Below are positions 1-64,000 of a stretch of DNA of 64,000 bases, piece after piece (the first letter of the stretch is position 1; every line of letters starts with the position of its first letter). A model generated the notes under the pieces. It was not told the DNA's origin and did no database searches. It was given only the letters and a program-made list of their open reading frames with translations. The position numbers and the translations under genes were made by a program. Source of the DNA: Aliiglaciecola sp. M165 (GTDB taxonomy: Bacteria > Pseudomonadota > Gammaproteobacteria > Enterobacterales > Alteromonadaceae); the NCBI RefSeq assembly GCF_007197995.1, contig NZ_VKKH01000001.1:434001-498000 (forward strand). Direction: 5' to 3'.

Positions 1-179
1 GTCACATTTTTAAATACTTGTACTGCTTGCTCGGTAAAATCTTCCGAAACCATTTCCATCGTTTCAGGAACCAACGGGATTTGCCCTGACAGGTAAACGG
101 TTGTGCCTGATTTAACAGCTTGGCTGTAAGTACCAATAGCTTGTGGGGCCCGGTCGGTATGAATAACGGACTTTGACAT
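1..179 (-). CDS. ridA: RidA family enamine/imine deaminase (N-terminal part, cut by window edge)
   Basis: The first 59 codons of a RidA/YjgF family protein read leftward from an ATG at 177-179 and run off the window. The visible protein begins [20 protein letters not shown] and continues with the family's VYLSGQIPL segment, typical of the RidA N-terminus. The family hydrolyses reactive 2-aminoacrylate and related enamines/imines made by PLP enzymes, acting as a cytoplasmic trimer. It lies 11 bases beyond the spoT stop on the same strand, the usual spoT-ridA order in gammaproteobacteria. The active-site Arg near residue 105 lies outside the window, so activity cannot be judged. Confidence 0.9.
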
Positions 180-190
180 AATGAATTATC

Positions 191-2308
191 CTAATTTTGT
201 CTGTTTTTACTGTGGCGAGAGACTTTTTGAACTTCTGGCATCGATCTTATCTTGCGCATGACCTTGGCAAGGTGAACTCGATTTTTGGTCGTCAATTCAA
301 TGTCGATGTAATAAACGTTACTTTCTTTTTCTTCGGTTTGTAGGCCGATTATATTTGAATCGCAGGATGCTACCGCATTGGTTAATGTCGCCAGCGTACC
401 CTGATGATTAATCAATTCTATTCTCACTGACGCTTTAAACTCTCCCTGGGCTTCGCTATCCCATTGCATCGGCAAAACTCGTTGAGGCTCTTCTTTGCTC
501 AATTTGCGAATATTGCTACAACCCACTTGGTGGATAACCATGCCGCGACCTGGGCTCAAAATTGCGATAATTTCATCATCTGGGATCGGATAACAACATC
601 TTGGATAGGTCACCAATAAGCCTTCCGTGCCTTTAATCGCCACATTGCGATTCTTATCAGGCAATTCTTCTGATTCGCCGAGTAGCCGACGGGCGACAAT
701 GGCACTCAATTCGTTTCCTAAGCCAATATCAGAGAGTAGTTCATCAAAGGTGTTGTGTTTAGTTTCGGCGACAACGCGGTCTTTATCTTGTTGCGAGATG
801 TCGTCAAGTTTAACCGCCCCCAAAGCATGGCGCAGCAGGCGATTTCCCATGCTGACAGCTTCTTCTGAGTGCTGCCGTTTAAGATAATGACGAATATTCG
901 CTCTGGCTCTGGCGCTCACCACAAAGTTGAGCCAGTTGGCATTAGGTTTAGCTCGAGGAGAGGTAATAATTTCTACCGTTTGGCCATTTTCCAAAGGTCT
1001 GTTCAAAGAATAGTTTCGCCTTTCTACACGCACCCCAACACATGAATTTCCCACATCGGTATGCACTGCGTAGGCAAAATCGACGGGCGTCGCTCCCATC
1101 GGCAGCTCGATGATCCGGCCATCTGGGGTAAATACGTAAATTTCATCAGGAAAAAGGTCGGTTTTAACATTTTCAATAAATTCGAAAGATGAGCTGGCGC
1201 TTTGTTGTAATTCTAACAGGGACTGCATCCATTTCCGTGCTCGTACTTGCGCCGTAGTGCCTTGTTTTGACTCGCCATCATCTTTGTACAACCAATGCGC
1301 AGCAACACCTTTGTCGGCCATTTGGTCCATTTCATGGGTACGAATTTGAATCTCAACAGGAATGCCATGAGGACCAATTAACGAAGTGTGCAATGATTGA
1401 TAACCATTGGTTCGAGGAATTGCCACATAGTCTTTAAAGCGCCCTTCAATAGGCTTATACAACGCATGCATGGCACCCAAGGCACGGTAACAACTGTCAA
1501 CAGAATCCACGATCACGCGAAACGCGTAGATGTCCATGACTTCATTGAACATCAGCTCTTTGTTCTTCATTTTTCGATAAATGGAGTAGAGGTGTTTTTC
1601 ACGGCCAACCACTTCAGCTTCGATATTATTTGCGGCCAAACGGGTTTCGACTTCTTTGCGGGTATTTTCGATGATTTCCTTTCGATTGCCCCTGGCCTGT
1701 TTCACCGCACCTTTTAACGCCCGATGACGCATGGGATACATCGCCTGAAACCCCAGATCTTCCAATTCGTTTTTAATGTCGTGAATACCTAAACGGTGGG
1801 CAATTGGAGCGTAAATCTCTAAGGTCTCTCGTGCAATACGTCGACGTTTTTCTGGGCGCAGTGACCCTAGGGTTCGCATGTTATGAGTGCGATCGGCCAA
1901 TTTGATCAGGATAACTCGAATATCCTGCACCATCGCCATCATCATTTTTCGGAAATTTTCGGCCTGAGCTTCTTGTTTACTGCTAAATTGAATTTTGTCG
2001 AGCTTTGAAACCCCCTCGACCAACTCACCGACGGTCTCGCCGAACTGTTCAACCAAATCATCTTTGTTGTAATGGGTGTCTTCAATAACGTCATGTAACA
2101 AGGCGGCCATGATAGTTTCGTCATCAAGGCGCATATCCGCCAAAATACCGGCCACCGCAACAGGGTGAGTAATGTAGGGATCACCGCTTGAGCGCATCTG
2201 ACCATCGTGGGCATCTTGCGCCAAAACAAACGCGCGCTGAATCTCTTCTACCGTTTTAGTAGAGAGATAATCGCTTAATTTATTTTTTAGGCCTTCAAAA
2301 AGATACAC
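191..2308 (-). CDS. spoT: Bifunctional (p)ppGpp synthetase/hydrolase SpoT
   Basis: 705 residues, close to the usual SpoT length. The N-terminal HD hydrolase domain is intact, with the LLHDVIEDT motif (HD at residues 72-73), which separates it from RelA, where this site is lost. The synthetase domain follows, with the GYQSLHTSL signature near residue 305, then a TGS domain (about 390-450), a helical/CC region with the CCYPIPDDEI motif, and a C-terminal ACT domain (about 635-705). The enzyme makes and degrades the alarmone (p)ppGpp in the cytoplasm during starvation. It is downstream of rpoZ and gmk on the same strand, the classical gmk-rpoZ-spoT order. The 108-base gap to rpoZ leaves room for a separate promoter, though none is obvious. 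Confidence 0.97.
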   Translation of the reverse strand: MYLFEGLKNKLSDYLSTKTVEEIQRAFVLAQDAHDGQMRSSGDPYITHPVAVAGILADMRLDDETIMAALLHDVIEDTHYNKDDLVEQFGETVGELVEGVSKLDKIQFSSKQEAQAENFRKMMMAMVQDIRVILIKLADRTHNMRTLGSLRPEKRRRIARETLEIYAPIAHRLGIHDIKNELEDLGFQAMYPMRHRALKGAVKQARGNRKEIIENTRKEVETRLAANNIEAEVVGREKHLYSIYRKMKNKELMFNEVMDIYAFRVIVDSVDSCYRALGAMHALYKPIEGRFKDYVAIPRTNGYQSLHTSLIGPHGIPVEIQIRTHEMDQMADKGVAAHWLYKDDGESKQGTTAQVRARKWMQSLLELQQSASSSFEFIENVKTDLFPDEIYVFTPDGRIIELPMGATPVDFAYAVHTDVGNSCVGVRVERRNYSLNRPLENGQTVEIITSPRAKPNANWLNFVVSARARANIRHYLKRQHSEEAVSMGNRLLRHALGAVKLDDISQQDKDRVVAETKHNTFDELLSDIGLGNELSAIVARRLLGESEELPDKNRNVAIKGTEGLLVTYPRCCYPIPDDEIIAILSPGRGMVIHQVGCSNIRKLSKEEPQRVLPMQWDSEAQGEFKASVRIELINHQGTLATLTNAVASCDSNIIGLQTEEKESNVYYIDIELTTKNRVHLAKVMRKIRSMPEVQKVSRHSKNRQN

Positions 2309-2416
2309 TTATGGTTCGCGTGAATTCCAAATTTGAATTAAGAATACGGGGATTTTTTTAGCTTGTCAGCCGTAAAGTTGATCCCAGGCGAGAATTGCCT
2401 GAGATCAAGAAAGGTT

Positions 2417-2686
2417 TTACTCAGAAATAATGTTTGCGACAGAGGCAAATTCTGCTTGATCTTGTTCGTGTTGGTCACGAATCTCTTCTGCTGCAATTGT
2501 AGAAGCGTCAACAAAGCCTTCTTCAATTTCACGCAATGCAATAACGGTTGCTTTATCGTTACCCATAGGTACGTGAGCATCTTTGCCTTCGATTGCAATC
2601 TGACGGGCACGCTTGGCTGCTACAAGAACTAAATCAAAACGGTTGCCAATTTTATCTACGGCATCTTCTACTGTTACGCGAGCCAT
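2417..2686 (-). CDS. rpoZ: RNA polymerase omega subunit
   Basis: 89 residues beginning [20 protein letters not shown], the highly conserved omega N-terminus, followed by the VAAKRARQI helix that clamps the beta-prime subunit. Length matches the family (about 90). Omega helps assemble RNA polymerase and forms part of a ppGpp-binding site, which fits its place between gmk and spoT on one strand. A purine-rich GGAGAAA ribosome-binding site lies just before the ATG at 2686. Start and product are secure. Confidence 0.97.
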
Positions 2687-2791
2687 ATTTTTCTCCGTGG
2701 TCGAGTTTACAAAAGGGTGTTCAAAAAAAGGTCGGCTAGTTTACGTTTTTATTGGCCTCTTGAAAAGATCTTTAGCGATCTGAGTGCGATT

Positions 2792-3436
2792 TTATTCGTC
2801 TAATAAGTTTTCAAACAAATCGTCATGGCGAATGACTTGTTTCTCTTTTCTTAGTCGGCGAGCACTTACTATCGAATCTAGTTCATTTAAAGCCGAATCA
2901 AAATCATCGTTTACAATAATAAAATCAAACTCATGATAATGAGAAATTTCAGAAACGGCTTTGTGCATACGTTGCTGAATAACCTCTTCTGAGTCTTGGT
3001 TGCGTTGTGTCAGTCGACGGAGCAATTCGCTTTTTGACGGAGGCGCGACAAAAATCGTTGCGGTATCGGGTATCTGAGCTTTAACCTGACGAGCACCTTG
3101 CCAATCGATGTCAAGAAATACGTCGATCCCCCGTTGCAGTGTCTCTTCTATGACAACTCTTGATGTACCATAATAATTACCAAATACTTCCGCCCACTCA
3201 AAAAACACATCATGTTCGATTAAGGTTTCAAATTCCTCTCTGGAAACAAAATGATAATGCTTACCGTCTTCCTCACCTGGACGAGGTGCGCGAGTGGTGT
3301 GCGACACGGAAACCTGCATAGCATTTCCATGCATCGACGACTCACTGTGTCGAGAAAGTAGTGCATTGATTAGGCTTGATTTACCTGCGCCAGAAGGCGC
3401 GGCAAGGATAAAAAGATTTCCAGGGGCTAGTGACAT
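2792..3436 (-). CDS. gmk: Guanylate kinase
   Basis: 214 residues. The P-loop [10 protein letters not shown] is at residues 13-22, the GMP-binding [11 protein letters not shown] segment follows, and the lid and [13 protein letters not shown] region are conserved. It phosphorylates GMP to GDP with ATP in the cytoplasm. It is the first gene of the leftward gmk-rpoZ-spoT-ridA cluster, and cyaY diverges from it. The ATG at 3436 gives the standard [16 protein letters not shown] start. The 89-base intergenic region with cyaY must hold both promoters. Confidence 0.97.
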
Positions 3437-3525
3437 AAAAATTTTTCTGAAAAATACTGCTGCAATGATTTTGCAATGTTAGCATATTCTGCAACGATAC
3501 TTAATTTGTTAAGGCAAAAATCGAT

Positions 3526-3840
3526 ATGAATGACAACCAGTACCATCAACTTGTAGATGATGTGTTGATACGCTTGGAAGAAGCATTGGACGACTGTGAA
3601 GTAGACATCGATTATGAGTCTGCGGAAGGAATACTGACGTTGATATTCCCCAATACCACTAAAATTATACTTAACAAGCAACCGCCCTTGCACCAAATCT
3701 GGGTCGCGACCAAATATAATGGTCATCATTTTAATCTGGAAGGAGATAAATGGATTGACCAGCGCACAGGTGCAGAATTTTGGTCTTTCATTGATGAAGC
3801 GGCTAGCAAACAAGCCGGTCAACCTGTTAAGTTATCCTGA
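3526..3840 (+). CDS. cyaY: Iron-sulfur cluster assembly protein CyaY (frataxin homologue)
   Basis: 104 residues, normal length for bacterial frataxin. The N-terminal helix is rich in acidic residues ([15 protein letters not shown]), the iron-binding ridge, followed by beta strands with the family signatures [17 protein letters not shown] and [15 protein letters not shown]. CyaY binds iron and modulates IscS/IscU cluster assembly in the cytoplasm. In enterobacteria it sits next to cyaA, opposite hemC; here cyaA is absent but hemC is only 1.4 kb downstream, which looks like a rearranged version of that neighbourhood. Confidence 0.95.
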
Positions 3841-3863
3841 TTAAAGCCAAGGGAAATTGAGCT

Positions 3864-4535
3864 ATGAGCGACAACCTGTTGCCTTTTGTAGAAGTTAATC
3901 CAGATAAACCACACGATGCAGTCGTCATTTGGCTTCACGGCTTAGGAGATTCAGGCAATGGCTTTGCGCCAATTGTTCCAGAACTTAAGCTGCCAAAATC
4001 TTTAGCCATTAGGTTTGTGTTCCCTCATGCCCCTGTACGTCCAGTCACAATAAATAATGGAATGCCTATGCGTGCCTGGTATGACATTAAAAGCCTGGAC
4101 TTCAATCAACGTGCTGACGTTGAAGGTGTGCTCGAATCAGCTGAGCAGGTATCGGCCTTGGTGGACGTAGAAATAGCCAAAGGTGTTCCATCTGAACGCA
4201 TTTTGCTTGCAGGTTTTTCCCAAGGTGGCGTCATCGCTTTACATTTGGGAACTCGCTTTCCACAAAAACTTGCCGGAATCATGGCACTGTCAACCTACAT
4301 GAGCCAACCAGAATCCCTGACTGAACAAGCACACAGTGCTAACAAACAAACAGAGATTTTCTGCGCACATGGGCAACAAGACGAGGTTGTTCCCATGTTT
4401 CTTGGTCACGCCGCATTTAAAACGTTAGAACAAAACGGCTACCCTGTGCAGTGGCATGAGTACAATATGCAGCACAATGTCTGCCTACAGGAAATTGAGC
4501 AAATCTCTTCTTGGATCCAAAAAGTTTTTAGTTAA
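3864..4535 (+). CDS. Alpha/beta-hydrolase carboxylesterase (phospholipase/carboxylesterase family)
   Basis: 223 residues of the small serine esterase family that includes Pseudomonas EstB and eukaryotic acyl-protein thioesterases. It shows the oxyanion-hole region VIWLHGLGDSGNGF near the N-terminus, the nucleophile elbow GFSQGG (Ser near residue 116), the acid in HGQQDEVVP and the catalytic His in MQHNVC near residue 208. There is no signal peptide, so it is probably cytoplasmic. It starts 23 bases after cyaY and is probably cotranscribed. The physiological ester substrate cannot be told from sequence. Confidence 0.9.
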   Translation: MSDNLLPFVEVNPDKPHDAVVIWLHGLGDSGNGFAPIVPELKLPKSLAIRFVFPHAPVRPVTINNGMPMRAWYDIKSLDFNQRADVEGVLESAEQVSALVDVEIAKGVPSERILLAGFSQGGVIALHLGTRFPQKLAGIMALSTYMSQPESLTEQAHSANKQTEIFCAHGQQDEVVPMFLGHAAFKTLEQNGYPVQWHEYNMQHNVCLQEIEQISSWIQKVFS

Positions 4536-4647
4536 CCAATTGAAATTAATATAGTTTTATATTTGTGATAATTTTGTGATGAAATTTTAATCTAGCTTTC
4601 TCGGTTTTGTAGACGATACTTACGAACATGACTTGACTGGAGTGACG

Positions 4648-5094
4648 ATGAAACTTTTTAAAACGTTATTTATTTCTTTTGCATTATTGATGTCCGCATC
4701 AGTTTTTGCAGCCGATCCAATTGAAACGGGCACATTCAATAACAAAGCCATTTATGGCTATGACACTGTCGCCTACTTTACCCAAAATAAAGCGGTTAAA
4801 GGTGACAAGAAAATTACCACCGAATGGCGCGGCGCTGAATGGCATTTTTCGACTGAAGAGCATAAACAGATGTTCCTTTCAGATCCTGAAAAATACGCCC
4901 CTCAATACGGTGGCTATTGTGCATATGCAATGTCTGATGGACGCCTAGTCGGAATTGATGAAGACGCATTCACCATTTTAGATGGCAAACTTTATTTGAA
5001 TTACAGTAAAAGTGTCATGAACGAATGGCGTTCTAACACTGTGCAATTCATTGAAGAGGCTGATGGTCACTACCCTAAACTTGTTGACCTTTAA
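4648..5094 (+). CDS. Secreted YHS domain protein
   Basis: 148 residues. A signal peptide (MKLFKTLFISFALLMSASVFA) is followed by a YHS domain with IYGYDTVAYF, EWHFSTEEHKQMF and YGGYCAYAMSDG, the usual form of periplasmic YHS proteins in proteobacteria. YHS domains are proposed to bind metal, but the role of this group is not known. The ATG at 4648 is preferred over an in-frame TTG at 4633 because GGAG lies five bases before it and it starts the signal peptide cleanly. A strong terminator follows the gene, so it is a single unit or the end of the cyaY unit. Confidence 0.87.
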   Translation: MKLFKTLFISFALLMSASVFAADPIETGTFNNKAIYGYDTVAYFTQNKAVKGDKKITTEWRGAEWHFSTEEHKQMFLSDPEKYAPQYGGYCAYAMSDGRLVGIDEDAFTILDGKLYLNYSKSVMNEWRSNTVQFIEEADGHYPKLVDL

Positions 5095-5114
5095 AAAGTC
5101 TACAATCGATATTT

Positions 5115-5140
5115 AAAAAGCAGCTTCGGCTGCTTTTTTT
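5115..5140 (+). terminator. Rho-independent terminator after the YHS gene
   Basis: Perfect 10-bp arms AAAAAGCAGC/GCTGCTTTTT close a TTCG tetraloop and are followed by more T residues. It lies 20 bases after the YHS stop and 65 bases before hemC, separating the two transcripts. The A-tract/T-tract symmetry could make it work in both directions. Confidence 0.9.
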
Positions 5141-5204
5141 GTTTTGGTGGGAGACACCGAGCCAGCAAAACTCTAAAATGTGAAAAAAATCAATCGGAAT
5201 AGCC

Positions 5205-6131
5205 ATGATCTCACGTGTTATCAGGATCGCGACTCGTAAAAGTGCCCTTGCTCTTTGGCAAGCGGAATACGTCAAAAGCAAACTACTCGCCGCGCACAAG
5301 CATATTGATGTGGAACTTGTACCAATGACCACAAAAGGCGACATTATTTTGGACACACCGCTGGCAAAGGTGGGTGGTAAAGGACTATTCATCAAGGAAC
5401 TTGAAGTGGCAATGCAAAATAATGAAGCGGACATCGCAGTACATTCGATGAAAGATGTGCCTGTAGATTTTCCTGAGGGTTTTGGACTGCACGCAATATG
5501 TGAAAGAGAGAATCCACTGGATGCTTTTGTTTCCAATCACTATTCATCACTGAGTGAATTGCCTGAAGGTGCAGTTGTTGGTACATCCAGCTTACGCCGC
5601 CAGGTGCAACTCAAACACGCCCGCCCGGACATTCAAATTAAAGATCTTCGTGGCAACGTAAATACGCGGTTGAAAAAGCTGGACGACGGCCAGTATGACG
5701 CCATTATTCTGGCATCTGCGGGTTTGATTAGACTGGGCATGCCACAGCGCATTACCCAATCACTACCAAGTGAATTGTCTTTGCCAGCAGTTGGACAAGG
5801 CGCGGTGGGGATAGAATGCCGTAATGATGACGCAGAACTCATCGAACTTCTGCAAGCCTTAAATCATTCCACAACAGCCTTGTGTGTTTCAGCAGAAAGA
5901 GCACTTAATGCTGAGCTTCAGGGGGGGTGCCAAGTACCCATCGGCAGTTTTTGTGAAATCGACGGTGAAACTATGACGCTAAGAGGTTTGGTGGGCTCTG
6001 TTAAAGGTAACGGCATCATTTTCGCGCAACAACAAGGTCCAGCGTCAGCCCCCTTAGCATTGGGAGAAGCAGTGGCACAAGAGCTACTGCAACAAGGCGC
6101 AAGCGACTATCTTGCAGAAGCCTATGATTAA
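5205..6131 (+). CDS. hemC: Hydroxymethylbilane synthase (porphobilinogen deaminase)
   Basis: 308 residues. The start is [19 protein letters not shown], followed by the cofactor and substrate Arg motifs ([18 protein letters not shown]) and the dipyrromethane attachment Cys in [11 protein letters not shown] near residue 245. It polymerises four porphobilinogen units to hydroxymethylbilane, the third common step of tetrapyrrole synthesis, in the cytoplasm. It is the first gene of hemC-hemD-hemX-hemY, with hemD 19 bases downstream. A run of seven G residues encodes the Gly-Gly before the cofactor Cys. Confidence 0.97.
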
Positions 6132-6150
6132 CAAATTGAAATAGCCATCA

Positions 6151-6894
6151 ATGACTATTTTATTGATGCGGCCCAAAGAAAAAATTGAGATAAGCCATCA
6201 GTATATGCAGCAACAAGGGATTGAGACGGTTGGCCTGGCGTTGCAATGTATCAAGCCCGATAAAAGTGCTGCTGATGCATTCGCGGGCGACATGAATACC
6301 CTTAGCGAGCCTGAACTAAAAGATCATTTGGTGATCGTTGTTAGTCCCAACGCCGCGAAGGGAATTCGAGATATTGATGGCCTATTTTGCAAACCGTTAA
6401 GTTGGTTTGCTGTAGGTAAAAGTACTGCGAATGCACTAGTCGCTACGCAGAACAATTCGCCTACCGTGATAACACCTAGTGAGGAAACATCAGAAGGTTT
6501 GCTGTCTTTAGAGCAACTTCAAAAGGTTAATGGAAAGCAAGTTTCATTAATAAAAGGCAAACACGGCAGAACCTTAATTGAGGATACACTTAGAGCGCGC
6601 GGGGCAAGGGTAAACCTCTATGAAGTGTATGCCCGAAAACGCTTAACACCGGAGCTATCCACTTCGCCCTGGCGACCAGAGGAAATACAACTTATTGTCG
6701 CCACAAGTACTGAAGCCATGCAAATTGCGTGGGATACTTACAAACATAGTTGGTTAATTTCGACACCTTGGTTAGTTGTGAGTCGACGTTTAATGGATTT
6801 TGCGGCTAAACTTGGGATAGAGAATGTATTGTGCAGTAACGGTGCCACTGATCAGCAGTTAAGTGACGCAATCAAACAATTTTTGGAGCGCTAA
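6151..6894 (+). CDS. hemD: Uroporphyrinogen-III synthase
   Basis: 247 residues, beginning with the typical MTILLMRPKEKIE. HemD proteins diverge strongly; recognisable here are the VVSPNAAKGI segment, TPSEETSEGLL, the KGKHGRTLIEDTLRARGA loop, YEVYARKR and the ATSTEAMQ stretch. It closes and inverts ring D of hydroxymethylbilane to make uroporphyrinogen III. Position between hemC and hemX supports the call. Its stop directly abuts the hemX ATG (6894/6895), suggesting translational coupling. Confidence 0.93.
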   Translation: MTILLMRPKEKIEISHQYMQQQGIETVGLALQCIKPDKSAADAFAGDMNTLSEPELKDHLVIVVSPNAAKGIRDIDGLFCKPLSWFAVGKSTANALVATQNNSPTVITPSEETSEGLLSLEQLQKVNGKQVSLIKGKHGRTLIEDTLRARGARVNLYEVYARKRLTPELSTSPWRPEEIQLIVATSTEAMQIAWDTYKHSWLISTPWLVVSRRLMDFAAKLGIENVLCSNGATDQQLSDAIKQFLER

Positions 6895-8085
6895 ATGACG
6901 GAAAAAGATAATCGCACTTCCCACGAGGAAGAAATGAAAGCCCTCGAAAAAGAGAATGCGTCTTATATCGAAGAGAAAGTTGTGGAAAAACAAAAAACCA
7001 CTGTGGAGGAAAAACAGCCAGCACCGGCCTTTTCAGAATCTGCCAAAAGCAATTCAAACGAGAGTATTCAGCCAGCAAAAACCAAAACCGGAGGGTTATG
7101 GTTTGTTAGCTTATTGAACTTCATATTATTGTTGGTTGCAGTCGCTGCCGGATATTGGTTTTGGCAACAGTGGCAAGCGGAACTGCAAAACAAAGATGAT
7201 TCTGTACTGACTCAACAAAATGCGTTGAATGCACAGAATCGTTTAATCGAAACTCTGCAAGCAGAATCTGCTGCACAAGCGCAAAATTTTCAACGTCAAG
7301 TAGAATTGCTTAAAGGACAAATCGATATTGCAGCCGAACAAGCCGCTGCAAACAGTCGGAACCTGGCAGATGTGTCAGGTCGTAGACCGTCTGATTGGCT
7401 GCTTGCTGAAGCTGATTATTTGGTCAGAATGGCCGGACGCAAATTGTGGTTAGAAAGTGATGTAAGAACTGCCATCGCCATGCTGCAATCGGCAGACAGT
7501 CGATTGCAAGATCTGGCCGATCCTTCGTTACTAAATGTAAGAAGGCTGATTGCCACTGACATTCAAACGCTTCAACAAATAAATCCAACATCCTTAACCT
7601 CTGTTGCGCTTGCACTATCTGGCATGGTCGCACAGGTGTCTAATTTACCCTTGTCGCTTCCAGAAGTTGAAGTTCAAGGCCCAGCGGTTGAACAACTGAC
7701 TGGATTGGAAAGAGTGTTGCGCTACATCACCGACAACTTTAAGTACCAACCTAACTCACAACCCATGAAACCACTGCTTTCAGCCCAACAACAGTGGTTG
7801 GCCAGAGAACAGCTTCGGTATGCACTGCTCCAGGCACAAGCCGCAGTGACAAAGGAGCAGGAAACCCTGTTCAGACAGAGTATACAAAATGCAATTGGCA
7901 TGCTGGTTCAGCATTTTGATTTAGAAGACATCGCTGTTGAGCAATTTATTGGTAGTTTGCAAAATATAGAAAATACACCCGTAGACAAAAACTATCCGCA
8001 AACATTAAATGCCGCTCAGCCCCTTCAAGACGTTCTAGAAAATAGGATGCGTAACGTATTTTCTAATGGGAAGTTTGAACTATGA
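6895..8085 (+). CDS. hemX: HemX-like membrane protein of the haem operon
   Basis: 396 residues. A charged, glutamate- and lysine-rich cytoplasmic N-terminus of about 65 residues precedes one transmembrane helix (about 70-92), then a periplasmic, alanine/glutamine-rich coiled coil and a helical domain with the family features RRPSDWLLAEADYLVRMAGRKLWLE. Proteobacterial HemX was once labelled a uroporphyrinogen methyltransferase, but it lacks that fold; its real role in tetrapyrrole synthesis is unproven. It overlaps hemY by four bases (ATGA), so the two are translationally coupled. Confidence 0.9.
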   Translation: MTEKDNRTSHEEEMKALEKENASYIEEKVVEKQKTTVEEKQPAPAFSESAKSNSNESIQPAKTKTGGLWFVSLLNFILLLVAVAAGYWFWQQWQAELQNKDDSVLTQQNALNAQNRLIETLQAESAAQAQNFQRQVELLKGQIDIAAEQAAANSRNLADVSGRRPSDWLLAEADYLVRMAGRKLWLESDVRTAIAMLQSADSRLQDLADPSLLNVRRLIATDIQTLQQINPTSLTSVALALSGMVAQVSNLPLSLPEVEVQGPAVEQLTGLERVLRYITDNFKYQPNSQPMKPLLSAQQQWLAREQLRYALLQAQAAVTKEQETLFRQSIQNAIGMLVQHFDLEDIAVEQFIGSLQNIENTPVDKNYPQTLNAAQPLQDVLENRMRNVFSNGKFEL

Positions 8086-9245
8086 AAAAGATCGTTCTGC
8101 TACTTCTCATTATTGCCATCGTTATCACCGGATTAGCGTTAGGGCCGGCATTCGTTGACTACGATGGGTACTTTCTCATTGCATTGGAAAGCGGCACGTA
8201 TCAGCTTTCTATATTTGGATTTGTTGTTGCTTTGGTGACCCTGTTTTTAGTGTTGTGGCTAAGTATTTTAATTATCAAAAAAATCATTGATGTTTTAGCT
8301 GGCTCACAAGATTGGTTATTTGGTTTTAGTCGTCGCCGAAAACAAAAAGCCTTTACTCAAGGCCTTATCTCACTCGCAGAGGGAAACGTTGAAAAAGCGC
8401 AGAAATCTTTGAACAAAATTGTTGGTGAAGATTTTGATGGTTTAAATCTGCTTGCACTAGCCGAAGCGGAAACTCAACTAGGAAATAAAAACAGAGCAAG
8501 AGAGATTTGGATCTCGGCTGCACAAATACCAGAAACAGCACTTGCTGCGCATTTAAGTATCTGCAAAGATTTCATCTTAGAGAACAAATGTGAGCAAGCA
8601 CTTACATACATAAATGGATTAGATGACAAGATCCAAGATGAAATTGCGATTATTAAATTGTGGGCGCGATGCTTAGATGAAACTAGCAAATACTCTGTAC
8701 TTAAACAGAAACTACCAAAATGGAAAAAGGTGTTAGGCAAGGATTATGACTATTGGTCACTCATTGCCTCTAAGGGAGAATTTGCAGAAGTCGCTAGCAA
8801 AGACGGTGCAAATCAACTAAAAAGAATGTGGCAATCCTTGCCAAGGAGCACCCGAAAAGAGCCAGGGCAAATCGCAGCCTATGCACAACAATTGATCGAT
8901 CAAGGCATGCACGAAGACGCACAAATCGTATTAGTTGAATCACAAAAATCGACCCCCAACCCACTTCTTTACGGACTTTATCGCCAGCTTAAAAACGTAC
9001 AAACCAACAAGGCAATAAAACAACTTGAGTCTTGGTTAAAACACGATGATAAAAATGTCGACATGCTGTCTACATTAGGCCAATTGGCGTACAACTTGGA
9101 TGACAATTTGTTGGCAGAAAAAGCATTATCTAAAGCCATTAAGTTGTCGAACGAAAAACGTGATGTTTTATTATTAGCTCAGATTAAAGAAGCTCAAAAA
9201 GACAATATTCACGCCTTAGAGTTATACAAAAAATCGGCGCTATAG
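8082..9245 (+). CDS. hemY: HemY-like inner-membrane TPR protein of the haem operon
   Basis: 387 residues. Two transmembrane helices occupy the first 65 residues (LLLLIIAIVITGLALG and GFVVALVTLFLVLWLSILI), followed by the HemY_N region (FGFSRRRKQKAFTQGLISLAEGN) and TPR-like helical repeats to the end, including LSTLGQLAYNLDDNLLAEKALSKAI. This is the gammaproteobacterial HemY, not the protoporphyrinogen oxidase of that name in Bacillus. Its biochemical role is not established. It ends the hem operon; no clear terminator follows. Confidence 0.9.
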   Translation: MKKIVLLLLIIAIVITGLALGPAFVDYDGYFLIALESGTYQLSIFGFVVALVTLFLVLWLSILIIKKIIDVLAGSQDWLFGFSRRRKQKAFTQGLISLAEGNVEKAQKSLNKIVGEDFDGLNLLALAEAETQLGNKNRAREIWISAAQIPETALAAHLSICKDFILENKCEQALTYINGLDDKIQDEIAIIKLWARCLDETSKYSVLKQKLPKWKKVLGKDYDYWSLIASKGEFAEVASKDGANQLKRMWQSLPRSTRKEPGQIAAYAQQLIDQGMHEDAQIVLVESQKSTPNPLLYGLYRQLKNVQTNKAIKQLESWLKHDDKNVDMLSTLGQLAYNLDDNLLAEKALSKAIKLSNEKRDVLLLAQIKEAQKDNIHALELYKKSAL

Positions 9246-9262
9246 GATTTAGTAAAATTTTT

Positions 9263-9321
9263 GTATCAATCACTACTTTAACATCGCACCTGCTCTTCTC
9301 TATTTTTGTAGTGACTGATAC
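9263..9321. promoter_or_regulatory. 14-bp inverted repeat between hemY and the TetR gene
   Basis: GTATCAATCACTAC (9263-9276) and GTAGTGACTGATAC (9308-9321) are complementary at 13 of 14 positions with 31 bases between them. It could be an mRNA stem-loop at the end of the hem operon or paired binding half-sites for the downstream regulator. No T-tract follows, so a simple rho-independent terminator is unlikely. Confidence 0.45.
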
Positions 9322-9398
9322 ATTATATTACCTAAACATTTGACTTAGTTTACGCTTTTTCTCAAACAAATCCTCCACAAACATTGAAATTAATGTTT

Positions 9399-9416
9399 TT
9401 GTATCGTTTAATACAA
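9399..9416. promoter_or_regulatory. Candidate TetR-type operator
   Basis: The 18-bp palindrome TTGTATCGTTTAATACAA has perfect 6-bp arms around a 6-bp centre and lies 31 bases before the GTG start of the TetR family gene. Autorepression from such palindromes is the rule in this family. Assignment is by position and symmetry only. Confidence 0.5.
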
Positions 9417-9447
9417 TAACATTTTGCAATCCAACAGGATTTAAGTA

Positions 9448-10032
9448 GTGAGCACTACAAATTTAAAAGTTGCACGAGGTCGCCCTAGAAAGCTTGATAG
9501 GGAAAATGGATTGGCGGCCTGTTTATTGCTTTTCCAAAAATACGGTTATGAGAATGTGTCAATCGCAGAATTATGTGAAACCTTGAATGTTCCGCCTACC
9601 AGCATTTATTCTACTTTCGGAAATAAAGAATCACTCTTTAAACTCGCCTATCAAAAATATGTTAGTAATTTTTTTGAGTCATTAGAAGACACATTATCGA
9701 AATCAAAAAATGCCTCTGAGATGTTTAGAAATGTGCTGGAATTTTCATTGGAATTCTACTTGGTTCGCAATCAAAAAATGGGTTGCTTAATGTTACAAGG
9801 ACAATCTTTTTGTAGAAATGAAAATTTGCGAGTTGAAATATTACATTCAATAGAGAGGCTAAAAGAAACGCTCAAAAATCGATTTATACAACTTGAATCA
9901 GAAAACCCGAATGAATTAACAGATGTATTGATCACTCTAATGAATGGTTTTTCTCTATCTACTCAAACGGAAGAGGATGAAGATTCCTTGTATACCTCAA
10001 TGGAGTTTTTCTGTTCGGCATTTGACTGTTAA
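9448..10032 (+). CDS. TetR/AcrR family transcriptional regulator
   Basis: 194 residues. The N-terminus ARGRPRKLDRENGL leads into the TetR helix-turn-helix, with the recognition-helix region TSIYSTFGNKESLFKLA near residues 50-65. The C-terminal ligand domain contains GCLMLQGQSF, similar in style to the AefR/NemR-like group, but the ligand is unknown. The start is a GTG with only a weak ribosome-binding site (CAGGA); no better start lies nearby. It sits alone between the hem operon and tRNA-Arg, with candidate operator palindromes upstream, so it is probably autoregulated. No adjacent efflux or reductase gene reveals a target. Confidence 0.87.
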   Translation: MSTTNLKVARGRPRKLDRENGLAACLLLFQKYGYENVSIAELCETLNVPPTSIYSTFGNKESLFKLAYQKYVSNFFESLEDTLSKSKNASEMFRNVLEFSLEFYLVRNQKMGCLMLQGQSFCRNENLRVEILHSIERLKETLKNRFIQLESENPNELTDVLITLMNGFSLSTQTEEDEDSLYTSMEFFCSAFDC

Positions 10033-10267
10033 CAGCATTAGGTGCTTGCCGTTCGTAAAAAAAATCACGGCGTATTTGCAACGCTTAAGATAGTGTTTTG
10101 AGAGGATCCAAAGATTTAGGGCATCTAAACAGCTAACTATCAAATAATATTTTTGTTTGTTAGTACTTACTTTACTATATTTTGATTCACGGCATATTCT
10201 TATAAAAATAAAAGTGGAAAATGGCTGACAATTCATTAGAATCACCGCACTTCAATCATTGAAGTAC

Positions 10268-10344
10268 GCACCCTTAGCTCAGCTGGATAGAGCGTCGCCC
10301 TCCGGAGGCGAAGGTCGCAGGTTCGAATCCTGCAGGGTGCGCCA
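10268..10344 (+). tRNA. tRNA-Arg (anticodon CCG), CCA encoded
   Basis: A complete 77-nt cloverleaf: acceptor GCACCCT/AGGGTGC with discriminator G and encoded CCA, D-arm GCTC...GAGC, anticodon stem TCGCC/GGCGA with loop CTCCGGA (anticodon CCG), and T-arm GCAGG TTCGAAT CCTGC. It reads CGG arginine codons. Its 3' end from 10312 is repeated at 12441-12476, marking it as the attachment site of the hipBA insert. A short palindrome CCATTT/AAATGG overlaps the CCA end and may aid termination. Confidence 0.97.
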
Positions 10345-10347
10345 TTT
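10312..10347 (+). repeat. Direct repeat, left copy (attachment-site-like, tRNA-Arg 3' end)
   Basis: 36 bases, from AGGTCGCAGG through the T-arm and acceptor to GCGCCATTT, are identical to 12441-12476. Allowing two mismatches the match extends left to 10304 (44 bases). The repeat covers the T-loop and 3' end of the tRNA, the region typically used as the attachment site by tyrosine integrases, and rebuilds an intact tRNA on the left side of the insert. Confidence 0.9.
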
Positions 10348-10531
10348 TTTAAATGGTCTAAAGCCGGATTTCCTCTCCGCAAAATTCCTTTTTTAAATAT
10401 GTGGCAAATGTGTAGTATGAAATGTTCTTGATACTTGCTAATAACCAATAAGGTTTTAACTAAGTTGATCCTCATTGTCGGATGATGGAGCATTCAGCCA
10501 ATAACAGGGCATGAGATAAAAAAGCTGTACG

Positions 10532-11845
10532 TTATCCTTTTAGAAAGTTCGTTATTTTGCGCAAGCAAGTCAGTGTGCGCTCGGTTAGTACCTCCCCAAC
10601 CCCCATATCAAAGAGATCATTCGCTTGCTTAAGAGAAGTATTCAGAGCGGACTCTATCTTGTTATCCAAGTAAGCCATGATGGCAAGTGTTTGATCCTCA
10701 TCTATCCCCTGCTTTTTGCCGTGCTCTGGCCAGTGCCTCGCCATAATTTCGTTCCATTTGTAGTGTGTATTCTTACTATGGACTTTCATTGCCATCTTTA
10801 TTTTTTTTGCCTGGATATTTCCTTGCCCGAAATAGGGGTAAGCACTTAACACATCATAAAAGGGCGTTAACCGGTAACCATCCTGATTTAGCGCAATGCT
10901 AAAGTTCTTTCCATGCCCATCAACCGCAGCAAGTAACCAAAATACGATTTGCACACGCAAAAATTCGAGTCTATCTTCGTATGCGTTTTTTGAGCCAGAC
11001 AGAAGCTGCATAACTTGCTGAGAACCTGGGCCACCCTTTTCCTCATACTTTGAACCACTCACTTTCCCTAATGCTTGACAGATATCCTCCTGGGGAAGTC
11101 GGAAAATAGTGTCTTCCTCGATTCTGCGATCAAATCGTTCCACCACCAGTACTCTCTGATCCTCAAACTGCGCAATTTCACAATTTGCGACAACCAAACC
11201 GAGGTTTTTCATAAACCTCTGGCAGAACCATTCGTTGTCTACACTCGAAGATAAGTCTATTCCCAAGCTTTCATGATGAAGAATGGGCGGCTTGAATATA
11301 TGCGTGGTTGGCGTTGAGCCATGCGGTCGGCACCAATTTCCTTCCCATAAGGTTAGTGCTGTCTTTTCCTGAGCACCAGCAAGAGAAATTCTGAAGTCAT
11401 CATCTGAATTCATACCCAACATTTTCTCAAGGCGAGTTTCTCTGATAATTTGTGCGACTCCACCCTCAGACAATTTCGAGAGCGACAGCGCAGGCATTTC
11501 TCCTGTTGCAGATTCTTCTGCGAATGTGAGCGCACCCACACAATCTTTTCCAACTTTGGCCAGCAAGTCGAAGGGCTTAGCACTATCTGCACCTAAACGG
11601 TCTTTCATATGCTCTCTGATAGCGCTTGTATCCGGCAGTAAGTTGTCAAAATAAGCATGAACAGCATCGCCCAATATCTCTGCTTTTTGCATGGGCAGGC
11701 TTAGGGAGATAGCACGGCCGCCCTCTACTTCTAACCACTCTGTGGCGTACTTAAAGCTCATACGCCCTTTTTTTAAATACAACTCACCTACTGGAAATCC
11801 GTTCATGGAGCAATAGAGCGTTCGAGTATGTGATTTTCGTCCCAT
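10532..11845 (-). CDS. hipA: HipA toxin, serine/threonine kinase of a type II toxin-antitoxin pair
   Basis: 437 residues, nearly the same length as E. coli HipA (440). Key kinase features align in position: the loop SLAGAQEKTA holding the autophosphorylated Ser at residue 154, the ATP-binding Lys in HIFKPP (185), the catalytic Asp in VDGHGKNFS (309) and the metal-binding Asp in FYDVLSAYP (331). HipA phosphorylates glutamyl-tRNA synthetase in E. coli, halting translation and producing persisters; the target here is not shown. All catalytic residues seem intact, so the toxin is probably functional. Its ATG shares one base with the hipB stop (TAATG), so it is translationally coupled. The module lies inside a repeat-bounded insert at tRNA-Arg. 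Confidence 0.95.
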   Translation of the reverse strand: MGRKSHTRTLYCSMNGFPVGELYLKKGRMSFKYATEWLEVEGGRAISLSLPMQKAEILGDAVHAYFDNLLPDTSAIREHMKDRLGADSAKPFDLLAKVGKDCVGALTFAEESATGEMPALSLSKLSEGGVAQIIRETRLEKMLGMNSDDDFRISLAGAQEKTALTLWEGNWCRPHGSTPTTHIFKPPILHHESLGIDLSSSVDNEWFCQRFMKNLGLVVANCEIAQFEDQRVLVVERFDRRIEEDTIFRLPQEDICQALGKVSGSKYEEKGGPGSQQVMQLLSGSKNAYEDRLEFLRVQIVFWLLAAVDGHGKNFSIALNQDGYRLTPFYDVLSAYPYFGQGNIQAKKIKMAMKVHSKNTHYKWNEIMARHWPEHGKKQGIDEDQTLAIMAYLDNKIESALNTSLKQANDLFDMGVGEVLTERTLTCLRKITNFLKG

Positions 11846-12111
11846 TAGAATCTCAGTGATTTTTTCGCGAGTGAAGTAGTCAGTATGGCCCCTTCATCTT
11901 TGGGCAGATTGCTGACCTTAAACTCCAACTCTAATGCCGCACACAGTCTGATGAGCATATCGACCGAGACTTTTTCAGGCTTGGTTTCACAGTTAGAAAT
12001 ATCTCTTTGATATACGCCTATGCGTTTTGCCAAATCGGCTTGAGTCCAGCCCTTGAGCTTTCGACTGTCCCTGATAACGGCGCTTAGGTCTTTCGGCGTG
12101 TTAATTTTCAT
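11845..12111 (-). CDS. hipB: HipB antitoxin, XRE-type DNA-binding repressor
   Basis: 88 residues, the same length as E. coli HipB. A helix-turn-helix of the Cro/C1 type covers about residues 10-65 (KGWTQADLAKRIGVYQRDISNCE with its recognition helix near 32-41). A short beta strand (LEFKVSNL), used for dimerisation in HipB, and a basic tail ending LAKKSLRF follow. It should neutralise HipA and repress the operon. Directly upstream lie five 27-bp operator-like units of the form TTTATAC-N8-GTATAAA, matching the half-site/8-bp-spacer form of the E. coli HipB operator. It is degraded by Lon in E. coli; this cannot be judged here. Confidence 0.93.
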   Translation of the reverse strand: MKINTPKDLSAVIRDSRKLKGWTQADLAKRIGVYQRDISNCETKPEKVSVDMLIRLCAALELEFKVSNLPKDEGAILTTSLAKKSLRF

Positions 12112-12119
12112 ATCAGTCT

Positions 12120-12249
12120 TTTATACACAAAAATGGATAAAATCACTTTATACTAAAATATGTATAAAGCAAGTTTATACAGATTTTGGCATAAAATTAG
12201 AATATACGAAATTTTGTATAAATTGCATTTATGCAGGATTCTATATATG
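12120..12249. promoter_or_regulatory. Array of five HipB-operator-like palindromes at 27-bp period
   Basis: Units start at 12120, 12147, 12174, 12201 and 12228. Each has the form TTTATAC-N8-GTATAAA: unit 2 is a perfect inverted repeat, unit 1 ends GGATAAA, unit 3 ends GCATAAA, unit 4 begins AATATAC, and unit 5 (TTTATGC...ATATATG) is degenerate. The first unit begins nine bases upstream of the hipB ATG, so the array covers the promoter region. E. coli HipB binds TATCC-N8-GGATA sites, and the same 8-bp spacer here makes HipB the natural ligand. Assignment is by inference; the sequence pattern itself is exact. Confidence 0.85.
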
Positions 12250-12253
12250 ACGA

Positions 12254-12327
12254 TTAAATTGGTCGATAGTGAAGCCACTTCTTTAACCCAAATGTGACCA
12301 AGACCGATTTAACCGGCCTTAAGTGGC
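12254..12327. repeat. Two interlocked inverted repeats inside the tRNA insert
   Basis: TTAAATTGGTC (12254-12264) pairs with GACCGATTTAA (12302-12312) at 10 of 11 positions, and GCCACTT (12274-12280) pairs with AAGTGGC (12321-12327). The pairs interlock rather than nest. They lie in a non-coding stretch between the hipB operators and the right repeat, where recombinase arm sites or a structured element might sit. Function unknown. Confidence 0.4.
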
Positions 12328-12440
12328 GATTTTAGACATACGCTAAATAAATCGTAACTTACTGTAATTACTATTTTTATGCGGTTTTCGCCATTTCATC
12401 CCTAGCTAAAACATTTCGCTGGGGTGCTGTGAGGAGGCAG

Positions 12441-12476
12441 AGGTCGCAGGTTCGAATCCTGCAGGGTGCGCCATTT
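12441..12476 (+). repeat. Direct repeat, right copy (attachment-site-like, tRNA-Arg 3' fragment)
   Basis: An exact 36-base copy of the tRNA-Arg 3' end (T-arm, acceptor 3' strand, CCA and ATTT), preceded by a partial match to the anticodon stem (GGAGGC at 12433-12438). It lacks the 5' half of a tRNA and cannot be a gene. It marks the right boundary of a 2,129-base segment that carries only hipBA. Confidence 0.9.
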
Positions 12477-12857
12477 ATTTCAATCTTGACTGTTGCTATT
12501 GTCTAAAACTAGATTTTCTACGCGTATTGAATCACCACTAATTTCCTAGATACACCCGAATTAAATATATTTACCGTTTCACTCTGCCACTAAGATTTTG
12601 GGCGACTTTTTTGAAATGGCTTTGATTCTAGCTAGATCTCCCTAATCTCATATGATTCAACTCGACTGTTTTTTAGCCAGTGTGTGTTGAAGCGTTCCCG
12701 TGATGTGAAAACCACAGCGGCAATCCACCAAAATTAGGAAACATTCAGAATTATGCATTCAAAATAGTTTGCTTTAAAAATTATCTTGGCCCTATGCTAA
12801 CCTTGAACATACGCAGAGAATGATGTGGCTGCATCGCAAGCGAGGCTGATTAAAACT
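12477..12857. other. Intergenic stretch right of the insert
   Basis: No coding region, RNA gene or repeat is recognisable. A possible promoter for the next gene is TTGCTT (12769-12774), an 18-base spacer and TATGCT (12793-12798), which fits sigma-70 moderately well. Confidence 0.4.
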
Positions 12858-14114
12858 ATGAAAACACTGATTCGGTATTCTCATACCTTGACGACTTTTT
12901 GCGTTTTGTCGTTACTTTCATGGGGTTCAACTGCAAGGCAACAAGATCCTACTGATATTCTTGTTAGCGAAATTCAAACACACTCTTATGGCATTCAGTC
13001 AAAGGAGAATCGATTTGGTGGCAAAGGCTATGATTGGTTGCAAGCAAACGCGGCGAGCGCCCAATATTTTTTAATTGGTGAAGAGCACGGAATTGCAGAA
13101 AATCCATTGTTGGCAGCCCAGCTATTTGAATCTTTAGTCATTAAGGGATACCAGCATTTGGCGATCGAAGTATCTCCGCCAATGGCAAAACATTTAGACA
13201 ACACCCTGAAGAATGGCGGTATCAATGCACTTAAAGATTCATTCTCACTAGGCACTGAACCGGCTTTTTTTGGAATGGCAGAAGAAGCACTGATGCTATC
13301 GAAAATTCGCAATGCATCACTTAAACCTAACGCATTTTGGGGGCTAGATTATGAAGTAGCGGGTGACAAAGTATTGTTAAAAAGGCTGGCTGAACTGCCC
13401 AAACCAGAGCCCGTCAAACCATATGTTGCTAAATTGGTCGCTGCGTCGCAACACGCATGGCAAAAATACATGGAAACAAAGGGGCCACAATATATTTTCA
13501 GTTTTTCCGGCCAACCACAATTGGTTAAAAATGTAATGGATCATTGGCCAAATCCTCCACAAGAAGCAACGCAAATACTCAAAACATTGTACGAAACACT
13601 CGCAATTAATAGTCTTTGGGTGTCAGGAGAAGGTTATTTGTCGAATCAACGAAGAGCGCAGCTTTTTCGAGACAACTTTGCAGAGTACTGGCGCCAGGCA
13701 CCTGATGCTAAAGTGATGATTAAATTGGGAGCGTCACATGTAATGCGCGGTTTAAATATAAATAATACTTATGATGTAGGCAATTTGATCCCAGAACTTG
13801 CGACGATTAACGGCTCTAATACTTTTAGTATGTTGGTATTACCGGGAAAGGACAGTCATGTAGCAGTACTTGACCCAACACATTGGCGCTACCGCAGCGC
13901 ACCAGCGAAAGATGGATATACAAAAGGCTTGGAGCTTTTCTACACAAACATTCTTCCAAAGGGTTTCACGGTATTTGATCTAACCCCACTCAGGAAAGTT
14001 GTGTTTGCTAAGCAATACTCGGAGCTTGAATCGATTCGGAACCTCGTCATGCGCTTTGATGCACTATTGATCATGACCGGCTCCACGCCAAGTGCCCAAT
14101 GGGTAGAGCACTAG
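12858..14114 (+). CDS. Secreted protein of the Tiki/ChaN/erythromycin-esterase-like fold
   Basis: 418 residues from the ATG at 12858, which begins a signal peptide (MKTLIRYSHTLTTFCVLSLL). A GTG at 12825 would add eleven residues in front of it and is less likely. The mature part shows FLIGEEHGIAENP, then LAIEVSPPMAKHL, FWGLDYEV and, late in the chain, VMIKLGASHVMRG. This spacing of acidic/His motifs is seen in the EreA/ChaN/TraB-Tiki group of metal-dependent hydrolases and haem-binding proteins. I cannot assign a substrate. It probably acts in the periplasm. It lies just right of the tRNA insert but outside the repeats. Confidence 0.6.
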   Translation: MKTLIRYSHTLTTFCVLSLLSWGSTARQQDPTDILVSEIQTHSYGIQSKENRFGGKGYDWLQANAASAQYFLIGEEHGIAENPLLAAQLFESLVIKGYQHLAIEVSPPMAKHLDNTLKNGGINALKDSFSLGTEPAFFGMAEEALMLSKIRNASLKPNAFWGLDYEVAGDKVLLKRLAELPKPEPVKPYVAKLVAASQHAWQKYMETKGPQYIFSFSGQPQLVKNVMDHWPNPPQEATQILKTLYETLAINSLWVSGEGYLSNQRRAQLFRDNFAEYWRQAPDAKVMIKLGASHVMRGLNINNTYDVGNLIPELATINGSNTFSMLVLPGKDSHVAVLDPTHWRYRSAPAKDGYTKGLELFYTNILPKGFTVFDLTPLRKVVFAKQYSELESIRNLVMRFDALLIMTGSTPSAQWVEH

Positions 14115-14119
14115 GCTGG

Positions 14120-14335
14120 TCAGCGTTCGAGCTTAAAAACTCTTTGAGAAACACAACCGGTAATCTTGATCATCCGCCGCATCGGAAATTCCTTCAAAGA
14201 TCGCAAATTGATATTTGATATCTTGCCGCTAATGACTGGATCTATTTGATGCTTTTGGTCATCCCAAGAACCCATGTTGGATATTCGGCCATAGTCACTG
14301 ACACCAGACAAATAGATTCTTCCAAACAGCTGCAT
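14120..14335 (-). CDS. Possible small open reading frame, unrecognised
   Basis: 71 codons on the minus strand, ending six bases from the stop of the convergent Tiki-like gene. The protein begins MQLFGRIYLSGVSDYGRISN and has a balanced composition, but no ribosome-binding site is visible before the ATG and a stop codon lies five codons upstream. It may be a remnant or chance frame. No family is recognised. Confidence 0.2.
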   Translation of the reverse strand: MQLFGRIYLSGVSDYGRISNMGSWDDQKHQIDPVISGKISNINLRSLKEFPMRRMIKITGCVSQRVFKLER

Positions 14336-14561
14336 TGCGAATTGTAGAAACTAAATACAAAACTATCTCCAAATTTGCTCTCCATTCGTCCCCCTCTCTT
14401 TTTGAGGAATAGCCATATTTTATTTTCATAAATATCAATAAGTTACGAACAATCAAAATCTCGACAGTAAGTTGGTACGTATAAATGTCATTATTAGCTA
14501 GCGCTATGGGCGTAACGCCGTAGCGTCTTTCATGATTAACAAAAAGCAAAAAGGAGAAATT

Positions 14562-15119
14562 ATGCCTACCACTAAACCGACAGCGGGTTCGCAATTTCCA
14601 CCCGTTTTGGTAAGAACCGAAGATAACCGCGAAGTGATGCTAGTTGAGGTCAAAAGCGATCCAGCCGAGAGTAAAAGAAATTCACACGAGTGGACTATGG
14701 TGGTAGTTTACAGAGGACAACATTGTCCTTTGTGTACAAACTTTTTGAACGCACTAGAGACTATGTCTGGAAGTTTCATGGGTATCAAGGTCAATATAAT
14801 CGCTGTCTCTGCAGACTCAGCCGAACAGCTTAAAAAGAATAAGGAAAACGATTTAGTCGTGTCTTTCCCCGTCTTTCATAGTCTGCAATTAGATGATATG
14901 CGAAATCTCGGGCTGTACATCTCGAAGCCCCGGAATGAAAACGAAACGGATCATCCTTTCGCCGAGCCCGGATTGTTTGTGTTAAACGAGAAAAACCAGA
15001 TCCAGTTAGTGGATATTTCCAACGGTCCCTTTACAAGGCCAAATATTGATCAATTATACCAAGGGCTGAAATTCGTTCGTGAAAATGGGTATCCGATTCG
15101 CGGAACGTTTACAGAGTGA
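14562..15119 (+). CDS. AhpC/TSA-like redoxin (peroxiredoxin-like)
   Basis: 185 residues from the ATG at 14562, which follows a strong AAAAAGGAGAAATT ribosome-binding site; an in-frame ATG at 14532 is less likely. The thioredoxin-fold signature VVVYRGQHCPLCTNFL carries a CxxC-type centre (CPLC) in place of the usual single peroxidatic Cys environment, followed by VNIIAVSADSAEQLKKN and PGLFVLNEKNQIQLVD. This places it in the AhpC-TSA/redoxin group that reduces peroxides or disulfides, probably cytoplasmic as no signal peptide is seen. It stands alone; a weak stem-loop AAGTCC/GGACTT with T residues at 15137-15161 may end its transcript. Confidence 0.85.
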   Translation: MPTTKPTAGSQFPPVLVRTEDNREVMLVEVKSDPAESKRNSHEWTMVVVYRGQHCPLCTNFLNALETMSGSFMGIKVNIIAVSADSAEQLKKNKENDLVVSFPVFHSLQLDDMRNLGLYISKPRNENETDHPFAEPGLFVLNEKNQIQLVDISNGPFTRPNIDQLYQGLKFVRENGYPIRGTFTE

Positions 15120-15349
15120 TCAACCGAAAATGCATGAAGTCCGCCTGTAAATTGGACTTTTCCGCGTTATAGGGGTCTGGCAAGGGCCCCTCTATACTCT
15201 GTTGATTTCAATGAGAGCTCCTGTGATCTTGAGAGGGTCAATAAATCTACAGCAAGCACCCTAAAAATAAGTCAAAGTGCAATTTACGCTGGAAACGCAG
15301 TGTGCGCTCAAACACCAACACTATCTGCTCTACAATCGTTGAAAGCTTC

Positions 15350-15778
15350 TTATTTACAGATCAGATAGACAGTAACGATAATCGCCAATGACATCAACGC
15401 GTTGATAAAATAGTACGTATAAGTAATGACTGGATTGATTTTAAATATATCAATGCTACCCACTGACAAACCAAGGGATTCAGACAATGCCTGTAATCGC
15501 CTATGACATAGGTTTATTTTATTTACATGCATTCGTACCCAAAATATCTTGAAAATTGCAAGGATACCAAAGGCAAATGCGGTTGCTGGCAATACAGTCT
15601 TCGCATTTGAATGGATAAATACTTGTGCGGTTTCGGCGGTGAGCAGCCAACCAATAATAATGATCATGGCAGCAGCTGTATTGAACTGGTATTCCGGTAA
15701 CGTTTTCAATAAGTTCTCTGCTTGCGAGTAGATAATATCGAATTCTTTTTGCTTCGTAGTTTCCATGCCCATTGCCAT
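15350..15778 (-). CDS. Small integral membrane protein, unrecognised
   Basis: 142 residues. Three hydrophobic segments are visible: AAAMIIIIGWLLTAETAQVF (about 36-55), VLPATAFAFGILAIFKIFW (about 63-82) and YFINALMSLAIIVTVYLI (about 122-140). A charged N-terminus and a basic middle loop (HVNKINLCHRRLQAL) complete it. No family is recognised. It is on the opposite strand to the redoxin and DUF2235 genes. The start is ATG at 15778; a second in-frame Met four codons on is possible. Confidence 0.6.
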   Translation of the reverse strand: MAMGMETTKQKEFDIIYSQAENLLKTLPEYQFNTAAAMIIIIGWLLTAETAQVFIHSNAKTVLPATAFAFGILAIFKIFWVRMHVNKINLCHRRLQALSESLGLSVGSIDIFKINPVITYTYYFINALMSLAIIVTVYLICK

Positions 15779-15893
15779 TTTACTCGTCGAAGTTTCATAT
15801 TACGCTGCTAAAGGGTTAGCCTCTAGTATTGTAGATATTTTGATATCAGTCATTATTGGATGTGAAATCTTCTTCGCAGAGAAAGCACAACTC

Positions 15894-16328
15894 CTAAGTA
15901 AATGATAGAGAGCTTGTTGTGTGCAAATAGGCTTGGTTGTGCTCAATCCACACAAAAGCATTTTGATCAAACTTGCGAGCAAGATTATTAGCACAATCAA
16001 AATCAAGACCTAAAATGAGAAAGCTTTCCTCATCGGGCCATTCACCTCGTGGGTCAATATTGCGGCCACTGAAAAATTCGAAACCGTGTTTTTTGATTAG
16101 TGTCATTAATTGCTCTTGGCGAGCGAGGTTTTCGATTCTTGTATGTAAGTAACTGTTAGGATTAAATGCTGTGATTATTGCGGCATGGTCAGCATTGCTA
16201 GAGCGCATCACTAAATCCAATTGTTTATTGGGAGTGTTTATTTTGAGCGATATTGGCGGTGAGCTCTCGATTTTATAGATTGCTCCCATGTATGCGGTAA
16301 TCAAAGAATCTGACAATCTATTAGTCAC
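15894..16328 (-). CDS. DUF3293 family protein
   Basis: 144 residues. The segment AAIITAFNPNSYLHTRIEN, the GRNIDPRGEWPDEESFLILGLD stretch and the C-terminal KFDQNAFVWIEHNQ are characteristic of DUF3293, a small cytoplasmic family of unknown function. The start appears to be GTG at 16328. It lies between the small membrane protein and the divergent DUF2235 gene; whether it is functionally tied to either is unknown. Confidence 0.75.
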   Translation of the reverse strand: MTNRLSDSLITAYMGAIYKIESSPPISLKINTPNKQLDLVMRSSNADHAAIITAFNPNSYLHTRIENLARQEQLMTLIKKHGFEFFSGRNIDPRGEWPDEESFLILGLDFDCANNLARKFDQNAFVWIEHNQAYLHTTSSLSFT

Positions 16329-16471
16329 GCTAATCTCATTTATTCACGTCTTCTAACTTCTGGACTGATCGTTGTGTAAAGGCTCTGCTATTCACCTTTG
16401 ATTTTAACTAATTATGCTCTACGTTTAATGACAATAGCAGATCGCAAATATTTTACATAAGGAAGCAGATC

Positions 16472-17995
16472 ATGACGACATTGGTACTGTGTTTTGATGG
16501 AACCTGGAACAACATGGAGCAGGAAGACAATGGCAATATAGCCCCAACTAATGTCGTCAAGTTCTACCACTCGCTGAGTGATAAAGATAGTGAAGGAAAT
16601 CCTATCAAAAAATTCTATCACCCTGGCCTTGGTGGTGAAGATATTGGATTGAAGGCAAAAATTGTCGACGGTGCTATGGGAGCCAGTATTGGTGATCATA
16701 TCTCCACTGGCTTTAAGTGGATTTGCGATAACTATCAAAGCGGTGATCAAATTTGCATAGTCGGTTTCAGCCGTGGTGCATTCACTGCTCGTTCGCTAGC
16801 TGGGATGCTAAGCGCAGGTGTAATGAAAACCAGCGCATTGTCAGTGGAACAAACCTGGAAACAGATTAAATCTCTTTACGCGCTTTATACTAAAGGCAAA
16901 TTGAACGAGGCCCCTACTGATTGGTTTGTGACCGATAGCAGTAGCATACAGTTTTTGGGCGTGTGGGACACGGTTGGCGCCTTGGGCGTTCCCAATGAAT
17001 TTGGTTTGCTCAATATTTTTGATAATAAAAAGAAGTGGCAGTTTCACAATACCGCATTGGGTGACCATGTCAAAGTTGCCCGGCACGCAATGGCCATGGA
17101 TGAGATCCGAAGCAGTTTTACCGTCACGCAATGGAGTAATGCTCATACCCATGCGGATGCTAAGCAGATTTGGTTTCCAGGTGTTCATTCTGACGTGGGT
17201 GGTGGCTACGAGGATTGTGAATTATCCGATTTAGCGCTTGCCTGGATGATCGAAGAAGGAGCTGGGGCTAGCTTACAATTTAGAAATGAAGTGGCTGTCT
17301 CAGGTGATGCCAATGGCAGCCTGCACAATTCTTACAAAGGGATTTTTGCAAAAATGCGCTCACGTCCCCGAAATGTGCCTGAAGTGTCTCCTGCAAATAG
17401 TCATTTGTTCCACCCTTCAGTTTTTGCACGTCAGGCTAATAATCCGATTAAATATGGTCCTTATTGGCCTACTACTCACTTAGAGATTGGTGAATTCACT
17501 GAAATCGAAATATTTGCAAAACATAAATGGAATGCAATGAATTTGTTCTTATCTCAAGGAGAAGAATACGAGTTTAGCAGCCGAGGAGAGTGGGTGGACA
17601 AAACCGACAGTTGCGATTGGCGCGGAACTGAACGAGATGATTACACCATTGGCGATGCAGTAAGGTCTGCAGCATCATTTTTTGGTAAGTTTGAGGGGCT
17701 CTTTAATTCAGCAACGAATAACAAGGAATATGACATACCTTTCACCAAACGTCTGGAAAAAATAGACTGGTTCGCGGCAGTAGGCTGTATTGCCAATGAC
17801 AGCGGAGTGAAGCGCGCCGCAGGTAACGATGGTAGCCCAACACCTCATAAATATTTTGCCATGGCTGACCATCAACAAAACAAATCTTTTAGAGTTGATA
17901 ACTCTGGATATTTGTACGCGTTTGCAAACGACGGTTGGGCGTTTTATGACAATAATAAAGGCAGCGTATTAATCACTGTTAAACGTGTTGCGTGA
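16472..17995 (+). CDS. DUF2235 alpha/beta-hydrolase (Tle1-like phospholipase family)
   Basis: 507 residues. The N-terminal TTLVLCFDGTWNNME is the DUF2235 hallmark. The nucleophile elbow is GFSRGAF at residues 98-104 (Ser100), the acid lies in FLGVWDTVGALG, and the His in WFPGVHSDVGGGY. This family includes type VI secretion phospholipases (Tle1) and stand-alone hydrolases. The C-terminal 90 residues form a separate beta-rich part ending with YAFANDGWAFYDNNKGSV. There is no signal peptide. AAGGAAG precedes the ATG. A PP2C phosphatase begins 34 bases downstream, probably in the same operon. No other type VI genes are present in the window. Confidence 0.88.
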   Translation: MTTLVLCFDGTWNNMEQEDNGNIAPTNVVKFYHSLSDKDSEGNPIKKFYHPGLGGEDIGLKAKIVDGAMGASIGDHISTGFKWICDNYQSGDQICIVGFSRGAFTARSLAGMLSAGVMKTSALSVEQTWKQIKSLYALYTKGKLNEAPTDWFVTDSSSIQFLGVWDTVGALGVPNEFGLLNIFDNKKKWQFHNTALGDHVKVARHAMAMDEIRSSFTVTQWSNAHTHADAKQIWFPGVHSDVGGGYEDCELSDLALAWMIEEGAGASLQFRNEVAVSGDANGSLHNSYKGIFAKMRSRPRNVPEVSPANSHLFHPSVFARQANNPIKYGPYWPTTHLEIGEFTEIEIFAKHKWNAMNLFLSQGEEYEFSSRGEWVDKTDSCDWRGTERDDYTIGDAVRSAASFFGKFEGLFNSATNNKEYDIPFTKRLEKIDWFAAVGCIANDSGVKRAAGNDGSPTPHKYFAMADHQQNKSFRVDNSGYLYAFANDGWAFYDNNKGSVLITVKRVA

Positions 17996-18029
17996 GTCGA
18001 TTATTATTACCTAGGAATTAACGCTGACC

Positions 18030-18758
18030 ATGGCCTTCAATCCTATTCGCTGCACGAGTAAAACCTCAGTAGGCAGAGTACGTAGTCTAAATGAAGATGC
18101 CTTCGCGGTGCGACCAGATATTGCGCTTTGGATGGTTGCGGATGGTATGGGTGGACACAACAAAGGCAATGTCGCGAGTAATATGGCCTGTGAAGAAATT
18201 GTTAGTGCCGTGGCCAATGGCCTGTCAATTCCAGCAGCAATACAGCATTGCCACCAAAAAATTCAACTAAAAGGGTTTCGGAGCGAACGGCATCGCGGTA
18301 TGGGCACAACGGTTATTTGTGTAAGTCGGGATGCAACGAAACTACAGGTTTTCTGGGTAGGTGATAGTAGAGCGTACCTATGGCACGATGAATGTCTAAC
18401 ACAAATCACTAAGGACCACTCTGTCGTGCAAAATATGCTTGAGCTTGGCACAATTACTAAAAGCCAAGCACGACTGCATCCCAAACGACACATCATCACC
18501 CAAAGCGTAGGCGCCGAGATGATATCAGATTTAACAATTGGTAATGTTTCCATTGATTTTGTACAACAAGACAAATTGCTAATTTGCTCTGATGGACTAC
18601 ATGACCAAGTCTCTGAACAAGAAATTCAAATGCTTTTTGAGCAACAGCAAAACTCTGCAGCCTTGGTCGATGAACTTGTCAATACGGCAAATGAACAAGG
18701 AGGCCATGATAATATTACCGCCATTATCCTTGAACTAGACCATACTGCTTCTATCTAA
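18030..18758 (+). CDS. PP2C-family protein serine/threonine phosphatase
   Basis: 242 residues, a bare PP2C domain. All metal and phosphate motifs are present: RSLNEDAF (20-25), ADGMGGH (37-43), GMGTT (90-94), GDSRAYL (111-117), CSDGLHD (186-192) and GGHDNI (224-229). It should dephosphorylate Ser/Thr residues of proteins in the cytoplasm with Mn or Mg. Related enzymes (PppA, Stp1) counter Hanks-type kinases, for instance in type VI secretion control, but no kinase or FHA gene lies nearby. Its target may be encoded elsewhere or may relate to the upstream DUF2235 protein. Confidence 0.92.
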   Translation: MAFNPIRCTSKTSVGRVRSLNEDAFAVRPDIALWMVADGMGGHNKGNVASNMACEEIVSAVANGLSIPAAIQHCHQKIQLKGFRSERHRGMGTTVICVSRDATKLQVFWVGDSRAYLWHDECLTQITKDHSVVQNMLELGTITKSQARLHPKRHIITQSVGAEMISDLTIGNVSIDFVQQDKLLICSDGLHDQVSEQEIQMLFEQQQNSAALVDELVNTANEQGGHDNITAIILELDHTASI

Positions 18759-18868
18759 CCTCAACTGATTCACACCGAATTCATTTACGATTAATGATTC
18801 AGGTCAAGGTGCCGGTACGCATAATCACTTAACTTTTACACATGTCCTGAATCACATAGAGGTTAGGG

Positions 18869-19114
18869 GTGAAAGACAACACGATTATCAGAATACTCAA
18901 AGTCACCATGACCATTGGAATATGCTTGATATTGTTAGGTGTGTATTTCCATCTATTCAATTCGCACATCGAAGAAATGGGCATTAAAGGTATAATTATC
19001 AGCGCTGCATGTGTGGCAATAGGAATGATCCTTTCGCTACCGACAAAAATGTTTCTAACATTCATTCTGGTCAACAGAGAAGCTGAACAAAACAAGCACT
19101 CCAACAAAAGCTAA
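18869..19114 (+). CDS. Small membrane protein, unrecognised
   Basis: 81 residues. Two hydrophobic helices (VTMTIGICLILLGVYFHLF and IIISAACVAIGMILSL) are joined by a short polar loop, and the tail is charged (NREAEQNKHSNKS). The start is a GTG at 18869 with the purine-rich AGAGGTTAGGG directly before it. It follows the PP2C gene by 110 bases on the same strand, so it may belong to the DUF2235-PP2C unit. No family is recognised. Confidence 0.6.
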   Translation: MKDNTIIRILKVTMTIGICLILLGVYFHLFNSHIEEMGIKGIIISAACVAIGMILSLPTKMFLTFILVNREAEQNKHSNKS

Positions 19115-19157
19115 CATGCTTTAATTGCCGCCGGATAAGTGTTTAATCAAACTAGAC

Positions 19158-19209
19158 TTGCATAATAATCGAACAACATTATACTGTATGTATAAACAGT
19201 ATAATGTTG
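19158..19209 (+). promoter_or_regulatory. SOS promoter: LexA box inside a 13-bp palindrome
   Basis: The LexA-type box TACTGTATGTATAAACAGTA at 19182-19201 matches the E. coli consensus at 18 of 20 positions, with CTG-N10-CAG intact. It is the core of a longer perfect palindrome (CAACATTATACTG 19174-19186 and CAGTATAATGTTG 19197-19209). A promoter TTGCAT (19158-19163), 16-base spacer and TATACT (19180-19185) overlaps the box, so LexA would block RNA polymerase. The right arm ends at the ribosome-binding site GGAGGG of the following gene. Confidence 0.85.
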
Positions 19210-19218
19210 GAGGGTATC

Positions 19219-19437
19219 ATGACTAACGAGTTACTAGATATGCAACAAAGTATTGCAAAGCAAGCTTGCGAAGCCGTTTTAATGGAACGAGAGTTGATAC
19301 AAAGTCAACAAAGAGCGCGGCAAGACGAAAGCTTTAACCAATTACTTTCACGTATGGACAGATTGCGCAAAATGTCTCAACAGCGGCGAGGTAAACAAAG
19401 TTACGTTAAAAAGGTACAAACCAGCTTCATGTTTTAA
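19219..19437 (+). CDS. Small SOS-controlled protein of unknown function
   Basis: 72 residues from the ATG at 19219, set five bases after GGAGGG. The protein is predicted all-helical: an N-terminal half with MTNELLDMQQSIAKQ and many Gln/Glu, then a strongly basic C-terminal half (SRMDRLRKMSQQRRGKQSYV). There is no membrane segment or signal peptide. The LexA-like box overlapping its promoter predicts induction by DNA damage. Known small SOS proteins include division inhibitors and toxins, but no resemblance to SulA, YneA, TisB or SymE is seen. Function is unknown. Confidence 0.8.
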   Translation: MTNELLDMQQSIAKQACEAVLMERELIQSQQRARQDESFNQLLSRMDRLRKMSQQRRGKQSYVKKVQTSFMF

Positions 19438-19492
19438 TCGACTTATTTTTCACAAACATGGATTAACAGGTAAGGGGATTCGCTGTAGGTTT

Positions 19493-19534
19493 TTGCCACA
19501 TGCCAAATAATCAACTCCTGATTGTTGGTGGCAA
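19493..19534. other. Stem-loop-like inverted repeat
   Basis: TTGCCAC (19493-19499) and GTGGCAA (19528-19534) enclose an inner AATCA/TGATT pair around ACTCC. No T-tract follows. It lies between the SOS gene and the CotH gene and may be an mRNA 3' structure. Confidence 0.3.
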
Positions 19535-19656
19535 TTTATGAAATCGTTTTTTCGCATACGTATTCATTGCTTGTTTTTGTCTCCTCACTTGACCACAGAA
19601 TTCGTGCTGCCTAGTTTTAGAGATTGAATCATATTTTTTGACGGATAAAGCGCCTT

Positions 19657-21378
19657 ATGCGAAACGCTATGCCCATTTTGGCATTACTAACAATGCTTTT
19701 TGTTAACCAGGTTAATGGGGTCCAAAATACTGATTTTTTGGACGACCCTGATCACCAATTTTGGTATGACATCAACACACTACCTACGATTCGTCTTTCG
19801 TTCTCGCAGTCACAATGGGACCTTCTACTCACATCGTCCAGGGATGATCGCGAGGAAGTTAGTGGTGACTTCATATTCATTAAAGAAGGAACCGAATACC
19901 CACTTAGTAATATAGGTATTAAGCTAAGCGGCAATACTAGCTTTGTCTTACCAGAGACTAATCAAGATCCTTATACACAAGCAAATTTCACACTCGATTT
20001 CGACGAGTTTGTTGATGACCAAGCGCTGCGTGGTATCGCTGCAATGAAGCTAAAAAGGTTCAAAGACGACAGCACATTTGTTCACGAACCCCTTAGCAAT
20101 CAGATCATGCACAATTTTGGCATTTGGACTGCCCACTCATCAACTTACACTCGTGTTGAAATTAAAGTTGGCAGCAACGACTTTCAGTATTTTGGTATGT
20201 ATCGAATGAACGAGAGTGTGAATCGCCATGAGTATATCGACAAACGATTCGGCGAAAATAATGACGGCGGATTTTTGTGGCAAGGTAACCACAAAGCTTG
20301 GGGAATTGCCCATTTTTCCAGAATCGAACAAGATTGGGGCGGCATAGGAGATTTTGATCAAGCTTCCTTTGAGTACAAAGGAAAAGGCAGCAAGTTTGAA
20401 GAAGGGAAAGCACAGCTAGTTGAACTGGCAACAAACTTTACGCAATTGGAAGGAGCTGACTTTTACGAATACGCTGAACAACACATTAATGTGCCTCTAC
20501 TTATGAAAGGCTTAGCTGCCGAGGCAGTGTTGGGCCATTGGGATGGTTTTTGGGGCAACGGCAACAATTTTATGTTCTATATAGACGAACAGGCTGTGTT
20601 ACATTTTATTCCATTTGATACTGACAATACCCTAGGAACTTCATTGTTTGTCGATGATGTCGGTGAGCGAGATCCCTTTATCTTTGGCCGGCTTGCCACC
20701 ACACCATCGCTAGTGACGAAGTTGATGGCAATCGACGAATACAAAAAGCTATTTAAAACCTACATTAAACAACTTGTTAATGAAGATAACCTGATGGTTC
20801 AAGCCTACAGTGTAGCGTGGATCAATGATGCTCACCGATTAATTGAAGATCATCTCGTTAATGTCACCGGCGACAATCAGCAAATCATTGATGAGCCTGC
20901 GGATTGGGCCAACCAAAGTAGTTATCGGTTGTTCGAGCTTACAACAGGTAAGAACTGGTATAGCACACGAAAATCTGCAGTTTTGGGCAGTTTTAAAGCG
21001 CCAATGGCTGATGCTGGAGAGAACTTAACCATTGAAGTAGGTCAAACTGTAACATTCGATGCGTCAGCTTCAACAGATGAAGATGGATCCATTGTTGATT
21101 ACCAATGGTCTAATGATTTAAGCGGGATAAGTCCATCTTTTATATTTGATAGCGCTGGGACCTTTGTTGTTTCGCTCACTGTCACTGATGATGATGAAAA
21201 TACAGATACAGACGAAATCACAATTACTGTTCGGGAGAGGCCTGCCGTTCCCTCCCCTTCTGCACCGGCTGTGGACAGTAGTGGCGGAAGCAGCCATCCA
21301 ATAATTCTTTTACTACTAATCATTCTCTCAACCAGTAGGATTTACGGCAAAACGATTTTAAATTGTGAATCAAAATAG
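19657..21378 (+). CDS. Secreted CotH-kinase family protein with PKD domain
   Basis: 573 residues. A signal peptide (MRNAMPILALLTMLFVNQVNG) precedes a CotH-type atypical kinase domain (about 45-430) with IGIKLSGNTSF, MKLKRFKDDSTFVHEPLSNQ, GGFLWQGNHKAWG and the metal-binding FIPFDTDNTLG. A PKD domain follows (about 448-530: GENLTIEVGQTVTFDASAST and SLTVTDDDENTDTDEIT), then a proline/serine linker, SSGGSS, a hydrophobic helix IILLLLIIL and a basic-polar tail. CotH of Bacillus phosphorylates spore-coat proteins; bacterial homologues with PKD domains are surface or secreted proteins of unclear role. The C-terminus resembles a Gly-Gly sorting tail but extends further than usual. Confidence 0.85.
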   Translation: MRNAMPILALLTMLFVNQVNGVQNTDFLDDPDHQFWYDINTLPTIRLSFSQSQWDLLLTSSRDDREEVSGDFIFIKEGTEYPLSNIGIKLSGNTSFVLPETNQDPYTQANFTLDFDEFVDDQALRGIAAMKLKRFKDDSTFVHEPLSNQIMHNFGIWTAHSSTYTRVEIKVGSNDFQYFGMYRMNESVNRHEYIDKRFGENNDGGFLWQGNHKAWGIAHFSRIEQDWGGIGDFDQASFEYKGKGSKFEEGKAQLVELATNFTQLEGADFYEYAEQHINVPLLMKGLAAEAVLGHWDGFWGNGNNFMFYIDEQAVLHFIPFDTDNTLGTSLFVDDVGERDPFIFGRLATTPSLVTKLMAIDEYKKLFKTYIKQLVNEDNLMVQAYSVAWINDAHRLIEDHLVNVTGDNQQIIDEPADWANQSSYRLFELTTGKNWYSTRKSAVLGSFKAPMADAGENLTIEVGQTVTFDASASTDEDGSIVDYQWSNDLSGISPSFIFDSAGTFVVSLTVTDDDENTDTDEITITVRERPAVPSPSAPAVDSSGGSSHPIILLLLIILSTSRIYGKTILNCESK

Positions 21379-21542
21379 AATACTGGTTGAACACTCCATT
21401 TTACTGCTCATAGAGACATTTTTTGGTATTAATTTCATACCGATTTGATATTTAGACAGTAAATTGTTGTTCACAATCAATATCTCGCTATAATTTGATG
21501 CCTATACCTTACAATTTGAATTAGAAGCTGTTGGAGAACATT

Positions 21543-21944
21543 GTGAAATTAAAAGCGTTGCTAAGCGTGTTTGTTGGAAGCCTAGTTATGTTTGCCGTGC
21601 AAGCTCAAGACATGTCTAACGAAGACATATCCAAACGAATTAAACCTGTTGGATCTGTCCATATTGCTGGAGCACAAGCTGAATCAGCGGCTGCGGCGGG
21701 TCCACGTTCTGGCGAAGATATTTACAATGTGTCTTGCGCAGCATGCCACAGTGTAGGTGTGTTAGGCGCTCCTAAATTTCAGGTTGCTGCAGATTGGAAT
21801 CCTCGAATTGAAGAAAAAGGGTTTGACACAGTTTGGCAAAATGCAATTGACGGCATCGGTGGTATGCCACCAAAAGGTACTTGTGGTAGTTGTTCAGACG
21901 ACGATATTAAAGCAGCCATCGAACATATGATTGAAGGCATCTAA
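21543..21944 (+). CDS. Periplasmic class I cytochrome c (cytochrome c5 type)
   Basis: 133 residues from a GTG at 21543, six bases after GGAG; the MKLKALLSVFVGSLVMFAVQAQ start is a clean signal peptide. The haem site CAACH is at residues 65-69, the axial Met lies in GIGGMPPKGTCGSC, and the Cys pair in that segment forms the disulfide typical of cytochrome c5. A low-complexity Ala stretch precedes the haem domain. It carries electrons in the periplasm. The next gene, encoding a GAF-GGDEF protein, begins 15 bases after the stop, so the two are probably cotranscribed. Confidence 0.93.
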   Translation: MKLKALLSVFVGSLVMFAVQAQDMSNEDISKRIKPVGSVHIAGAQAESAAAAGPRSGEDIYNVSCAACHSVGVLGAPKFQVAADWNPRIEEKGFDTVWQNAIDGIGGMPPKGTCGSCSDDDIKAAIEHMIEGI

Positions 21945-21959
21945 AAAGATGAAGGGATT

Positions 21960-24635
21960 TTGTGGTCTCATTACAAAACCCCTTCATTTGGATACGACTT
22001 TTTGAGCGAAAACATCAGTACAGGCCAGCTTTCCGTTGAGGAGTTGAGGGAGCTCATACCTCAGCTACAACAGCTCACGGAAAAATATAAACGGTCAGAA
22101 CAAATCCAAAAAGCTCTGTTTGATATTTCAGAGTTGGCTGGCTCAATTAGTGAACTTTCACGCCTGTATATTGCTATCCACGAAATTGTCGGCGAATTCA
22201 TGAACGCGAGAAACTTTTACGTCGCGCTCTATGAAAAAGACGATGAGTTTGTCAAATTTCCCTACCATGTTGATGAATTTGACCAGGAAGTTCTAGGTCA
22301 AATACCGGCTAGTGAGTTGATGGATGGCATTACTGGGTATATTCTTCGCAGTGGCAAACACCTGGTATTGACCGAAGAAAACTTTCTTCAAAAATCAAAA
22401 GAATTAAAATTCAAAACCTTTGGCAAGGTCCCTGTCGATCTTATTGGCGTTCCGCTAAAAAGAGGAAGTCGAGTCATTGGTACAATGGTGGTTCAAAGCT
22501 ACGATAAGTCAGTGCGTTATGGTGAAGATGACCTGGACCTTTTGTTGTTTGTTTCACAGCATATCGTTAATGCACTTGATCGGGTTACAAGCCGTGAATT
22601 GACCGAGCAAACCATTCGCGAACGCACAAAGCAGCTACGCGATATTAACGATGAATTACAAGACGAAATACTTGAACGGCAAAAAATCGAATCTTTGCAA
22701 CAAGCGTTGTTTGAAATTTCAGAAATTGCTGCATCCATTGAAGGCGAAATGCCCGATTTTTATGCAAGCCTCCACGATATTCTCGCTAGACTACTCAGTG
22801 CACCAAACTGCTATGTTGCAGTGTTAAACGACAAACGAGACCATTTAGAATTCCCCTATTACAGCGATGAAATCGAGAGCACTATTGAGTCTAGGGAATT
22901 AGGCCATGGCCTCACAGAGTACGTTCTGCGCACTGGAAAAGCAGAGTTGATAGACTCTTCTCGGGTCGGTTTTTTGGCTGAACAAAATGAACTTGATGAA
23001 GCGACTTCTGAGCATATGATCAAGCACTCGAACTCTTGGATTGGGTCGCCACTTATTGTGGAAGGGGAAATTTCAGGGATCATTGCCGTTCAGACGTACG
23101 GGGATGACACCAAATATACGTTTAAGGACTTGGAACTTCTCAAATTTGTTTCTCACCATATCGCTGTCGCTATCGAACGCAAGCGAGCTGCAGAGTCAAT
23201 TCAGAAATACAATCTACAATTAAGTCAGAAAGTCAGAGAGCGCACAGACGAGCTGCACAAAACCAATCTCTATCTGAAAAAACAAATTGAAGAGCGTAAA
23301 GAAATAGAGCTGAAGCTGATCCATGATGCACACCACGACTCGTTAACCAACCTGCCAAATCGCGCAATGTTTAACAGCCGTTTAGAACTAGCCGTTGCGA
23401 ACAAAAATCGCTACCCAGAGCACAATTTTGCTGTGCTTTTTATTGATCTGGATAGATTCAAACAAATTAATGACAGCCTTGGGCATCATGCAGGTGATAT
23501 GTTTCTCGTTGAGGTTGCAGCACGCATTGGTAAATGTATACGCGCGCATGATTTACTTGCACGTTTAGGCGGAGATGAATTTGTTATTTTGTTAGACAGC
23601 TTTGACGATTTTGCTGATGTTGAAGAAGTCGCGAATCGAATCATTCAATCTTTGTCTGCACCATTCGAACTTGAAGGCAAAGAAATGTACTCCGGTGCGA
23701 GTATTGGGATTGCAAGCCTTGAAGTTGGTTACCAATCCGCAGATGAATTGATCCGCGATGCTGATGCCGCCATGTATCAAGCCAAAGCACATGGGAGAGG
23801 CAGATTTGTCCTTTTCGATACCAGCATGCGACAAAAACTCCTAGAAGAATTAGAGTTAGAAAACGAGTTTCGTAAAACGTTACGAGCAGGAAACTTTGAT
23901 TGTCACGTCCAATCGGTTATTGACCTCACCCAAAACAGTTACTTGTATCATGAATTCTATGTGCGCTGGGTACACCCAACGTTAGGCAAGATTAAACGCG
24001 AACAATTTTGGAAGGTGGCCCAAAACAGTGGTTTAACTCGTGAAGTAGACAACTTCATGATTGATCAGGCACTTCGCGTTCTGCAACATTGGCAAAAAAT
24101 CAAAGGTGGTGAGACAGATCAAAAGATTGCCATTAATCTGTCCATTAATCACCTTAGTCAGAGTCGGTTTGTTAACCACCTTATTGAGCGAATCAAAGAA
24201 GCAAATGTTAAACCTTCTAACCTGGTTTTTGAATTTGATGAAAATGAATTAAATCGCCGCGATCAATTTATGCTGCCGGCAATCAAGAAACTTAAGCGCT
24301 CAGGTGTCATTCTGGTATTAGATAATTTTGGTAGTGGCTTGGCATCCTTGAGTTATCTTTATTCCTACCCTTTTGATTACGTCAAAATTGATCATAGATT
24401 TGTTAAGTCTATCACCCGCTCAAAACGAAATTACAGTTTGATCCAATCAGTACTGGCGATTTCAGGTCAACTTGACTTTAAACTCATCGCTGAGGGGATT
24501 GAAACCAAAGAACAATTCGATGCATTAGCAGATTCTGGGTGTTGCCTTGGTCAAGGGATCTTTTTGGAACCAGCGATGGATATGCAGTCAATTCTGGACA
24601 AGCAATCAATTCCCACCAGAGAGAATGTTTCTTAA
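21960..24635 (+). CDS. GAF-GAF-GGDEF protein with degenerate EAL domain
   Basis: 891 residues from a TTG preceded by GAAGGGA. Two GAF-like sensor domains (about 50-210 and 245-405) are near-duplicates, each opening with [16 protein letters not shown], and are joined by coiled coils. The diguanylate cyclase domain has RLGGDEF (GGDEF at 537-541) and an inhibitory RxxD site (RAHD) five residues before it. The C-terminal EAL-like domain has EFY in place of EAL, and DNFGSG in place of DDFGTG, so a key metal-binding Asp is changed; phosphodiesterase activity is doubtful. It likely makes c-di-GMP in response to a small ligand. It is soluble, and follows a cytochrome c gene in a probable operon. Confidence 0.9.
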
Positions 24636-26624
24636 GTTAGCAACACCGATTTGTCCTTTTTGTTGCCGAACTTCTGCGCTATCTTTCTTTTTTTTGTGTT
24701 CCCAAACAATATCATCTTGAGGCAATTCATATAGAAATCGACTGGGTTCGGGTTGTATGACTTCACCGTACTGACGACGTTCTTTGCTGAGAGTAAAAAA
24801 CAATTCTTGTTGAGCACGGGTTATCCCAACATAAGTGAGACGCCGCTCTTCTTCTATGTTGTTTTCATCAATACTACTTTGGTGAGGTAATAAACCTTCC
24901 TCCATACCCACCATAAACACATAGGGAAACTCCAAGCCTTTTGAGGCATGCAACGTCATCAACTGAACCTGGTCTGCATCCTCATCCTCTTCGCCTCGCT
25001 CCATCATGTCGCGCAGGATAAGTCGGTTAACGACTTCTTGTAAGGTCATCGGTGTATCAAGCTCATTCCCTTCAAGCATGTCGCTGACCCAACCAAATAG
25101 CGTACTAATATTTGCCATCGCCATTTCAGCGGCTTTGGGGCTTGGGCTGGTTTCGTATAACCACTCTTCATATTGAATGGTTTTAATCATTTCCCTGATT
25201 GCAGAAATACCATCACCTCTGTTTGCATTATCTGATAACTCAACCACCCAGCGAGTAAACTGCTGGATATTGTGCAAAGCTTTTCCAGAGAGCACACTAT
25301 GAAGTTGATCATGACATGCTGCTTCGAAAATAGAACAACCCAGCTGATTAGCGAAGCTTCCTAGCTTTTCTAATGTCACGCGACCAATGCCACGCGTCGG
25401 CGTATTGATGACACGCAATAAGGCGTTGTCATCATCCTGATTTACCAGTAGCCGTAGATAAGCCATGATATCTTTTACTTCTGTCCTACCAAAAAACGAC
25501 ATCCCACCACTTATTTTGTATGGAATGCGGTTGCTCATCAGTAACTTTTCGAATAGTCGAGATTGGTGGTTACCACGATACAAGACTGCATAGTCTTTAA
25601 AATGCGTTCCTTTCATAAATTTATGTGCTAAAAGCTCCGCAACCACGCGCTCCGCCTCGTGATCCTCGTTCTTTGCAATAATAACTCTTAATGGCTCTCC
25701 GTAACCTAATTCGGAAAATAACTTCTTTTCAAATACATGAGGATTGTTCTGAATCAGAATATTCGCACTGTGCAAAATCCGCCCTGAAGAACGATAATTC
25801 TGCTCCAACTTTATCAATCTCAGTTTAGGGAAATCTTTGTTGAGCAAAGCTAGGTTTTGTGGCTTGGCACCGCGCCAGGAGTAAATAGACTGATCATCAT
25901 CGCCCACCACGGTAAATCGGGCTCGTTCACCCACTAAAAGCCGCACTAATTCATATTGGCTAGTATTGGTGTCTTGGTACTCGTCCACCAGCAAATACTT
26001 AATTTTGTTTTGCCATTTTTGTCTAACCTGCTCATTTGATTTGAGCAGTAGAGTCGGGATTAAAATTAGATCATCAAAATCTAAGGCATTGTAAGCACGC
26101 AAATGTGTTTGGTATTCCAAATACACTTTCGCAAATTCAACCTCACCGGGTGAAAGTGCTTGTTTCTGAAGTTGCTCGGGTAAAATTAAGTCGTTTTTCC
26201 AGTTTGATATACACGATTGCAACAAGAACAATTGTTCTTTATCGCCATCCAAGGTTTCTTGAGTCAAATCTTTTAGAAGTGCAAAGGTATCTTTGTCATC
26301 AAAGAGCGAAAAACCCGGTTTAATACCAATACTTCGATATTCCGACTTAATGATTGATAAGCCCATGGTATGAAACGTAGACACTTTGAGCCCTCTGGCC
26401 TCTTTTTTACCAAGAGTTTGGCCGACTCGTTCTTTCATTTCTCGCGCTGCTTTATTGGTAAAGGTGACCGCAGCTATCTGTCTTGCAGGTAACCCGCATT
26501 CCCTGACGAGGTAGGCAATTTTATTAGTAATTACGCGAGTTTTCCCACTGCCAGCGCCAGCGAGTACTAAACAAGGTCCAGAAATGTATTTTACGGCCTG
26601 CTCTTGGCCATCATTGAGTTTCAT
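24606..26624 (-). CDS. rep: ATP-dependent DNA helicase Rep (UvrD/SF1A family)
   Basis: 672 residues from the ATG at 26624 ([20 protein letters not shown]), matching Rep length; an upstream in-frame start at 26675 would add an atypical leader. Motifs: Walker [71 protein letters not shown] and YVGITRAQ. It unwinds DNA 3'-5' and clears replication forks of bound proteins. Its 3' end overlaps the convergent GGDEF gene by 30 bases. UbiK diverges from it on the other side. Confidence 0.95.
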
Positions 26625-26745
26625 TTTTTGCACGTCTACAAGAGGGCCGCAAATTGTAAGAAATAATCCACCCAATTACTATGCTCTTTGCGCTACAATT
26701 GTCGAACAAACACAAACTGATCTACCCCATCAAAGAGTTAAAATA

Positions 26746-27003
26746 ATGCTGGATCCTAAAAAACTAGAAGAAATTGCCAAACAAATATCTGAAGCCGTGC
26801 CTCCAGGCGTGAAAACCATGGCTGAAGGTGCAGAGAACAAAATCAAACAGGTCTTACAGTCTCAACTAAGCAAATTAGATTTTGTCAGCAGAGAAGAGTT
26901 TGATGTGCAAAGTCAGGTATTGATCCGCACACGAGAGAAACTGGAAGCACTAGAAGCTCGATTGACAGAGCTAGAGAAGATTGATCAAAGTACTGAAAAA
27001 TAA
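26746..27003 (+). CDS. ubiK: Ubiquinone biosynthesis accessory factor UbiK
   Basis: 85 residues from the ATG at 26746. The family pattern is clear: [20 protein letters not shown], then [22 protein letters not shown] and a C-terminal coiled coil ([15 protein letters not shown]). UbiK (formerly YqiC) binds UbiJ and supports the soluble ubiquinone complex under aerobic conditions. Two core ubiquinone genes, ubiA and ubiC, lie 2-3 kb downstream on the other strand. An upstream frame extension exists but lacks family similarity. Confidence 0.93.
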
Positions 27004-27118
27004 TTTCCAATAAATATAATTTTATACCGATAAGGCCTGAGAGCTGGCAATTAGACGATTTCGTTTCCTGCGAAGATCCCTATTTTTTAGTGCCGTTTTT
27101 TCGCGTCACTCCTTGAGA

Positions 27119-29065
27119 TTAATCACCTTTTTGGACCGTTGATAATTCATCTTGTAGGGTTTTCACTACATGTGAAAGACCGTCTGCTGATTGATCAGTT
27201 TCTACAGCACCAAGACGCGTCGACTCAGAAATAAGGGCTATTTCTTCCACTTTAGACGCGACAGTTCTAGTAACGTTAGATTGCTGAGTGGCCAACTCAG
27301 ATATCTCAACATTGCCCAGTTTTATATTCTCAACGACCTGGCTAATTTGCTCCAAAGCCGAGCCCACGACACTAGCTTCTTGCACACTCAAGTTCATTTG
27401 CTCACGGCTTTGTTCCATGCTTTCACGGGTATCCTGTGTTGCTTGCTGTAGCTTACTGATAATTTCATGGATTTGATTCGTTTGCGCCTGAGTTCTTTGT
27501 GCCAAGGTCCTTACTTCATCAGCGACGACTGCAAATCCTCGACCTTGCTCTCCTGCTCGCGCTGCTTCAATGGCAGCATTGAGTGCAAGTAAGTTAGTTT
27601 GTTCAGCGATTTCGTTGATTGCACTTGATACCTGACCAATATCTTTGCTGTCTTCTACCAGACGGTTTAGAGCTTCTTGCGAGCGGCTTGATTCGTTTTG
27701 CATGTCTTTCATCACTGTCTGCAAACCATTGACCAGTGTAAGGCCTTGTTGAGCCTCTTTTACCGCGTTGATTGCTGACTCGGAGGCTCTTTCAGACAAT
27801 TCGTCCACATCTGAAGCCACTTGAGTCAAGGTCGACATTGAGCCAGAGATAGAATCAGTCCCAGATTTTTGCTTCTGTACGCCATCAATGGTTCGTTCAG
27901 TTACTGATTTTAAATTTAGCGAAGATTCACTTAGTGTTCGAATTGCTTCACTCAACCTGAAAACCAGATTTTCGAAGTTTTCTGCCATGTGATTCATATC
28001 ATTCGCTATGTCGCGCATTTCGTCACGACCTTCAACACTTACGCGGGTTGAGAGTTTACCTTCGGCTATGCAATGCACGCCCATAACAACCCGTTTGATA
28101 TTTTCAATCACAGATTGGTACATACCCGTAAAGAGATAGGCTGCAAGCAACACAGCAATAAGTGAGATCGTAAATATAATCCGATTTTTAAACACCGCGC
28201 TATCGATTCTTTGGGCTAACTGCTCCGCCAAAACTGGCTCTAAGGAGGATTCAAACTCATAGAGTTTTTGGTTGGTATTTAAACTTACACGATTCAACTC
28301 GTCTCTTTGAATTTCAAAGCTATCTGGGTCTAGTATCCGTTCCTGGATCATCGATTTGTATGCTTCAAGTTCTGACTTGAGACTTTTCCATCGATTTGCC
28401 AACTGCGCGGCTATCTGTCTATTAGATTCAAGGCTAACGGCTAAAGATTCATCGACATTCATGATCATCAAAGATAACTTCTGGTTAGCGTTGGATAAAT
28501 CGATGTACGTATCTGGAGTAAAACTGCCGCTGTCCAGAACAACTCGCGCTAAGTCAGCAGTTTTGGCAACCTGCGCCTGTGCTTGCGGTAAAGTTTCAAC
28601 CAAAGTTGTTACCAAATAGCTGGTCGCTAGCTCTAAATCTAATTCGAGGTTGCTGTAGTCAGCAATAGACTGATTCAATGCAATGAGCGCACTAAAAGAC
28701 GTGTTCCTGTCTTGCTGCGTCAGCGACTGTTGATAACGATTCAATCTGCTTGAAACAGGTTGCGCATCAAGTTCACTAAGTTGTTGTGTGATACTGGAAA
28801 GCCCACTGGAAAAATTGCTGCTGCCATTTATTAGTGCCTCAGCGAGCTTGCGCTGTTCAACACTTATTTGATTTACAAGCTCAAGACCTTCAAGCTCTTT
28901 TTCGGTAAAGCGGATTTCTTCGCTATATTCGAATTGCAATAGCGCTAAGCTCAGCACAAGGGGAACAATAAAGATGATACTAATGAGGATAAATTTAACG
29001 GAGTAATTAAATTGGGCCATTAATCGTTTAGCAGGGGCACACAAACTTACAAGCATTTCACCCAT
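27119..29065 (-). CDS. Methyl-accepting chemotaxis protein
   Basis: 648 residues. One membrane helix near residues 23-45 ([19 protein letters not shown]), a helical periplasmic sensor of about 250 residues, a second membrane helix near 300-320 ([19 protein letters not shown]), a HAMP domain ([19 protein letters not shown]) and the conserved hairpin tip [20 protein letters not shown]. It relays ligand binding to CheA/CheW. The sensor sequence names no ligand. There is no obvious CheR-tethering pentapeptide at the C-terminus. It lies downstream of ubiA on the same strand with a 21-base gap. Confidence 0.93.
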
Positions 29066-29086
29066 ATTAAATTTACCTTGTCATGT

Positions 29087-29944
29087 TCAGATCAAATAGT
29101 GGCAAACTAATCCTATGGTGATTACCATGCCTACATAGTGATTGTTCAAAAACGATTTAAAACATTTTGTTTTATCGCGCTCATGAATTAAAAATTGTTG
29201 ATAGCCAAATAATATTGCACTGACTACCAAAGAAACATAAAACGGCCAAGACAACATCATGACTTTTGCTATTAAAAACAATAGCCCCAAGGTCACCAAT
29301 TGCAAGAATCCAATGATTAACTTGTCCATTGGACCGAACAAAATGGCCGTTGATTTCACACCAATGCGTAAATCGTCATCTCGGTCTACCATTGCGTACT
29401 GAGTATCATAGGCCACAGTCCACAATAAATTAGCGCTATACAACACCCATGCTATCCACGGAACTTCTCCAGACACTGCCATAAACGCCATTGGTATTGA
29501 CCAACTAAACGCCGCTCCCAGGACCACTTGTGGAAAATGTGTGTAGCGCTTCATAAAGGGATAGACCGTCGCCAATAATAAAGCGCCAAACGACAAAATT
29601 ATGGTCTGCACATTTAACGTGAGCACTAACAGCAAGGCGATGATTAGCAAGCCAACAAACAAGCCAAGGGCTTCTCGCTCGCTTACCTCACCAGACACTA
29701 TGGGTCTTGCTTTAGTGCGCTCAACTGAACCGTCTACATGGCGATCAGCATAGTCATTGATGACACAGCCCGCGCTGCGCATCACTATCACACCCAACAC
29801 AAATACAACCAATACATCTAACGGCGGTTGAGCTTGGGATACTATGACAAGCGCCCAAAGTGTTGGCCATAATAACAAATAGATACCAATGGGTTTATCG
29901 GCACGCATGAGCCTAATGTAAGCGGAAATTTTTGAGCGAGACAT
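29087..29944 (-). CDS. ubiA: 4-hydroxybenzoate octaprenyltransferase
   Basis: 285 residues, a polytopic inner-membrane prenyltransferase with eight to nine hydrophobic helices. Both Asp-rich motifs are present: [19 protein letters not shown] near residue 65 and [20 protein letters not shown] near 190. It attaches the polyprenyl tail to 4-hydroxybenzoate, the second committed step of ubiquinone synthesis. UbiC, which makes the 4-hydroxybenzoate, is immediately upstream, with stop and start adjacent (29945/29944). Confidence 0.96.
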
Positions 29945-30529
29945 CTATTCTCCGTTTAATTGTCGATACGCCGGACATCGAGGAAGGAATATTTCAGCAA
30001 CCATAAGTTGTAATCGATTGAATTGAAATACCGAACGTCTACCCCAAAGTTGAAAGCGCGGATCGACATGAATATGAGTTTGGAAAGGATCTCCAGCGTC
30101 AATTTTAAGCAATTGAAAGGGCTGTCGAACAAACCTTTCGTCATTAAAAATAATTTGTCCTAACGGCCGCCTACCCAAGTTAGCCAAATCCATATCGCAC
30201 AAAGCCTGCGGCAAAACTGAGCGTGCAAACACCCAAGGCTGACCATTGCCCGACAAAATGACTTCACGAATCTGAAATCGCCCATCACCAGACAAAGAAA
30301 GTTGTTTCATCTCCTCAACTTCTGGCTGCATTTGCCGTTGACCTATAAGAGTGAGGTCAAATCTCATACATTGAGATTGCAGCCGTTCCGTTAACGAACC
30401 GGTATCGAGTAACCAATTTTTAAGTAGAGGATCGGGAACAGAAACTCTATCTGCGGGGTTCCATGAATTGGGAACATCGACAGGAAATGAGATGTGCGTG
30501 GGCGAAGAAACCTTATTATTCAATTTCAC
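29945..30529 (-). CDS. ubiC: Chorismate pyruvate-lyase
   Basis: 194 residues, slightly longer than E. coli UbiC (165). Conserved landmarks are QIREVILSGNGQPWVFARSVLP, NLGRRPLGQIIF and the C-terminal LMVAEIFLPRCPAY with the catalytic Glu. It converts chorismate to 4-hydroxybenzoate and pyruvate in the cytoplasm. It is the first gene of a ubiC-ubiA unit on the minus strand, divergent from the FliL-like gene. Confidence 0.93.
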   Translation of the reverse strand: MKLNNKVSSPTHISFPVDVPNSWNPADRVSVPDPLLKNWLLDTGSLTERLQSQCMRFDLTLIGQRQMQPEVEEMKQLSLSGDGRFQIREVILSGNGQPWVFARSVLPQALCDMDLANLGRRPLGQIIFNDERFVRQPFQLLKIDAGDPFQTHIHVDPRFQLWGRRSVFQFNRLQLMVAEIFLPRCPAYRQLNGE

Positions 30530-30681
30530 AGCTGGGTATGGTTAGTTATGCTTTATCATATCAACAGCAAAGGATAGACTAAAGATACTAGACTAAAGTT
30601 GTGTTCAAATAATTAAGCTCTTAGTCAATAATTGCTAAACTTGACGACGAATAATCAAATAAGGTGTGCAGAGAACAAACT

Positions 30682-31086
30682 ATGAGGCGAATTTTTTCGA
30701 CAGTTACAATTTTGTTTGTCTTGAGCTTCAGTGCGAATGTCGTTCAGGCGCAAAATAATTTTGCCTATTATGGTTTGGAGCCAGACATCGTAACCAACTT
30801 TTTAGGTCCAAACGCGAACAATTTGGGCTTTGTGCGCACGACTATGGAGCTAATGCTAGAAGACGTTGAGTATATCGAAGCAATAGAGCACCACTCTCCC
30901 CTTCTCAGAGCTACCATTATCGATATTATCGGTCGCCAACCTAAAGACAAGGTAAAGTCGCTGACGGGCCGAGAAGATATTCGCCGTATGAGTCTAGAAA
31001 GGATCCGTGAGCTGATGCAACAAGAAACCGGTAATCCTATGATCAAAGATTTGATCATCACCAAGTTTATTGTTCAGGGCGGCTAG
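30682..31086 (+). CDS. Secreted FliL-like protein
   Basis: 134 residues from the ATG at 30682; a GTG at 30664 would add six residues before the signal peptide (MRRIFSTVTILFVLSFSANVVQAQ). The mature part matches the FliL C-terminal domain: TTMELMLEDVEYIEAIEHHSPLLR, then IIDIIGRQPKDKVKSLTGREDIR and IRELMQQETG. True FliL is anchored by one membrane helix and tunes the flagellar stator; this form has a cleavable-looking signal and is not in a flagellar cluster. Its last 20 bases overlap the convergent glpG gene. Confidence 0.8.
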   Translation: MRRIFSTVTILFVLSFSANVVQAQNNFAYYGLEPDIVTNFLGPNANNLGFVRTTMELMLEDVEYIEAIEHHSPLLRATIIDIIGRQPKDKVKSLTGREDIRRMSLERIRELMQQETGNPMIKDLIITKFIVQGG

Positions 31087-31942
31087 CGTTTTTGTTTCCG
31101 ATTTGAACAAACAGCCAAGCAAGAATACAACCTATCACCAAGCCAATGGTATGCGCTGTGTTAGCCACAGACACCCACAACCAGTCTAAATAGCCTAACA
31201 CTAACCAAACTAACGAAAAGCCGATAATAAAATTGGGTAGGCTGAGCCCCCAAGACGGACGCAACCAGCCGCACCACCAAACAAAACCGATGATCCCGTA
31301 AACCACACCAGACAAGCCGCCAAAGTTTGGTCCGGACATCACTAATTGCGCAAGATTGGATAAAATAGCGGTGCTTAGCAGGATTAACAATAAAGAAACG
31401 CTGCCAAATTTGCGCTCAATTTGCGCCCCTAAACTGCCCCACCACATTAAGTTAAATATAATGTGTAGTTCAGAAAAATGCATAAACGCTGGGGACACCA
31501 AGCGCCACCATTGTCCACTTTCCACTAACTGAGGCAAAGTCTGAATTCTAAAGTTATTTAACACCCAGGAAAAACCACCCATAACCGATAACAAATATAC
31601 GGCTATGCATAAGAGTAATATGGACCAGGTAAGTGGCGCAGAGAATAATGATTCTTTTAAATTAAAGCGTCCTAGCCCTGGCAATTGACTTGTTAATTTG
31701 ACAGGTTGTTCATTTTGCCAGGCCGCCGACTGATATTTTGGATCATTGGGTCTGTCCAAAAATTCCTTGGTAATTTGATGTGCTTGATGAATATCTTTTG
31801 GATCAGACAGTACGATCTTGTGGGGGAATGGGGGTTGCCCATTTACATATTGTGCGTTGATATTTTGATTGTTGAGATAAGCGGTTAAAACCCGAGCCGC
31901 ATTTTCCTGTTCAAACCCTACAAGTTCACCGGTTTCATTCAT
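31067..31942 (-). CDS. glpG: Rhomboid intramembrane serine protease GlpG
   Basis: 291 residues. An N-terminal cytoplasmic domain (about 1-90) is followed by six membrane helices. The catalytic Ser is in GGLSGVVYG (S211), the catalytic His in NTAHTIGLVIG (H264), and the oxyanion-hole residues are in FMHFSELHIIFN (H160, N164), all in the order and spacing of E. coli GlpG. It cleaves membrane proteins within the bilayer. It lies three bases after glpE, as in the glp cluster of enterobacteria, but without glpR or glpD. Confidence 0.95.
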   Translation of the reverse strand: MNETGELVGFEQENAARVLTAYLNNQNINAQYVNGQPPFPHKIVLSDPKDIHQAHQITKEFLDRPNDPKYQSAAWQNEQPVKLTSQLPGLGRFNLKESLFSAPLTWSILLLCIAVYLLSVMGGFSWVLNNFRIQTLPQLVESGQWWRLVSPAFMHFSELHIIFNLMWWGSLGAQIERKFGSVSLLLILLSTAILSNLAQLVMSGPNFGGLSGVVYGIIGFVWWCGWLRPSWGLSLPNFIIGFSLVWLVLGYLDWLWVSVANTAHTIGLVIGCILAWLFVQIGNKNASRPEQ

Positions 31943-31945
31943 TGA

Positions 31946-32284
31946 TTATGATTCGTTACTTGAGACATAAGGTTTTGATTGTCGCCACGCTTCAAACCCG
32001 CCATCCATGCTATACACTTGCTCAAAGCCTTGATGAATAAGAAATTGTGCAGCTTGCTGACTACTGATTCCGTGATAACAGCAAACAATCACAGGCATTT
32101 CAAAATCGGTCTCATTCATGAAATTGTGCAAAGTACCATTGGTTAAATGAACAGAACCTTCTATGTGGCCCGCCTCAAACGTCTGCTCGTCGCGAATATC
32201 AACCAACTTTGCTTTGTCTTGACTTAACAACTCAAATGTCTGATCAACCGATATATGTTCAAACTGTTCCAACTGCTTTCCCAC
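31946..32284 (-). CDS. glpE: Thiosulfate sulfurtransferase GlpE (single-domain rhodanese)
   Basis: 112 residues, a single rhodanese domain. The active-site loop is CYHGIS with the catalytic Cys at residue 69, preceded by [21 protein letters not shown]. It transfers sulfane sulfur from thiosulfate to acceptors such as cyanide or thioredoxin, in the cytoplasm. It stands between tdh (17 bases upstream) and glpG, all on the minus strand. Confidence 0.94.
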
Positions 32285-32301
32285 TTAACTATTGTTTGAG
32301 A

Positions 32302-33324
32302 TTACCAACTTAAAATCACTTTGCCCGATTGACCAGAGCCCATTACATCAAAACCTTTTTGAAATTCCTCAACCGGATATTGGTGAGTAATAATGGGTGC
32401 CAAATCCAAGCCAGACTGGATCAAACTTGCCATTTTGTACCAGGTTTCAAACATTTCCCGTCCATAAATGCCTTTAATTGTAAGACCTTTAAAGATTACT
32501 TGATTCCAGTCTACCGCTACATCTTTGGGAGGTATTCCCAACATGGCCACTTTACCGCCATTATTCATTTTGTCCAACATATCACGGAACGCTACTGGAA
32601 CACCTGACATTTCCAAACCCACATCAAAGCCTTCTGTCATGCCGAGCTCAGACATAACACTTGCCAAGTCTTCTCTGCTAACATCCACTGCGCGCGTGGC
32701 GCCCATTTTAAGGGCCAAATCCAAACGATATTCGTTAATGTCAGTGATGACCACATTTCGTGCTCCGACGTGCTTTGCCACGGCAGCCGCCATGATCCCA
32801 ATGGGTCCCGCACCGGTGATCAGCACATCTTCGCCAACTAAATCAAAGGATAGAGCGGTGTGCACAGCATTACCAAATGGGTCAAATATTGAAGCCAAAT
32901 CATCACTGATGTTGTCGGGGATCTTAAAGGCATTAAACGCAGGAATAACCAAATACTCAGCAAATGCGCCAGGTCGATTAACACCGACACCTTCAGTATT
33001 GCGGCACAAGTGGCGACGTCCAGCACGGCAGTTACGACAATGTCCACAAGTTATGTGACCTTCACCAGACACGCGGTCACCAATGCTAAAGCCGCGAACT
33101 TCTTCTCCAATTTCAATTACGGTACCCACATATTCGTGACCCACGACCATAGGTACCGGAATGGTCTGTTGAGACCACTCATCCCAGTTGTAAATGTGCA
33201 TGTCTGTGCCACAAATAGCGGTTTTTTTAATTTGAATTAACAAGTCATTGTGGCCAACTTCTGGTTTGGCGGAGTCCGTCAACCAAATCCCTTTTTCAGG
33301 ATGCAGTTTTGCAAGGGACTTCAT
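32302..33324 (-). CDS. tdh: L-threonine 3-dehydrogenase
   Basis: 340 residues, a zinc-dependent medium-chain dehydrogenase. Catalytic zinc ligands are seen in [15 protein letters not shown] and GHEYVG, the structural zinc Cys set in [15 protein letters not shown], and the NAD-binding Rossmann motif in [13 protein letters not shown]. It oxidises threonine to 2-amino-3-ketobutyrate with NAD. Its ATG overlaps the kbl stop by four bases, so kbl and tdh form a coupled threonine-degradation unit. Confidence 0.97.
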
Positions 33325-34517
33325 GCAATCACTCCTAACTCTTTACCTACTTCAATAAAGGCGTCGATCGCTTGATCGACTTGCTCTATTGAGTGTGCCG
33401 CCGACATTTGGGTTCGGATCCTAGCCTGACCCTTGGGTACTACTGGGAACGAAAACCCCACAACATAGATACCACGTTGCAACATTTTATCAGCCATCTC
33501 GCTTGCCAATTTAGCATCCCCTAACATGACTGGAATAATGGCATGATCTTTCCCACACAAAGTGAAACCAGCTTGCTGCATTCTTTGACGAAAATGCACG
33601 GCGTTTCGGTTTAAACGTTCGCGTAATTCGTCGCCGTTGCTCATCATATCGAACACCTTGATTGAAGCAGCAACGATTGGTGGCGCAACGGAATTGGAGA
33701 ATAAATAAGGACGAGAGCGTTGTCGAAGCCACTCTACAACATGCTTTTTACCCGAGGTATAGCCACCAGACGCTCCTCCTAACGCTTTGCCAAGAGTGCC
33801 GGTAATGATATCAACACGTCCCATCACATCATTGTATTCATGGCTGCCGCGCCCCTGTGCACCTACAAAACCCGTTGCATGACAGTCATCAACCATTACC
33901 ATGGCGTCATATTTCTCTGCTAGATCGCAGACGCCTTTTAGGTCAGCAATGACGCCGTCCATTGAAAACACACCATCGGTAGCGATCAATTTGAACCGTG
34001 CGCCGTCTGCGTCGGCTTGTTTTAGCTGGTCTTCCAAAGCCGCCATATCATTGTTCGCATAACGATAGCGCTTCGCCTTACACAAACGAATACCGTCTAT
34101 GATACTTGCATGATTCAGCGCATCTGAAATTATAGCGTCTTCAGGCCCCATTATGGTTTCAAAAAGTCCGCCATTAGCATCAAAGCAAGAGGGGTACAAA
34201 ATGGTATCTTCCATACCTAAAAACTGACTGATCTTCTGCTCAAGTTCTTTATGAATATCTTGAGTTCCGCAAATGAACCTGACTGAAGCCATACCAAAAC
34301 CGTGCTCATTCAGACCTTGTTTCGCTGCGCTAATCAGTTCATCGTTGTTGGCCAACCCTAAATAATTGTTAGCACAAAAATTCAGCACATGACCACCGTT
34401 ACGCACGTCAATGTCAGCCTTTTGGGCAGAGGTAATAATTCTTTCTGATTTGTATAATCCGTCTTGTTTGACTTGCTCAATCTGGTCACTGAGATGTTGG
34501 TAAAAGGCCTGGCTCAT
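33321..34517 (-). CDS. kbl: Glycine C-acetyltransferase (2-amino-3-ketobutyrate CoA ligase)
   Basis: 398 residues, a PLP enzyme of the alpha-oxoamine synthase family. Seen are the substrate-binding [13 protein letters not shown], the [13 protein letters not shown] Asp region and the PLP Lys in [15 protein letters not shown]. It cleaves aminoketobutyrate with CoA to glycine and acetyl-CoA, the partner reaction of Tdh. It heads a kbl-tdh-glpE-glpG run on the minus strand. Confidence 0.97.
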
Positions 34518-34666
34518 AAATACCCCTAAACGAAATTTGTCTCTATGGTAAAAGAAAACATCGCTTGGGCATACGATTAAAGCAGCGTGATTGAATCATT
34601 CTATTTGGAAAATCAGTTTTCAATCTGTAATGTTTTGATTACAGCGAGTTATTAACTTGACGCTAA

Positions 34667-37120
34667 TTAAGTCTCGACTTGTGCGTTGCCATAACACCAT
34701 ACACCGTCTTTGCAATAGTTCTCAAGATCAGCAAATAAGCGAGATTGAGGGATAGGCTTAGCAATATGATAACCCTGTGCCATATCGCAACCAAACGCCT
34801 TTAGAATTTCAATTTGCTCAGGCTCTTCGATCCCTTCGGCTATCACTTTCATATCAAGGTTCTGCACCATTGCAACGGTCGATGCTACGATTTGCCTGTC
34901 AGCATTGCTTTTCAACATGCCATCAATAAAGGCGCGGTCTATTTTAATGTATTGAGCAGGCATTTTTTTGAGATAACTTAGCGAAGAATACCCCGTACCA
35001 AAATCATCAATTGAAATCAGAAAACCTTTATGAATTAGGGTGCGCATTATTTGCGTAGTGCGCTCAATATCAGACACCAGCGTTCGCTCGGTTAATTCCA
35101 ATTCAAATAGATTGGGATTGAGGCCCGTCTCGTGAATTTTTTCTTGCAAGTACACTATTAGGTCAGGGTCTAAAAACTGGATTCCCGCCATGTTGATAGC
35201 GATCTTCAAATCTGGATAGCCCTTATCACGAAACGCTATCAATTGAGAAAACGCGTTTTCGATACACCAGTAGCCCAAAGACAACATAAACTCGGTGTTC
35301 TCTAGCATAGGAATAAAATATCCCGGCGAAACCTCCCCACGCTCTGGGTGATCCCATCTGAGTAGCGCCTCAAAACCGATTAACTTACCGGTACTTAGCT
35401 CAATTTGTGGTTGCAAGGCAAAACTGAAGTGATCATCGATCAAGGCCCCCCTTGCTTCGTCCTCCAACGCGACTTTATCCATTGCTAATTTCGACATACT
35501 CTCATCGTAAATTTTGTAGCTATTGCCTCCGGCAGCTTTCGCTTGATACATAGCAATGTCGGCATGACGGATGACCTCTGCAACCTCCGTATTGTGGGAA
35601 ATAGTAATGGAAAGCCCAATGCTTGTTGAGACATAGAAACGCGTAGCGCCCACGTTAATCGGTGCTCGAAATCTATCCAACAACTTGTCTGCTACTTTAA
35701 TTGCTCCATCTATCTCGTCTAAGTGGGCGAGTAATATGGCGAATTCATCTCCCCCCAGGCGATAAGCCATATCGGTTTCTCTGACCACGCTCTGAAAACG
35801 AATGGCGGCTTCAATTAGCAATTCGTCACCCACTGTGTGTCCATAGCTATCATTGACCTTTTTGAAATCGTCCAAGTCAAATAACAACAAAACAACAAAC
35901 CCTGGCTTGCGTTGCAGGTTAGCGATAGATCTTTCTAAATCAAAAAGTAGCATGTTGCGATTCGGTAAATTGGTAAGCTGGTCGAACATGGCGATTTTTT
36001 CAAGCTCACTGGTTTTGGCTTGAACTTCTTCATCCAACTGTTCCAACTGAATCGCCAATTCGTTTGCAGAGTCATTTAAGCTATCTAATTCGTCTTTGAA
36101 ATAATGAGAATTGGTTTGCGATTGAGTTTTAAAACTCTTGTACTGTCTCTGTGACAACAAAGGCAGTCTTGCAGCGAGCAGGATGAGTCTTTTTCGCACG
36201 CTGTTAGTCAACAAATACAACAACAATATAGCACTAACAAATACTACCGTTGCCGTAACAAAAATACTTTTTTGGTAGTCTTTATGGGCTTTCATCACCG
36301 GCGTAATGTTATGTGCTGCAAGCACAAAATCTCGTTCCGAATTGACGGTAGACATAGGGATTAGAGCGACAAAATAGTCTGCACCATCTAAATTAACGTG
36401 CGCTCCCTCTAACAACAACCTGTCCAGTGACATGGACTCAGGAAGTGAGGCAATTAATGGGGCAATAAGCTCGTATTGTCGCCTTGCCAGAGGACCCCGA
36501 ATGAATAAAGATTTTGCGAATTGCACTTTTGGCTCACCAGCCATGTGCACCAAGGCCAACGTTGCGTCGGTTGAACGATTTAAAAATGCAAAAGTATCGA
36601 GTAGTCCCATGCTCAACGTGAGCACTGACATGTCGCTATTCCTTTCTAATATCGGGACTGAAATAACCTGAATGCATGTTTCGGAGCAATAGGTGATCGC
36701 TTCAGAGCGTTGAGTATTGAAAACATCTTTTGTTATGTTCTTTACATAGTCAGGAACAGTAGTTTGAGTACTGAAGACTTTGGATTGACTGCTATCGTAC
36801 AACCACATATCTTCAATTTGCCAATTGAGTTGCAGATACTCATAGCGAGATTGTAGTGTTTCTGCCAAAGCATTGATTTGTTCTGGTTGGTTCTCATGAA
36901 GCCTGACAAAAATCTCAACCCACGCTTCGATTCGGTTTCGAAACATCTGATTTAGTAGTAAATACTGGCTTTGATTTTGTTGTTTGATTTCCTGCTGTTT
37001 AAGCACAAAATCCTGATTAGTTTTTTGCAACCACAAAATCGACATAGACGCGCTAAGGGCAAGTAGAACACCCAATAGAAGAAGTATCATTTTTTTAGGG
37101 AGACTGATAAACGGCTTCAT
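34667..37120 (-). CDS. Membrane-anchored GGDEF-EAL c-di-GMP protein
   Basis: 817 residues from the ATG at 37120, two bases after the stop of the porin-like gene. A membrane helix (MILLLLGVLLALSASM) and a second near residue 290 enclose a periplasmic sensor domain of about 250 residues. A coiled coil leads to GGDEF (456-460), with an inhibitory RETD five residues before it, and an EAL domain with EALLRW (584-589), ELTERT, DDFGTGYSSLSYL and AEGIE all canonical. Both cyclase and phosphodiesterase activities are possible. Cotranscription with a PstS-like protein and an outer-membrane protein suggests that the sensor reads a solute bound in the periplasm. Confidence 0.92.
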   Translation of the reverse strand: MKPFISLPKKMILLLLGVLLALSASMSILWLQKTNQDFVLKQQEIKQQNQSQYLLLNQMFRNRIEAWVEIFVRLHENQPEQINALAETLQSRYEYLQLNWQIEDMWLYDSSQSKVFSTQTTVPDYVKNITKDVFNTQRSEAITYCSETCIQVISVPILERNSDMSVLTLSMGLLDTFAFLNRSTDATLALVHMAGEPKVQFAKSLFIRGPLARRQYELIAPLIASLPESMSLDRLLLEGAHVNLDGADYFVALIPMSTVNSERDFVLAAHNITPVMKAHKDYQKSIFVTATVVFVSAILLLYLLTNSVRKRLILLAARLPLLSQRQYKSFKTQSQTNSHYFKDELDSLNDSANELAIQLEQLDEEVQAKTSELEKIAMFDQLTNLPNRNMLLFDLERSIANLQRKPGFVVLLLFDLDDFKKVNDSYGHTVGDELLIEAAIRFQSVVRETDMAYRLGGDEFAILLAHLDEIDGAIKVADKLLDRFRAPINVGATRFYVSTSIGLSITISHNTEVAEVIRHADIAMYQAKAAGGNSYKIYDESMSKLAMDKVALEDEARGALIDDHFSFALQPQIELSTGKLIGFEALLRWDHPERGEVSPGYFIPMLENTEFMLSLGYWCIENAFSQLIAFRDKGYPDLKIAINMAGIQFLDPDLIVYLQEKIHETGLNPNLFELELTERTLVSDIERTTQIMRTLIHKGFLISIDDFGTGYSSLSYLKKMPAQYIKIDRAFIDGMLKSNADRQIVASTVAMVQNLDMKVIAEGIEEPEQIEILKAFGCDMAQGYHIAKPIPQSRLFADLENYCKDGVWCYGNAQVET

Positions 37121-37122
37121 AT

Positions 37123-38304
37123 CTAGAACCAATACATCAATTGGGCTGCCCAAATATTCCAGTACTTTTGGTCATTAACTTCGACATTAGGTATTAGCAC
37201 TGGGGCCAACCGTCCAGTTCCTTTCACTCGGTGAAATTCCAATTGTGTGCGCCAGTTTGGCGCTGGATCCCAACTTAAACCCAATGTAAAGGTGTCTTGA
37301 AATCCAAAGTATGCAGGAATGGCACCCATGGTGGCCGCTTCTCGAATTCGACCATCCCGATCTTTACGATTTTGGTCATAAAGGCTTAACCTTGCTGTGA
37401 AAGTCAAATCAGAACTATAAAGGTAGCGCCCTTGAATATAGCCACCTTCGGCCGTAGCATCGTCAAAAAAGTTCGGAAAGAGAATATCTGTGTAAGCCGT
37501 TCTTTCGCGGAATAGTTCTCCGGCAATTTGCCAATTGGAAGCTGCATAGCTTGCTTGGATCAGTAGGCGTTTTATCGAAACGTCACCATCGACAAATGAG
37601 TCATCTGCTCCTTGAGTATACTCAAAATCCGAATCGAGTATTCCAATTCCCAAGCGAACATTGCTGCGTTGCCAAACCGTATTAAATTGTTGCACAAATT
37701 TTTGTTTAAAATCGCCTGTGAACCGCTGTCCGACAAGATTAGACGTCTGCTCCCGGCTGATTGGCGAGCTGCCATAGCTCCAATAATATTCCCAATCACC
37801 CCAACTATTTGATGTATTGGCGACAACGGCCAATCCGTCTACACCCAAGGCAACGTCTCTGAAGCTATCGAAATAGATAGATTGTGGCAAAATAATTGTA
37901 GGTCGAGTATGAGGAACGTCTCGCGTTGCAGAGTACATCCAATGATAATTTTTGACTCTACCTGCGTGCACATTCACCTGCCAATCAAGCGAAGCAACTG
38001 CTTTCCAGTCAAAAAACAAGTAGTCAGCCCTGATGCCCTCCGGGTAACGGTTTCCGCCATTAAGATACACCGCTTGACCAGCAACTCTGAAGCGTGAGCC
38101 TAAACGATAAGACCCGTTAATTCCAATTTCGGTAAGCTTTAAAGAAATATCACCATGATCGTCAACAAAATTACTATTTTGAGCATCTATAAGCCCTTGA
38201 GCGACAAAACCATGCCATTGCAACGCTTTGGGCGAGTCTGCTCGAGAGGTCAGACAAACAAGTGCTGTCGAAATGGCAAACAAGACATAAATGGGTCCTT
38301 TCAT
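37123..38304 (-). CDS. Outer-membrane porin-like beta-barrel protein
   Basis: 393 residues. A signal peptide (MKGPIYVLFAISTALVCLTSRA) is followed by alternating amphipathic strands typical of a barrel, such as SLKLTEIGINGSYRLGSRFR and WQVNVHAGRVKNYHW, ending with the aromatic terminal strand IWAAQLMYWF, the usual outer-membrane insertion signal. It resembles putative porins found next to PstS-like genes. The transported solute is not shown. It is the middle gene of a three-gene unit, with three bases before and two bases after it. Confidence 0.8.
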   Translation of the reverse strand: MKGPIYVLFAISTALVCLTSRADSPKALQWHGFVAQGLIDAQNSNFVDDHGDISLKLTEIGINGSYRLGSRFRVAGQAVYLNGGNRYPEGIRADYLFFDWKAVASLDWQVNVHAGRVKNYHWMYSATRDVPHTRPTIILPQSIYFDSFRDVALGVDGLAVVANTSNSWGDWEYYWSYGSSPISREQTSNLVGQRFTGDFKQKFVQQFNTVWQRSNVRLGIGILDSDFEYTQGADDSFVDGDVSIKRLLIQASYAASNWQIAGELFRERTAYTDILFPNFFDDATAEGGYIQGRYLYSSDLTFTARLSLYDQNRKDRDGRIREAATMGAIPAYFGFQDTFTLGLSWDPAPNWRTQLEFHRVKGTGRLAPVLIPNVEVNDQKYWNIWAAQLMYWF

Positions 38305-38307
38305 TAA

Positions 38308-38757
38308 TTAGTCCTCCACCACTATGATTTTATGAAGCGATGTTAATTTCGAAATATCTGAAACATAACCTATGGCACCAGGTGTTTTGGCGATGAATTC
38401 AAGCATTTTTTTCTCGCTTTCTACGTTTATCGGCTTTTCACCAAGACCTGAGTAAGCAAGCTTCTCCCAAAGCCTTTCAACTTGATAAGGAAACATGTTG
38501 AGGAGGTCTATGCATAACGTTTGGTGCACAGGGTTATTTGAATCGAGCGTGTAGACAACAATTGGCTGCCCGTTTGGCCAGACCGTTTGCCGCATGGAAA
38601 CAATTTTTCTAAGCTGCGCGGAAGAAAGTTTAATAATATTAGTGTTTGTGTGAGCAACGACATAAACCGACGACTCGTCGGCATACGTGGGTGGCAGCAC
38701 AAATAGCGTGAGCAATAATAAAGTGACTCTGGCCAGTCGACTTATCAATCCTTTCAC
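38308..38757 (-). CDS. Short PstS-like phosphate-type substrate-binding protein
   Basis: 149 residues. A signal peptide (ending PPTYADES) precedes a shortened PBP-like domain with LSSAQLRKIVSMRQTVWPNG, VHQTLCIDLLNMFP and the TPGAIGYVSD motif shared with PstS-type proteins. At about half PstS length it covers one lobe-like unit, so it may be a periplasmic ligand sensor rather than a transporter component. No pst permease genes lie nearby. It is the first gene of the unit with the porin and the GGDEF-EAL protein. Confidence 0.82.
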   Translation of the reverse strand: MKGLISRLARVTLLLLTLFVLPPTYADESSVYVVAHTNTNIIKLSSAQLRKIVSMRQTVWPNGQPIVVYTLDSNNPVHQTLCIDLLNMFPYQVERLWEKLAYSGLGEKPINVESEKKMLEFIAKTPGAIGYVSDISKLTSLHKIIVVED

Positions 38758-38933
38758 CTATATTTCAATGCAGGAACTCTCCTGAGAATGTAAGATTAGC
38801 TCAAGCCAGTTAAACTTGCGTGATAACCTAGCGGTTAGTCGCAGATTTAATTGACTTTTTTCCTGTTTGATCAAATTAAATTTACAAACAACAGATAATT
38901 CGATTCTTTGTATAGAGTATATTATTTACCAAC

Positions 38934-40244
38934 ATGTCACAATCTCATCAATCACATACAGCGCTATCCTTATCCTTTTCTGAACGAATGGCGCTTCTGG
39001 CATACTCTTGCCTGTTCTATCTGATTTTACCGGTACTTTTTTTACACTGGCTCTTTAATAAAGTACTTAGAAAAGCCGATTTTGATCAAAAACGTCTTTC
39101 GCGATTTGCTTTTTACAACAACGAGTTAAGGCCTTGTGATCTAATGATTCACTGTGTTTCCGTTGGCGAAACAGCCGTTGCAGCGACCTTGGTAAAACAG
39201 TTGTTGGAACGACAACCTCAATTAAAGATTACGCTGACAACTACGACTCCAACAGGTGCAAAAAATGTCAGTAATTTGCTCGCTGAAAAGGTTCAGCATA
39301 TTTATTTGCCATTTGATACAGGATGGTTGATGTCCCGCTTGCTCAACAGACTGAAACCTAAATGTGTACTGATCGTTGAAGTGGAGTTGTGGCCAAACCT
39401 CATAAGGCAGTGTACAAAAAGAGGCATACCGATTAGCGTTATCAATGCGCGCATGACCAAAAATTCAGTAAAAAGTTATCTCAAACTCAGCCCATTGGTG
39501 CAACCAATGATGCGCGGCTTAGAAAAAGTCTCTGCACAATCTCAACGGGATTACGACAATTACCTAGCCCTCGGATTTCCTGAAGATAGGCTCATTAACG
39601 CAGGCAATATAAAGTTCGAGTTAGCTGCGACAGAAACCCCTGTCACCCATCCATTAGTGGAATTACTCAACCAATCCACTCGACCAATTCTCATCGCAGG
39701 AAGCACCCATGAACCCGAGGAAAAAGTTTTACTTGATGCGGTTAAGATACTTGCAAAAGACTTTCCCCAAATATTACTAATTTTAGTGCCGAGGCACCCG
39801 CAACGTTTTGACAAAGTTGCCGAGATATTAAACACATCCAAGATATCATTTAGCCGCTGGAGTCATACAAACGAGTTACCTAGTTCTACGTCAGTGTTGC
39901 TGGTAGACGAAATGGGCTTGCTAATGTCTTTGTACGCTTGCGCTGATATTGCATTTGTGGGTGGCAGTATCGCTGACCGCGGTGGGCACAATGCATTGGA
40001 ACCAGCATCTCTTGAGCTACCAGTTATCATGGGACCCAATCAATACAACAATCCAGAGATTTGTAAAATACTGCTTGAGAACGGCAATTTGCGTAAGGTT
40101 GCCGATGCTGCCGACATTGCTCAGCAGTGTCAGTTGTGGTTTCGCGATGAAGCATTAAGACAAACAGCAGGGCAAGCAGGCACGACTGTCATAGCTCAAA
40201 ATCGCGGTGCCCTTTCAAACACTATCGCGTTTTTGGGTTTGTAG
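38934..40244 (+). CDS. waaA: 3-deoxy-D-manno-octulosonic acid (Kdo) transferase
   Basis: 436 residues of the GT30 family. An N-terminal membrane anchor (ALLAYSCLFYLILPVLFLHWL) is followed by the acceptor-side domain with the conserved HCVSVGETAVAATL and TTTTPTGAKNV, and the donor-side domain with LIAGSTHEPEEK, PRHPQRF and the GGSIADRGGHNALEPAS nucleotide-binding segment. It adds Kdo from CMP-Kdo to lipid IVA at the inner membrane. A Kdo kinase gene nearby suggests it adds a single Kdo. The gene is convergent with the heptosyltransferase-like gene. Confidence 0.96.
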   Translation: MSQSHQSHTALSLSFSERMALLAYSCLFYLILPVLFLHWLFNKVLRKADFDQKRLSRFAFYNNELRPCDLMIHCVSVGETAVAATLVKQLLERQPQLKITLTTTTPTGAKNVSNLLAEKVQHIYLPFDTGWLMSRLLNRLKPKCVLIVEVELWPNLIRQCTKRGIPISVINARMTKNSVKSYLKLSPLVQPMMRGLEKVSAQSQRDYDNYLALGFPEDRLINAGNIKFELAATETPVTHPLVELLNQSTRPILIAGSTHEPEEKVLLDAVKILAKDFPQILLILVPRHPQRFDKVAEILNTSKISFSRWSHTNELPSSTSVLLVDEMGLLMSLYACADIAFVGGSIADRGGHNALEPASLELPVIMGPNQYNNPEICKILLENGNLRKVADAADIAQQCQLWFRDEALRQTAGQAGTTVIAQNRGALSNTIAFLGL

Positions 40245-40277
40245 CCAACGCCACTGAGCGTGAAGAATTAGGATTGT

Positions 40278-41333
40278 CTAGACCTTTTCAACTAACAACT
40301 TGTCAAATATCTTGACCACTGCCCCAACCTCAATACGCGCCATTAAATTTTCGCCTTTGGCGCGTTTTCCCCAAGGTAGCTCAGGCCATGCTTTGCCAGT
40401 TTGCTCCTTGATTGCCTCGTCATACACAGAAACCACATGGGCCAAATCGTTGTAGGGCCCTGTACGTTTTGGATTACTGTGAGCATATAAACCGATAACA
40501 GGCGTAGCAACCGTTGTTGCCATGTGCGCTGGCCCGGTGTCTGGCGCAATGACCAGTTCAGCGTGTTTTAACACTCCGAGCATTTCTTTTAATGAGGTTT
40601 TTCCAATCAAGTTTTGGCAGGAGTTTTCCATTGAGGACTGGATCTGTTCGCCCAGTTGTTTATCAATCGCAGCCGGACCACCACACAGCACAACCGTGAA
40701 TCCACAGTTATGAGCATGGTCAGCGACCGCTGCATAACGTTCTGGTAACCAATTACGCTCGGCTTTGCTTGCAGCTGGACTAATGACAACATATTTGTTG
40801 AACTGGGTTTTAAGCTGACAACCCATTGCTTCTTCGTCTTGTGTTAGAGGGACATTCCAATTGATTGATGAGCTTTTGGGCATACCAATGGCATCAGCAA
40901 AGCCCATGAAGCCCTCCAATACGTGAGCATGTTTTTGTGCTGCAATACGCTTGTTGGCAAACAGCCAATGCAACTCTTTACTGCGAGCCCAATCAAAGCC
41001 TATTTTCACTTTGGCGTTTATGACCCGAGACACCCAGTTTGCACGAAAAGCCACTTGCATTAAAAACAGTGCATCAAAGTGCTCTTCACGAAGGGATTCT
41101 CGCAATGCTAAAACCGCTTCTTGGCCTTTGCTTTTATCAAATATGATAAATTTCACATTCGGCATGCCCTTCAAAAGCTGATATTCCACTTTGCCAATGA
41201 TCCAGGTAATTTCAATACTTGGTGAGTGTTCAATTATCCGCTCAACCATAGCAGCTGCGTGGCATACATCACCAATGGCAGACAAGCGTAAAATGCAAAG
41301 TTTCTTAATATTCAAAGTATTGCCAACAAACAA
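40278..41333 (-). CDS. Glycosyltransferase family 9 (LPS heptosyltransferase-like)
   Basis: 351 residues. The N-terminal LCILRLSAIGDVCHAAAMV is the GT9 signature, and the donor-binding C-terminal domain has VVLCGGPAAIDKQ, LIGKTSLKEMLGVLKHAELVIAPDTGPAHMA and GLYAHSNPKRTGPY. These enzymes add L-glycero-D-manno-heptose to the LPS inner core from ADP-heptose in the cytoplasm. It best resembles WaaC-like heptosyltransferase I, but the exact acceptor is not certain. The start is a TTG (41333) with no clear ribosome-binding site; a second TTG six codons on is equally possible. Confidence 0.88.
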   Translation of the reverse strand: MFVGNTLNIKKLCILRLSAIGDVCHAAAMVERIIEHSPSIEITWIIGKVEYQLLKGMPNVKFIIFDKSKGQEAVLALRESLREEHFDALFLMQVAFRANWVSRVINAKVKIGFDWARSKELHWLFANKRIAAQKHAHVLEGFMGFADAIGMPKSSSINWNVPLTQDEEAMGCQLKTQFNKYVVISPAASKAERNWLPERYAAVADHAHNCGFTVVLCGGPAAIDKQLGEQIQSSMENSCQNLIGKTSLKEMLGVLKHAELVIAPDTGPAHMATTVATPVIGLYAHSNPKRTGPYNDLAHVVSVYDEAIKEQTGKAWPELPWGKRAKGENLMARIEVGAVVKIFDKLLVEKV

Positions 41334-41396
41334 GGCTGTAAACTGTGGCTAATTTCATTACACTTTGCATCAATAAACAAGGGCTAGACACATTCA

Positions 41397-42110
41397 ATGC
41401 ATTCACAACCACTCCAATGGCAAGATAATCAGGTAATTTGGCGCGCCCCGGACTTGCTGCCGAATATCGATGTAAACGGCTTTGACGGCCAATGGTGGAA
41501 GCATAACGGTAACTTAACAGGTGAGTCGGTAGGAAGAGGAACGACTTACTTCTTTCGTCACCAGCAGCACGAGTTTGTCTTGCGCCATTATCTGCGAGGC
41601 GGCCTTATTGGCAAGCTCTTAACCGACCAATATCTATACACCGGGCTGGAAAACACACGAGCCTGGCAAGAAAAAGACTTATTGAGCCGTATGATTAATA
41701 TGGGCCTACCTGTCCCGACTCCTGCCGCTGCAAGAGTAGAAAAAGTAGGCCTGTTTTATCGCGCTGACCTTATCACAGTTAAAATTCCCGATGCCCGCGA
41801 TCTCCACCACATGTTGTTGGAGTCAGAGCTTTCTGACGACGTCTGGCATAACATCGGCGCCACCATTGCATGTTTTCACAAACAACAGGTCTACCATCAC
41901 GACCTAAATATTCACAACATCATGTTGGATGATGCAGGCAAAGTCTGGCTGATAGATTTCGACAAATGTGCGATTAGGGCGGGCGATTATTGGAAACAGC
42001 AGAATATTGAACGTTTACGCCGTTCATTGGGAAAAGAAACGAGCAAATACAACAATTATCAGTTTACCCAACAAAACTGGCAAAAGCTTCTCAAGGGTTA
42101 CGAGAACTAA
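41397..42110 (+). CDS. kdkA: 3-deoxy-D-manno-octulosonic acid kinase
   Basis: 237 residues of the lipopolysaccharide kinase (Kdo/WaaP) family. The protein-kinase-like core is visible: GRGTTYFFRHQQHEFVLRHY (nucleotide loop and Lys/Arg region), the catalytic loop VYHHDLNIHNIML and the metal-binding IDFDKCAI. KdkA phosphorylates Kdo at O-4 in species with one Kdo in the core, such as Haemophilus and Vibrio. It lies 63 bases from the divergent heptosyltransferase-like gene and ends three bases before a convergent glycosyltransferase. Confidence 0.92.
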   Translation: MHSQPLQWQDNQVIWRAPDLLPNIDVNGFDGQWWKHNGNLTGESVGRGTTYFFRHQQHEFVLRHYLRGGLIGKLLTDQYLYTGLENTRAWQEKDLLSRMINMGLPVPTPAAARVEKVGLFYRADLITVKIPDARDLHHMLLESELSDDVWHNIGATIACFHKQQVYHHDLNIHNIMLDDAGKVWLIDFDKCAIRAGDYWKQQNIERLRRSLGKETSKYNNYQFTQQNWQKLLKGYEN

Positions 42111-42113
42111 ACG

Positions 42114-42893
42114 CTAGTCTTGCTGCTTCTTAGAGCGCGTTCTGTAATGCAGTTCATGCAATTTAGCTTCTTTCAAAAAACCATACATTGCATCGATGGT
42201 TGCATGCACTAGTCCTCTGCGGCCTGATAAAAACATCTTGCGCAAGAAATAAGCTTTGATAAACATCAATGGAAATATCAAGAGCAGTTTCAACCAAGAG
42301 GGTCGCTTCCCATTGTTAAACTTCTCCTGAGCTTTTAAAGAAGAATATTTATTCTGTTTCGTCATTAAAATATCTGAACTATGGTAGCCGTAGTGGATTA
42401 CGCGGCCAGGAATAGACGACAATTTTGCACCATCAATCAAACGCACATTCTCATGTACTAAACGATCTGTAGGAAAGGCTATCTTGTCTTTTTTGTAGAT
42501 CCTAACAATCGAACGTTTTGCAGATGAGGGCGACATCGATTCACCCCAGAATATATCTTCAAAGTAAATTCGAAAGGCATCGGCTTCTTGGGCGTCGACA
42601 CTTTGTTGGATCAAAGCTGCATGCTCAGCCGAAATACTTTCATCAGCGTCCAAATTAAAGACCCACTGATTTTGACATAGGCTCATTGCATAAGATTTTT
42701 GTTTGGCAAAACCCAACCAATCCTGGTGGTGGATTTTTGCGCCATACCGCTTCGCGATTTCTAGGGTTTTGTCGGAGCTGCCAGAGTCCACCAGCACAAT
42801 TTCGTCAAAACACTGAACAGACTTGAGCATTTTTTCAAGGTGCTGCTCTTCATTTAGCGTAATGACAAAAACACTGATGGGTGTATTCGGCAT
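42114..42893 (-). CDS. Family 2 glycosyltransferase (LPS core type, WaaE-like)
   Basis: 259 residues from the ATG at 42893, four bases after the stop of the upstream glycosyltransferase; an upstream in-frame start at 42959 would run inside that gene. The GT-A fold shows ISVFVITLNEEQHLEKMLKS, VDSGSSDKTLEIAKRYGA and the DXD-type NLDADES. The C-terminal third has basic amphipathic and hydrophobic stretches (LLLIFPLMFIKAYFL) that may contact the membrane. Related WaaE/KdtX enzymes add glucose to the inner-core heptose. Its sugar here is not known. Confidence 0.88.
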   Translation of the reverse strand: MPNTPISVFVITLNEEQHLEKMLKSVQCFDEIVLVDSGSSDKTLEIAKRYGAKIHHQDWLGFAKQKSYAMSLCQNQWVFNLDADESISAEHAALIQQSVDAQEADAFRIYFEDIFWGESMSPSSAKRSIVRIYKKDKIAFPTDRLVHENVRLIDGAKLSSIPGRVIHYGYHSSDILMTKQNKYSSLKAQEKFNNGKRPSWLKLLLIFPLMFIKAYFLRKMFLSGRRGLVHATIDAMYGFLKEAKLHELHYRTRSKKQQD

Positions 42894-42897
42894 ATGA

Positions 42898-43683
42898 TTA
42901 CTCTTTTTCGGATTGTTGTTGATTAATCGACCATAACGCCGCGTACTTATGGAATGCATACTGGCCGAGGATCATTGCCATCAAAAAGCCTCGTTTACCA
43001 TCCAAGAAACCCAAGCGAAACACGTACTGTTGAACAAAATCAACAAAAAACCTCAACACCGCATAGCTTAGCGAGGTGCGTTTATTCTTTTTGGCTTTTT
43101 CTTGGGCACCAAGCACACCATATTTAAGGTGTTTTTCTTGTGCATGATAGTAGTCTCGCCAGCTATAATGCAAAAGTGCAGTTTTTAGAACTTTGATTTT
43201 TTTGAGTGGCATTTCTAACGATTCATGCACACTTCGGTCTTTAAAGTTAGCGCCTTCTTTTAAGAATATTTTACCTTGTGGCGATGAATATCTGCCATGT
43301 TTTAGGGGTTTACCAAATAGGTAGGTATGCCATGGGATTTCTAACATTGTCACATCTAAGTCAGCCTGAGACATCACCTGATCTATCTCAGCCTTGAGTG
43401 CTTCGGTAACCACTTCATCAGCATCGATATTCATCACCCAATCATGCTCACAATAAGCCAATGCGCGATTGCGTTGAGGCCCAAAGCCTGGCCAATCGGT
43501 TTGGTACACCTTATCGGCATATTGCTGGGCAATTTCGACTGTGCCGTCTGTACTGCCAGAATCCAGAACAATGAGTTGGTCGACCCACCCTGCCAAAGGC
43601 TTAAGCGCCGCTTCAATGCGATCGGCCTCGTTGCAGACGATAAGAAAACATGAAATTTTGCGTCTTTGCATGGGTTTGTTCAC
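42898..43683 (-). CDS. Family 2 glycosyltransferase (LPS core type)
   Basis: 261 residues, clearly a paralogue of the next gene: ISCFLIVCNEADRIEAALKP, VLDSGSTDGTVEIAQQYADK, the metal-binding NIDADEV and a C-terminal region with FVDFVQQYVFRLGFLDGKRGF. It would transfer a sugar to the LPS core at the cytoplasmic face of the inner membrane. Stop and start of the pair are four bases apart, and the Wzi-like gene directly precedes it (43684/43683), so the three form one minus-strand operon. Confidence 0.9.
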   Translation of the reverse strand: MNKPMQRRKISCFLIVCNEADRIEAALKPLAGWVDQLIVLDSGSTDGTVEIAQQYADKVYQTDWPGFGPQRNRALAYCEHDWVMNIDADEVVTEALKAEIDQVMSQADLDVTMLEIPWHTYLFGKPLKHGRYSSPQGKIFLKEGANFKDRSVHESLEMPLKKIKVLKTALLHYSWRDYYHAQEKHLKYGVLGAQEKAKKNKRTSLSYAVLRFFVDFVQQYVFRLGFLDGKRGFLMAMILGQYAFHKYAALWSINQQQSEKE

Positions 43684-45150
43684 TTACAGGCTATATTTTA
43701 TCTCGGCAAAAACCGTGACGTCATGATCTGTACCTTGCTCGTTAACTTTGCTTGAGTCAAGAACACCACCAATTTTCAATTGCCAATCGCCCCAAACAGT
43801 CTGGTAGTAGCCACTCAACTGGGTAATTTTTTCAGTGAGTCCTAGCGATTCGATTGTAGGATCTGTTGTCGAGTCGTTATCATCAATGTCTATTTGTCTG
43901 ATTGTCGCTTCAACCACATCACCATTGGCAAAGTGCTTTAGAAAGCCAAGTGAAATCATACTGGCATCCGACTCACGGCTATCACCTAGTTCACGGGTAT
44001 AATATCGATACCCCGATGAGTAAGTACCGCTCTCGTAGAAGCAAGTTGTCACATCGACAATAGCTTGATCACAGGATACGTTGGTATCGCTGGCTTCCAG
44101 GTAAATTTTGGCACCAAATAGATAACTGGAAATCCCCACACTACTGGCGTTGTTCGCCACATTGAATTCACTTGAATCACCTTCATCTACAAATTGTGCA
44201 TAGATATTGACCGGTATATCTGCTGCAATAAATGTATATTTGAAATCCAGTCCAGCCAAATGAGAGCCCACGTGTGTTTCTTCGGTTGGGTCACAGGTAT
44301 CTGTGCCATCTGGGCAGCGCTTGTGGAAGGTTAAAACCTTTAAGAAATCACTGGCACGGTCTGGTTGACCGTCACCGCCCCACACGGCAACCCAAGATAA
44401 TCCTACTTCTAAATTCGACACCGGTTTTGCAGTAAAACGACTGGCCCATATTTTTGCATCAGGCACATCTCGGCTGTCTTCCAATTGCCCCACTTGAGCG
44501 GTGGCATACCAAGGCCCTAAGAATGACAACCAAGGCGACTCTGATGCGGCGGTACTAGAACGTGACAAGGCAAGGGTTGGAATAGGGCGAGCATTATTGG
44601 AAAACACCAGGCTATTCGAGTGCGCTGGGCCCCACCACTGATCGATGGCTCCCAAACGAAGATTCCAGTCTCCAAATTGGTAGGCGATGAAACTTTGGTC
44701 ATAATTCTTTTCACCACCTGGCTCAAAGTTGACTGATATTTTAGTCGCCAGTCTTTTGAAGCGTGTTTCAGTACTTAGATTTAAACGTCCTTTCTCACCT
44801 TGTTGCCCGTCAAAACTAGCCAGCCTGCTACGCTCGTTTGCTCCATAACCTGTGGCGGAGGCGAATGTGTCGTTACGTTTTTGCAAAATGAGATAGTGCG
44901 TTAAACGTCGCGCGGAAACCGCTGCTGCGTCTGGCATATCTGTAGTTTTGAGTTGCTCTAACTGGCGTGAAATCCCTTTCCAAGGAACAGGAAAGGTTGT
45001 TGCTGTCGAATCTAAGTAGCCATATTCAGTAAGAATCTGAATATCATAGTGTAATTGGGGATCAGTCGTGCCAATCCACGGTGACGCTGATACTTGATGA
45101 TGAAGGAATAAAAAACATAATGATAAAACTAACACTAGACTAAAGCGCAC
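43684..45150 (-). CDS. Wzi-like outer-membrane protein (capsule assembly family)
   Basis: 488 residues. A signal peptide (VLVLSLCFLFLHHQVSASPW) is followed by a helical N-terminal segment (LHYDIQILTEYGYLDSTATT) and a long beta-barrel region containing WNLRLGAIDQWWGPAHSNSL and SWLSFLGPWYAT-like stretches typical of Wzi/CapsAssemb_Wzi proteins, ending with a strand DVTVFAEIKYSL. Wzi binds capsule or long-chain surface polysaccharide at the outer membrane. No wza/wzb/wzc genes lie in the window, so the ligand may be LPS O-antigen or capsule made elsewhere. Confidence 0.85.
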   Translation of the reverse strand: MRFSLVLVLSLCFLFLHHQVSASPWIGTTDPQLHYDIQILTEYGYLDSTATTFPVPWKGISRQLEQLKTTDMPDAAAVSARRLTHYLILQKRNDTFASATGYGANERSRLASFDGQQGEKGRLNLSTETRFKRLATKISVNFEPGGEKNYDQSFIAYQFGDWNLRLGAIDQWWGPAHSNSLVFSNNARPIPTLALSRSSTAASESPWLSFLGPWYATAQVGQLEDSRDVPDAKIWASRFTAKPVSNLEVGLSWVAVWGGDGQPDRASDFLKVLTFHKRCPDGTDTCDPTEETHVGSHLAGLDFKYTFIAADIPVNIYAQFVDEGDSSEFNVANNASSVGISSYLFGAKIYLEASDTNVSCDQAIVDVTTCFYESGTYSSGYRYYTRELGDSRESDASMISLGFLKHFANGDVVEATIRQIDIDDNDSTTDPTIESLGLTEKITQLSGYYQTVWGDWQLKIGGVLDSSKVNEQGTDHDVTVFAEIKYSL

Positions 45151-45302
45151 TTACTACTCCTTTTTGCGGCAATGTCATTTGGTGAATCCAATATAGGTTG
45201 CTCCTGCTATGTTGCAAAATAAACAATACGTTGCTTTGGCTTTGGACAACTTCCAATCACCCTTGGATTTATTCGCAAGCGTATTATAAGCTGTGTGTTT
45301 AA

Positions 45303-45812
<510 letters not shown>

Positions 45813-45893
45813 CGTTTAGACGCTATTTATCTCCCTCTCGAAGGATGGGCTCTCACAACTATCTGAATTGCCTGGCCATTACTCCACTACCAA

Positions 45894-45977
45894 TAGATTC
45901 CAGATCAAAAGCGTTTCTGGAATGACGTGGTTTTGTAGATTCCAGACCAAGAGCGTTTCTGAAATGACGTGGTGATT
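45894..45977. repeat. Two tandem 42-bp palindromic (REP-like) units
   Basis: Two direct copies of a 42-base unit start at 45894 and 45936 and differ at about seven positions. Each unit holds an inverted repeat: ATTCCAGA and TCTGGAAT (imperfect in the second copy: TCTGAAAT) about the spacer CAAAAGCGT/CAAGAGCGT, followed by GACGTGGT. The second copy runs into the mutM stop. The form and the location between convergent coaD and mutM fit a repetitive extragenic palindrome. Confidence 0.8.
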
Positions 45978-46791
45978 ATCGCTTTTGGCATTTGGGACAA
46001 TAAAATGTGTTCCTTTGCCCTAATACGACAGATTTAATTGGCGTTTCACACACGGTGCAAGGTTGTTTCGCTCGACCATACACTAATAATTCTTGAGCAA
46101 AGTACCCGGGGCTACCATCTGCTTGCACAAAGTCTTTTAAAGTGGTGCCGCCTTGTTCAATCGCCTGCGCTAAAACGCGTTTTATAATTGGTGTCAATGT
46201 CTGATAACGTTTTTTGCTTACTTTCCCTGCTGGCATGCGTGGGTCAATTCCGGCTAGAAACAAGGATTCGTTTGCATAGATATTTCCTACTCCTACAACG
46301 ACTTTATTGTCCATAATAAAGTTTTTAACACATACCTGTTTACCTCTAGATAACGCGACCAATCGCTCACTATCAAACTCGTCGGTCAGGGGTTCAGGGC
46401 CAAGAGAGCTAAGTAATTCGTGAGACGTGTCGTTGCCGTCTAACCATAAACATGAGCCAAATCGTCTGGCATCATTTAGTCGCAGGCACAGCCCATCGGC
46501 TAGTTGCATATCAATATGATCGTGTTTTTGTAGAGGTGTGTTTGTAGGTACAACTCGCAGCCGGCCAGACATGCCTAAATGGAGCATGATGCTACCCGCA
46601 GAGGTGTCGATTAACAAATACTTTGCACGACGACGAATTGACGCGATTTCTAACCCTTCGACTTTATGCACATCGTCAGGTACAGGCCAACGTAACTGTT
46701 TATTGCGAACCACAACTTTTTCAATAACCTTGCCCAACATATGTGGGGATATACCTAATCGACTGACTTCAACTTCGGGTAACTCAGGCAT
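45976..46791 (-). CDS. mutM: Formamidopyrimidine-DNA glycosylase (Fpg)
   Basis: 271 residues. The start is the second of two Met codons (46791), because the catalytic Pro must follow the initiator Met directly: MPELPEVEVSRLG. Other marks are the Lys in the LIDTSAGSIMLHLGMSGRL region, the helix-two-turn-helix VGVGNIYANESLFLAGIDP and the C-terminal zinc finger with CTVC and CPKC. It removes 8-oxoguanine and related lesions from DNA. It overlaps the upstream membrane-protein gene by one to four bases (ATGA-type). Confidence 0.97.
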   Translation of the reverse strand: MPELPEVEVSRLGISPHMLGKVIEKVVVRNKQLRWPVPDDVHKVEGLEIASIRRRAKYLLIDTSAGSIMLHLGMSGRLRVVPTNTPLQKHDHIDMQLADGLCLRLNDARRFGSCLWLDGNDTSHELLSSLGPEPLTDEFDSERLVALSRGKQVCVKNFIMDNKVVVGVGNIYANESLFLAGIDPRMPAGKVSKKRYQTLTPIIKRVLAQAIEQGGTTLKDFVQADGSPGYFAQELLVYGRAKQPCTVCETPIKSVVLGQRNTFYCPKCQKR

Positions 46792-47255
46792 CACGGCTCC
46801 TTGGATAAAATAAGTTGATCAACTGTGATGTTACGTACAATAAATTGTTGCTGCTGATGCAATACAACCGTATGAGCACCGTTGTTATAAAGTTGGAATA
46901 CCCTGCCACTATTTTCACCGGCCAACCATGCAATGACCACGACAGGCATCGAATTGGGCAAGGTTCCGTCAAACGCTTCCATGGTTAAGTTTTGCCAACG
47001 AGTTACCACCTCTTGCAATTTAGCTTCACTGATATTTGCTGGAGGATTCGTTCGCCAGCCTTGACCAATTTGTTCAATGGTTACTTGTGGTGTTTGCAGT
47101 GTCACAAGTGAAGATTGTTCAGGTAATAGACGCTGTGGTGTGTTTTCCTCACCATCACCTACCAGAATGTTATTCGTTGTGTTAAACAACAAAATCATCA
47201 GTATCATGGAAAAGATAAGTACGTTATTCCAAGCTTTTTTGGACAATCTGATCAT
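46791..47255 (-). CDS. Membrane-anchored protein of unknown function upstream of mutM
   Basis: 154 residues. A single N-terminal membrane helix (NNVLIFSMILMILLFNTT) follows a short basic leader, and the remaining 125 residues form a periplasmic domain with RLLPEQSSLVTLQTPQVTIEQ, WRTNPPANISEAKLQEVVTRW and NSGRVFQLYNNGAHTVVL. I recognise no family. Its stop overlaps the mutM start, so the two are translationally coupled, an arrangement that suggests a conserved operon in this lineage. Confidence 0.75.
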   Translation of the reverse strand: MIRLSKKAWNNVLIFSMILMILLFNTTNNILVGDGEENTPQRLLPEQSSLVTLQTPQVTIEQIGQGWRTNPPANISEAKLQEVVTRWQNLTMEAFDGTLPNSMPVVVIAWLAGENSGRVFQLYNNGAHTVVLHQQQQFIVRNITVDQLILSKEP

Positions 47256-47354
47256 GGTTCGTGCGTAAATTGAAGGGAATAATTACATGATACGACAAAA
47301 AGGCGCACGGAACAGTGCTTTAATGTGATTGTTGATTTGACAAGCTGATAACGC

Positions 47355-47377
47355 AAAAAACCCGGTATAAACCGGGC
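47355..47377 (-). terminator. Rho-independent terminator after rpmG
   Basis: On the minus strand the hairpin CCCGGT-TTAT-ACCGGG is followed by six T residues. It lies 27 bases beyond the rpmG stop and ends the rpmB-rpmG transcript. Confidence 0.88.
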
Positions 47378-47403
47378 TTTTCGGGAGACAAAACAAGCAG
47401 GTT

Positions 47404-47559
47404 TTACTTGATTTTGGCTTCCTTGAACATAACGTGTTTACGAACTTTAGGATCAAACTTTTTGATCTCCATTTTGCCCGGCATGTTACGTTTGTTTTTG
47501 TCAGTGGTGTAGTAGTAGCCAGTACCCGCTGATGAAACTAATTTGATTTTATCGCGCAT
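47404..47559 (-). CDS. rpmG: 50S ribosomal protein L33
   Basis: 51 residues from the ATG at 47559: [20 protein letters not shown], then [20 protein letters not shown] and [11 protein letters not shown]. This is the Cys-free form of L33, with no zinc ribbon, as in most gammaproteobacteria. It is 11 bases downstream of rpmB and cotranscribed with it, the conserved rpmB-rpmG order. Confidence 0.97.
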
Positions 47560-47570
47560 GGTAGTGCTCC

Positions 47571-47807
47571 TTAAACTTTCTCGCCACGGGCACGGATATC
47601 AGACAAAACTGAATCAATACCTTTTTTGTCGATAATACGCATCGCTTTTGGCGTAAGGCGTAATTTAACGAAACGGTTTTCACTTTCAACCCAAAAACGG
47701 TGGGTTTGAAGGTTTGGCAAAAAGCGACGACGGGTCGCGTTTTTCGCGTGAGAGCGGTTGTTACCTACCGCTGGACGCTTGCCAGTTACTTGACATACTC
47801 TGGACAT
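47571..47807 (-). CDS. rpmB: 50S ribosomal protein L28
   Basis: 78 residues from the ATG at 47807 ([20 protein letters not shown]), exactly the standard L28 length; a longer frame starting at 47837 adds ten residues not found in the family. [14 protein letters not shown] and ALRIIDKKG-type motifs (here [11 protein letters not shown]) are present. It is a large-subunit protein and the first gene of rpmB-rpmG. Confidence 0.97.
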
Positions 47808-48131
47808 CGTATTTGTCTCCAAAACAACTTTTAACAATCTGCTTCACTTTCATTAAGCAAAGCTAATAAATCACACTAAACGCATAGCGGTAGTGACAAG
47901 AGGGCGCACTTTATACAGTAAATAGCCCCCCCGATCAAGGTTTTTGTCAGAAAAGATCAATATTTCGTCAGTGACTTTTGTCCCAAAAAATGACCCAAAT
48001 TCGCATACATGCCTTGGCTGATTTACCTGCTTTTTAGCCTAGACTGAGGCAGCATCAAAGTGATGGAAATCTTTTACAACAGCGTTTATTTTCTTAACCT
48101 GAGCCCAACTTGGTGTAATTTATCACCTTTC

Positions 48132-48806
48132 CTAAAGCAGACCCTGCTCTGCAAACGATTCACAATGCCCATCACCTATCACAATATGATCAAGCACAGT
48201 GACATCAATTAAATCCATCGTTTGCACAATGCGTTGCGTAATGTATTTGTCTGCCTGACTAGGCTGCGACACACCGGATGGATGATTGTGACTGAGAATA
48301 ATTGCCCCCGCATTAAGCTCAAGTGCATGCTGAACAATCACCCGGGGATAAACGCTTGCGGCGTTGATCGTGCCAAAAAACAACTTTTTAAACTGGATGA
48401 GCCGATGTTGGCTATCCAAAAACAGTACCGCAAAGACTTCGTTGGGTTCGTCGCGCAGTTCACTGATTAAAAACGATTTGGTTTGTTGGGCGCTTTGCAA
48501 TGCCCTGTCTCGCTTGAGTGGTTCAGCCAGATAGCGTTTGGACATTTCCAGCACGGCTTGTAACTGTGCATATTTTGCCTGTCCCAATCCTCTCGCACTG
48601 CAAAACTGTGTTTTTGAGGCGTTGAGTAAATCTCGTAACGAACCAAATTGTGTTAAGAGCCGTTGAGCCAGTTCCACTGCATTGCACCCTGATACTCCGG
48701 TTCGTAGAAATATCGCCAACAACTCTGCATCTGAGAGTGCTCCCCCACCCAGCCGCAACAGTTTTTCTCGCGGCCTATCTTGTATTATCCATTGTTGAAT
48801 TTTCAT
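48132..48806 (-). CDS. radC: RadC family JAB/MPN-domain protein
   Basis: 224 residues. An N-terminal helix-hairpin-helix-like part (LLRLGGGALSDAELLAIFLRTG, FGSLRDLLNA, GLGQAKYAQLQA) is followed by the JAMM metalloprotease-like domain with the metal motif SHNHPSGVSQPSQAD. Despite the name, a repair role of RadC is not supported in E. coli, and its function is unsettled. It is divergent from coaBC, as in many gammaproteobacteria. Confidence 0.93.
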   Translation of the reverse strand: MKIQQWIIQDRPREKLLRLGGGALSDAELLAIFLRTGVSGCNAVELAQRLLTQFGSLRDLLNASKTQFCSARGLGQAKYAQLQAVLEMSKRYLAEPLKRDRALQSAQQTKSFLISELRDEPNEVFAVLFLDSQHRLIQFKKLFFGTINAASVYPRVIVQHALELNAGAIILSHNHPSGVSQPSQADKYITQRIVQTMDLIDVTVLDHIVIGDGHCESFAEQGLL

Positions 48807-48970
48807 GCATCCTTGCCTGATTCAGTTGTAAGCAAAATGAAAATCTTGCCTGTGCCTGGAATAAAACCTAGCAAAAACAAGCTTAACACGCCAATATTAA
48901 GGCTTTAGATCTATACCAAGGGTGAAGAACTAGACTTTTTGCCCAACAAATTGTTAGAAAATACGGTGAT

Positions 48971-50161
48971 ATGACAGTAAATAAACAAAAAATCCTACTT
49001 GGTGTAACCGGTGGAATCGCTGCATACAAAGCACCAGACTTGGTGCGCAAGTTAACCGCAACGGGTGCAGACGTGCGAGTTGTGCTGACCGAATCCGCAG
49101 AGCATTTTGTTAGCCCTCTTTCATTGCAGGCTGTGTCTGGCAATCCAGTGTCCAATGATCTATTGGACCCAGCAGCCGAAGCCGCGATGGGACATATTGA
49201 GTTAGCTAAATGGGCCGACACACTGATCATAGCACCTGCTACCGCAAACTTTGTTGCCAAGCTTGCATTGGGTCTTGCTGACGATTTGTTATCTACACTA
49301 TGCCTGGCGACAACAGCTAAAACGTATGTCGCACCTGCAATGAATCAACAAATGTGGCAAGCCCCGGCAACTCAAACAAATTTAGCCACACTTTCTAGCC
49401 GAGGGATAGAGGTTATTGCTCCAGATTCTGGCGAACAAGCTTGCGGTGACGTGGGTCCGGGAAGAATGCCAGAGCCACAAGCCCTGGCAGATTTGATTAC
49501 GCAACCAGCGCAGGAAAAAGTGCTGAGTGGCAAACACATCGTTATCACCGCGGGTCCGACTCGAGAGGCTATTGATCCGGTGCGTTACTTGAGCAACCAC
49601 AGTTCTGGGAAAATGGGTTACGCACTGGCCACAGCGGCTTTAGCATTGGGTGCTGATGTGACCCTGGTCAGTGGGCCAGTTGCTGTATCAGCGCCTTTGG
49701 CTGCTAACCTTATTAATGTTGAAAGCGCCCAACAAATGCATGAAGCCGTTATGCAAACGATAGACACCGCAGATATATTTATTGGTTGTGCTGCAGTGGC
49801 AGATTACCGTCCGGTAAACGTGGTCGATCAGAAGATTAAAAAGGATAACAATGAGTTAACGCTTACTTTTACTAAAAACCCTGATATTCTTGCTGATGTT
49901 GCTAAACTTGAACGAGCGCCTTTTACCGTCGGCTTCGCGGCAGAAACACAAGACGTGAGTTTCTACGCTAAAGGTAAATTGACCCGCAAAAACCTGGATA
50001 TGATCGCTGCTAACGACGTATCCGACAAAAGCATTGGATTCAATAGTGACAACAATGCATTAACGGTTTTTTGGAAAGAGGGTGAAAAAAAGCTTGAGGT
50101 GGCCGATAAGAACCAACTAGCCATGCAGCTGATGCAGCTAATCAACGAACAACTTAGATAA
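48971..50161 (+). CDS. coaBC: Bifunctional phosphopantothenoylcysteine decarboxylase/phosphopantothenate-cysteine ligase
   Basis: 396 residues. The N-terminal flavoprotein decarboxylase (CoaC, to about residue 190) shows LGVTGGIAAYKAPDLVRKL, the PATANFVAKLALGLADD segment, PAMNQQMW and the catalytic Cys in ACGDVGPGRMPEP. The C-terminal ligase (CoaB) shows ITAGPTREAIDPVRYLSNHS, GCAAVADYRP and FTKNPDILADV. It turns 4'-phosphopantothenate into 4'-phosphopantetheine using CTP and cysteine in CoA synthesis. Confidence 0.97.
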   Translation: MTVNKQKILLGVTGGIAAYKAPDLVRKLTATGADVRVVLTESAEHFVSPLSLQAVSGNPVSNDLLDPAAEAAMGHIELAKWADTLIIAPATANFVAKLALGLADDLLSTLCLATTAKTYVAPAMNQQMWQAPATQTNLATLSSRGIEVIAPDSGEQACGDVGPGRMPEPQALADLITQPAQEKVLSGKHIVITAGPTREAIDPVRYLSNHSSGKMGYALATAALALGADVTLVSGPVAVSAPLAANLINVESAQQMHEAVMQTIDTADIFIGCAAVADYRPVNVVDQKIKKDNNELTLTFTKNPDILADVAKLERAPFTVGFAAETQDVSFYAKGKLTRKNLDMIAANDVSDKSIGFNSDNNALTVFWKEGEKKLEVADKNQLAMQLMQLINEQLR

Positions 50162-50221
50162 AAACATGCGTAGAACTCAATCAAAACAATTGATGGTCTT
50201 GCAGACAGGGAGACATCATTA

Positions 50222-50812
50222 ATGCCTGCTTCAAAACGTCCTAACCGCCGAGCTCAGATCCTTCAAAGCTTGGCAAGCATGCTAGAAACCAACCCAGGAC
50301 AAAGGATTACCACCGCAAAGTTGGCAGCCGAGGTCGGCGTATCAGAAGCAGCCTTGTATCGCCACTTTCCCAGTAAAGCGCGTATGTTTGAGGGACTCAT
50401 CGAGTTCATCGAAGAAACCCTGTTTTCTCGAATCAATAAAATTATCACTGAAGAAAAAGATAGTGCAGTAAGAATTCAATTGATCATGCATTTGATTTTG
50501 GGCTTCTCTGAGAAAAACCCTGGTATTACACGGATTTTAAATGGCGACGCGCTCATGGGTGAACAAGAACGCCTGCGTGGTCGTGTAGCACAAATTTTTG
50601 AAAGATTAGAAACGCAGCTTAAACAGATCCTCAGAGAACGAAAGCTTCGGGAAGGCAAGTCATTACCCGCAGACGAAGGGATCATAGCCAACATGTTGAT
50701 TTGTTATACCGATGGGCGTATTAACTTATTTATCCGAAGTGAATTCAAGCGCCGACCTACAGAGAATTTTAAAGAAAGCTGGCACTTTATTGCTAAACAG
50801 TATTTTTCGTAA
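50222..50812 (+). CDS. slmA: Nucleoid occlusion factor SlmA
   Basis: 196 residues, a TetR-fold protein matching SlmA in length and sequence: [20 protein letters not shown], the helix-turn-helix [31 protein letters not shown] and [11 protein letters not shown]. SlmA binds chromosomal SBS sites and blocks FtsZ ring assembly over the nucleoid. It follows coaBC by 60 bases (in E. coli dut lies between them; here it is absent) and ends at a strong terminator. Confidence 0.94.
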
Positions 50813-50843
50813 ATAACCCCAACTAAGAATAAACAGAATTTGT

Positions 50844-50869
50844 AAGGGCGGTTTTAATCGCCCTTTTTT
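50844..50869 (+). terminator. Rho-independent terminator after slmA
   Basis: AAGGGCG and CGCCCTT enclose an 8-base loop and are followed by a run of T residues. It lies between the convergent slmA and M28 peptidase genes and serves slmA. Confidence 0.88.
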
Positions 50870-50889
50870 ATTGTCCAGTTAGCTGCTGT

Positions 50890-52542
50890 TTATTTGCTAA
50901 AAACACCACCGAAGAAATCGCCTTCATTCCATTGAGAACGTTTTGGTTGATTGCTAAGTGTTAAGCCTATTTGAAAATTCACTTCAGTGAATTTTTTCGC
51001 CGCTTTCCAATTAAACGTTTGGTTAAGGTCATCTGTTGGTTTGTGATAATGGGTAGCTAAGAAGTTGTTAAATTGTTTACTACCATCCACGTCTGGGTCT
51101 GCAGATTTGAGCCCAGGCACTAAAAACACCGAAGGAATACCTTGTTGCACAAAACCATAGTGATCCGAGCGAGTGAACAAGGCCAATTGAGGCCAAGGGT
51201 CAGGGCTCAACTCAATTCCGACATTTTTGGCTGCTAAAGCAACAGATTCTTGCATATCGCTATGGTTGGCACCAAACGCAATTACGTCACCAAACTCATA
51301 GGTTAAGATTGGCATATCCAGATTAACGTTTGCCACAATATTCTCTGCAGGAACTGTAGGATTTTGCGCAAAGTATTTTGAGCCGAGCAAACCTTTTTCT
51401 TCTCCAGTTACTGCGAGAAAAATAATAGAGCGCTTAGGTCTTTGAGGTAATTGGCTGAATAATCGAGCGGTTTCAAGCATCACTGAAGTGCCACTAGCAT
51501 TGTCCATTGCACCATTGTTAATGTTGTCTTTTTTAACTGTTTTGGCAAAACCAATATGGTCGGAGTGCGCGCTGTACACAACATACTCATTTTTAAGTGT
51601 TGGATCAGAGCCTTCAAGCATTGCCACAACATTTGGGCTGGTGATTTGTTTGAAAGTACTTTTGCTGCTCAGCTTAATACTTGCGGGCAAATCAAAGCCT
51701 TTTGGCGTTCGTCCTTCTTCTAATTCCGCATAAATTGTTTCAAGACTCATAGGTGCATCTTCAAACAATTGTGCTGCAACATCTCTATGAAGCAACGCTC
51801 CGCCACCAAGCTCTTCATATGCACCAACCGGATTGCCGTCGTTGCCAAGAAAACGAACAGTAGGTACATGTAGGTAATTCAGTGAGTTTAGATAAGGACT
51901 GACTTTTTCAGAAAGTGGGGTGGGAATAGTAACGTAACCAATAGCACCGTTAGCGATGGCATGTTTTCGCTTTTCTGCCCCTGAACCAAAGTGCGCCCCT
52001 TCTTCGCTAGGAAAGGACACTGGTTTGCCCGAAAGCGCAACGATCACCTTTCCTTTTACGTCTAACCCTGCATAGTCGTCGTGGCCAAGTTCAGGTGCAG
52101 TAATACCATAGCCGGCAAAAACCAGATTACCTTGCACCAAGGACTCTTCCAGCCCCGCGTTCGCATAAGCAATAAAGTCTTTTGGATAGTCGAAACTTTT
52201 TTCACCCTTTGGCGTTTGAATGATAAGTTCGGGAGAGCTTTGATCTATGAATGCTTGTCTAAATGCAATTCGTTGAAAGTAGGTACCCTCATCACCCGCT
52301 GGTGATAATCCATACTTTTTGAATTCAGATTCGATATATTTAGAGGCGATTTCGTGACCCGCAGAGCCCGTGTCTCGCCCACCTAACAAATCGTCTGCTA
52401 AAAAATAAATGTGAGATTTAATGCGATGCACTTCAGCTTGAGCGTTTAAATCCGCAGTCGTGCCATTATTCGTTTGTGATGATTGGCATGCTGCAATCAT
52501 TATTGTGCCGATCAAGCCAAGGCTGATTGATTTTATTTTCAT
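50890..52542 (-). CDS. M28-family metallopeptidase, lipoprotein, with PA domain
   Basis: 550 residues. The signal peptide ends in a lipobox (LIGTIMIAAC), so it is a probable lipoprotein. A PA domain (about 130-260) is inserted before or within the peptidase domain. Zinc ligands fit clan MH: His in YSAHSDHIG, bridging Asp in GAMDNASGTSV, Glu pair in VTGEEKGLLGS, Asp in NVNLDMP and a final His in TRSDHYGFVQQG. It is an exopeptidase (aminopeptidase-like) acting in the periplasm or outer membrane. A TetR gene diverges from it, with a palindromic operator candidate between them. Confidence 0.92.
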   Translation of the reverse strand: MKIKSISLGLIGTIMIAACQSSQTNNGTTADLNAQAEVHRIKSHIYFLADDLLGGRDTGSAGHEIASKYIESEFKKYGLSPAGDEGTYFQRIAFRQAFIDQSSPELIIQTPKGEKSFDYPKDFIAYANAGLEESLVQGNLVFAGYGITAPELGHDDYAGLDVKGKVIVALSGKPVSFPSEEGAHFGSGAEKRKHAIANGAIGYVTIPTPLSEKVSPYLNSLNYLHVPTVRFLGNDGNPVGAYEELGGGALLHRDVAAQLFEDAPMSLETIYAELEEGRTPKGFDLPASIKLSSKSTFKQITSPNVVAMLEGSDPTLKNEYVVYSAHSDHIGFAKTVKKDNINNGAMDNASGTSVMLETARLFSQLPQRPKRSIIFLAVTGEEKGLLGSKYFAQNPTVPAENIVANVNLDMPILTYEFGDVIAFGANHSDMQESVALAAKNVGIELSPDPWPQLALFTRSDHYGFVQQGIPSVFLVPGLKSADPDVDGSKQFNNFLATHYHKPTDDLNQTFNWKAAKKFTEVNFQIGLTLSNQPKRSQWNEGDFFGGVFSK

Positions 52543-52611
52543 AAACTGGAATTCCGTAAATCGTTAGCAAAGTGCGCGTTGGTCTTTGCAGTTAAATCGG
52601 ATGACGCTAAT

Positions 52612-52631
52612 TAGTGTCGGTAGGTACACTA
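52612..52631. promoter_or_regulatory. Candidate TetR operator between the peptidase and TetR genes
   Basis: The 20-bp sequence TAGTGTCGGTAGGTACACTA has perfect 6-bp arms and an 8-bp centre. It lies 70 bases upstream of the peptidase start and 121 bases before the TetR start. A further half-site GACACTA lies at 52659-52665, overlapping a TTGACA at 52657-52662. The layout fits control of both divergent genes by the TetR protein. Confidence 0.6.
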
Positions 52632-52752
52632 TGCCATCGCTCTTTACTTTTCCAGCTTGACACTAAAAAATCCTCAGCTAGTCTTGTAAAGAATACGTGT
52701 TCTTGCAATGCGAATGTATTGTAGAACCTCTCATACTCAAGTTGAAAACGTT

Positions 52753-53322
52753 ATGCCTCGTAAAGCACTATACAATGTTGATGATGTGTTAGAGCAAGCC
52801 ATTGCGGTATTTTTAGAACATGGTTATTACGGCGCGATCATGGACGAAATTATTGCGCGCACCGACTTCAACCGACGCGGGTTTTATTTGGAATTCGGCT
52901 CCAAACAAAAATTCTTGTACATCGTTCTTGCACATTATCAAGAGAAACACCTTTCGATTGCTTTTAAACATTTGGAAAACAATCAAGGCATGATGTCAAT
53001 TGAAGGTTTTTTTGAAGACTACGTATCGCTTGTGAAAGGTCGCGGCTGTCTACTAATCAACATCATTACTGAGCTGGGTTTCGACGATGAAAAAATTCGC
53101 GACATCGGGCGTCACTATATTGACCGTCTGCAAATTGATTTTATCGGTTGTCTGGAAAAAGCACAGCAAAATGGTGAAGTCCGTTCTGACATCAACATTG
53201 AAGCCACTGCATTACAATTAAGTAGCTATGTGCAAGGTTTTGCGGTAAATGGGATTTTAGCTGGTGATACCGATGAATTATATCTCGCGACTAAAGCATT
53301 ATTGGGCCCTCTAACCCGCTAA
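52753..53322 (+). CDS. TetR/AcrR family transcriptional regulator
   Basis: 189 residues from the ATG at 52753 (MPRKALYNVDDVLEQAIAVF); an upstream start at 52708 adds a non-family leader. The helix-turn-helix is MDEIIARTDFNRRGFYLEFGSKQKFLYIV, somewhat atypical in the turn (NRRGFY for the usual SKGTLY). The ligand domain includes GRGCLLINIITELGFDDEKI, similar in layout to the AefR/NemR-like group. It diverges from the M28 peptidase and may control it. The inducer is unknown. Confidence 0.88.
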   Translation: MPRKALYNVDDVLEQAIAVFLEHGYYGAIMDEIIARTDFNRRGFYLEFGSKQKFLYIVLAHYQEKHLSIAFKHLENNQGMMSIEGFFEDYVSLVKGRGCLLINIITELGFDDEKIRDIGRHYIDRLQIDFIGCLEKAQQNGEVRSDINIEATALQLSSYVQGFAVNGILAGDTDELYLATKALLGPLTR

Positions 53323-53579
53323 TGTCTGGTGTTTTCGTCGCGTGTTTCTTGTTAGTGGCAAGCCTTATAATCTGCTGCCATGACAGGCAATATTCCCACA
53401 TTCCAATATAGGAACAATTATTCTTTTTAGTATTTCGAACAGTTAAGTAATTCCCGTCGATAATGATTGCCCTAGGGCAGCAGCAACCTGAATGATAAGT
53501 GTAATTCCCTTGGACTTTGTTTGAGTTCTGGGTAGAATTCGCGGCTGTTGTTATGCCTTTTTGAGTCAATAAGCATTGT

Positions 53580-53906
53580 ATGGCCAGTAAAAAACCTTTG
53601 TTCCGAGTCCAATTTGTGAGTAATGGCGAGCGTTACGAATTGTATGTGCGTGAAGTTAGCCAAGGTAACATGTTTGGATTTGTCGAGATTGGCGATTTTG
53701 TTTGGGATACGCATACAAGCCTGGTGCTTGATCCAAGTCATGAAAAACTTAAAGACGAATTTGCTGATGTTAAGCACACCTATATCCCTATGCACAGCGT
53801 TCTGAGAATAGATGAAGTGAACAAACAAGGTACAGCTAAAATCACAGAGCTTTCTGACAAAGTGACTGCTTTCCCCAGCCCAATCTACACAAAACCTGGC
53901 AAATAA
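53580..53906 (+). CDS. DUF1820 family protein
   Basis: 108 residues. The N-terminal PLFRVQFVSNGERYELYVRE and FGFVEIGDFVWDTHTSLVLDPS are the DUF1820 signature, followed by EKLKDEFADVKHTYIPMHSVLRIDEV and a Lys-rich tail. The family is a small cytoplasmic beta-rich protein conserved in gammaproteobacteria; its role is unknown. It stands alone between a TetR gene and a DUF885 gene. Confidence 0.88.
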   Translation: MASKKPLFRVQFVSNGERYELYVREVSQGNMFGFVEIGDFVWDTHTSLVLDPSHEKLKDEFADVKHTYIPMHSVLRIDEVNKQGTAKITELSDKVTAFPSPIYTKPGK

Positions 53907-54036
53907 ATACAAAACGACGCTGCGTTTATCATGCTGTTCATACCAAATAAGCTGTGCAAATAACCTAGTTTACTTGTGTTTGTCCCTGCTTTTACCGTAA
54001 GCTTTGCGAGTCAAATTTGAACATAAGAAACCCATT

Positions 54037-55788
54037 ATGCGATTGTACATTCGATTGTTTTATCCCTGTCTAATTTTGTTTTTTTCTCAACACAGCTTTG
54101 CCTCTGAAGAGCAAAAGTTGTCGGAATTAATGGATGAGATTTGGCAGTATGAATTGTCTGTTTCGCCAATGTCTGCCACTTCGCGAGGTGTACATGATTA
54201 TGATGATCAGCTAAGTGACATGTCACCCAAAGCTTTGGCCAAACAAAACGTGCAGTTCGAGCGCTTTTTATCACGCTTAAATGCTATTGATAAATCACAG
54301 CTTTCCCGCACACAACAGATCAATTTGATGATGCAGCGTTACCGTACTAAGAATACTGTCGATCGTTACCGTTTTAATTATCACTATGTTCCGTTGACGT
54401 CCGAATATGGTTTTCACAGCAGTATGGCTGGGTTGCCAAAACTTACCAAATTTAGACATATTGAAGATTACCAAAATTATTTGCGCCGTCTTGAGCAAAT
54501 ACCGACGTTTTTTGACCAACAAATACATTGGATGAAAAAAGGTTTAGAAGTCGGTATGACTCAGCCCAAGGTGGTGATGCAAGGCTTCGAGGAATCTGTT
54601 AAAGCCTATTTTTCAGGCAAGGTTGAAGATAATGGTTTTTATCAACCTTTCTTGCAGCTAACTAAAATACAAGGTTCAGAAAAGCAGAAAACCCAGCTCA
54701 TGGAAGAAGGCAAAGCGGTCGTAGAAAAATCAGTTATGGCAGCTTATCGTGGCTTTTATGACTTTCTGGTTGCGCAATATATTCCCAATGCCAAAGAGGA
54801 TATTGCCGCTAAGAACTGGCCAAATGGCGAGGCGTTGTATCAAAATCGCACCCGTTATTTCACCACTACCGAGCTTAGTGCTGACGAAATACATGAAATT
54901 GGTCTGGAGGAAGTTGCTCGTATCCGCGCAGAAATGCAGACCATCGTTGACGATTTGAAGTTTGATGGCGACATCAATCAGTTCATTGATTTTTTACGCA
55001 CCGATCCGCAATTTTATGCTAAATCGGCTGAAGAGCTACTCAAGCATGCATCATATTTCGCCAAGAAAATGGATGCCAAGCTTCCTAAACTATTTTATAA
55101 GCTGCCTCGCACTCCTTATGGTGTAGAAGCCGTTCCGGCAGAGATCGCTCCCAAATACACAACGGGCCGTTATGTTTCACCGCGCCGTGATGATGAGCCG
55201 GGTTACTATTGGGTGAACACTTACGCTTTGGACAAACGTCCTTTATATGCAATTCCCGCTTTAACGCTGCATGAGGCAGTTCCTGGGCATCACTTACAAA
55301 ACGCTTTAGCTAGTGAAATGACTGATTTGCCTAATGTGCGTCGTTATACTTACATCTCAGCGTTTGGTGAGGGTTGGGGATTGTATTCTGAATTTTTGGG
55401 CAAAGAAGTGGGGATTTATGAGTCGCCCTATGATGATTTTGGCCGCTTGAGCTATGAAATGTGGCGCGCGTGTCGTTTAGTGGTTGATACGGGCATGCAC
55501 CTGAAAGGCTGGTCCCGCCAACAAGCGCTTGACTACATGTTAGAAAATACGGCCCTATCGGAACATAATGTGCGCACCGAAATTGACCGTTATATTTCCT
55601 GGCCAGCACAGGCGTTATCATACAAAATTGGTGAAATAGAGATTAAACGATTGCGCCACTATGCAGAGCAATCATTAGGCGATAAGTTCGATATTAGAGC
55701 CTTTCATGATGCGATTTTACAGCATGGTTCGATTCCACTTTCTGTGCTAAAAGAAAATATTGAACTATTTGTTAAGGAAAATCAGTAA
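54037..55788 (+). CDS. Secreted DUF885 family zinc metallopeptidase-like protein
   Basis: 583 residues from the ATG at 54037, starting a signal peptide (MRLYIRLFYPCLILFFSQHS); an in-frame upstream start at 54004 is less likely. The zinc-site motif LHEAVPGHHLQNAL near residue 410 and the downstream FGEGWGLYSEFLGKE (Glu ligand) are the DUF885 hallmarks, followed by HNVRTEIDRYISWPAQALSYKIGE. Family members are distant relatives of M32/M3-type gluzincins and are thought to be periplasmic peptidases; the substrate is unknown. Confidence 0.9.
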   Translation: MRLYIRLFYPCLILFFSQHSFASEEQKLSELMDEIWQYELSVSPMSATSRGVHDYDDQLSDMSPKALAKQNVQFERFLSRLNAIDKSQLSRTQQINLMMQRYRTKNTVDRYRFNYHYVPLTSEYGFHSSMAGLPKLTKFRHIEDYQNYLRRLEQIPTFFDQQIHWMKKGLEVGMTQPKVVMQGFEESVKAYFSGKVEDNGFYQPFLQLTKIQGSEKQKTQLMEEGKAVVEKSVMAAYRGFYDFLVAQYIPNAKEDIAAKNWPNGEALYQNRTRYFTTTELSADEIHEIGLEEVARIRAEMQTIVDDLKFDGDINQFIDFLRTDPQFYAKSAEELLKHASYFAKKMDAKLPKLFYKLPRTPYGVEAVPAEIAPKYTTGRYVSPRRDDEPGYYWVNTYALDKRPLYAIPALTLHEAVPGHHLQNALASEMTDLPNVRRYTYISAFGEGWGLYSEFLGKEVGIYESPYDDFGRLSYEMWRACRLVVDTGMHLKGWSRQQALDYMLENTALSEHNVRTEIDRYISWPAQALSYKIGEIEIKRLRHYAEQSLGDKFDIRAFHDAILQHGSIPLSVLKENIELFVKENQ

Positions 55789-55867
55789 TAATTCGGTTTA
55801 AGTTACGGTCTTGAGTATCACACGCGTATGAGTTGTCACGCGTCTACACAGGTAATTGAGGAATAAA

Positions 55868-56380
55868 ATGATTTCGTTTGGTGTAATTGGCTTTTTGGTT
55901 TTGGTGTTAATTTATTTTGTGGTGCGCCAGCAGTCTATGCAGGCTGAGCTGAACAAATTACGAAATCAAATGAAGTCACTAGATAGCCAAAGTAAATTTT
56001 CGCTCGGTGCTTTGGTGATGCTTTCTGGACAAATGCAAAAGATTTATCAAGCTCGGCTGGATAGTCTTCAAAAACATGCACTGATGAGCAATGATGATCA
56101 CCGGTTAGCTAGCTTCATTATTGGTCAGGTAGAGTTTGTTATTATGCAGTGCTGTGAAAAGCGTGCAACGGTTGAGGAAGCGCTTCATAAAGGGTTGGCT
56201 AATACTGATCTGGACATGGAGCAAATTAACAAGTACATCGCCAAACAGCCGTCAGAAATTCGTATTCCCTGGTGTAAAAATACCGTGGGTGGTTTTGTTG
56301 CTGCCTGTCATAACCTGACCTCTGAACGGGTCAAGGCCAAAGATCCCAGAGAGCTAGACGAAACAACACCATCGTCTTAG
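55868..56380 (+). CDS. Membrane-anchored coiled-coil protein, unrecognised
   Basis: 170 residues from the ATG at 55868, after TGAGGAATAAA. One N-terminal membrane helix (VIGFLVLVLIYFVVR) leads into a coiled coil (MQAELNKLRNQMKSLDSQ), then a helical domain with ASFIIGQVEFVIMQCCEKRATVEEAL and a C-terminal segment IRIPWCKNTVGGFVAACHNL. A type that resembles conserved DUF2802-like proteins of marine gammaproteobacteria (a helix followed by a winged-helix-like domain), but I do not assert that family. Confidence 0.75.
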   Translation: MISFGVIGFLVLVLIYFVVRQQSMQAELNKLRNQMKSLDSQSKFSLGALVMLSGQMQKIYQARLDSLQKHALMSNDDHRLASFIIGQVEFVIMQCCEKRATVEEALHKGLANTDLDMEQINKYIAKQPSEIRIPWCKNTVGGFVAACHNLTSERVKAKDPRELDETTPSS

Positions 56381-56386
56381 ATTTAT

Positions 56387-56409
56387 ACCACTCCATATCA
56401 AGAAGTGGT
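56387..56409. terminator. Possible bidirectional stem-loop between convergent genes
   Basis: ACCACT (56387-56392) and AGTGGT (56404-56409) form a short stem with an 11-base loop, between the convergent coiled-coil and EVE genes. No clear T-tract, so termination is uncertain. Confidence 0.35.
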
Positions 56410-56415
56410 TGGGTA

Positions 56416-56883
56416 TTATATTGCTTCACATGCTGCCAAAAGCTGTTTAAATTCAGGCTCTTGGACTGGCATGATAGACAACCTATGACCCTTTTTAACT
56501 AACCCAATTTCGTTGATTTCGGGCATGGTTTTAATGTCTTTGAGACTTAATACAGCATTAAATTTTTTAACGAGTTTAACATCCACCATGTACCATCTCG
56601 GGTTGTCTTGCGGTGATTTGGGATCGTAGTACTTTCCTTCTGGGTCAAATTGAGTGTGATCGACATACCCTTCTTTGACGACTTCAGCGAGTCCGGCAAT
56701 GCCAACGTTTTTGCAGCTTGAATGATAGATAAAAACCTGGTCGCCTAATTTCACATCATCGCGTAAAAAGTTTCGAGCCTGATAGTTACGAATGCCATCC
56801 CAGTGTTCAGTTTGATTAGCGCTGTTAGCGAGATCATCAATGCTAAACGCGTCAGGTTCGCTTTTAAATAGCCAATAGTTCAT
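56416..56883 (-). CDS. EVE domain protein
   Basis: 155 residues from the ATG at 56883 (MNYWLFKSEPDAFSIDDLAN); an upstream start at 56901 adds six residues. This is a complete EVE domain, with HWDGIRNYQARNFLRDDVKLGDQVFIYHS, and GIAGLAEVVKEGYVDHTQFDP and a PUA-like fold. EVE domains bind modified cytosines or adenines in DNA or RNA and occur both in housekeeping proteins and in modification-dependent defence systems. This stand-alone form is the housekeeping type. It is divergent from the imuA operon. Confidence 0.92.
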   Translation of the reverse strand: MNYWLFKSEPDAFSIDDLANSANQTEHWDGIRNYQARNFLRDDVKLGDQVFIYHSSCKNVGIAGLAEVVKEGYVDHTQFDPEGKYYDPKSPQDNPRWYMVDVKLVKKFNAVLSLKDIKTMPEINEIGLVKKGHRLSIMPVQEPEFKQLLAACEAI

Positions 56884-56949
56884 ATCGTCTTTCCATTTCA
56901 TGAATGCCTTTCAAGCATAAACCTTATACCAAAACTTGCATCTGTGAAA

Positions 56950-56983
56950 TTGATCAATATACTGTATATAAATACAGTATATT
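56950..56983 (+). promoter_or_regulatory. LexA box and promoter of the imuA-imuB-dnaE2 operon
   Basis: TACTGTATATAAATACAGTA at 56960-56979 matches the E. coli LexA consensus at 19 of 20 positions and sits within perfect 12-bp arms (56956-56967 and 56972-56983). A possible promoter TTGATC (56950-56955), 17-base spacer and TACAGT (56973-56978) overlaps it. The imuA ATG follows at 56990. This is the expected control of an SOS mutagenesis cassette. Confidence 0.93.
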
Positions 56984-56989
56984 TTTCTT

Positions 56990-57673
56990 ATGAACAACTT
57001 AATCGAACAACTGCAAAACAAGCGCCTGATATGGCGAGCTAACCAGCAAAACGGCTTTGTTAAGGGTAACAGTACCGGCTTTAAGGAGTTGGACCAAGCT
57101 CTGCAAGGTGGTTTTCCTGAGCATGGCGTAGTCGATATCGATACGCCAATCGGCATTGGTGAGCTGCGTTTGTTATTGCCCGCATTACGAGCACGGCAGC
57201 AGCAACATCAGCGTTTATTAGTATTTATTGGTGCGCCCATGCAAATCAATGGAGAGATGCTTGCTGAATTTGGCATTCCCCTTGAGAAAGTTTTGCTTGT
57301 TCAACCACAAAGCGCTGAGCATGCCTTGTGGAGTGCAGAGCAATGTTTAAAAAGTGGTTGCGCCCACAGTGTTTTATTGTGGCACCAGGATCTTGAAATA
57401 TCACAGGCCAAACGCCTGCAATTAGCCGCTGAACAAGGCGACGCTTTGCATTTTATCTTGCGCCATCAACGCCAGTTGGGTTTATCATTGCCAGTTAACC
57501 TGGCCATGAAGCTACGCCCGCACCAACAAGGTATTAGCGTGCAAGTCACCAAACGCAAAGGTGGCTGGCCTGAGGCTGCGTTTAATATCGATATGAGTCC
57601 CATCTGGCCACAACTCACTCTTAGCAAAGATAACAATAATATTATTCCTTTCCCGCAATCTAAAGTGAGTTAG
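56990..57673 (+). CDS. imuA: ImuA, RecA-like SOS mutagenesis protein
   Basis: 227 residues. The N-terminus GFKELDQALQGGFPEHGVVDI corresponds to the RecA/SulA-like fold, but the Walker A region (DTPIGIGELRLL) lacks the GKT signature, so ATP hydrolysis is unlikely. VLLWHQDLEISQAKRLQLAAEQ and the basic VTKRKGGW segment near the C-terminus are typical. ImuA works with ImuB and DnaE2 (ImuC) in damage-induced mutagenesis. It directly follows a LexA box, and its stop is two bases before the imuB start. Confidence 0.9.
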   Translation: MNNLIEQLQNKRLIWRANQQNGFVKGNSTGFKELDQALQGGFPEHGVVDIDTPIGIGELRLLLPALRARQQQHQRLLVFIGAPMQINGEMLAEFGIPLEKVLLVQPQSAEHALWSAEQCLKSGCAHSVLLWHQDLEISQAKRLQLAAEQGDALHFILRHQRQLGLSLPVNLAMKLRPHQQGISVQVTKRKGGWPEAAFNIDMSPIWPQLTLSKDNNNIIPFPQSKVS

Positions 57674-57675
57674 CT

Positions 57676-59100
57676 GTGCAAACGTTGTGGCTATATTTGC
57701 ATTTCCCGCATTTGCAGTTGGACGGCTTAACCGACGCATCGGAGTCAGCCGAATACCCGCTTATCATACTGCATGATAAATCCAATACAGTGCTACAACT
57801 CAACCAGGCAGCAATCGATGCAGGCATACGCCGCGGGATGGGTTTGGGTACGGCGGCAGCCCTAAACGAACACTTACAGGTGCTGGCTTATCGCAAAGAT
57901 GTAGAGCATAAGAAACTGCTCGAAATCGCCGAACATTTATACTTAGTGACGTCTGATATTTGTCTGTTTCCACCAGATGGCCTGCTACTGCGCATCCATA
58001 ACATGTTGCGCCTGTATGGGGGGTTAGCTGCTTATTGGCGCACGTTGAAAGCTCAGTTGGCACATTTCCCTGTTTACTATCACTATGCGACCGGCCAGTC
58101 GCCTTACGCTGCGCGTATCCTGTCTCGCACAGCATGGAACCAGGTCAGTGACCATCTGCCCATGCACAAGCATCAAATGGGTCTTCGCGCGCTCTCAGAG
58201 TCGGAACTTGATGAGAAAACTATCAATAAACTTAAACGCGTGGGGATCCATTCTATTGGCGATTTATTAGGGTTATCTCTAAAAGATATCGCCAAACGGT
58301 TTGATATTGATTTGGTGACTTACTTAGGCCGTTTGACTGGAGAGTTTCATCATCCTATCCACTTTTTTCATCCGCAATCCAAGTTTAATCGTTATCTGGA
58401 GCTGCTTTATGAAATCAGCAATGCCGACACCTTGTTACGGCCGATACAGCGACTGTTGGGCGGGCTTGAGCAATTTTTGAAACTACGAGATTCTCTCACC
58501 CACAAAGTCATTTTTACCTTACACCAGCGAGATGCTGAAGATCTGATCTTGGAAGTCGGCTCGGCCCAAGCAGAATATCAAGCCGCTAAATGGTTATCAC
58601 TGACAGAACTAAAATTGCAACAGTTACAACTGCAATCGCCAGTGTATGCATTAAATCTTTGCACCGGCAAAATCCAATTACGTAGCCCCGATAGAGGCGA
58701 TTTGTTTACCGCCAGCAAAGGTACTCTGAGTTGTCTGCAGTTAATTTCTCTGCTGCAAGCCAAGCTAGGTGAACAGGCAATCGGGCAAGTGATCTTGCAG
58801 GACGACTTTCGTCCGGATCAAGTGAATCGATACCTGAGCTTCCAAGACGGTGTCGCAGAACAGGCCAAGGCTGCCAATATTGATTTACAAGCCGTTCGTC
58901 CCAGCTTTTTGCTCAAAGAAGCGCAGCCGTTAAATGAGAAAGTCACCATTATGCATGGCCCTGAACGCATCAGCACGGGTTGGTGGGATAATAGCGCAAT
59001 GACTCGGGATTATTTTGTTGCTCACAACCTACATGGTCAGTGGCTTTGGGTATATCGTACCCCCTCTGCACAATGGTATGTGCATGGGCTTTTTAGTTAG
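57676..59100 (+). CDS. imuB: ImuB, catalytically inactive Y-family polymerase-like protein
   Basis: 474 residues from a GTG. The start LWLYLHFPHLQLDGLTD aligns with the Y-family polymerase N-terminus, but the metal-binding acidic residues are absent, as in other ImuB proteins. The RGMGLGTAAAL palm segment, helix-hairpin-helix part (LKRVGIHSIGDLLGLSLKDIA) and little-finger region are present. ImuB is a hub that binds the beta clamp, ImuA and DnaE2. No polymerase activity is expected. A beta-clamp motif could not be fixed by eye. Confidence 0.92.
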   Translation: MQTLWLYLHFPHLQLDGLTDASESAEYPLIILHDKSNTVLQLNQAAIDAGIRRGMGLGTAAALNEHLQVLAYRKDVEHKKLLEIAEHLYLVTSDICLFPPDGLLLRIHNMLRLYGGLAAYWRTLKAQLAHFPVYYHYATGQSPYAARILSRTAWNQVSDHLPMHKHQMGLRALSESELDEKTINKLKRVGIHSIGDLLGLSLKDIAKRFDIDLVTYLGRLTGEFHHPIHFFHPQSKFNRYLELLYEISNADTLLRPIQRLLGGLEQFLKLRDSLTHKVIFTLHQRDAEDLILEVGSAQAEYQAAKWLSLTELKLQQLQLQSPVYALNLCTGKIQLRSPDRGDLFTASKGTLSCLQLISLLQAKLGEQAIGQVILQDDFRPDQVNRYLSFQDGVAEQAKAANIDLQAVRPSFLLKEAQPLNEKVTIMHGPERISTGWWDNSAMTRDYFVAHNLHGQWLWVYRTPSAQWYVHGLFS

Positions 59101-59112
59101 ATTGTCATTGTC

Positions 59113-62100
59113 ATGGCCTATGCTGAGCTTTTTTGTCAAACCAACTTTAGCTTCTTGTGCGGCGCGTCGCACCCACAAGAAATGGTTCAGCAGGCACACT
59201 TCTTGGGTTATGAGGCAATCGCCATTACCGATGAATGTTCCGTCGCTGGCGTCGTCCGAGCTTATACAGAAATCAAAGACCACCAGCTTCCAATTAAGCT
59301 AATAGTCGGCAGCTATTTTGAATTAGGTACTACTCTTAAATGTGTGCTGCTGTGCCCAAGTCGCAAAGCTTACGCTGAACTGTGCCGAATTATCACCAAT
59401 GCCCGTCGCCGCTCACCAAAGGGTGAGTACGAATTAGCCCAGTGGGATTTGAAGACCATTAAACACTGTTATTTGCTGTGGTTGCCTACTGGGAATATCA
59501 AAGAAGATGAACACTGGGCATTGTGGTTTCAAAAACATTACTCACATCGTTTATGGATAGCAGTACAGCGACATTTAACCAGCAATGAGCAGGAGCATAT
59601 CAAGCATTGTCAGAAGCTGAGTGACATGCATCAGATCCCCATCACTGCTTGTGGTGGAGCACTCATGCATAGTCCTAACAGACAAGCTCTGCAACATGTA
59701 TTAACAGCAATCAAGCAACGTACACCTGTCAGTGATTTGGGCAGAATACTCAGTTCAAATAGCGAACGCTGTTTGCGTAGTCAGGATAAACTCAACAAAC
59801 TTTTTAAACGTACTTGGCTAGATACTGCAACCCAGATAGCACAGAAATGTACTTTTAGCTTGGCTGAGCTGCGTTATGAATATCCTGCAGAGTTGATCCC
59901 TAAAGGCAAAACACCACAAGAGCACCTTCGAGAGTTGGTCGAGATAGGCATTAAGCAGCGCTTTCCGGAAGGCATTAAACCCCATGTTCGCGAGATTATA
60001 GAGAAAGAGTTGGTACTCATAGCAGAACAAGAATATGAATTCTTTTTTCTGACTATCTATGATGTTGTGCAATTTGCTAAACAGCAGAAAATCCTTTACC
60101 AAGGCCGAGGATCCGCCGCAAACTCGGTGGTGTGTTATTGCCTGGAAATCACCTCCGTTGATCCCCGCCAAATCAATGTGCTGTTTGAACGCTTCATTTC
60201 TAAAGAGCGTGATGAGCCCCCCGACATCGATGTTGACTTTGAACATCAACGCCGTGAAGAGGTCATTCAATATATCTATCAGAAATACGGACGGGAGCGT
60301 ACAGCCATTGCTGCCACCGTATCCAGTTACCGCTTTAAAAGTGCATTACGAGAAGTGGGCAAGGCTCTAGGTATCAATGAGACACAACTCGACTTTTTTA
60401 TCAAAAACATTAATCGCCGAGACAGCGGTTTAAACTGGCAGGCGCAAATTGCTGAGCTAGGTTTGGATCCTGCATCACAAAAAGGCCAGCAGTTCATTTC
60501 CTTAGTGAATGAAATCATGGGCTTTCCCAGGCACTTATCGCAGCATGTGGGGGGCTTTGTGATTTCTTCTGGGCCGTTATATCAACTAGTCCCGGTCGAG
60601 AATGCTGCCATGCAGGATAGAAGCGTGATCCAGTGGGACAAAGATGATCTGGAAAGTTTAGGATTATTGAAGGTTGATGTATTGGCTTTAGGTATGCTCA
60701 CCGCAATCCGCAAATCATTTCAACTTATCGAACAGCACTATCAGCATCACTTGAGTATTGCGCAAATCACCAAAATGGAGGACGACCCTCAGGTATACAA
60801 AATGATCCAACAAGCCGATACGGTCGGTGTATTCCAGATTGAATCTAGAGCGCAAATGAGTATGCTACCTCGCCTTAAGCCAAAAAATTATTACGACTTA
60901 GTTATCCAAATAGCCATAGTGCGTCCTGGTCCAATCCAAGGTGACATGGTGCATCCGTTTTTGCGTCGTAGGGACGGAAAAGAGCCTATCTCCTACCCCT
61001 CAAAAGACGTTGAGAATGTGTTAAGTCGAACAATGGGCGTGCCCATTTTTCAAGAGCAAGTTATACAACTGGCGATGGTCGCGGCAGGCTTTACCGGGGG
61101 TGAGGCGGATCAACTGCGCCGCGCCATGGCGAGTTGGAAAAAAAATGGTCAGCTCATGCAGTTTCAGCATAAGTTAATTGATGGCATGTTAAAACGTGGC
61201 TACACACAAGACTATGCCGAACGGATATTTAATCAGATTTGTGGCTTTGGAGAGTATGGATTCCCCGAATCCCATTCGGCCTCTTTTGCAGTACTGGCTT
61301 ATGTCTCTTCCTGGCTAAAATATTATTACCCCGCGACGTTTTATGTTGGCTTGTTAAACAGCTGGCCAATGGGCTTTTATCCGCCAGCACAATTAGTCCA
61401 GGATGCAAAGCGACATGGCATTACCGTGTTACCAATTTGCGTGAATCACTCTGACTACGATCACTTACTTGAATGGAACAACAAAGATTATGCGATCCGG
61501 TTGGGGTTACGAATGGTCAAAGGTCTATCAGAACAAGCCTCGCATACCTTGGTTTCGCAGCGCCCTGAACAAGGTTATCAAACGATTGTGCAGATCAAAC
61601 AACTGGGTATTTCACGGGATCAAACTGAAGCCCTGGCCAGTGCCAATGCGTTCGCCAAATTAGCCGACAATCGCTATCACGCCAGATGGGCTCTGATGGA
61701 ATCCGAATCCGAACTGCCCTTGTTAAAAAATCAGGAACAATCATTCTTATTTGATTCTACACCAAGCAATGTGGAAGAAATGATTGAGGATTATGCCGCA
61801 ACAAGCCTATCATTGAGTCATCACCCTATTCATTTATTACGCGAAGCCAATGCATTAGGAAAGTACACCCCGGCCAACAAGCTTGTCGACAAGAAGCACA
61901 AATCTGTCGTAAGCGTGATAGGTGTGGTAATTGGACGCCAAGCGCCCGGTACAGCTGCTGGAGTCACCTTCATGACATTAGAAGACGATACGGGTTGCAG
62001 TAATGTAGTGGTATGGCAAGCCACCGCGCGGGCGCAAAAAAAGGCGTTTCTAAAATCCAGAATTGTAAAAGTCAGCGGGATATTAGAAAGAGGTGATGCA

Positions 62101-62187
62101 GATGTGACCCACATTATTGCAGGTCGCATCACCGATTTGAGTCACTTACTTGATGAACTTAAGACCGACTCAAGAGATTTTCACTAA
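59113..62187 (+). CDS. dnaE2: Error-prone DNA polymerase DnaE2 (ImuC)
   Basis: 1024 residues, usual for DnaE2. The N-terminal PHP domain (YAELFCQTNFSFLCGASHP) is followed by the polymerase core with the catalytic Asp motif PPDIDVDFEH (residues about 369-378), GRGSAANS and QHVGGFVISSG, then FGEYGFPESHSASFAVLAY. A C-terminal OB domain (VIGRQAPGTAAGVTFMTLEDDTG) completes it. It is a C-family polymerase for translesion synthesis, acting with ImuB. It starts 12 bases after imuB and ends the operon. Confidence 0.96.
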   Translation: MAYAELFCQTNFSFLCGASHPQEMVQQAHFLGYEAIAITDECSVAGVVRAYTEIKDHQLPIKLIVGSYFELGTTLKCVLLCPSRKAYAELCRIITNARRRSPKGEYELAQWDLKTIKHCYLLWLPTGNIKEDEHWALWFQKHYSHRLWIAVQRHLTSNEQEHIKHCQKLSDMHQIPITACGGALMHSPNRQALQHVLTAIKQRTPVSDLGRILSSNSERCLRSQDKLNKLFKRTWLDTATQIAQKCTFSLAELRYEYPAELIPKGKTPQEHLRELVEIGIKQRFPEGIKPHVREIIEKELVLIAEQEYEFFFLTIYDVVQFAKQQKILYQGRGSAANSVVCYCLEITSVDPRQINVLFERFISKERDEPPDIDVDFEHQRREEVIQYIYQKYGRERTAIAATVSSYRFKSALREVGKALGINETQLDFFIKNINRRDSGLNWQAQIAELGLDPASQKGQQFISLVNEIMGFPRHLSQHVGGFVISSGPLYQLVPVENAAMQDRSVIQWDKDDLESLGLLKVDVLALGMLTAIRKSFQLIEQHYQHHLSIAQITKMEDDPQVYKMIQQADTVGVFQIESRAQMSMLPRLKPKNYYDLVIQIAIVRPGPIQGDMVHPFLRRRDGKEPISYPSKDVENVLSRTMGVPIFQEQVIQLAMVAAGFTGGEADQLRRAMASWKKNGQLMQFQHKLIDGMLKRGYTQDYAERIFNQICGFGEYGFPESHSASFAVLAYVSSWLKYYYPATFYVGLLNSWPMGFYPPAQLVQDAKRHGITVLPICVNHSDYDHLLEWNNKDYAIRLGLRMVKGLSEQASHTLVSQRPEQGYQTIVQIKQLGISRDQTEALASANAFAKLADNRYHARWALMESESELPLLKNQEQSFLFDSTPSNVEEMIEDYAATSLSLSHHPIHLLREANALGKYTPANKLVDKKHKSVVSVIGVVIGRQAPGTAAGVTFMTLEDDTGCSNVVVWQATARAQKKAFLKSRIVKVSGILERGDADVTHIIAGRITDLSHLLDELKTDSRDFH

Positions 62188-62189
62188 AC

Positions 62190-62222
62190 AGTTATGGGCT
62201 TGTATAAAACAAGCCCATAACT
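62190..62222. terminator. Hairpin between dnaE2 and the convergent surface-protein gene
   Basis: Perfect 14-bp arms (AGTTATGGGCTTGT and ACAAGCCCATAACT) enclose a 5-base ATAAA loop, starting two bases after the dnaE2 stop. No T-run follows on either strand, so it may be a transcript-end hairpin used in both directions. Confidence 0.65.
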
Positions 62223-62227
62223 AAACA

Positions 62228-64000
62228 CTAGTGTTTGCGCGCCGCTAAACCGCGAAATACAGACAATAACAGCATTCCCATTAACACGGAGATAGGCATA
62301 GAGCCACCACCACTAGAATCACCGCCATTATTAACCACTGGCGCCTGGGAAATATTTACAGTTAGATTTACTGAAACTTCTCCTCCCATTCCATCAGATG
62401 CAGTCACAACAAATGAGTCAGAACCTGAAGTGCCAGTGTTTGCAGTGTAGGTAACAACGCCTGAACTAGAAACAGACACAGCACCTTTTGCCGCTTCGCT
62501 TGTTACAGTATAGGTCATAGCATCATCATCCATGTCAGTAATACCCAATTCCATCGTAACGCTTCGCCCTTCTGTCACATCTCCAGACAAGGTCGCAGAA
62601 GCTGCCACAGGCATGTCATTTACAGGTGCAACTTCAATTATCACAGTTTGTGTAACAGGATCACTGTTTCCGTCTGTAAATTGCACTTCAAACGTATCAG
62701 TACCAAAGAAGTTTTCATTAGGTTGATACGTCAAACTACCATCGGCAAGAAGCTCAATAGTACCGTTCGCTGGTGCAGTGACAACTTCATAGGTCAATGA
62801 ATCACCGTCAACATCTGTGGCAGCAATAACGCTGGATAACGGAGAATCTTCGTTTACCTCTAGACTAAGTTCAGTCAATTCCGGTGCGTCGTTAACAGGT
62901 TCAACAGTGAAAGTCAGTTCAACCTCCACACTATTCTCGTGAACATCTTTAACCAGCACTCTTGCAGAGGTTTCACCAGTGAAATTCTCATTTGGTACAA
63001 AGACGAGGTCCAAAGTACCTTCTTCTATGGTTAAAAGGCCTTCTTCGGAAGCCTCTGATAGGTCAACAGAGAGTGAATCCCCTTCTGGATCTGTTGCTAC
63101 AAGGGAAAATGAAACTAAACTATCTTCCTCAACATTTAACATTACTGAGTCAGAAGATGGTCCTTTATTAATCTGAAAAGCTTCAACCGTTCCAGAATAA
63201 ATGCTTGTTTCATAGAAGATCCCCTGATTCTCTATAAACCTTGAAGAATTATCCCAATTTACCCCAAAAGATAAGGTAGTCGACGAAATAAATGTCAAAT
63301 CACCTTCACTCGATACTTCATATAAATATGTGGTGTCATTTTCGTTGTATCTGAGAGTGCCAGCGATTAGATAACCATCAACTATCGTTAAATGACTAAC
63401 CGAGCCTCTAATTTCAAGCTCAGAAAAGCTGTAGCTATTTACAAGGGCGGATTCATTGTTGACGATTTGCCATATTTGAATCTCATCTGACAAAAGCACG
63501 AAAAGAAAATCCTCTGAACCAGCGTATGAATTAATGTAGCTTTCAAAAGGCAGTACTTTTGGTTTGACATCCGAAATTTCAGGCGAGTTTTCAAAATAAT
63601 ACAAATTTTGCCATTCACCGTTGAACTTCAAAACAACATGACCCGACGCTTCAATAAAACGTTCCATCGAATACAAATCTTTTCCAGTGTCTAACTCGAT
63701 GGACTCTGGAGCCTCAATTGGTGCAAAGTGGGAATTTGCTTTGTAACGATATAGAGTGGAGTCATTGTAGCCCCTAGCAAAAATTGCATCATCAATAACA
63801 TATTCACTCACTAACTCCCCAGATTCCGGAGGATCAATTTGTATATAAGCATCAGAGTTTAAAATCTGGGATATTTCAGAAGTATAAAAGGTTGAAGAAT
63901 TGGTACCAATAAACACAGCGTCATTATTGACCAATAGGTTGTTGTATGTGCGGTGATCATCTACAAAAACACTACGCTGATGTGCTAAGTTAGCTGGATC
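62228..64000 (-). CDS. Surface protein with cadherin-like tandem domains and Gly-Gly C-terminal tail (start outside window)
   Basis: At least 590 residues: the reading frame stays open through 64000, so the true start lies beyond the edge. The N-terminal visible part is beta-propeller-like (repeats such as DAYIQIDPPESGELVSEYVI). It is followed by three tandem cadherin/Ig-like domains with VEPVNDAPELTELSLEVNED, ENFFGTDTFEVQFTDGNSDP and VAPVNDMPVAASATLSGD, rich in Asp for calcium binding. The tail SSGGGSMPISVLMGMLLLSV and a basic RGLAARKH end match Gly-Gly CTERM sorting signals, processed by rhombosortase and passed to type II secretion. The gene is convergent with dnaE2. Confidence 0.85.
   Translation of the reverse strand, partial: DPANLAHQRSVFVDDHRTYNNLLVNNDAVFIGTNSSTFYTSEISQILNSDAYIQIDPPESGELVSEYVIDDAIFARGYNDSTLYRYKANSHFAPIEAPESIELDTGKDLYSMERFIEASGHVVLKFNGEWQNLYYFENSPEISDVKPKVLPFESYINSYAGSEDFLFVLLSDEIQIWQIVNNESALVNSYSFSELEIRGSVSHLTIVDGYLIAGTLRYNENDTTYLYEVSSEGDLTFISSTTLSFGVNWDNSSRFIENQGIFYETSIYSGTVEAFQINKGPSSDSVMLNVEEDSLVSFSLVATDPEGDSLSVDLSEASEEGLLTIEEGTLDLVFVPNENFTGETSARVLVKDVHENSVEVELTFTVEPVNDAPELTELSLEVNEDSPLSSVIAATDVDGDSLTYEVVTAPANGTIELLADGSLTYQPNENFFGTDTFEVQFTDGNSDPVTQTVIIEVAPVNDMPVAASATLSGDVTEGRSVTMELGITDMDDDAMTYTVTSEAAKGAVSVSSSGVVTYTANTGTSGSDSFVVTASDGMGGEVSVNLTVNISQAPVVNNGGDSSGGGSMPISVLMGMLLLSVFRGLAARKH

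Follow-up and report, generated by a model that had tools for sequence, protein, structure and literature searches.

The hipBA locus and its surroundings

The window analysed here, a 64,000-nt stretch of the Aliiglaciecola sp. M165 genome, carries on its reverse strand a two-gene module of the HipB-HipA type, preceded by five evenly spaced palindromes and enclosed by two copies of a tRNA-Arg 3' end (Table 1). The genes downstream of the array had been read as hipB and hipA in the initial annotation, and matches to Pfam families and to the E. coli structures bear this out. The HipA chain combines an N-terminal Couple_hipA domain (Pfam E 6.9e-25) with a C-terminal HipA_C domain, and the small Cro/Xre-type hipB gene lies directly upstream of hipA with a 1-base overlap, the arrangement of E. 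coli-type modules. An alignment to 2wiu shows G and D in the window HipA at the two positions altered in E. coli hipA7 (G22 and D291), and also retention of the stretch DFRIS.AGAQEKTA, whose serine we take to be the autophosphorylation site of HipA.

The antitoxin scores 48.2 bits against the NCBIfam HipB equivalog model, below its cut-off of 79. It ends in LRF, with a phenylalanine in the place of the C-terminal tryptophan of E. coli-type HipB, and the HipBs of the close clade likewise end in LRF or LGF. This tryptophan (W88) is termed universally conserved in PMC3376134, a statement based on selected HipBs, so that its absence is no bar to family membership. We regard the phenylalanine ending as the mark of a variant and do not take it as excluding the protein from the family. 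Elsewhere in the same genome, a second HipA-family gene of a different lineage was found with an HTH-like ORF upstream (L001, C27:340466-344185). The window also contains an ORF (16472-17995) that matches the Tle1-like phospholipase effector family of type VI secretion systems (Pfam PF09994, E 9.7e-73).

Table 1. Features of the hipBA region, in window coordinates
Feature	Position	Strand	Details
tRNA-Arg (CCG)	10268..10344	+	ARAGORN
att-like direct repeat, 3' end of tRNA-Arg	10304..10350	+	47 nt, 94% identical to 12433-12479
hipA, HipA-family kinase toxin, 437 aa	10532..11845	-	HipA_C E 2.7e-51; E. coli HipA structure 2wiu E 4.5e-96
hipB, Xre/HTH_3 antitoxin, 88 aa	11845..12111	-	HTH_3 E 3.3e-8; E. 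coli HipB structure 4z5h E 8.6e-10
Operator unit 1 (predicted)	12120..12141	-	consensus 13/14, self-pairs 6/7; nearest hipB, starts at -30 from its start codon
Predicted -10, TAAAGT	12145..12150	-	partner of TTGCTT; the pair brackets unit 2
Operator unit 2 (predicted)	12147..12168	-	consensus 14/14, self-pairs 7/7 (perfect palindrome); -57
Predicted -35, TTGCTT	12167..12172	-	second-best pair of the window upstream; 16-bp spacer
Operator unit 3 (predicted)	12174..12195	-	consensus 13/14, self-pairs 6/7; -84
Operator unit 4 (predicted)	12201..12222	-	consensus 12/14, self-pairs 5/7; -111
Operator unit 5 (predicted), weak	12228..12249	-	consensus 10/14, self-pairs 3/7; -138
Stretch with GCCACTT/AAGTGGC arms between repeat and array	12274..12327		alignment: common to L005 and L020
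Second copy of tRNA-Arg 3' end, opposite side of hipBA	12433..12479	+	47-nt repeat, 94%

A regular array of palindromes

The five units had been described as starting at a step of exactly 27 bp and as matching TTTATAC-N8-GTATAAA or nearly so, and the sequence agrees on both counts (Table 1; consensus scores are matches to this motif, with a maximum of 14, and self-pairs are self-complementary pairs, with a maximum of seven). Self-identity of the array reaches 0.60 at a lag of 27 and 0.62 at a lag of 54, and stays at or below 0.46 at the remaining lags between 5 and 60. Generic repeat finders run on the window missed the array since its conservation resides mainly in the half-sites, and a dedicated palindrome-and-step test was therefore written. 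A different repeat lies at 45894-45973, where a 42-bp unit occurs in nearly two copies with 92% identity.

When the array was dinucleotide-shuffled 3000 times, no shuffle reached the summed palindrome score of the five units, 27 of 35, with every start and every step from 22 to 32 allowed. Scanning the 64 kb in 200-bp sliding windows (n=638) gave a three-unit score of 19 at a 26-28-bp step in two windows, both over the array; the best score in the remaining 636 was 14. Unit 2 is the sole exact match to the consensus across the 4.6-Mb genome. Scores of at least 10 occur at 47 sites in the window, the five units among them, so unit 5 counts mainly through its register. A search of the genome for a wider regulon found the motif, with up to two mismatches, 36 times in forward orientation including the array versus 45 times in the backward control, that is, no excess outside the array.

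Periodic palindromes upstream of related hipB genes

The array can be compared with the upstream regions of many relatives. Relatives of the window HipA were recovered at 16 named loci in a contig search, in 26 of 98 genomes (its own included) and on plasmids, the plasmid sample being six hand-chosen records of 1500 with HipA relatives; a HipB search contributed two of 130 records, E. coli L051 and Klebsiella L057. At the DNA level, a similarity search of the 98 genomes with 12050-12300 returned one clear relative besides the own genome, G026. Two more matches near E 1e-3 were judged to be due to chance.

We used the best sum of three palindromic units at a 26-28-bp step as test statistic and compared it with shuffled sequences (300 shuffles for each hipB upstream, 200 for each control). 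Loci lacking an adequate hipB start were excluded (L015, L025, L027, L032, L033 and L041-L046). Periodic palindromes at p<0.05 were found in 35 of 41 hipB upstreams, the window included, and in one of 44 control upstreams taken from the window; as the sequences are related (the upstreams of L003 and L004 are identical), these counts and p-values overstate the independent support. Homologues without periodic palindromes had been named at the outset as the observation that would speak against the operator reading; 34 of the 40 homologue upstreams pass. The six that fail are L028, L031, L038, L056 (p=0.06), L018, whose hipA is broken and which has a single unit remaining, and L017, which was counted as failing from an incorrect start; at its true hipB start there are two units at a 27-bp step, and a three-unit test cannot be passed with these. 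Averaged over the 41 upstreams, the best three-unit score peaks at steps of 27 (15.2) and 28 (13.7), with 13.0 at step 26 and 11.95-12.78 at the remaining steps from 16 to 45, in means that took L017 and L052 at incorrect starts (the start of L052 is right in the p-value test).

These data bear on the simplest alternative, a chance periodicity in AT-rich promoter DNA. In its favour, the region has an AT-rich composition and half-sites that look like -10 elements. Both controls, the shuffles and the control upstreams, contradict this explanation, and the step is kept in relatives with other half-sites (TTTAACC in L026, TTTATCC in L057), which leaves it a negligible probability. The array, its regular step, the identity of the genes and the family-wide periodicity are established by computation.

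Half-sites follow the recognition helix of HipB

The letters of the half-site differ between groups of relatives and pair with the sequence of the recognition helix in HipB. TTTATAC goes with GVYQRDIS, the helix of the window's group, TTTATCC with GIKQATIS or GIKQATLS (E. coli, Klebsiella), TAACC with GIKQTTVS, AATATTC or AATATAC with GKDQRF.S, and both TTTACAC and TTTACCC with GIRQDT.S. A partial Mantel test on 30 non-redundant HipBs relates half-site distance to recognition-helix distance independently of the rest of HipB (r=0.38, p=0.0002); conversely, the relation to the rest of HipB with the helix controlled for is weak (r=0.14, p=0.07). The test left out L018, L028, L037 and L038 as well as HipBs that were 90% or more alike, and used hand-set registers for L051 and L031. 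Because the half-site covaries with the recognition helix, the comparison points to HipB itself as the protein that would bind the units.

The step varies less than the letters: the window's group has 27 bp, HipBs of the GKDQRF group have 26 bp, and 28 bp is seen in L029, L030, L039, L040, L051 and L057, as well as in L031 by its hand-set register. If the assignment to HipB is right, the spacing of 26-28 bp between sites is a conserved architectural constraint within which the letters drift together with the antitoxin, and the natural arrays of three, four and five units would make it possible to test what HipA-HipA contacts contribute to keeping the toxin inactive. The pairing of half-sites with recognition helices would then offer an initial table of HipB specificities.

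Variation in unit number

A comparison of homologous upstream regions for variation in unit number had been suggested as a check, and the numbers do differ between relatives. In the close clade of 15 rows, the number of consecutive in-register units with a score of 9 or more out of 14 is five in the window, L003/L004 and L012, four in L005, L006, L007, L009, L010, L016 and L020, three in L011 and L013, and one in L018; in L008, units 2-6 are in register and unit 1 has decayed. The unit at position 1 scores at least 9 in 14 of the 15 rows, L008 being the exception. Gain and loss of whole 27-bp units is seen in the family. Compared with L011, a near relative, L017 is shorter by exactly 27 bp: the first and third units are retained and the one between them is absent. 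In L023 neighbouring units are identical together with their linkers. As a separate observation, the Idiomarina loci L017 (2811-2868) and L018 (upstream of 2735) combine a broken hipA with arrays of two units and one unit, respectively, and the hipB of L017 carries an internal deletion.

For the window itself, the initial annotation had taken the decay from units 1-3 to unit 5 as a sign of growth by tandem duplication. The comparison of units does not support this argument: between the units, linker identity is 0.30 and spacer identity 0.44, where 0.31 is expected from composition. With linkers at chance identity and spacers moderately above it, the window shows hardly any sign, if any, of recent duplication.

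The same decay could mean that units 1-3 are the only functional ones and that units 4 and 5 are relics on their way out. Scores drop with distance from hipB, unit 5 retains three of seven self-pairs, and several close relatives have just three or four good units in register. Unit 4, however, still matches the consensus at 12 of 14 positions, and in-register units at position 5 are retained in relatives, with scores of 12 in L003/L004, 13 in L008 and 10 in L012. We consider this reading rather unlikely. Unit 5 may be unbound.

Promoter placement and proposed mechanism

Predicted promoters tend to enclose a unit. The best -35/-10 pair was counted as bracketing when it begins 4-6 bp before a unit and has a spacer of 16-18 bp. 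This is the case in 28 of 38 upstreams (L004, whose upstream is that of L003, L017 and L018 were omitted), against about 11% expected for a random phase; since parts of the AT-rich half-sites look like the -35/-10 consensus, this count may be too high. In ten upstreams, the window's included, the best pair does not enclose a unit: in the window the best-scoring pair lies elsewhere (TCGACC at 12266-12261, TAGAAT at 12243-12238). In L003, L004 and L011, the best pair is TTGCTT-16-TAAAAT around the unit that corresponds to window unit 2, and in several Alteromonas relatives the third unit is bracketed instead of the second, with the predicted promoter shifted by 27 bp. Bracketing in most of the relatives tested is established by computation; the window's own promoter is a prediction.

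Taking these observations together, we consider it very probable that the array functions as an operator through which the hipBA toxin-antitoxin genes are repressed as outlined here. One HipB dimer would bind each 22-bp palindrome, contacting the TTTATAC half-sites on both sides of the 8-bp spacer. Unit 2 lies between the predicted -35 and -10 elements and unit 1 over the predicted transcription start, so their occupancy would block RNA polymerase. Units 3-5 would extend the protein complex upstream, and neighbouring complexes could cooperate, with accompanying bending of the DNA, because the 27-bp step sets a fixed distance and angle between them. Following the E. coli model, HipB-bound HipA would probably act as co-repressor and be kept inactive on the DNA, possibly bridging neighbouring units. 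This picture draws on descriptions of the E. coli system, where HipB is reported to bind cooperatively to four TATCC-N8-GGATA sites, the HipA-HipB2-HipA complex to bend the operator by 70 degrees, and two-site O1O2 DNA to be bound with a Kd of 0.6 nM (PMC3376134). HipA is described as a co-repressor (PMC3920265), and a review states that compromised HipA dimerisation in HipA7 prevents the HipA:HipB:operator complex, which is needed for neutralisation and repression (PMC7180214).

It is conceivable, at somewhat long odds, that HipB binds the units and the constant step reflects only helical phasing or DNA bending, the HipAs on neighbouring units making no contact and the upstream units just raising the local concentration of HipB. 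At 10.5 bp per turn, 27 bp is about 2.6 turns and 54 bp about 5.1 turns, which would put alternate units on one face of the helix, and E. coli HipB is itself described as a cooperative binder (PMC3376134). Phasing of this kind would, however, permit steps longer or shorter by one full turn, whereas the panel mean over 41 upstreams peaks at 27 and 28 only, and the hipA7 effect is ascribed in PMC7180214 to compromised HipA dimerisation, with the operator complex failing to form. At the other extreme, we tentatively entertain a more far-reaching version of the repressing operator, a minority possibility in our view: the array might template a continuous HipA-HipB-DNA filament with HipA pairs between units, so that five units would store up to ten inactive kinases and the unit number would set a threshold for toxin release.

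A tRNA-Arg islet around hipBA

The hipBA genes and their array lie within a 2.1-kb islet flanked by the 47-nt direct repeat. The 32-nt core of this repeat occurs exactly at two places in the genome and at one more with three mismatches. The seven congener regions covered, out of eight congeners, keep the order hemY-tetR-tRNA-Arg with a single tRNA tail and no hipA match (one of them, L084, ends 1.3 kb past the tRNA). The tRNA 3' end is thus duplicated on both sides of an insert that is absent at this site in these congener regions, and the islet looks like a small integrated element. A search for tyrosine recombinases (PF00589) gave nine matches in the genome and none between the repeats, so an integrase of the islet's own was not found by this search. 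Perhaps the islet is mobilised in trans, or it is the remnant of a larger element. A small tRNA-flanked hipBA islet without a tyrosine recombinase gene further illustrates the ways in which modules of this kind may move.

Similar settings occur in some relatives. In Alteromonas sp. C1M14 (L005), hipBA lies between 52-bp repeats that are 98% identical, also at a tRNA-Arg. G026 (L085) carries tRNA-Arg three times, twice as a gene and once as a partial copy; its hipBA lies between the first of the genes and the partial copy, and past the latter follows a second HipA-like gene. The Idiomarinaceae MAG L011 has a tRNA-Arg and two more tail copies, one of them directly after hipA. The stretch between repeat and array is common to the window, L005 and L020, and in L020 a tRNA-Arg replaces the repeat. 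The fetched flanks of the remaining close loci showed no paired repeats around hipBA. In L085, positions 7781-12230 hold methyltransferase-HNH and HNH ORFs and the second HipA-like ORF among the tRNA-Arg copies, which suggests an insertion hot spot.

The position of the array between hipB and the att-like repeat raises the question of whether its units belong to the islet, as arm-type sites of an integrase, or to another host factor, and not to HipB. Similar arrays, however, precede hipB in loci with no tRNA in the fetched flanks (e.g. L003, L021, L022 and L023) and on plasmids, which lay outside the tRNA scan, and the letters of the array change with the recognition helix of HipB. We hold such an origin to be very improbable.

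Comparison with known operators

In the open-licence literature searched, neither a uniform 27-bp array at hipB nor a hipBA islet at tRNA-Arg was found to be described. Legionella hipBST also has operator sites at an even spacing (O1-O3) in front of a HipB gene; this system differs from the window in its gaps of 53 bp, its half-sites of 6 nt, the sequence conservation between half-sites and its three genes (PMC10653801). In Caulobacter, the promoter regions of HipA1 and HipA2 are described with three operator sites each, whereas HipA3 is stated to lack palindromic sites (PMC8545095).

The closest parallel is E. coli hipBA, with which the window shares the HipB-HipA pair, N8-spaced palindromes and several sites upstream of hipB. 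The initial annotation had noted that the 8-bp spacer is the same as in the E. coli sites and that the half-site is different, and this holds (TATAC versus TATCC). The proteins differ correspondingly in their recognition helices (GVYQRDIS in the window, GIKQATIS in E. coli), and E. coli HipB ends in EW, the window HipB in LRF. Neighbouring E. coli sites are 28 bp apart in the printed O1O2 oligonucleotide and, within pairs, in L051, and the five window units repeat at the nearby step of 27 bp. A predicted promoter brackets one of the E. coli sites in L051. By analogy, the window array would act like the E. coli operator while being another site. The arrangement of the sites differs as well: in L051 the sites pair up at 28 bp (-140/-112 and -72/-44), the second and third sites being 40 bp apart, whereas the five window units follow each other without a gap in the register. 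The window array is therefore a known type of operator in extended and uninterrupted form. We regard it as a real and well-supported operator array of the HipB kind, in which length and regularity are new, and not the kind of operator.
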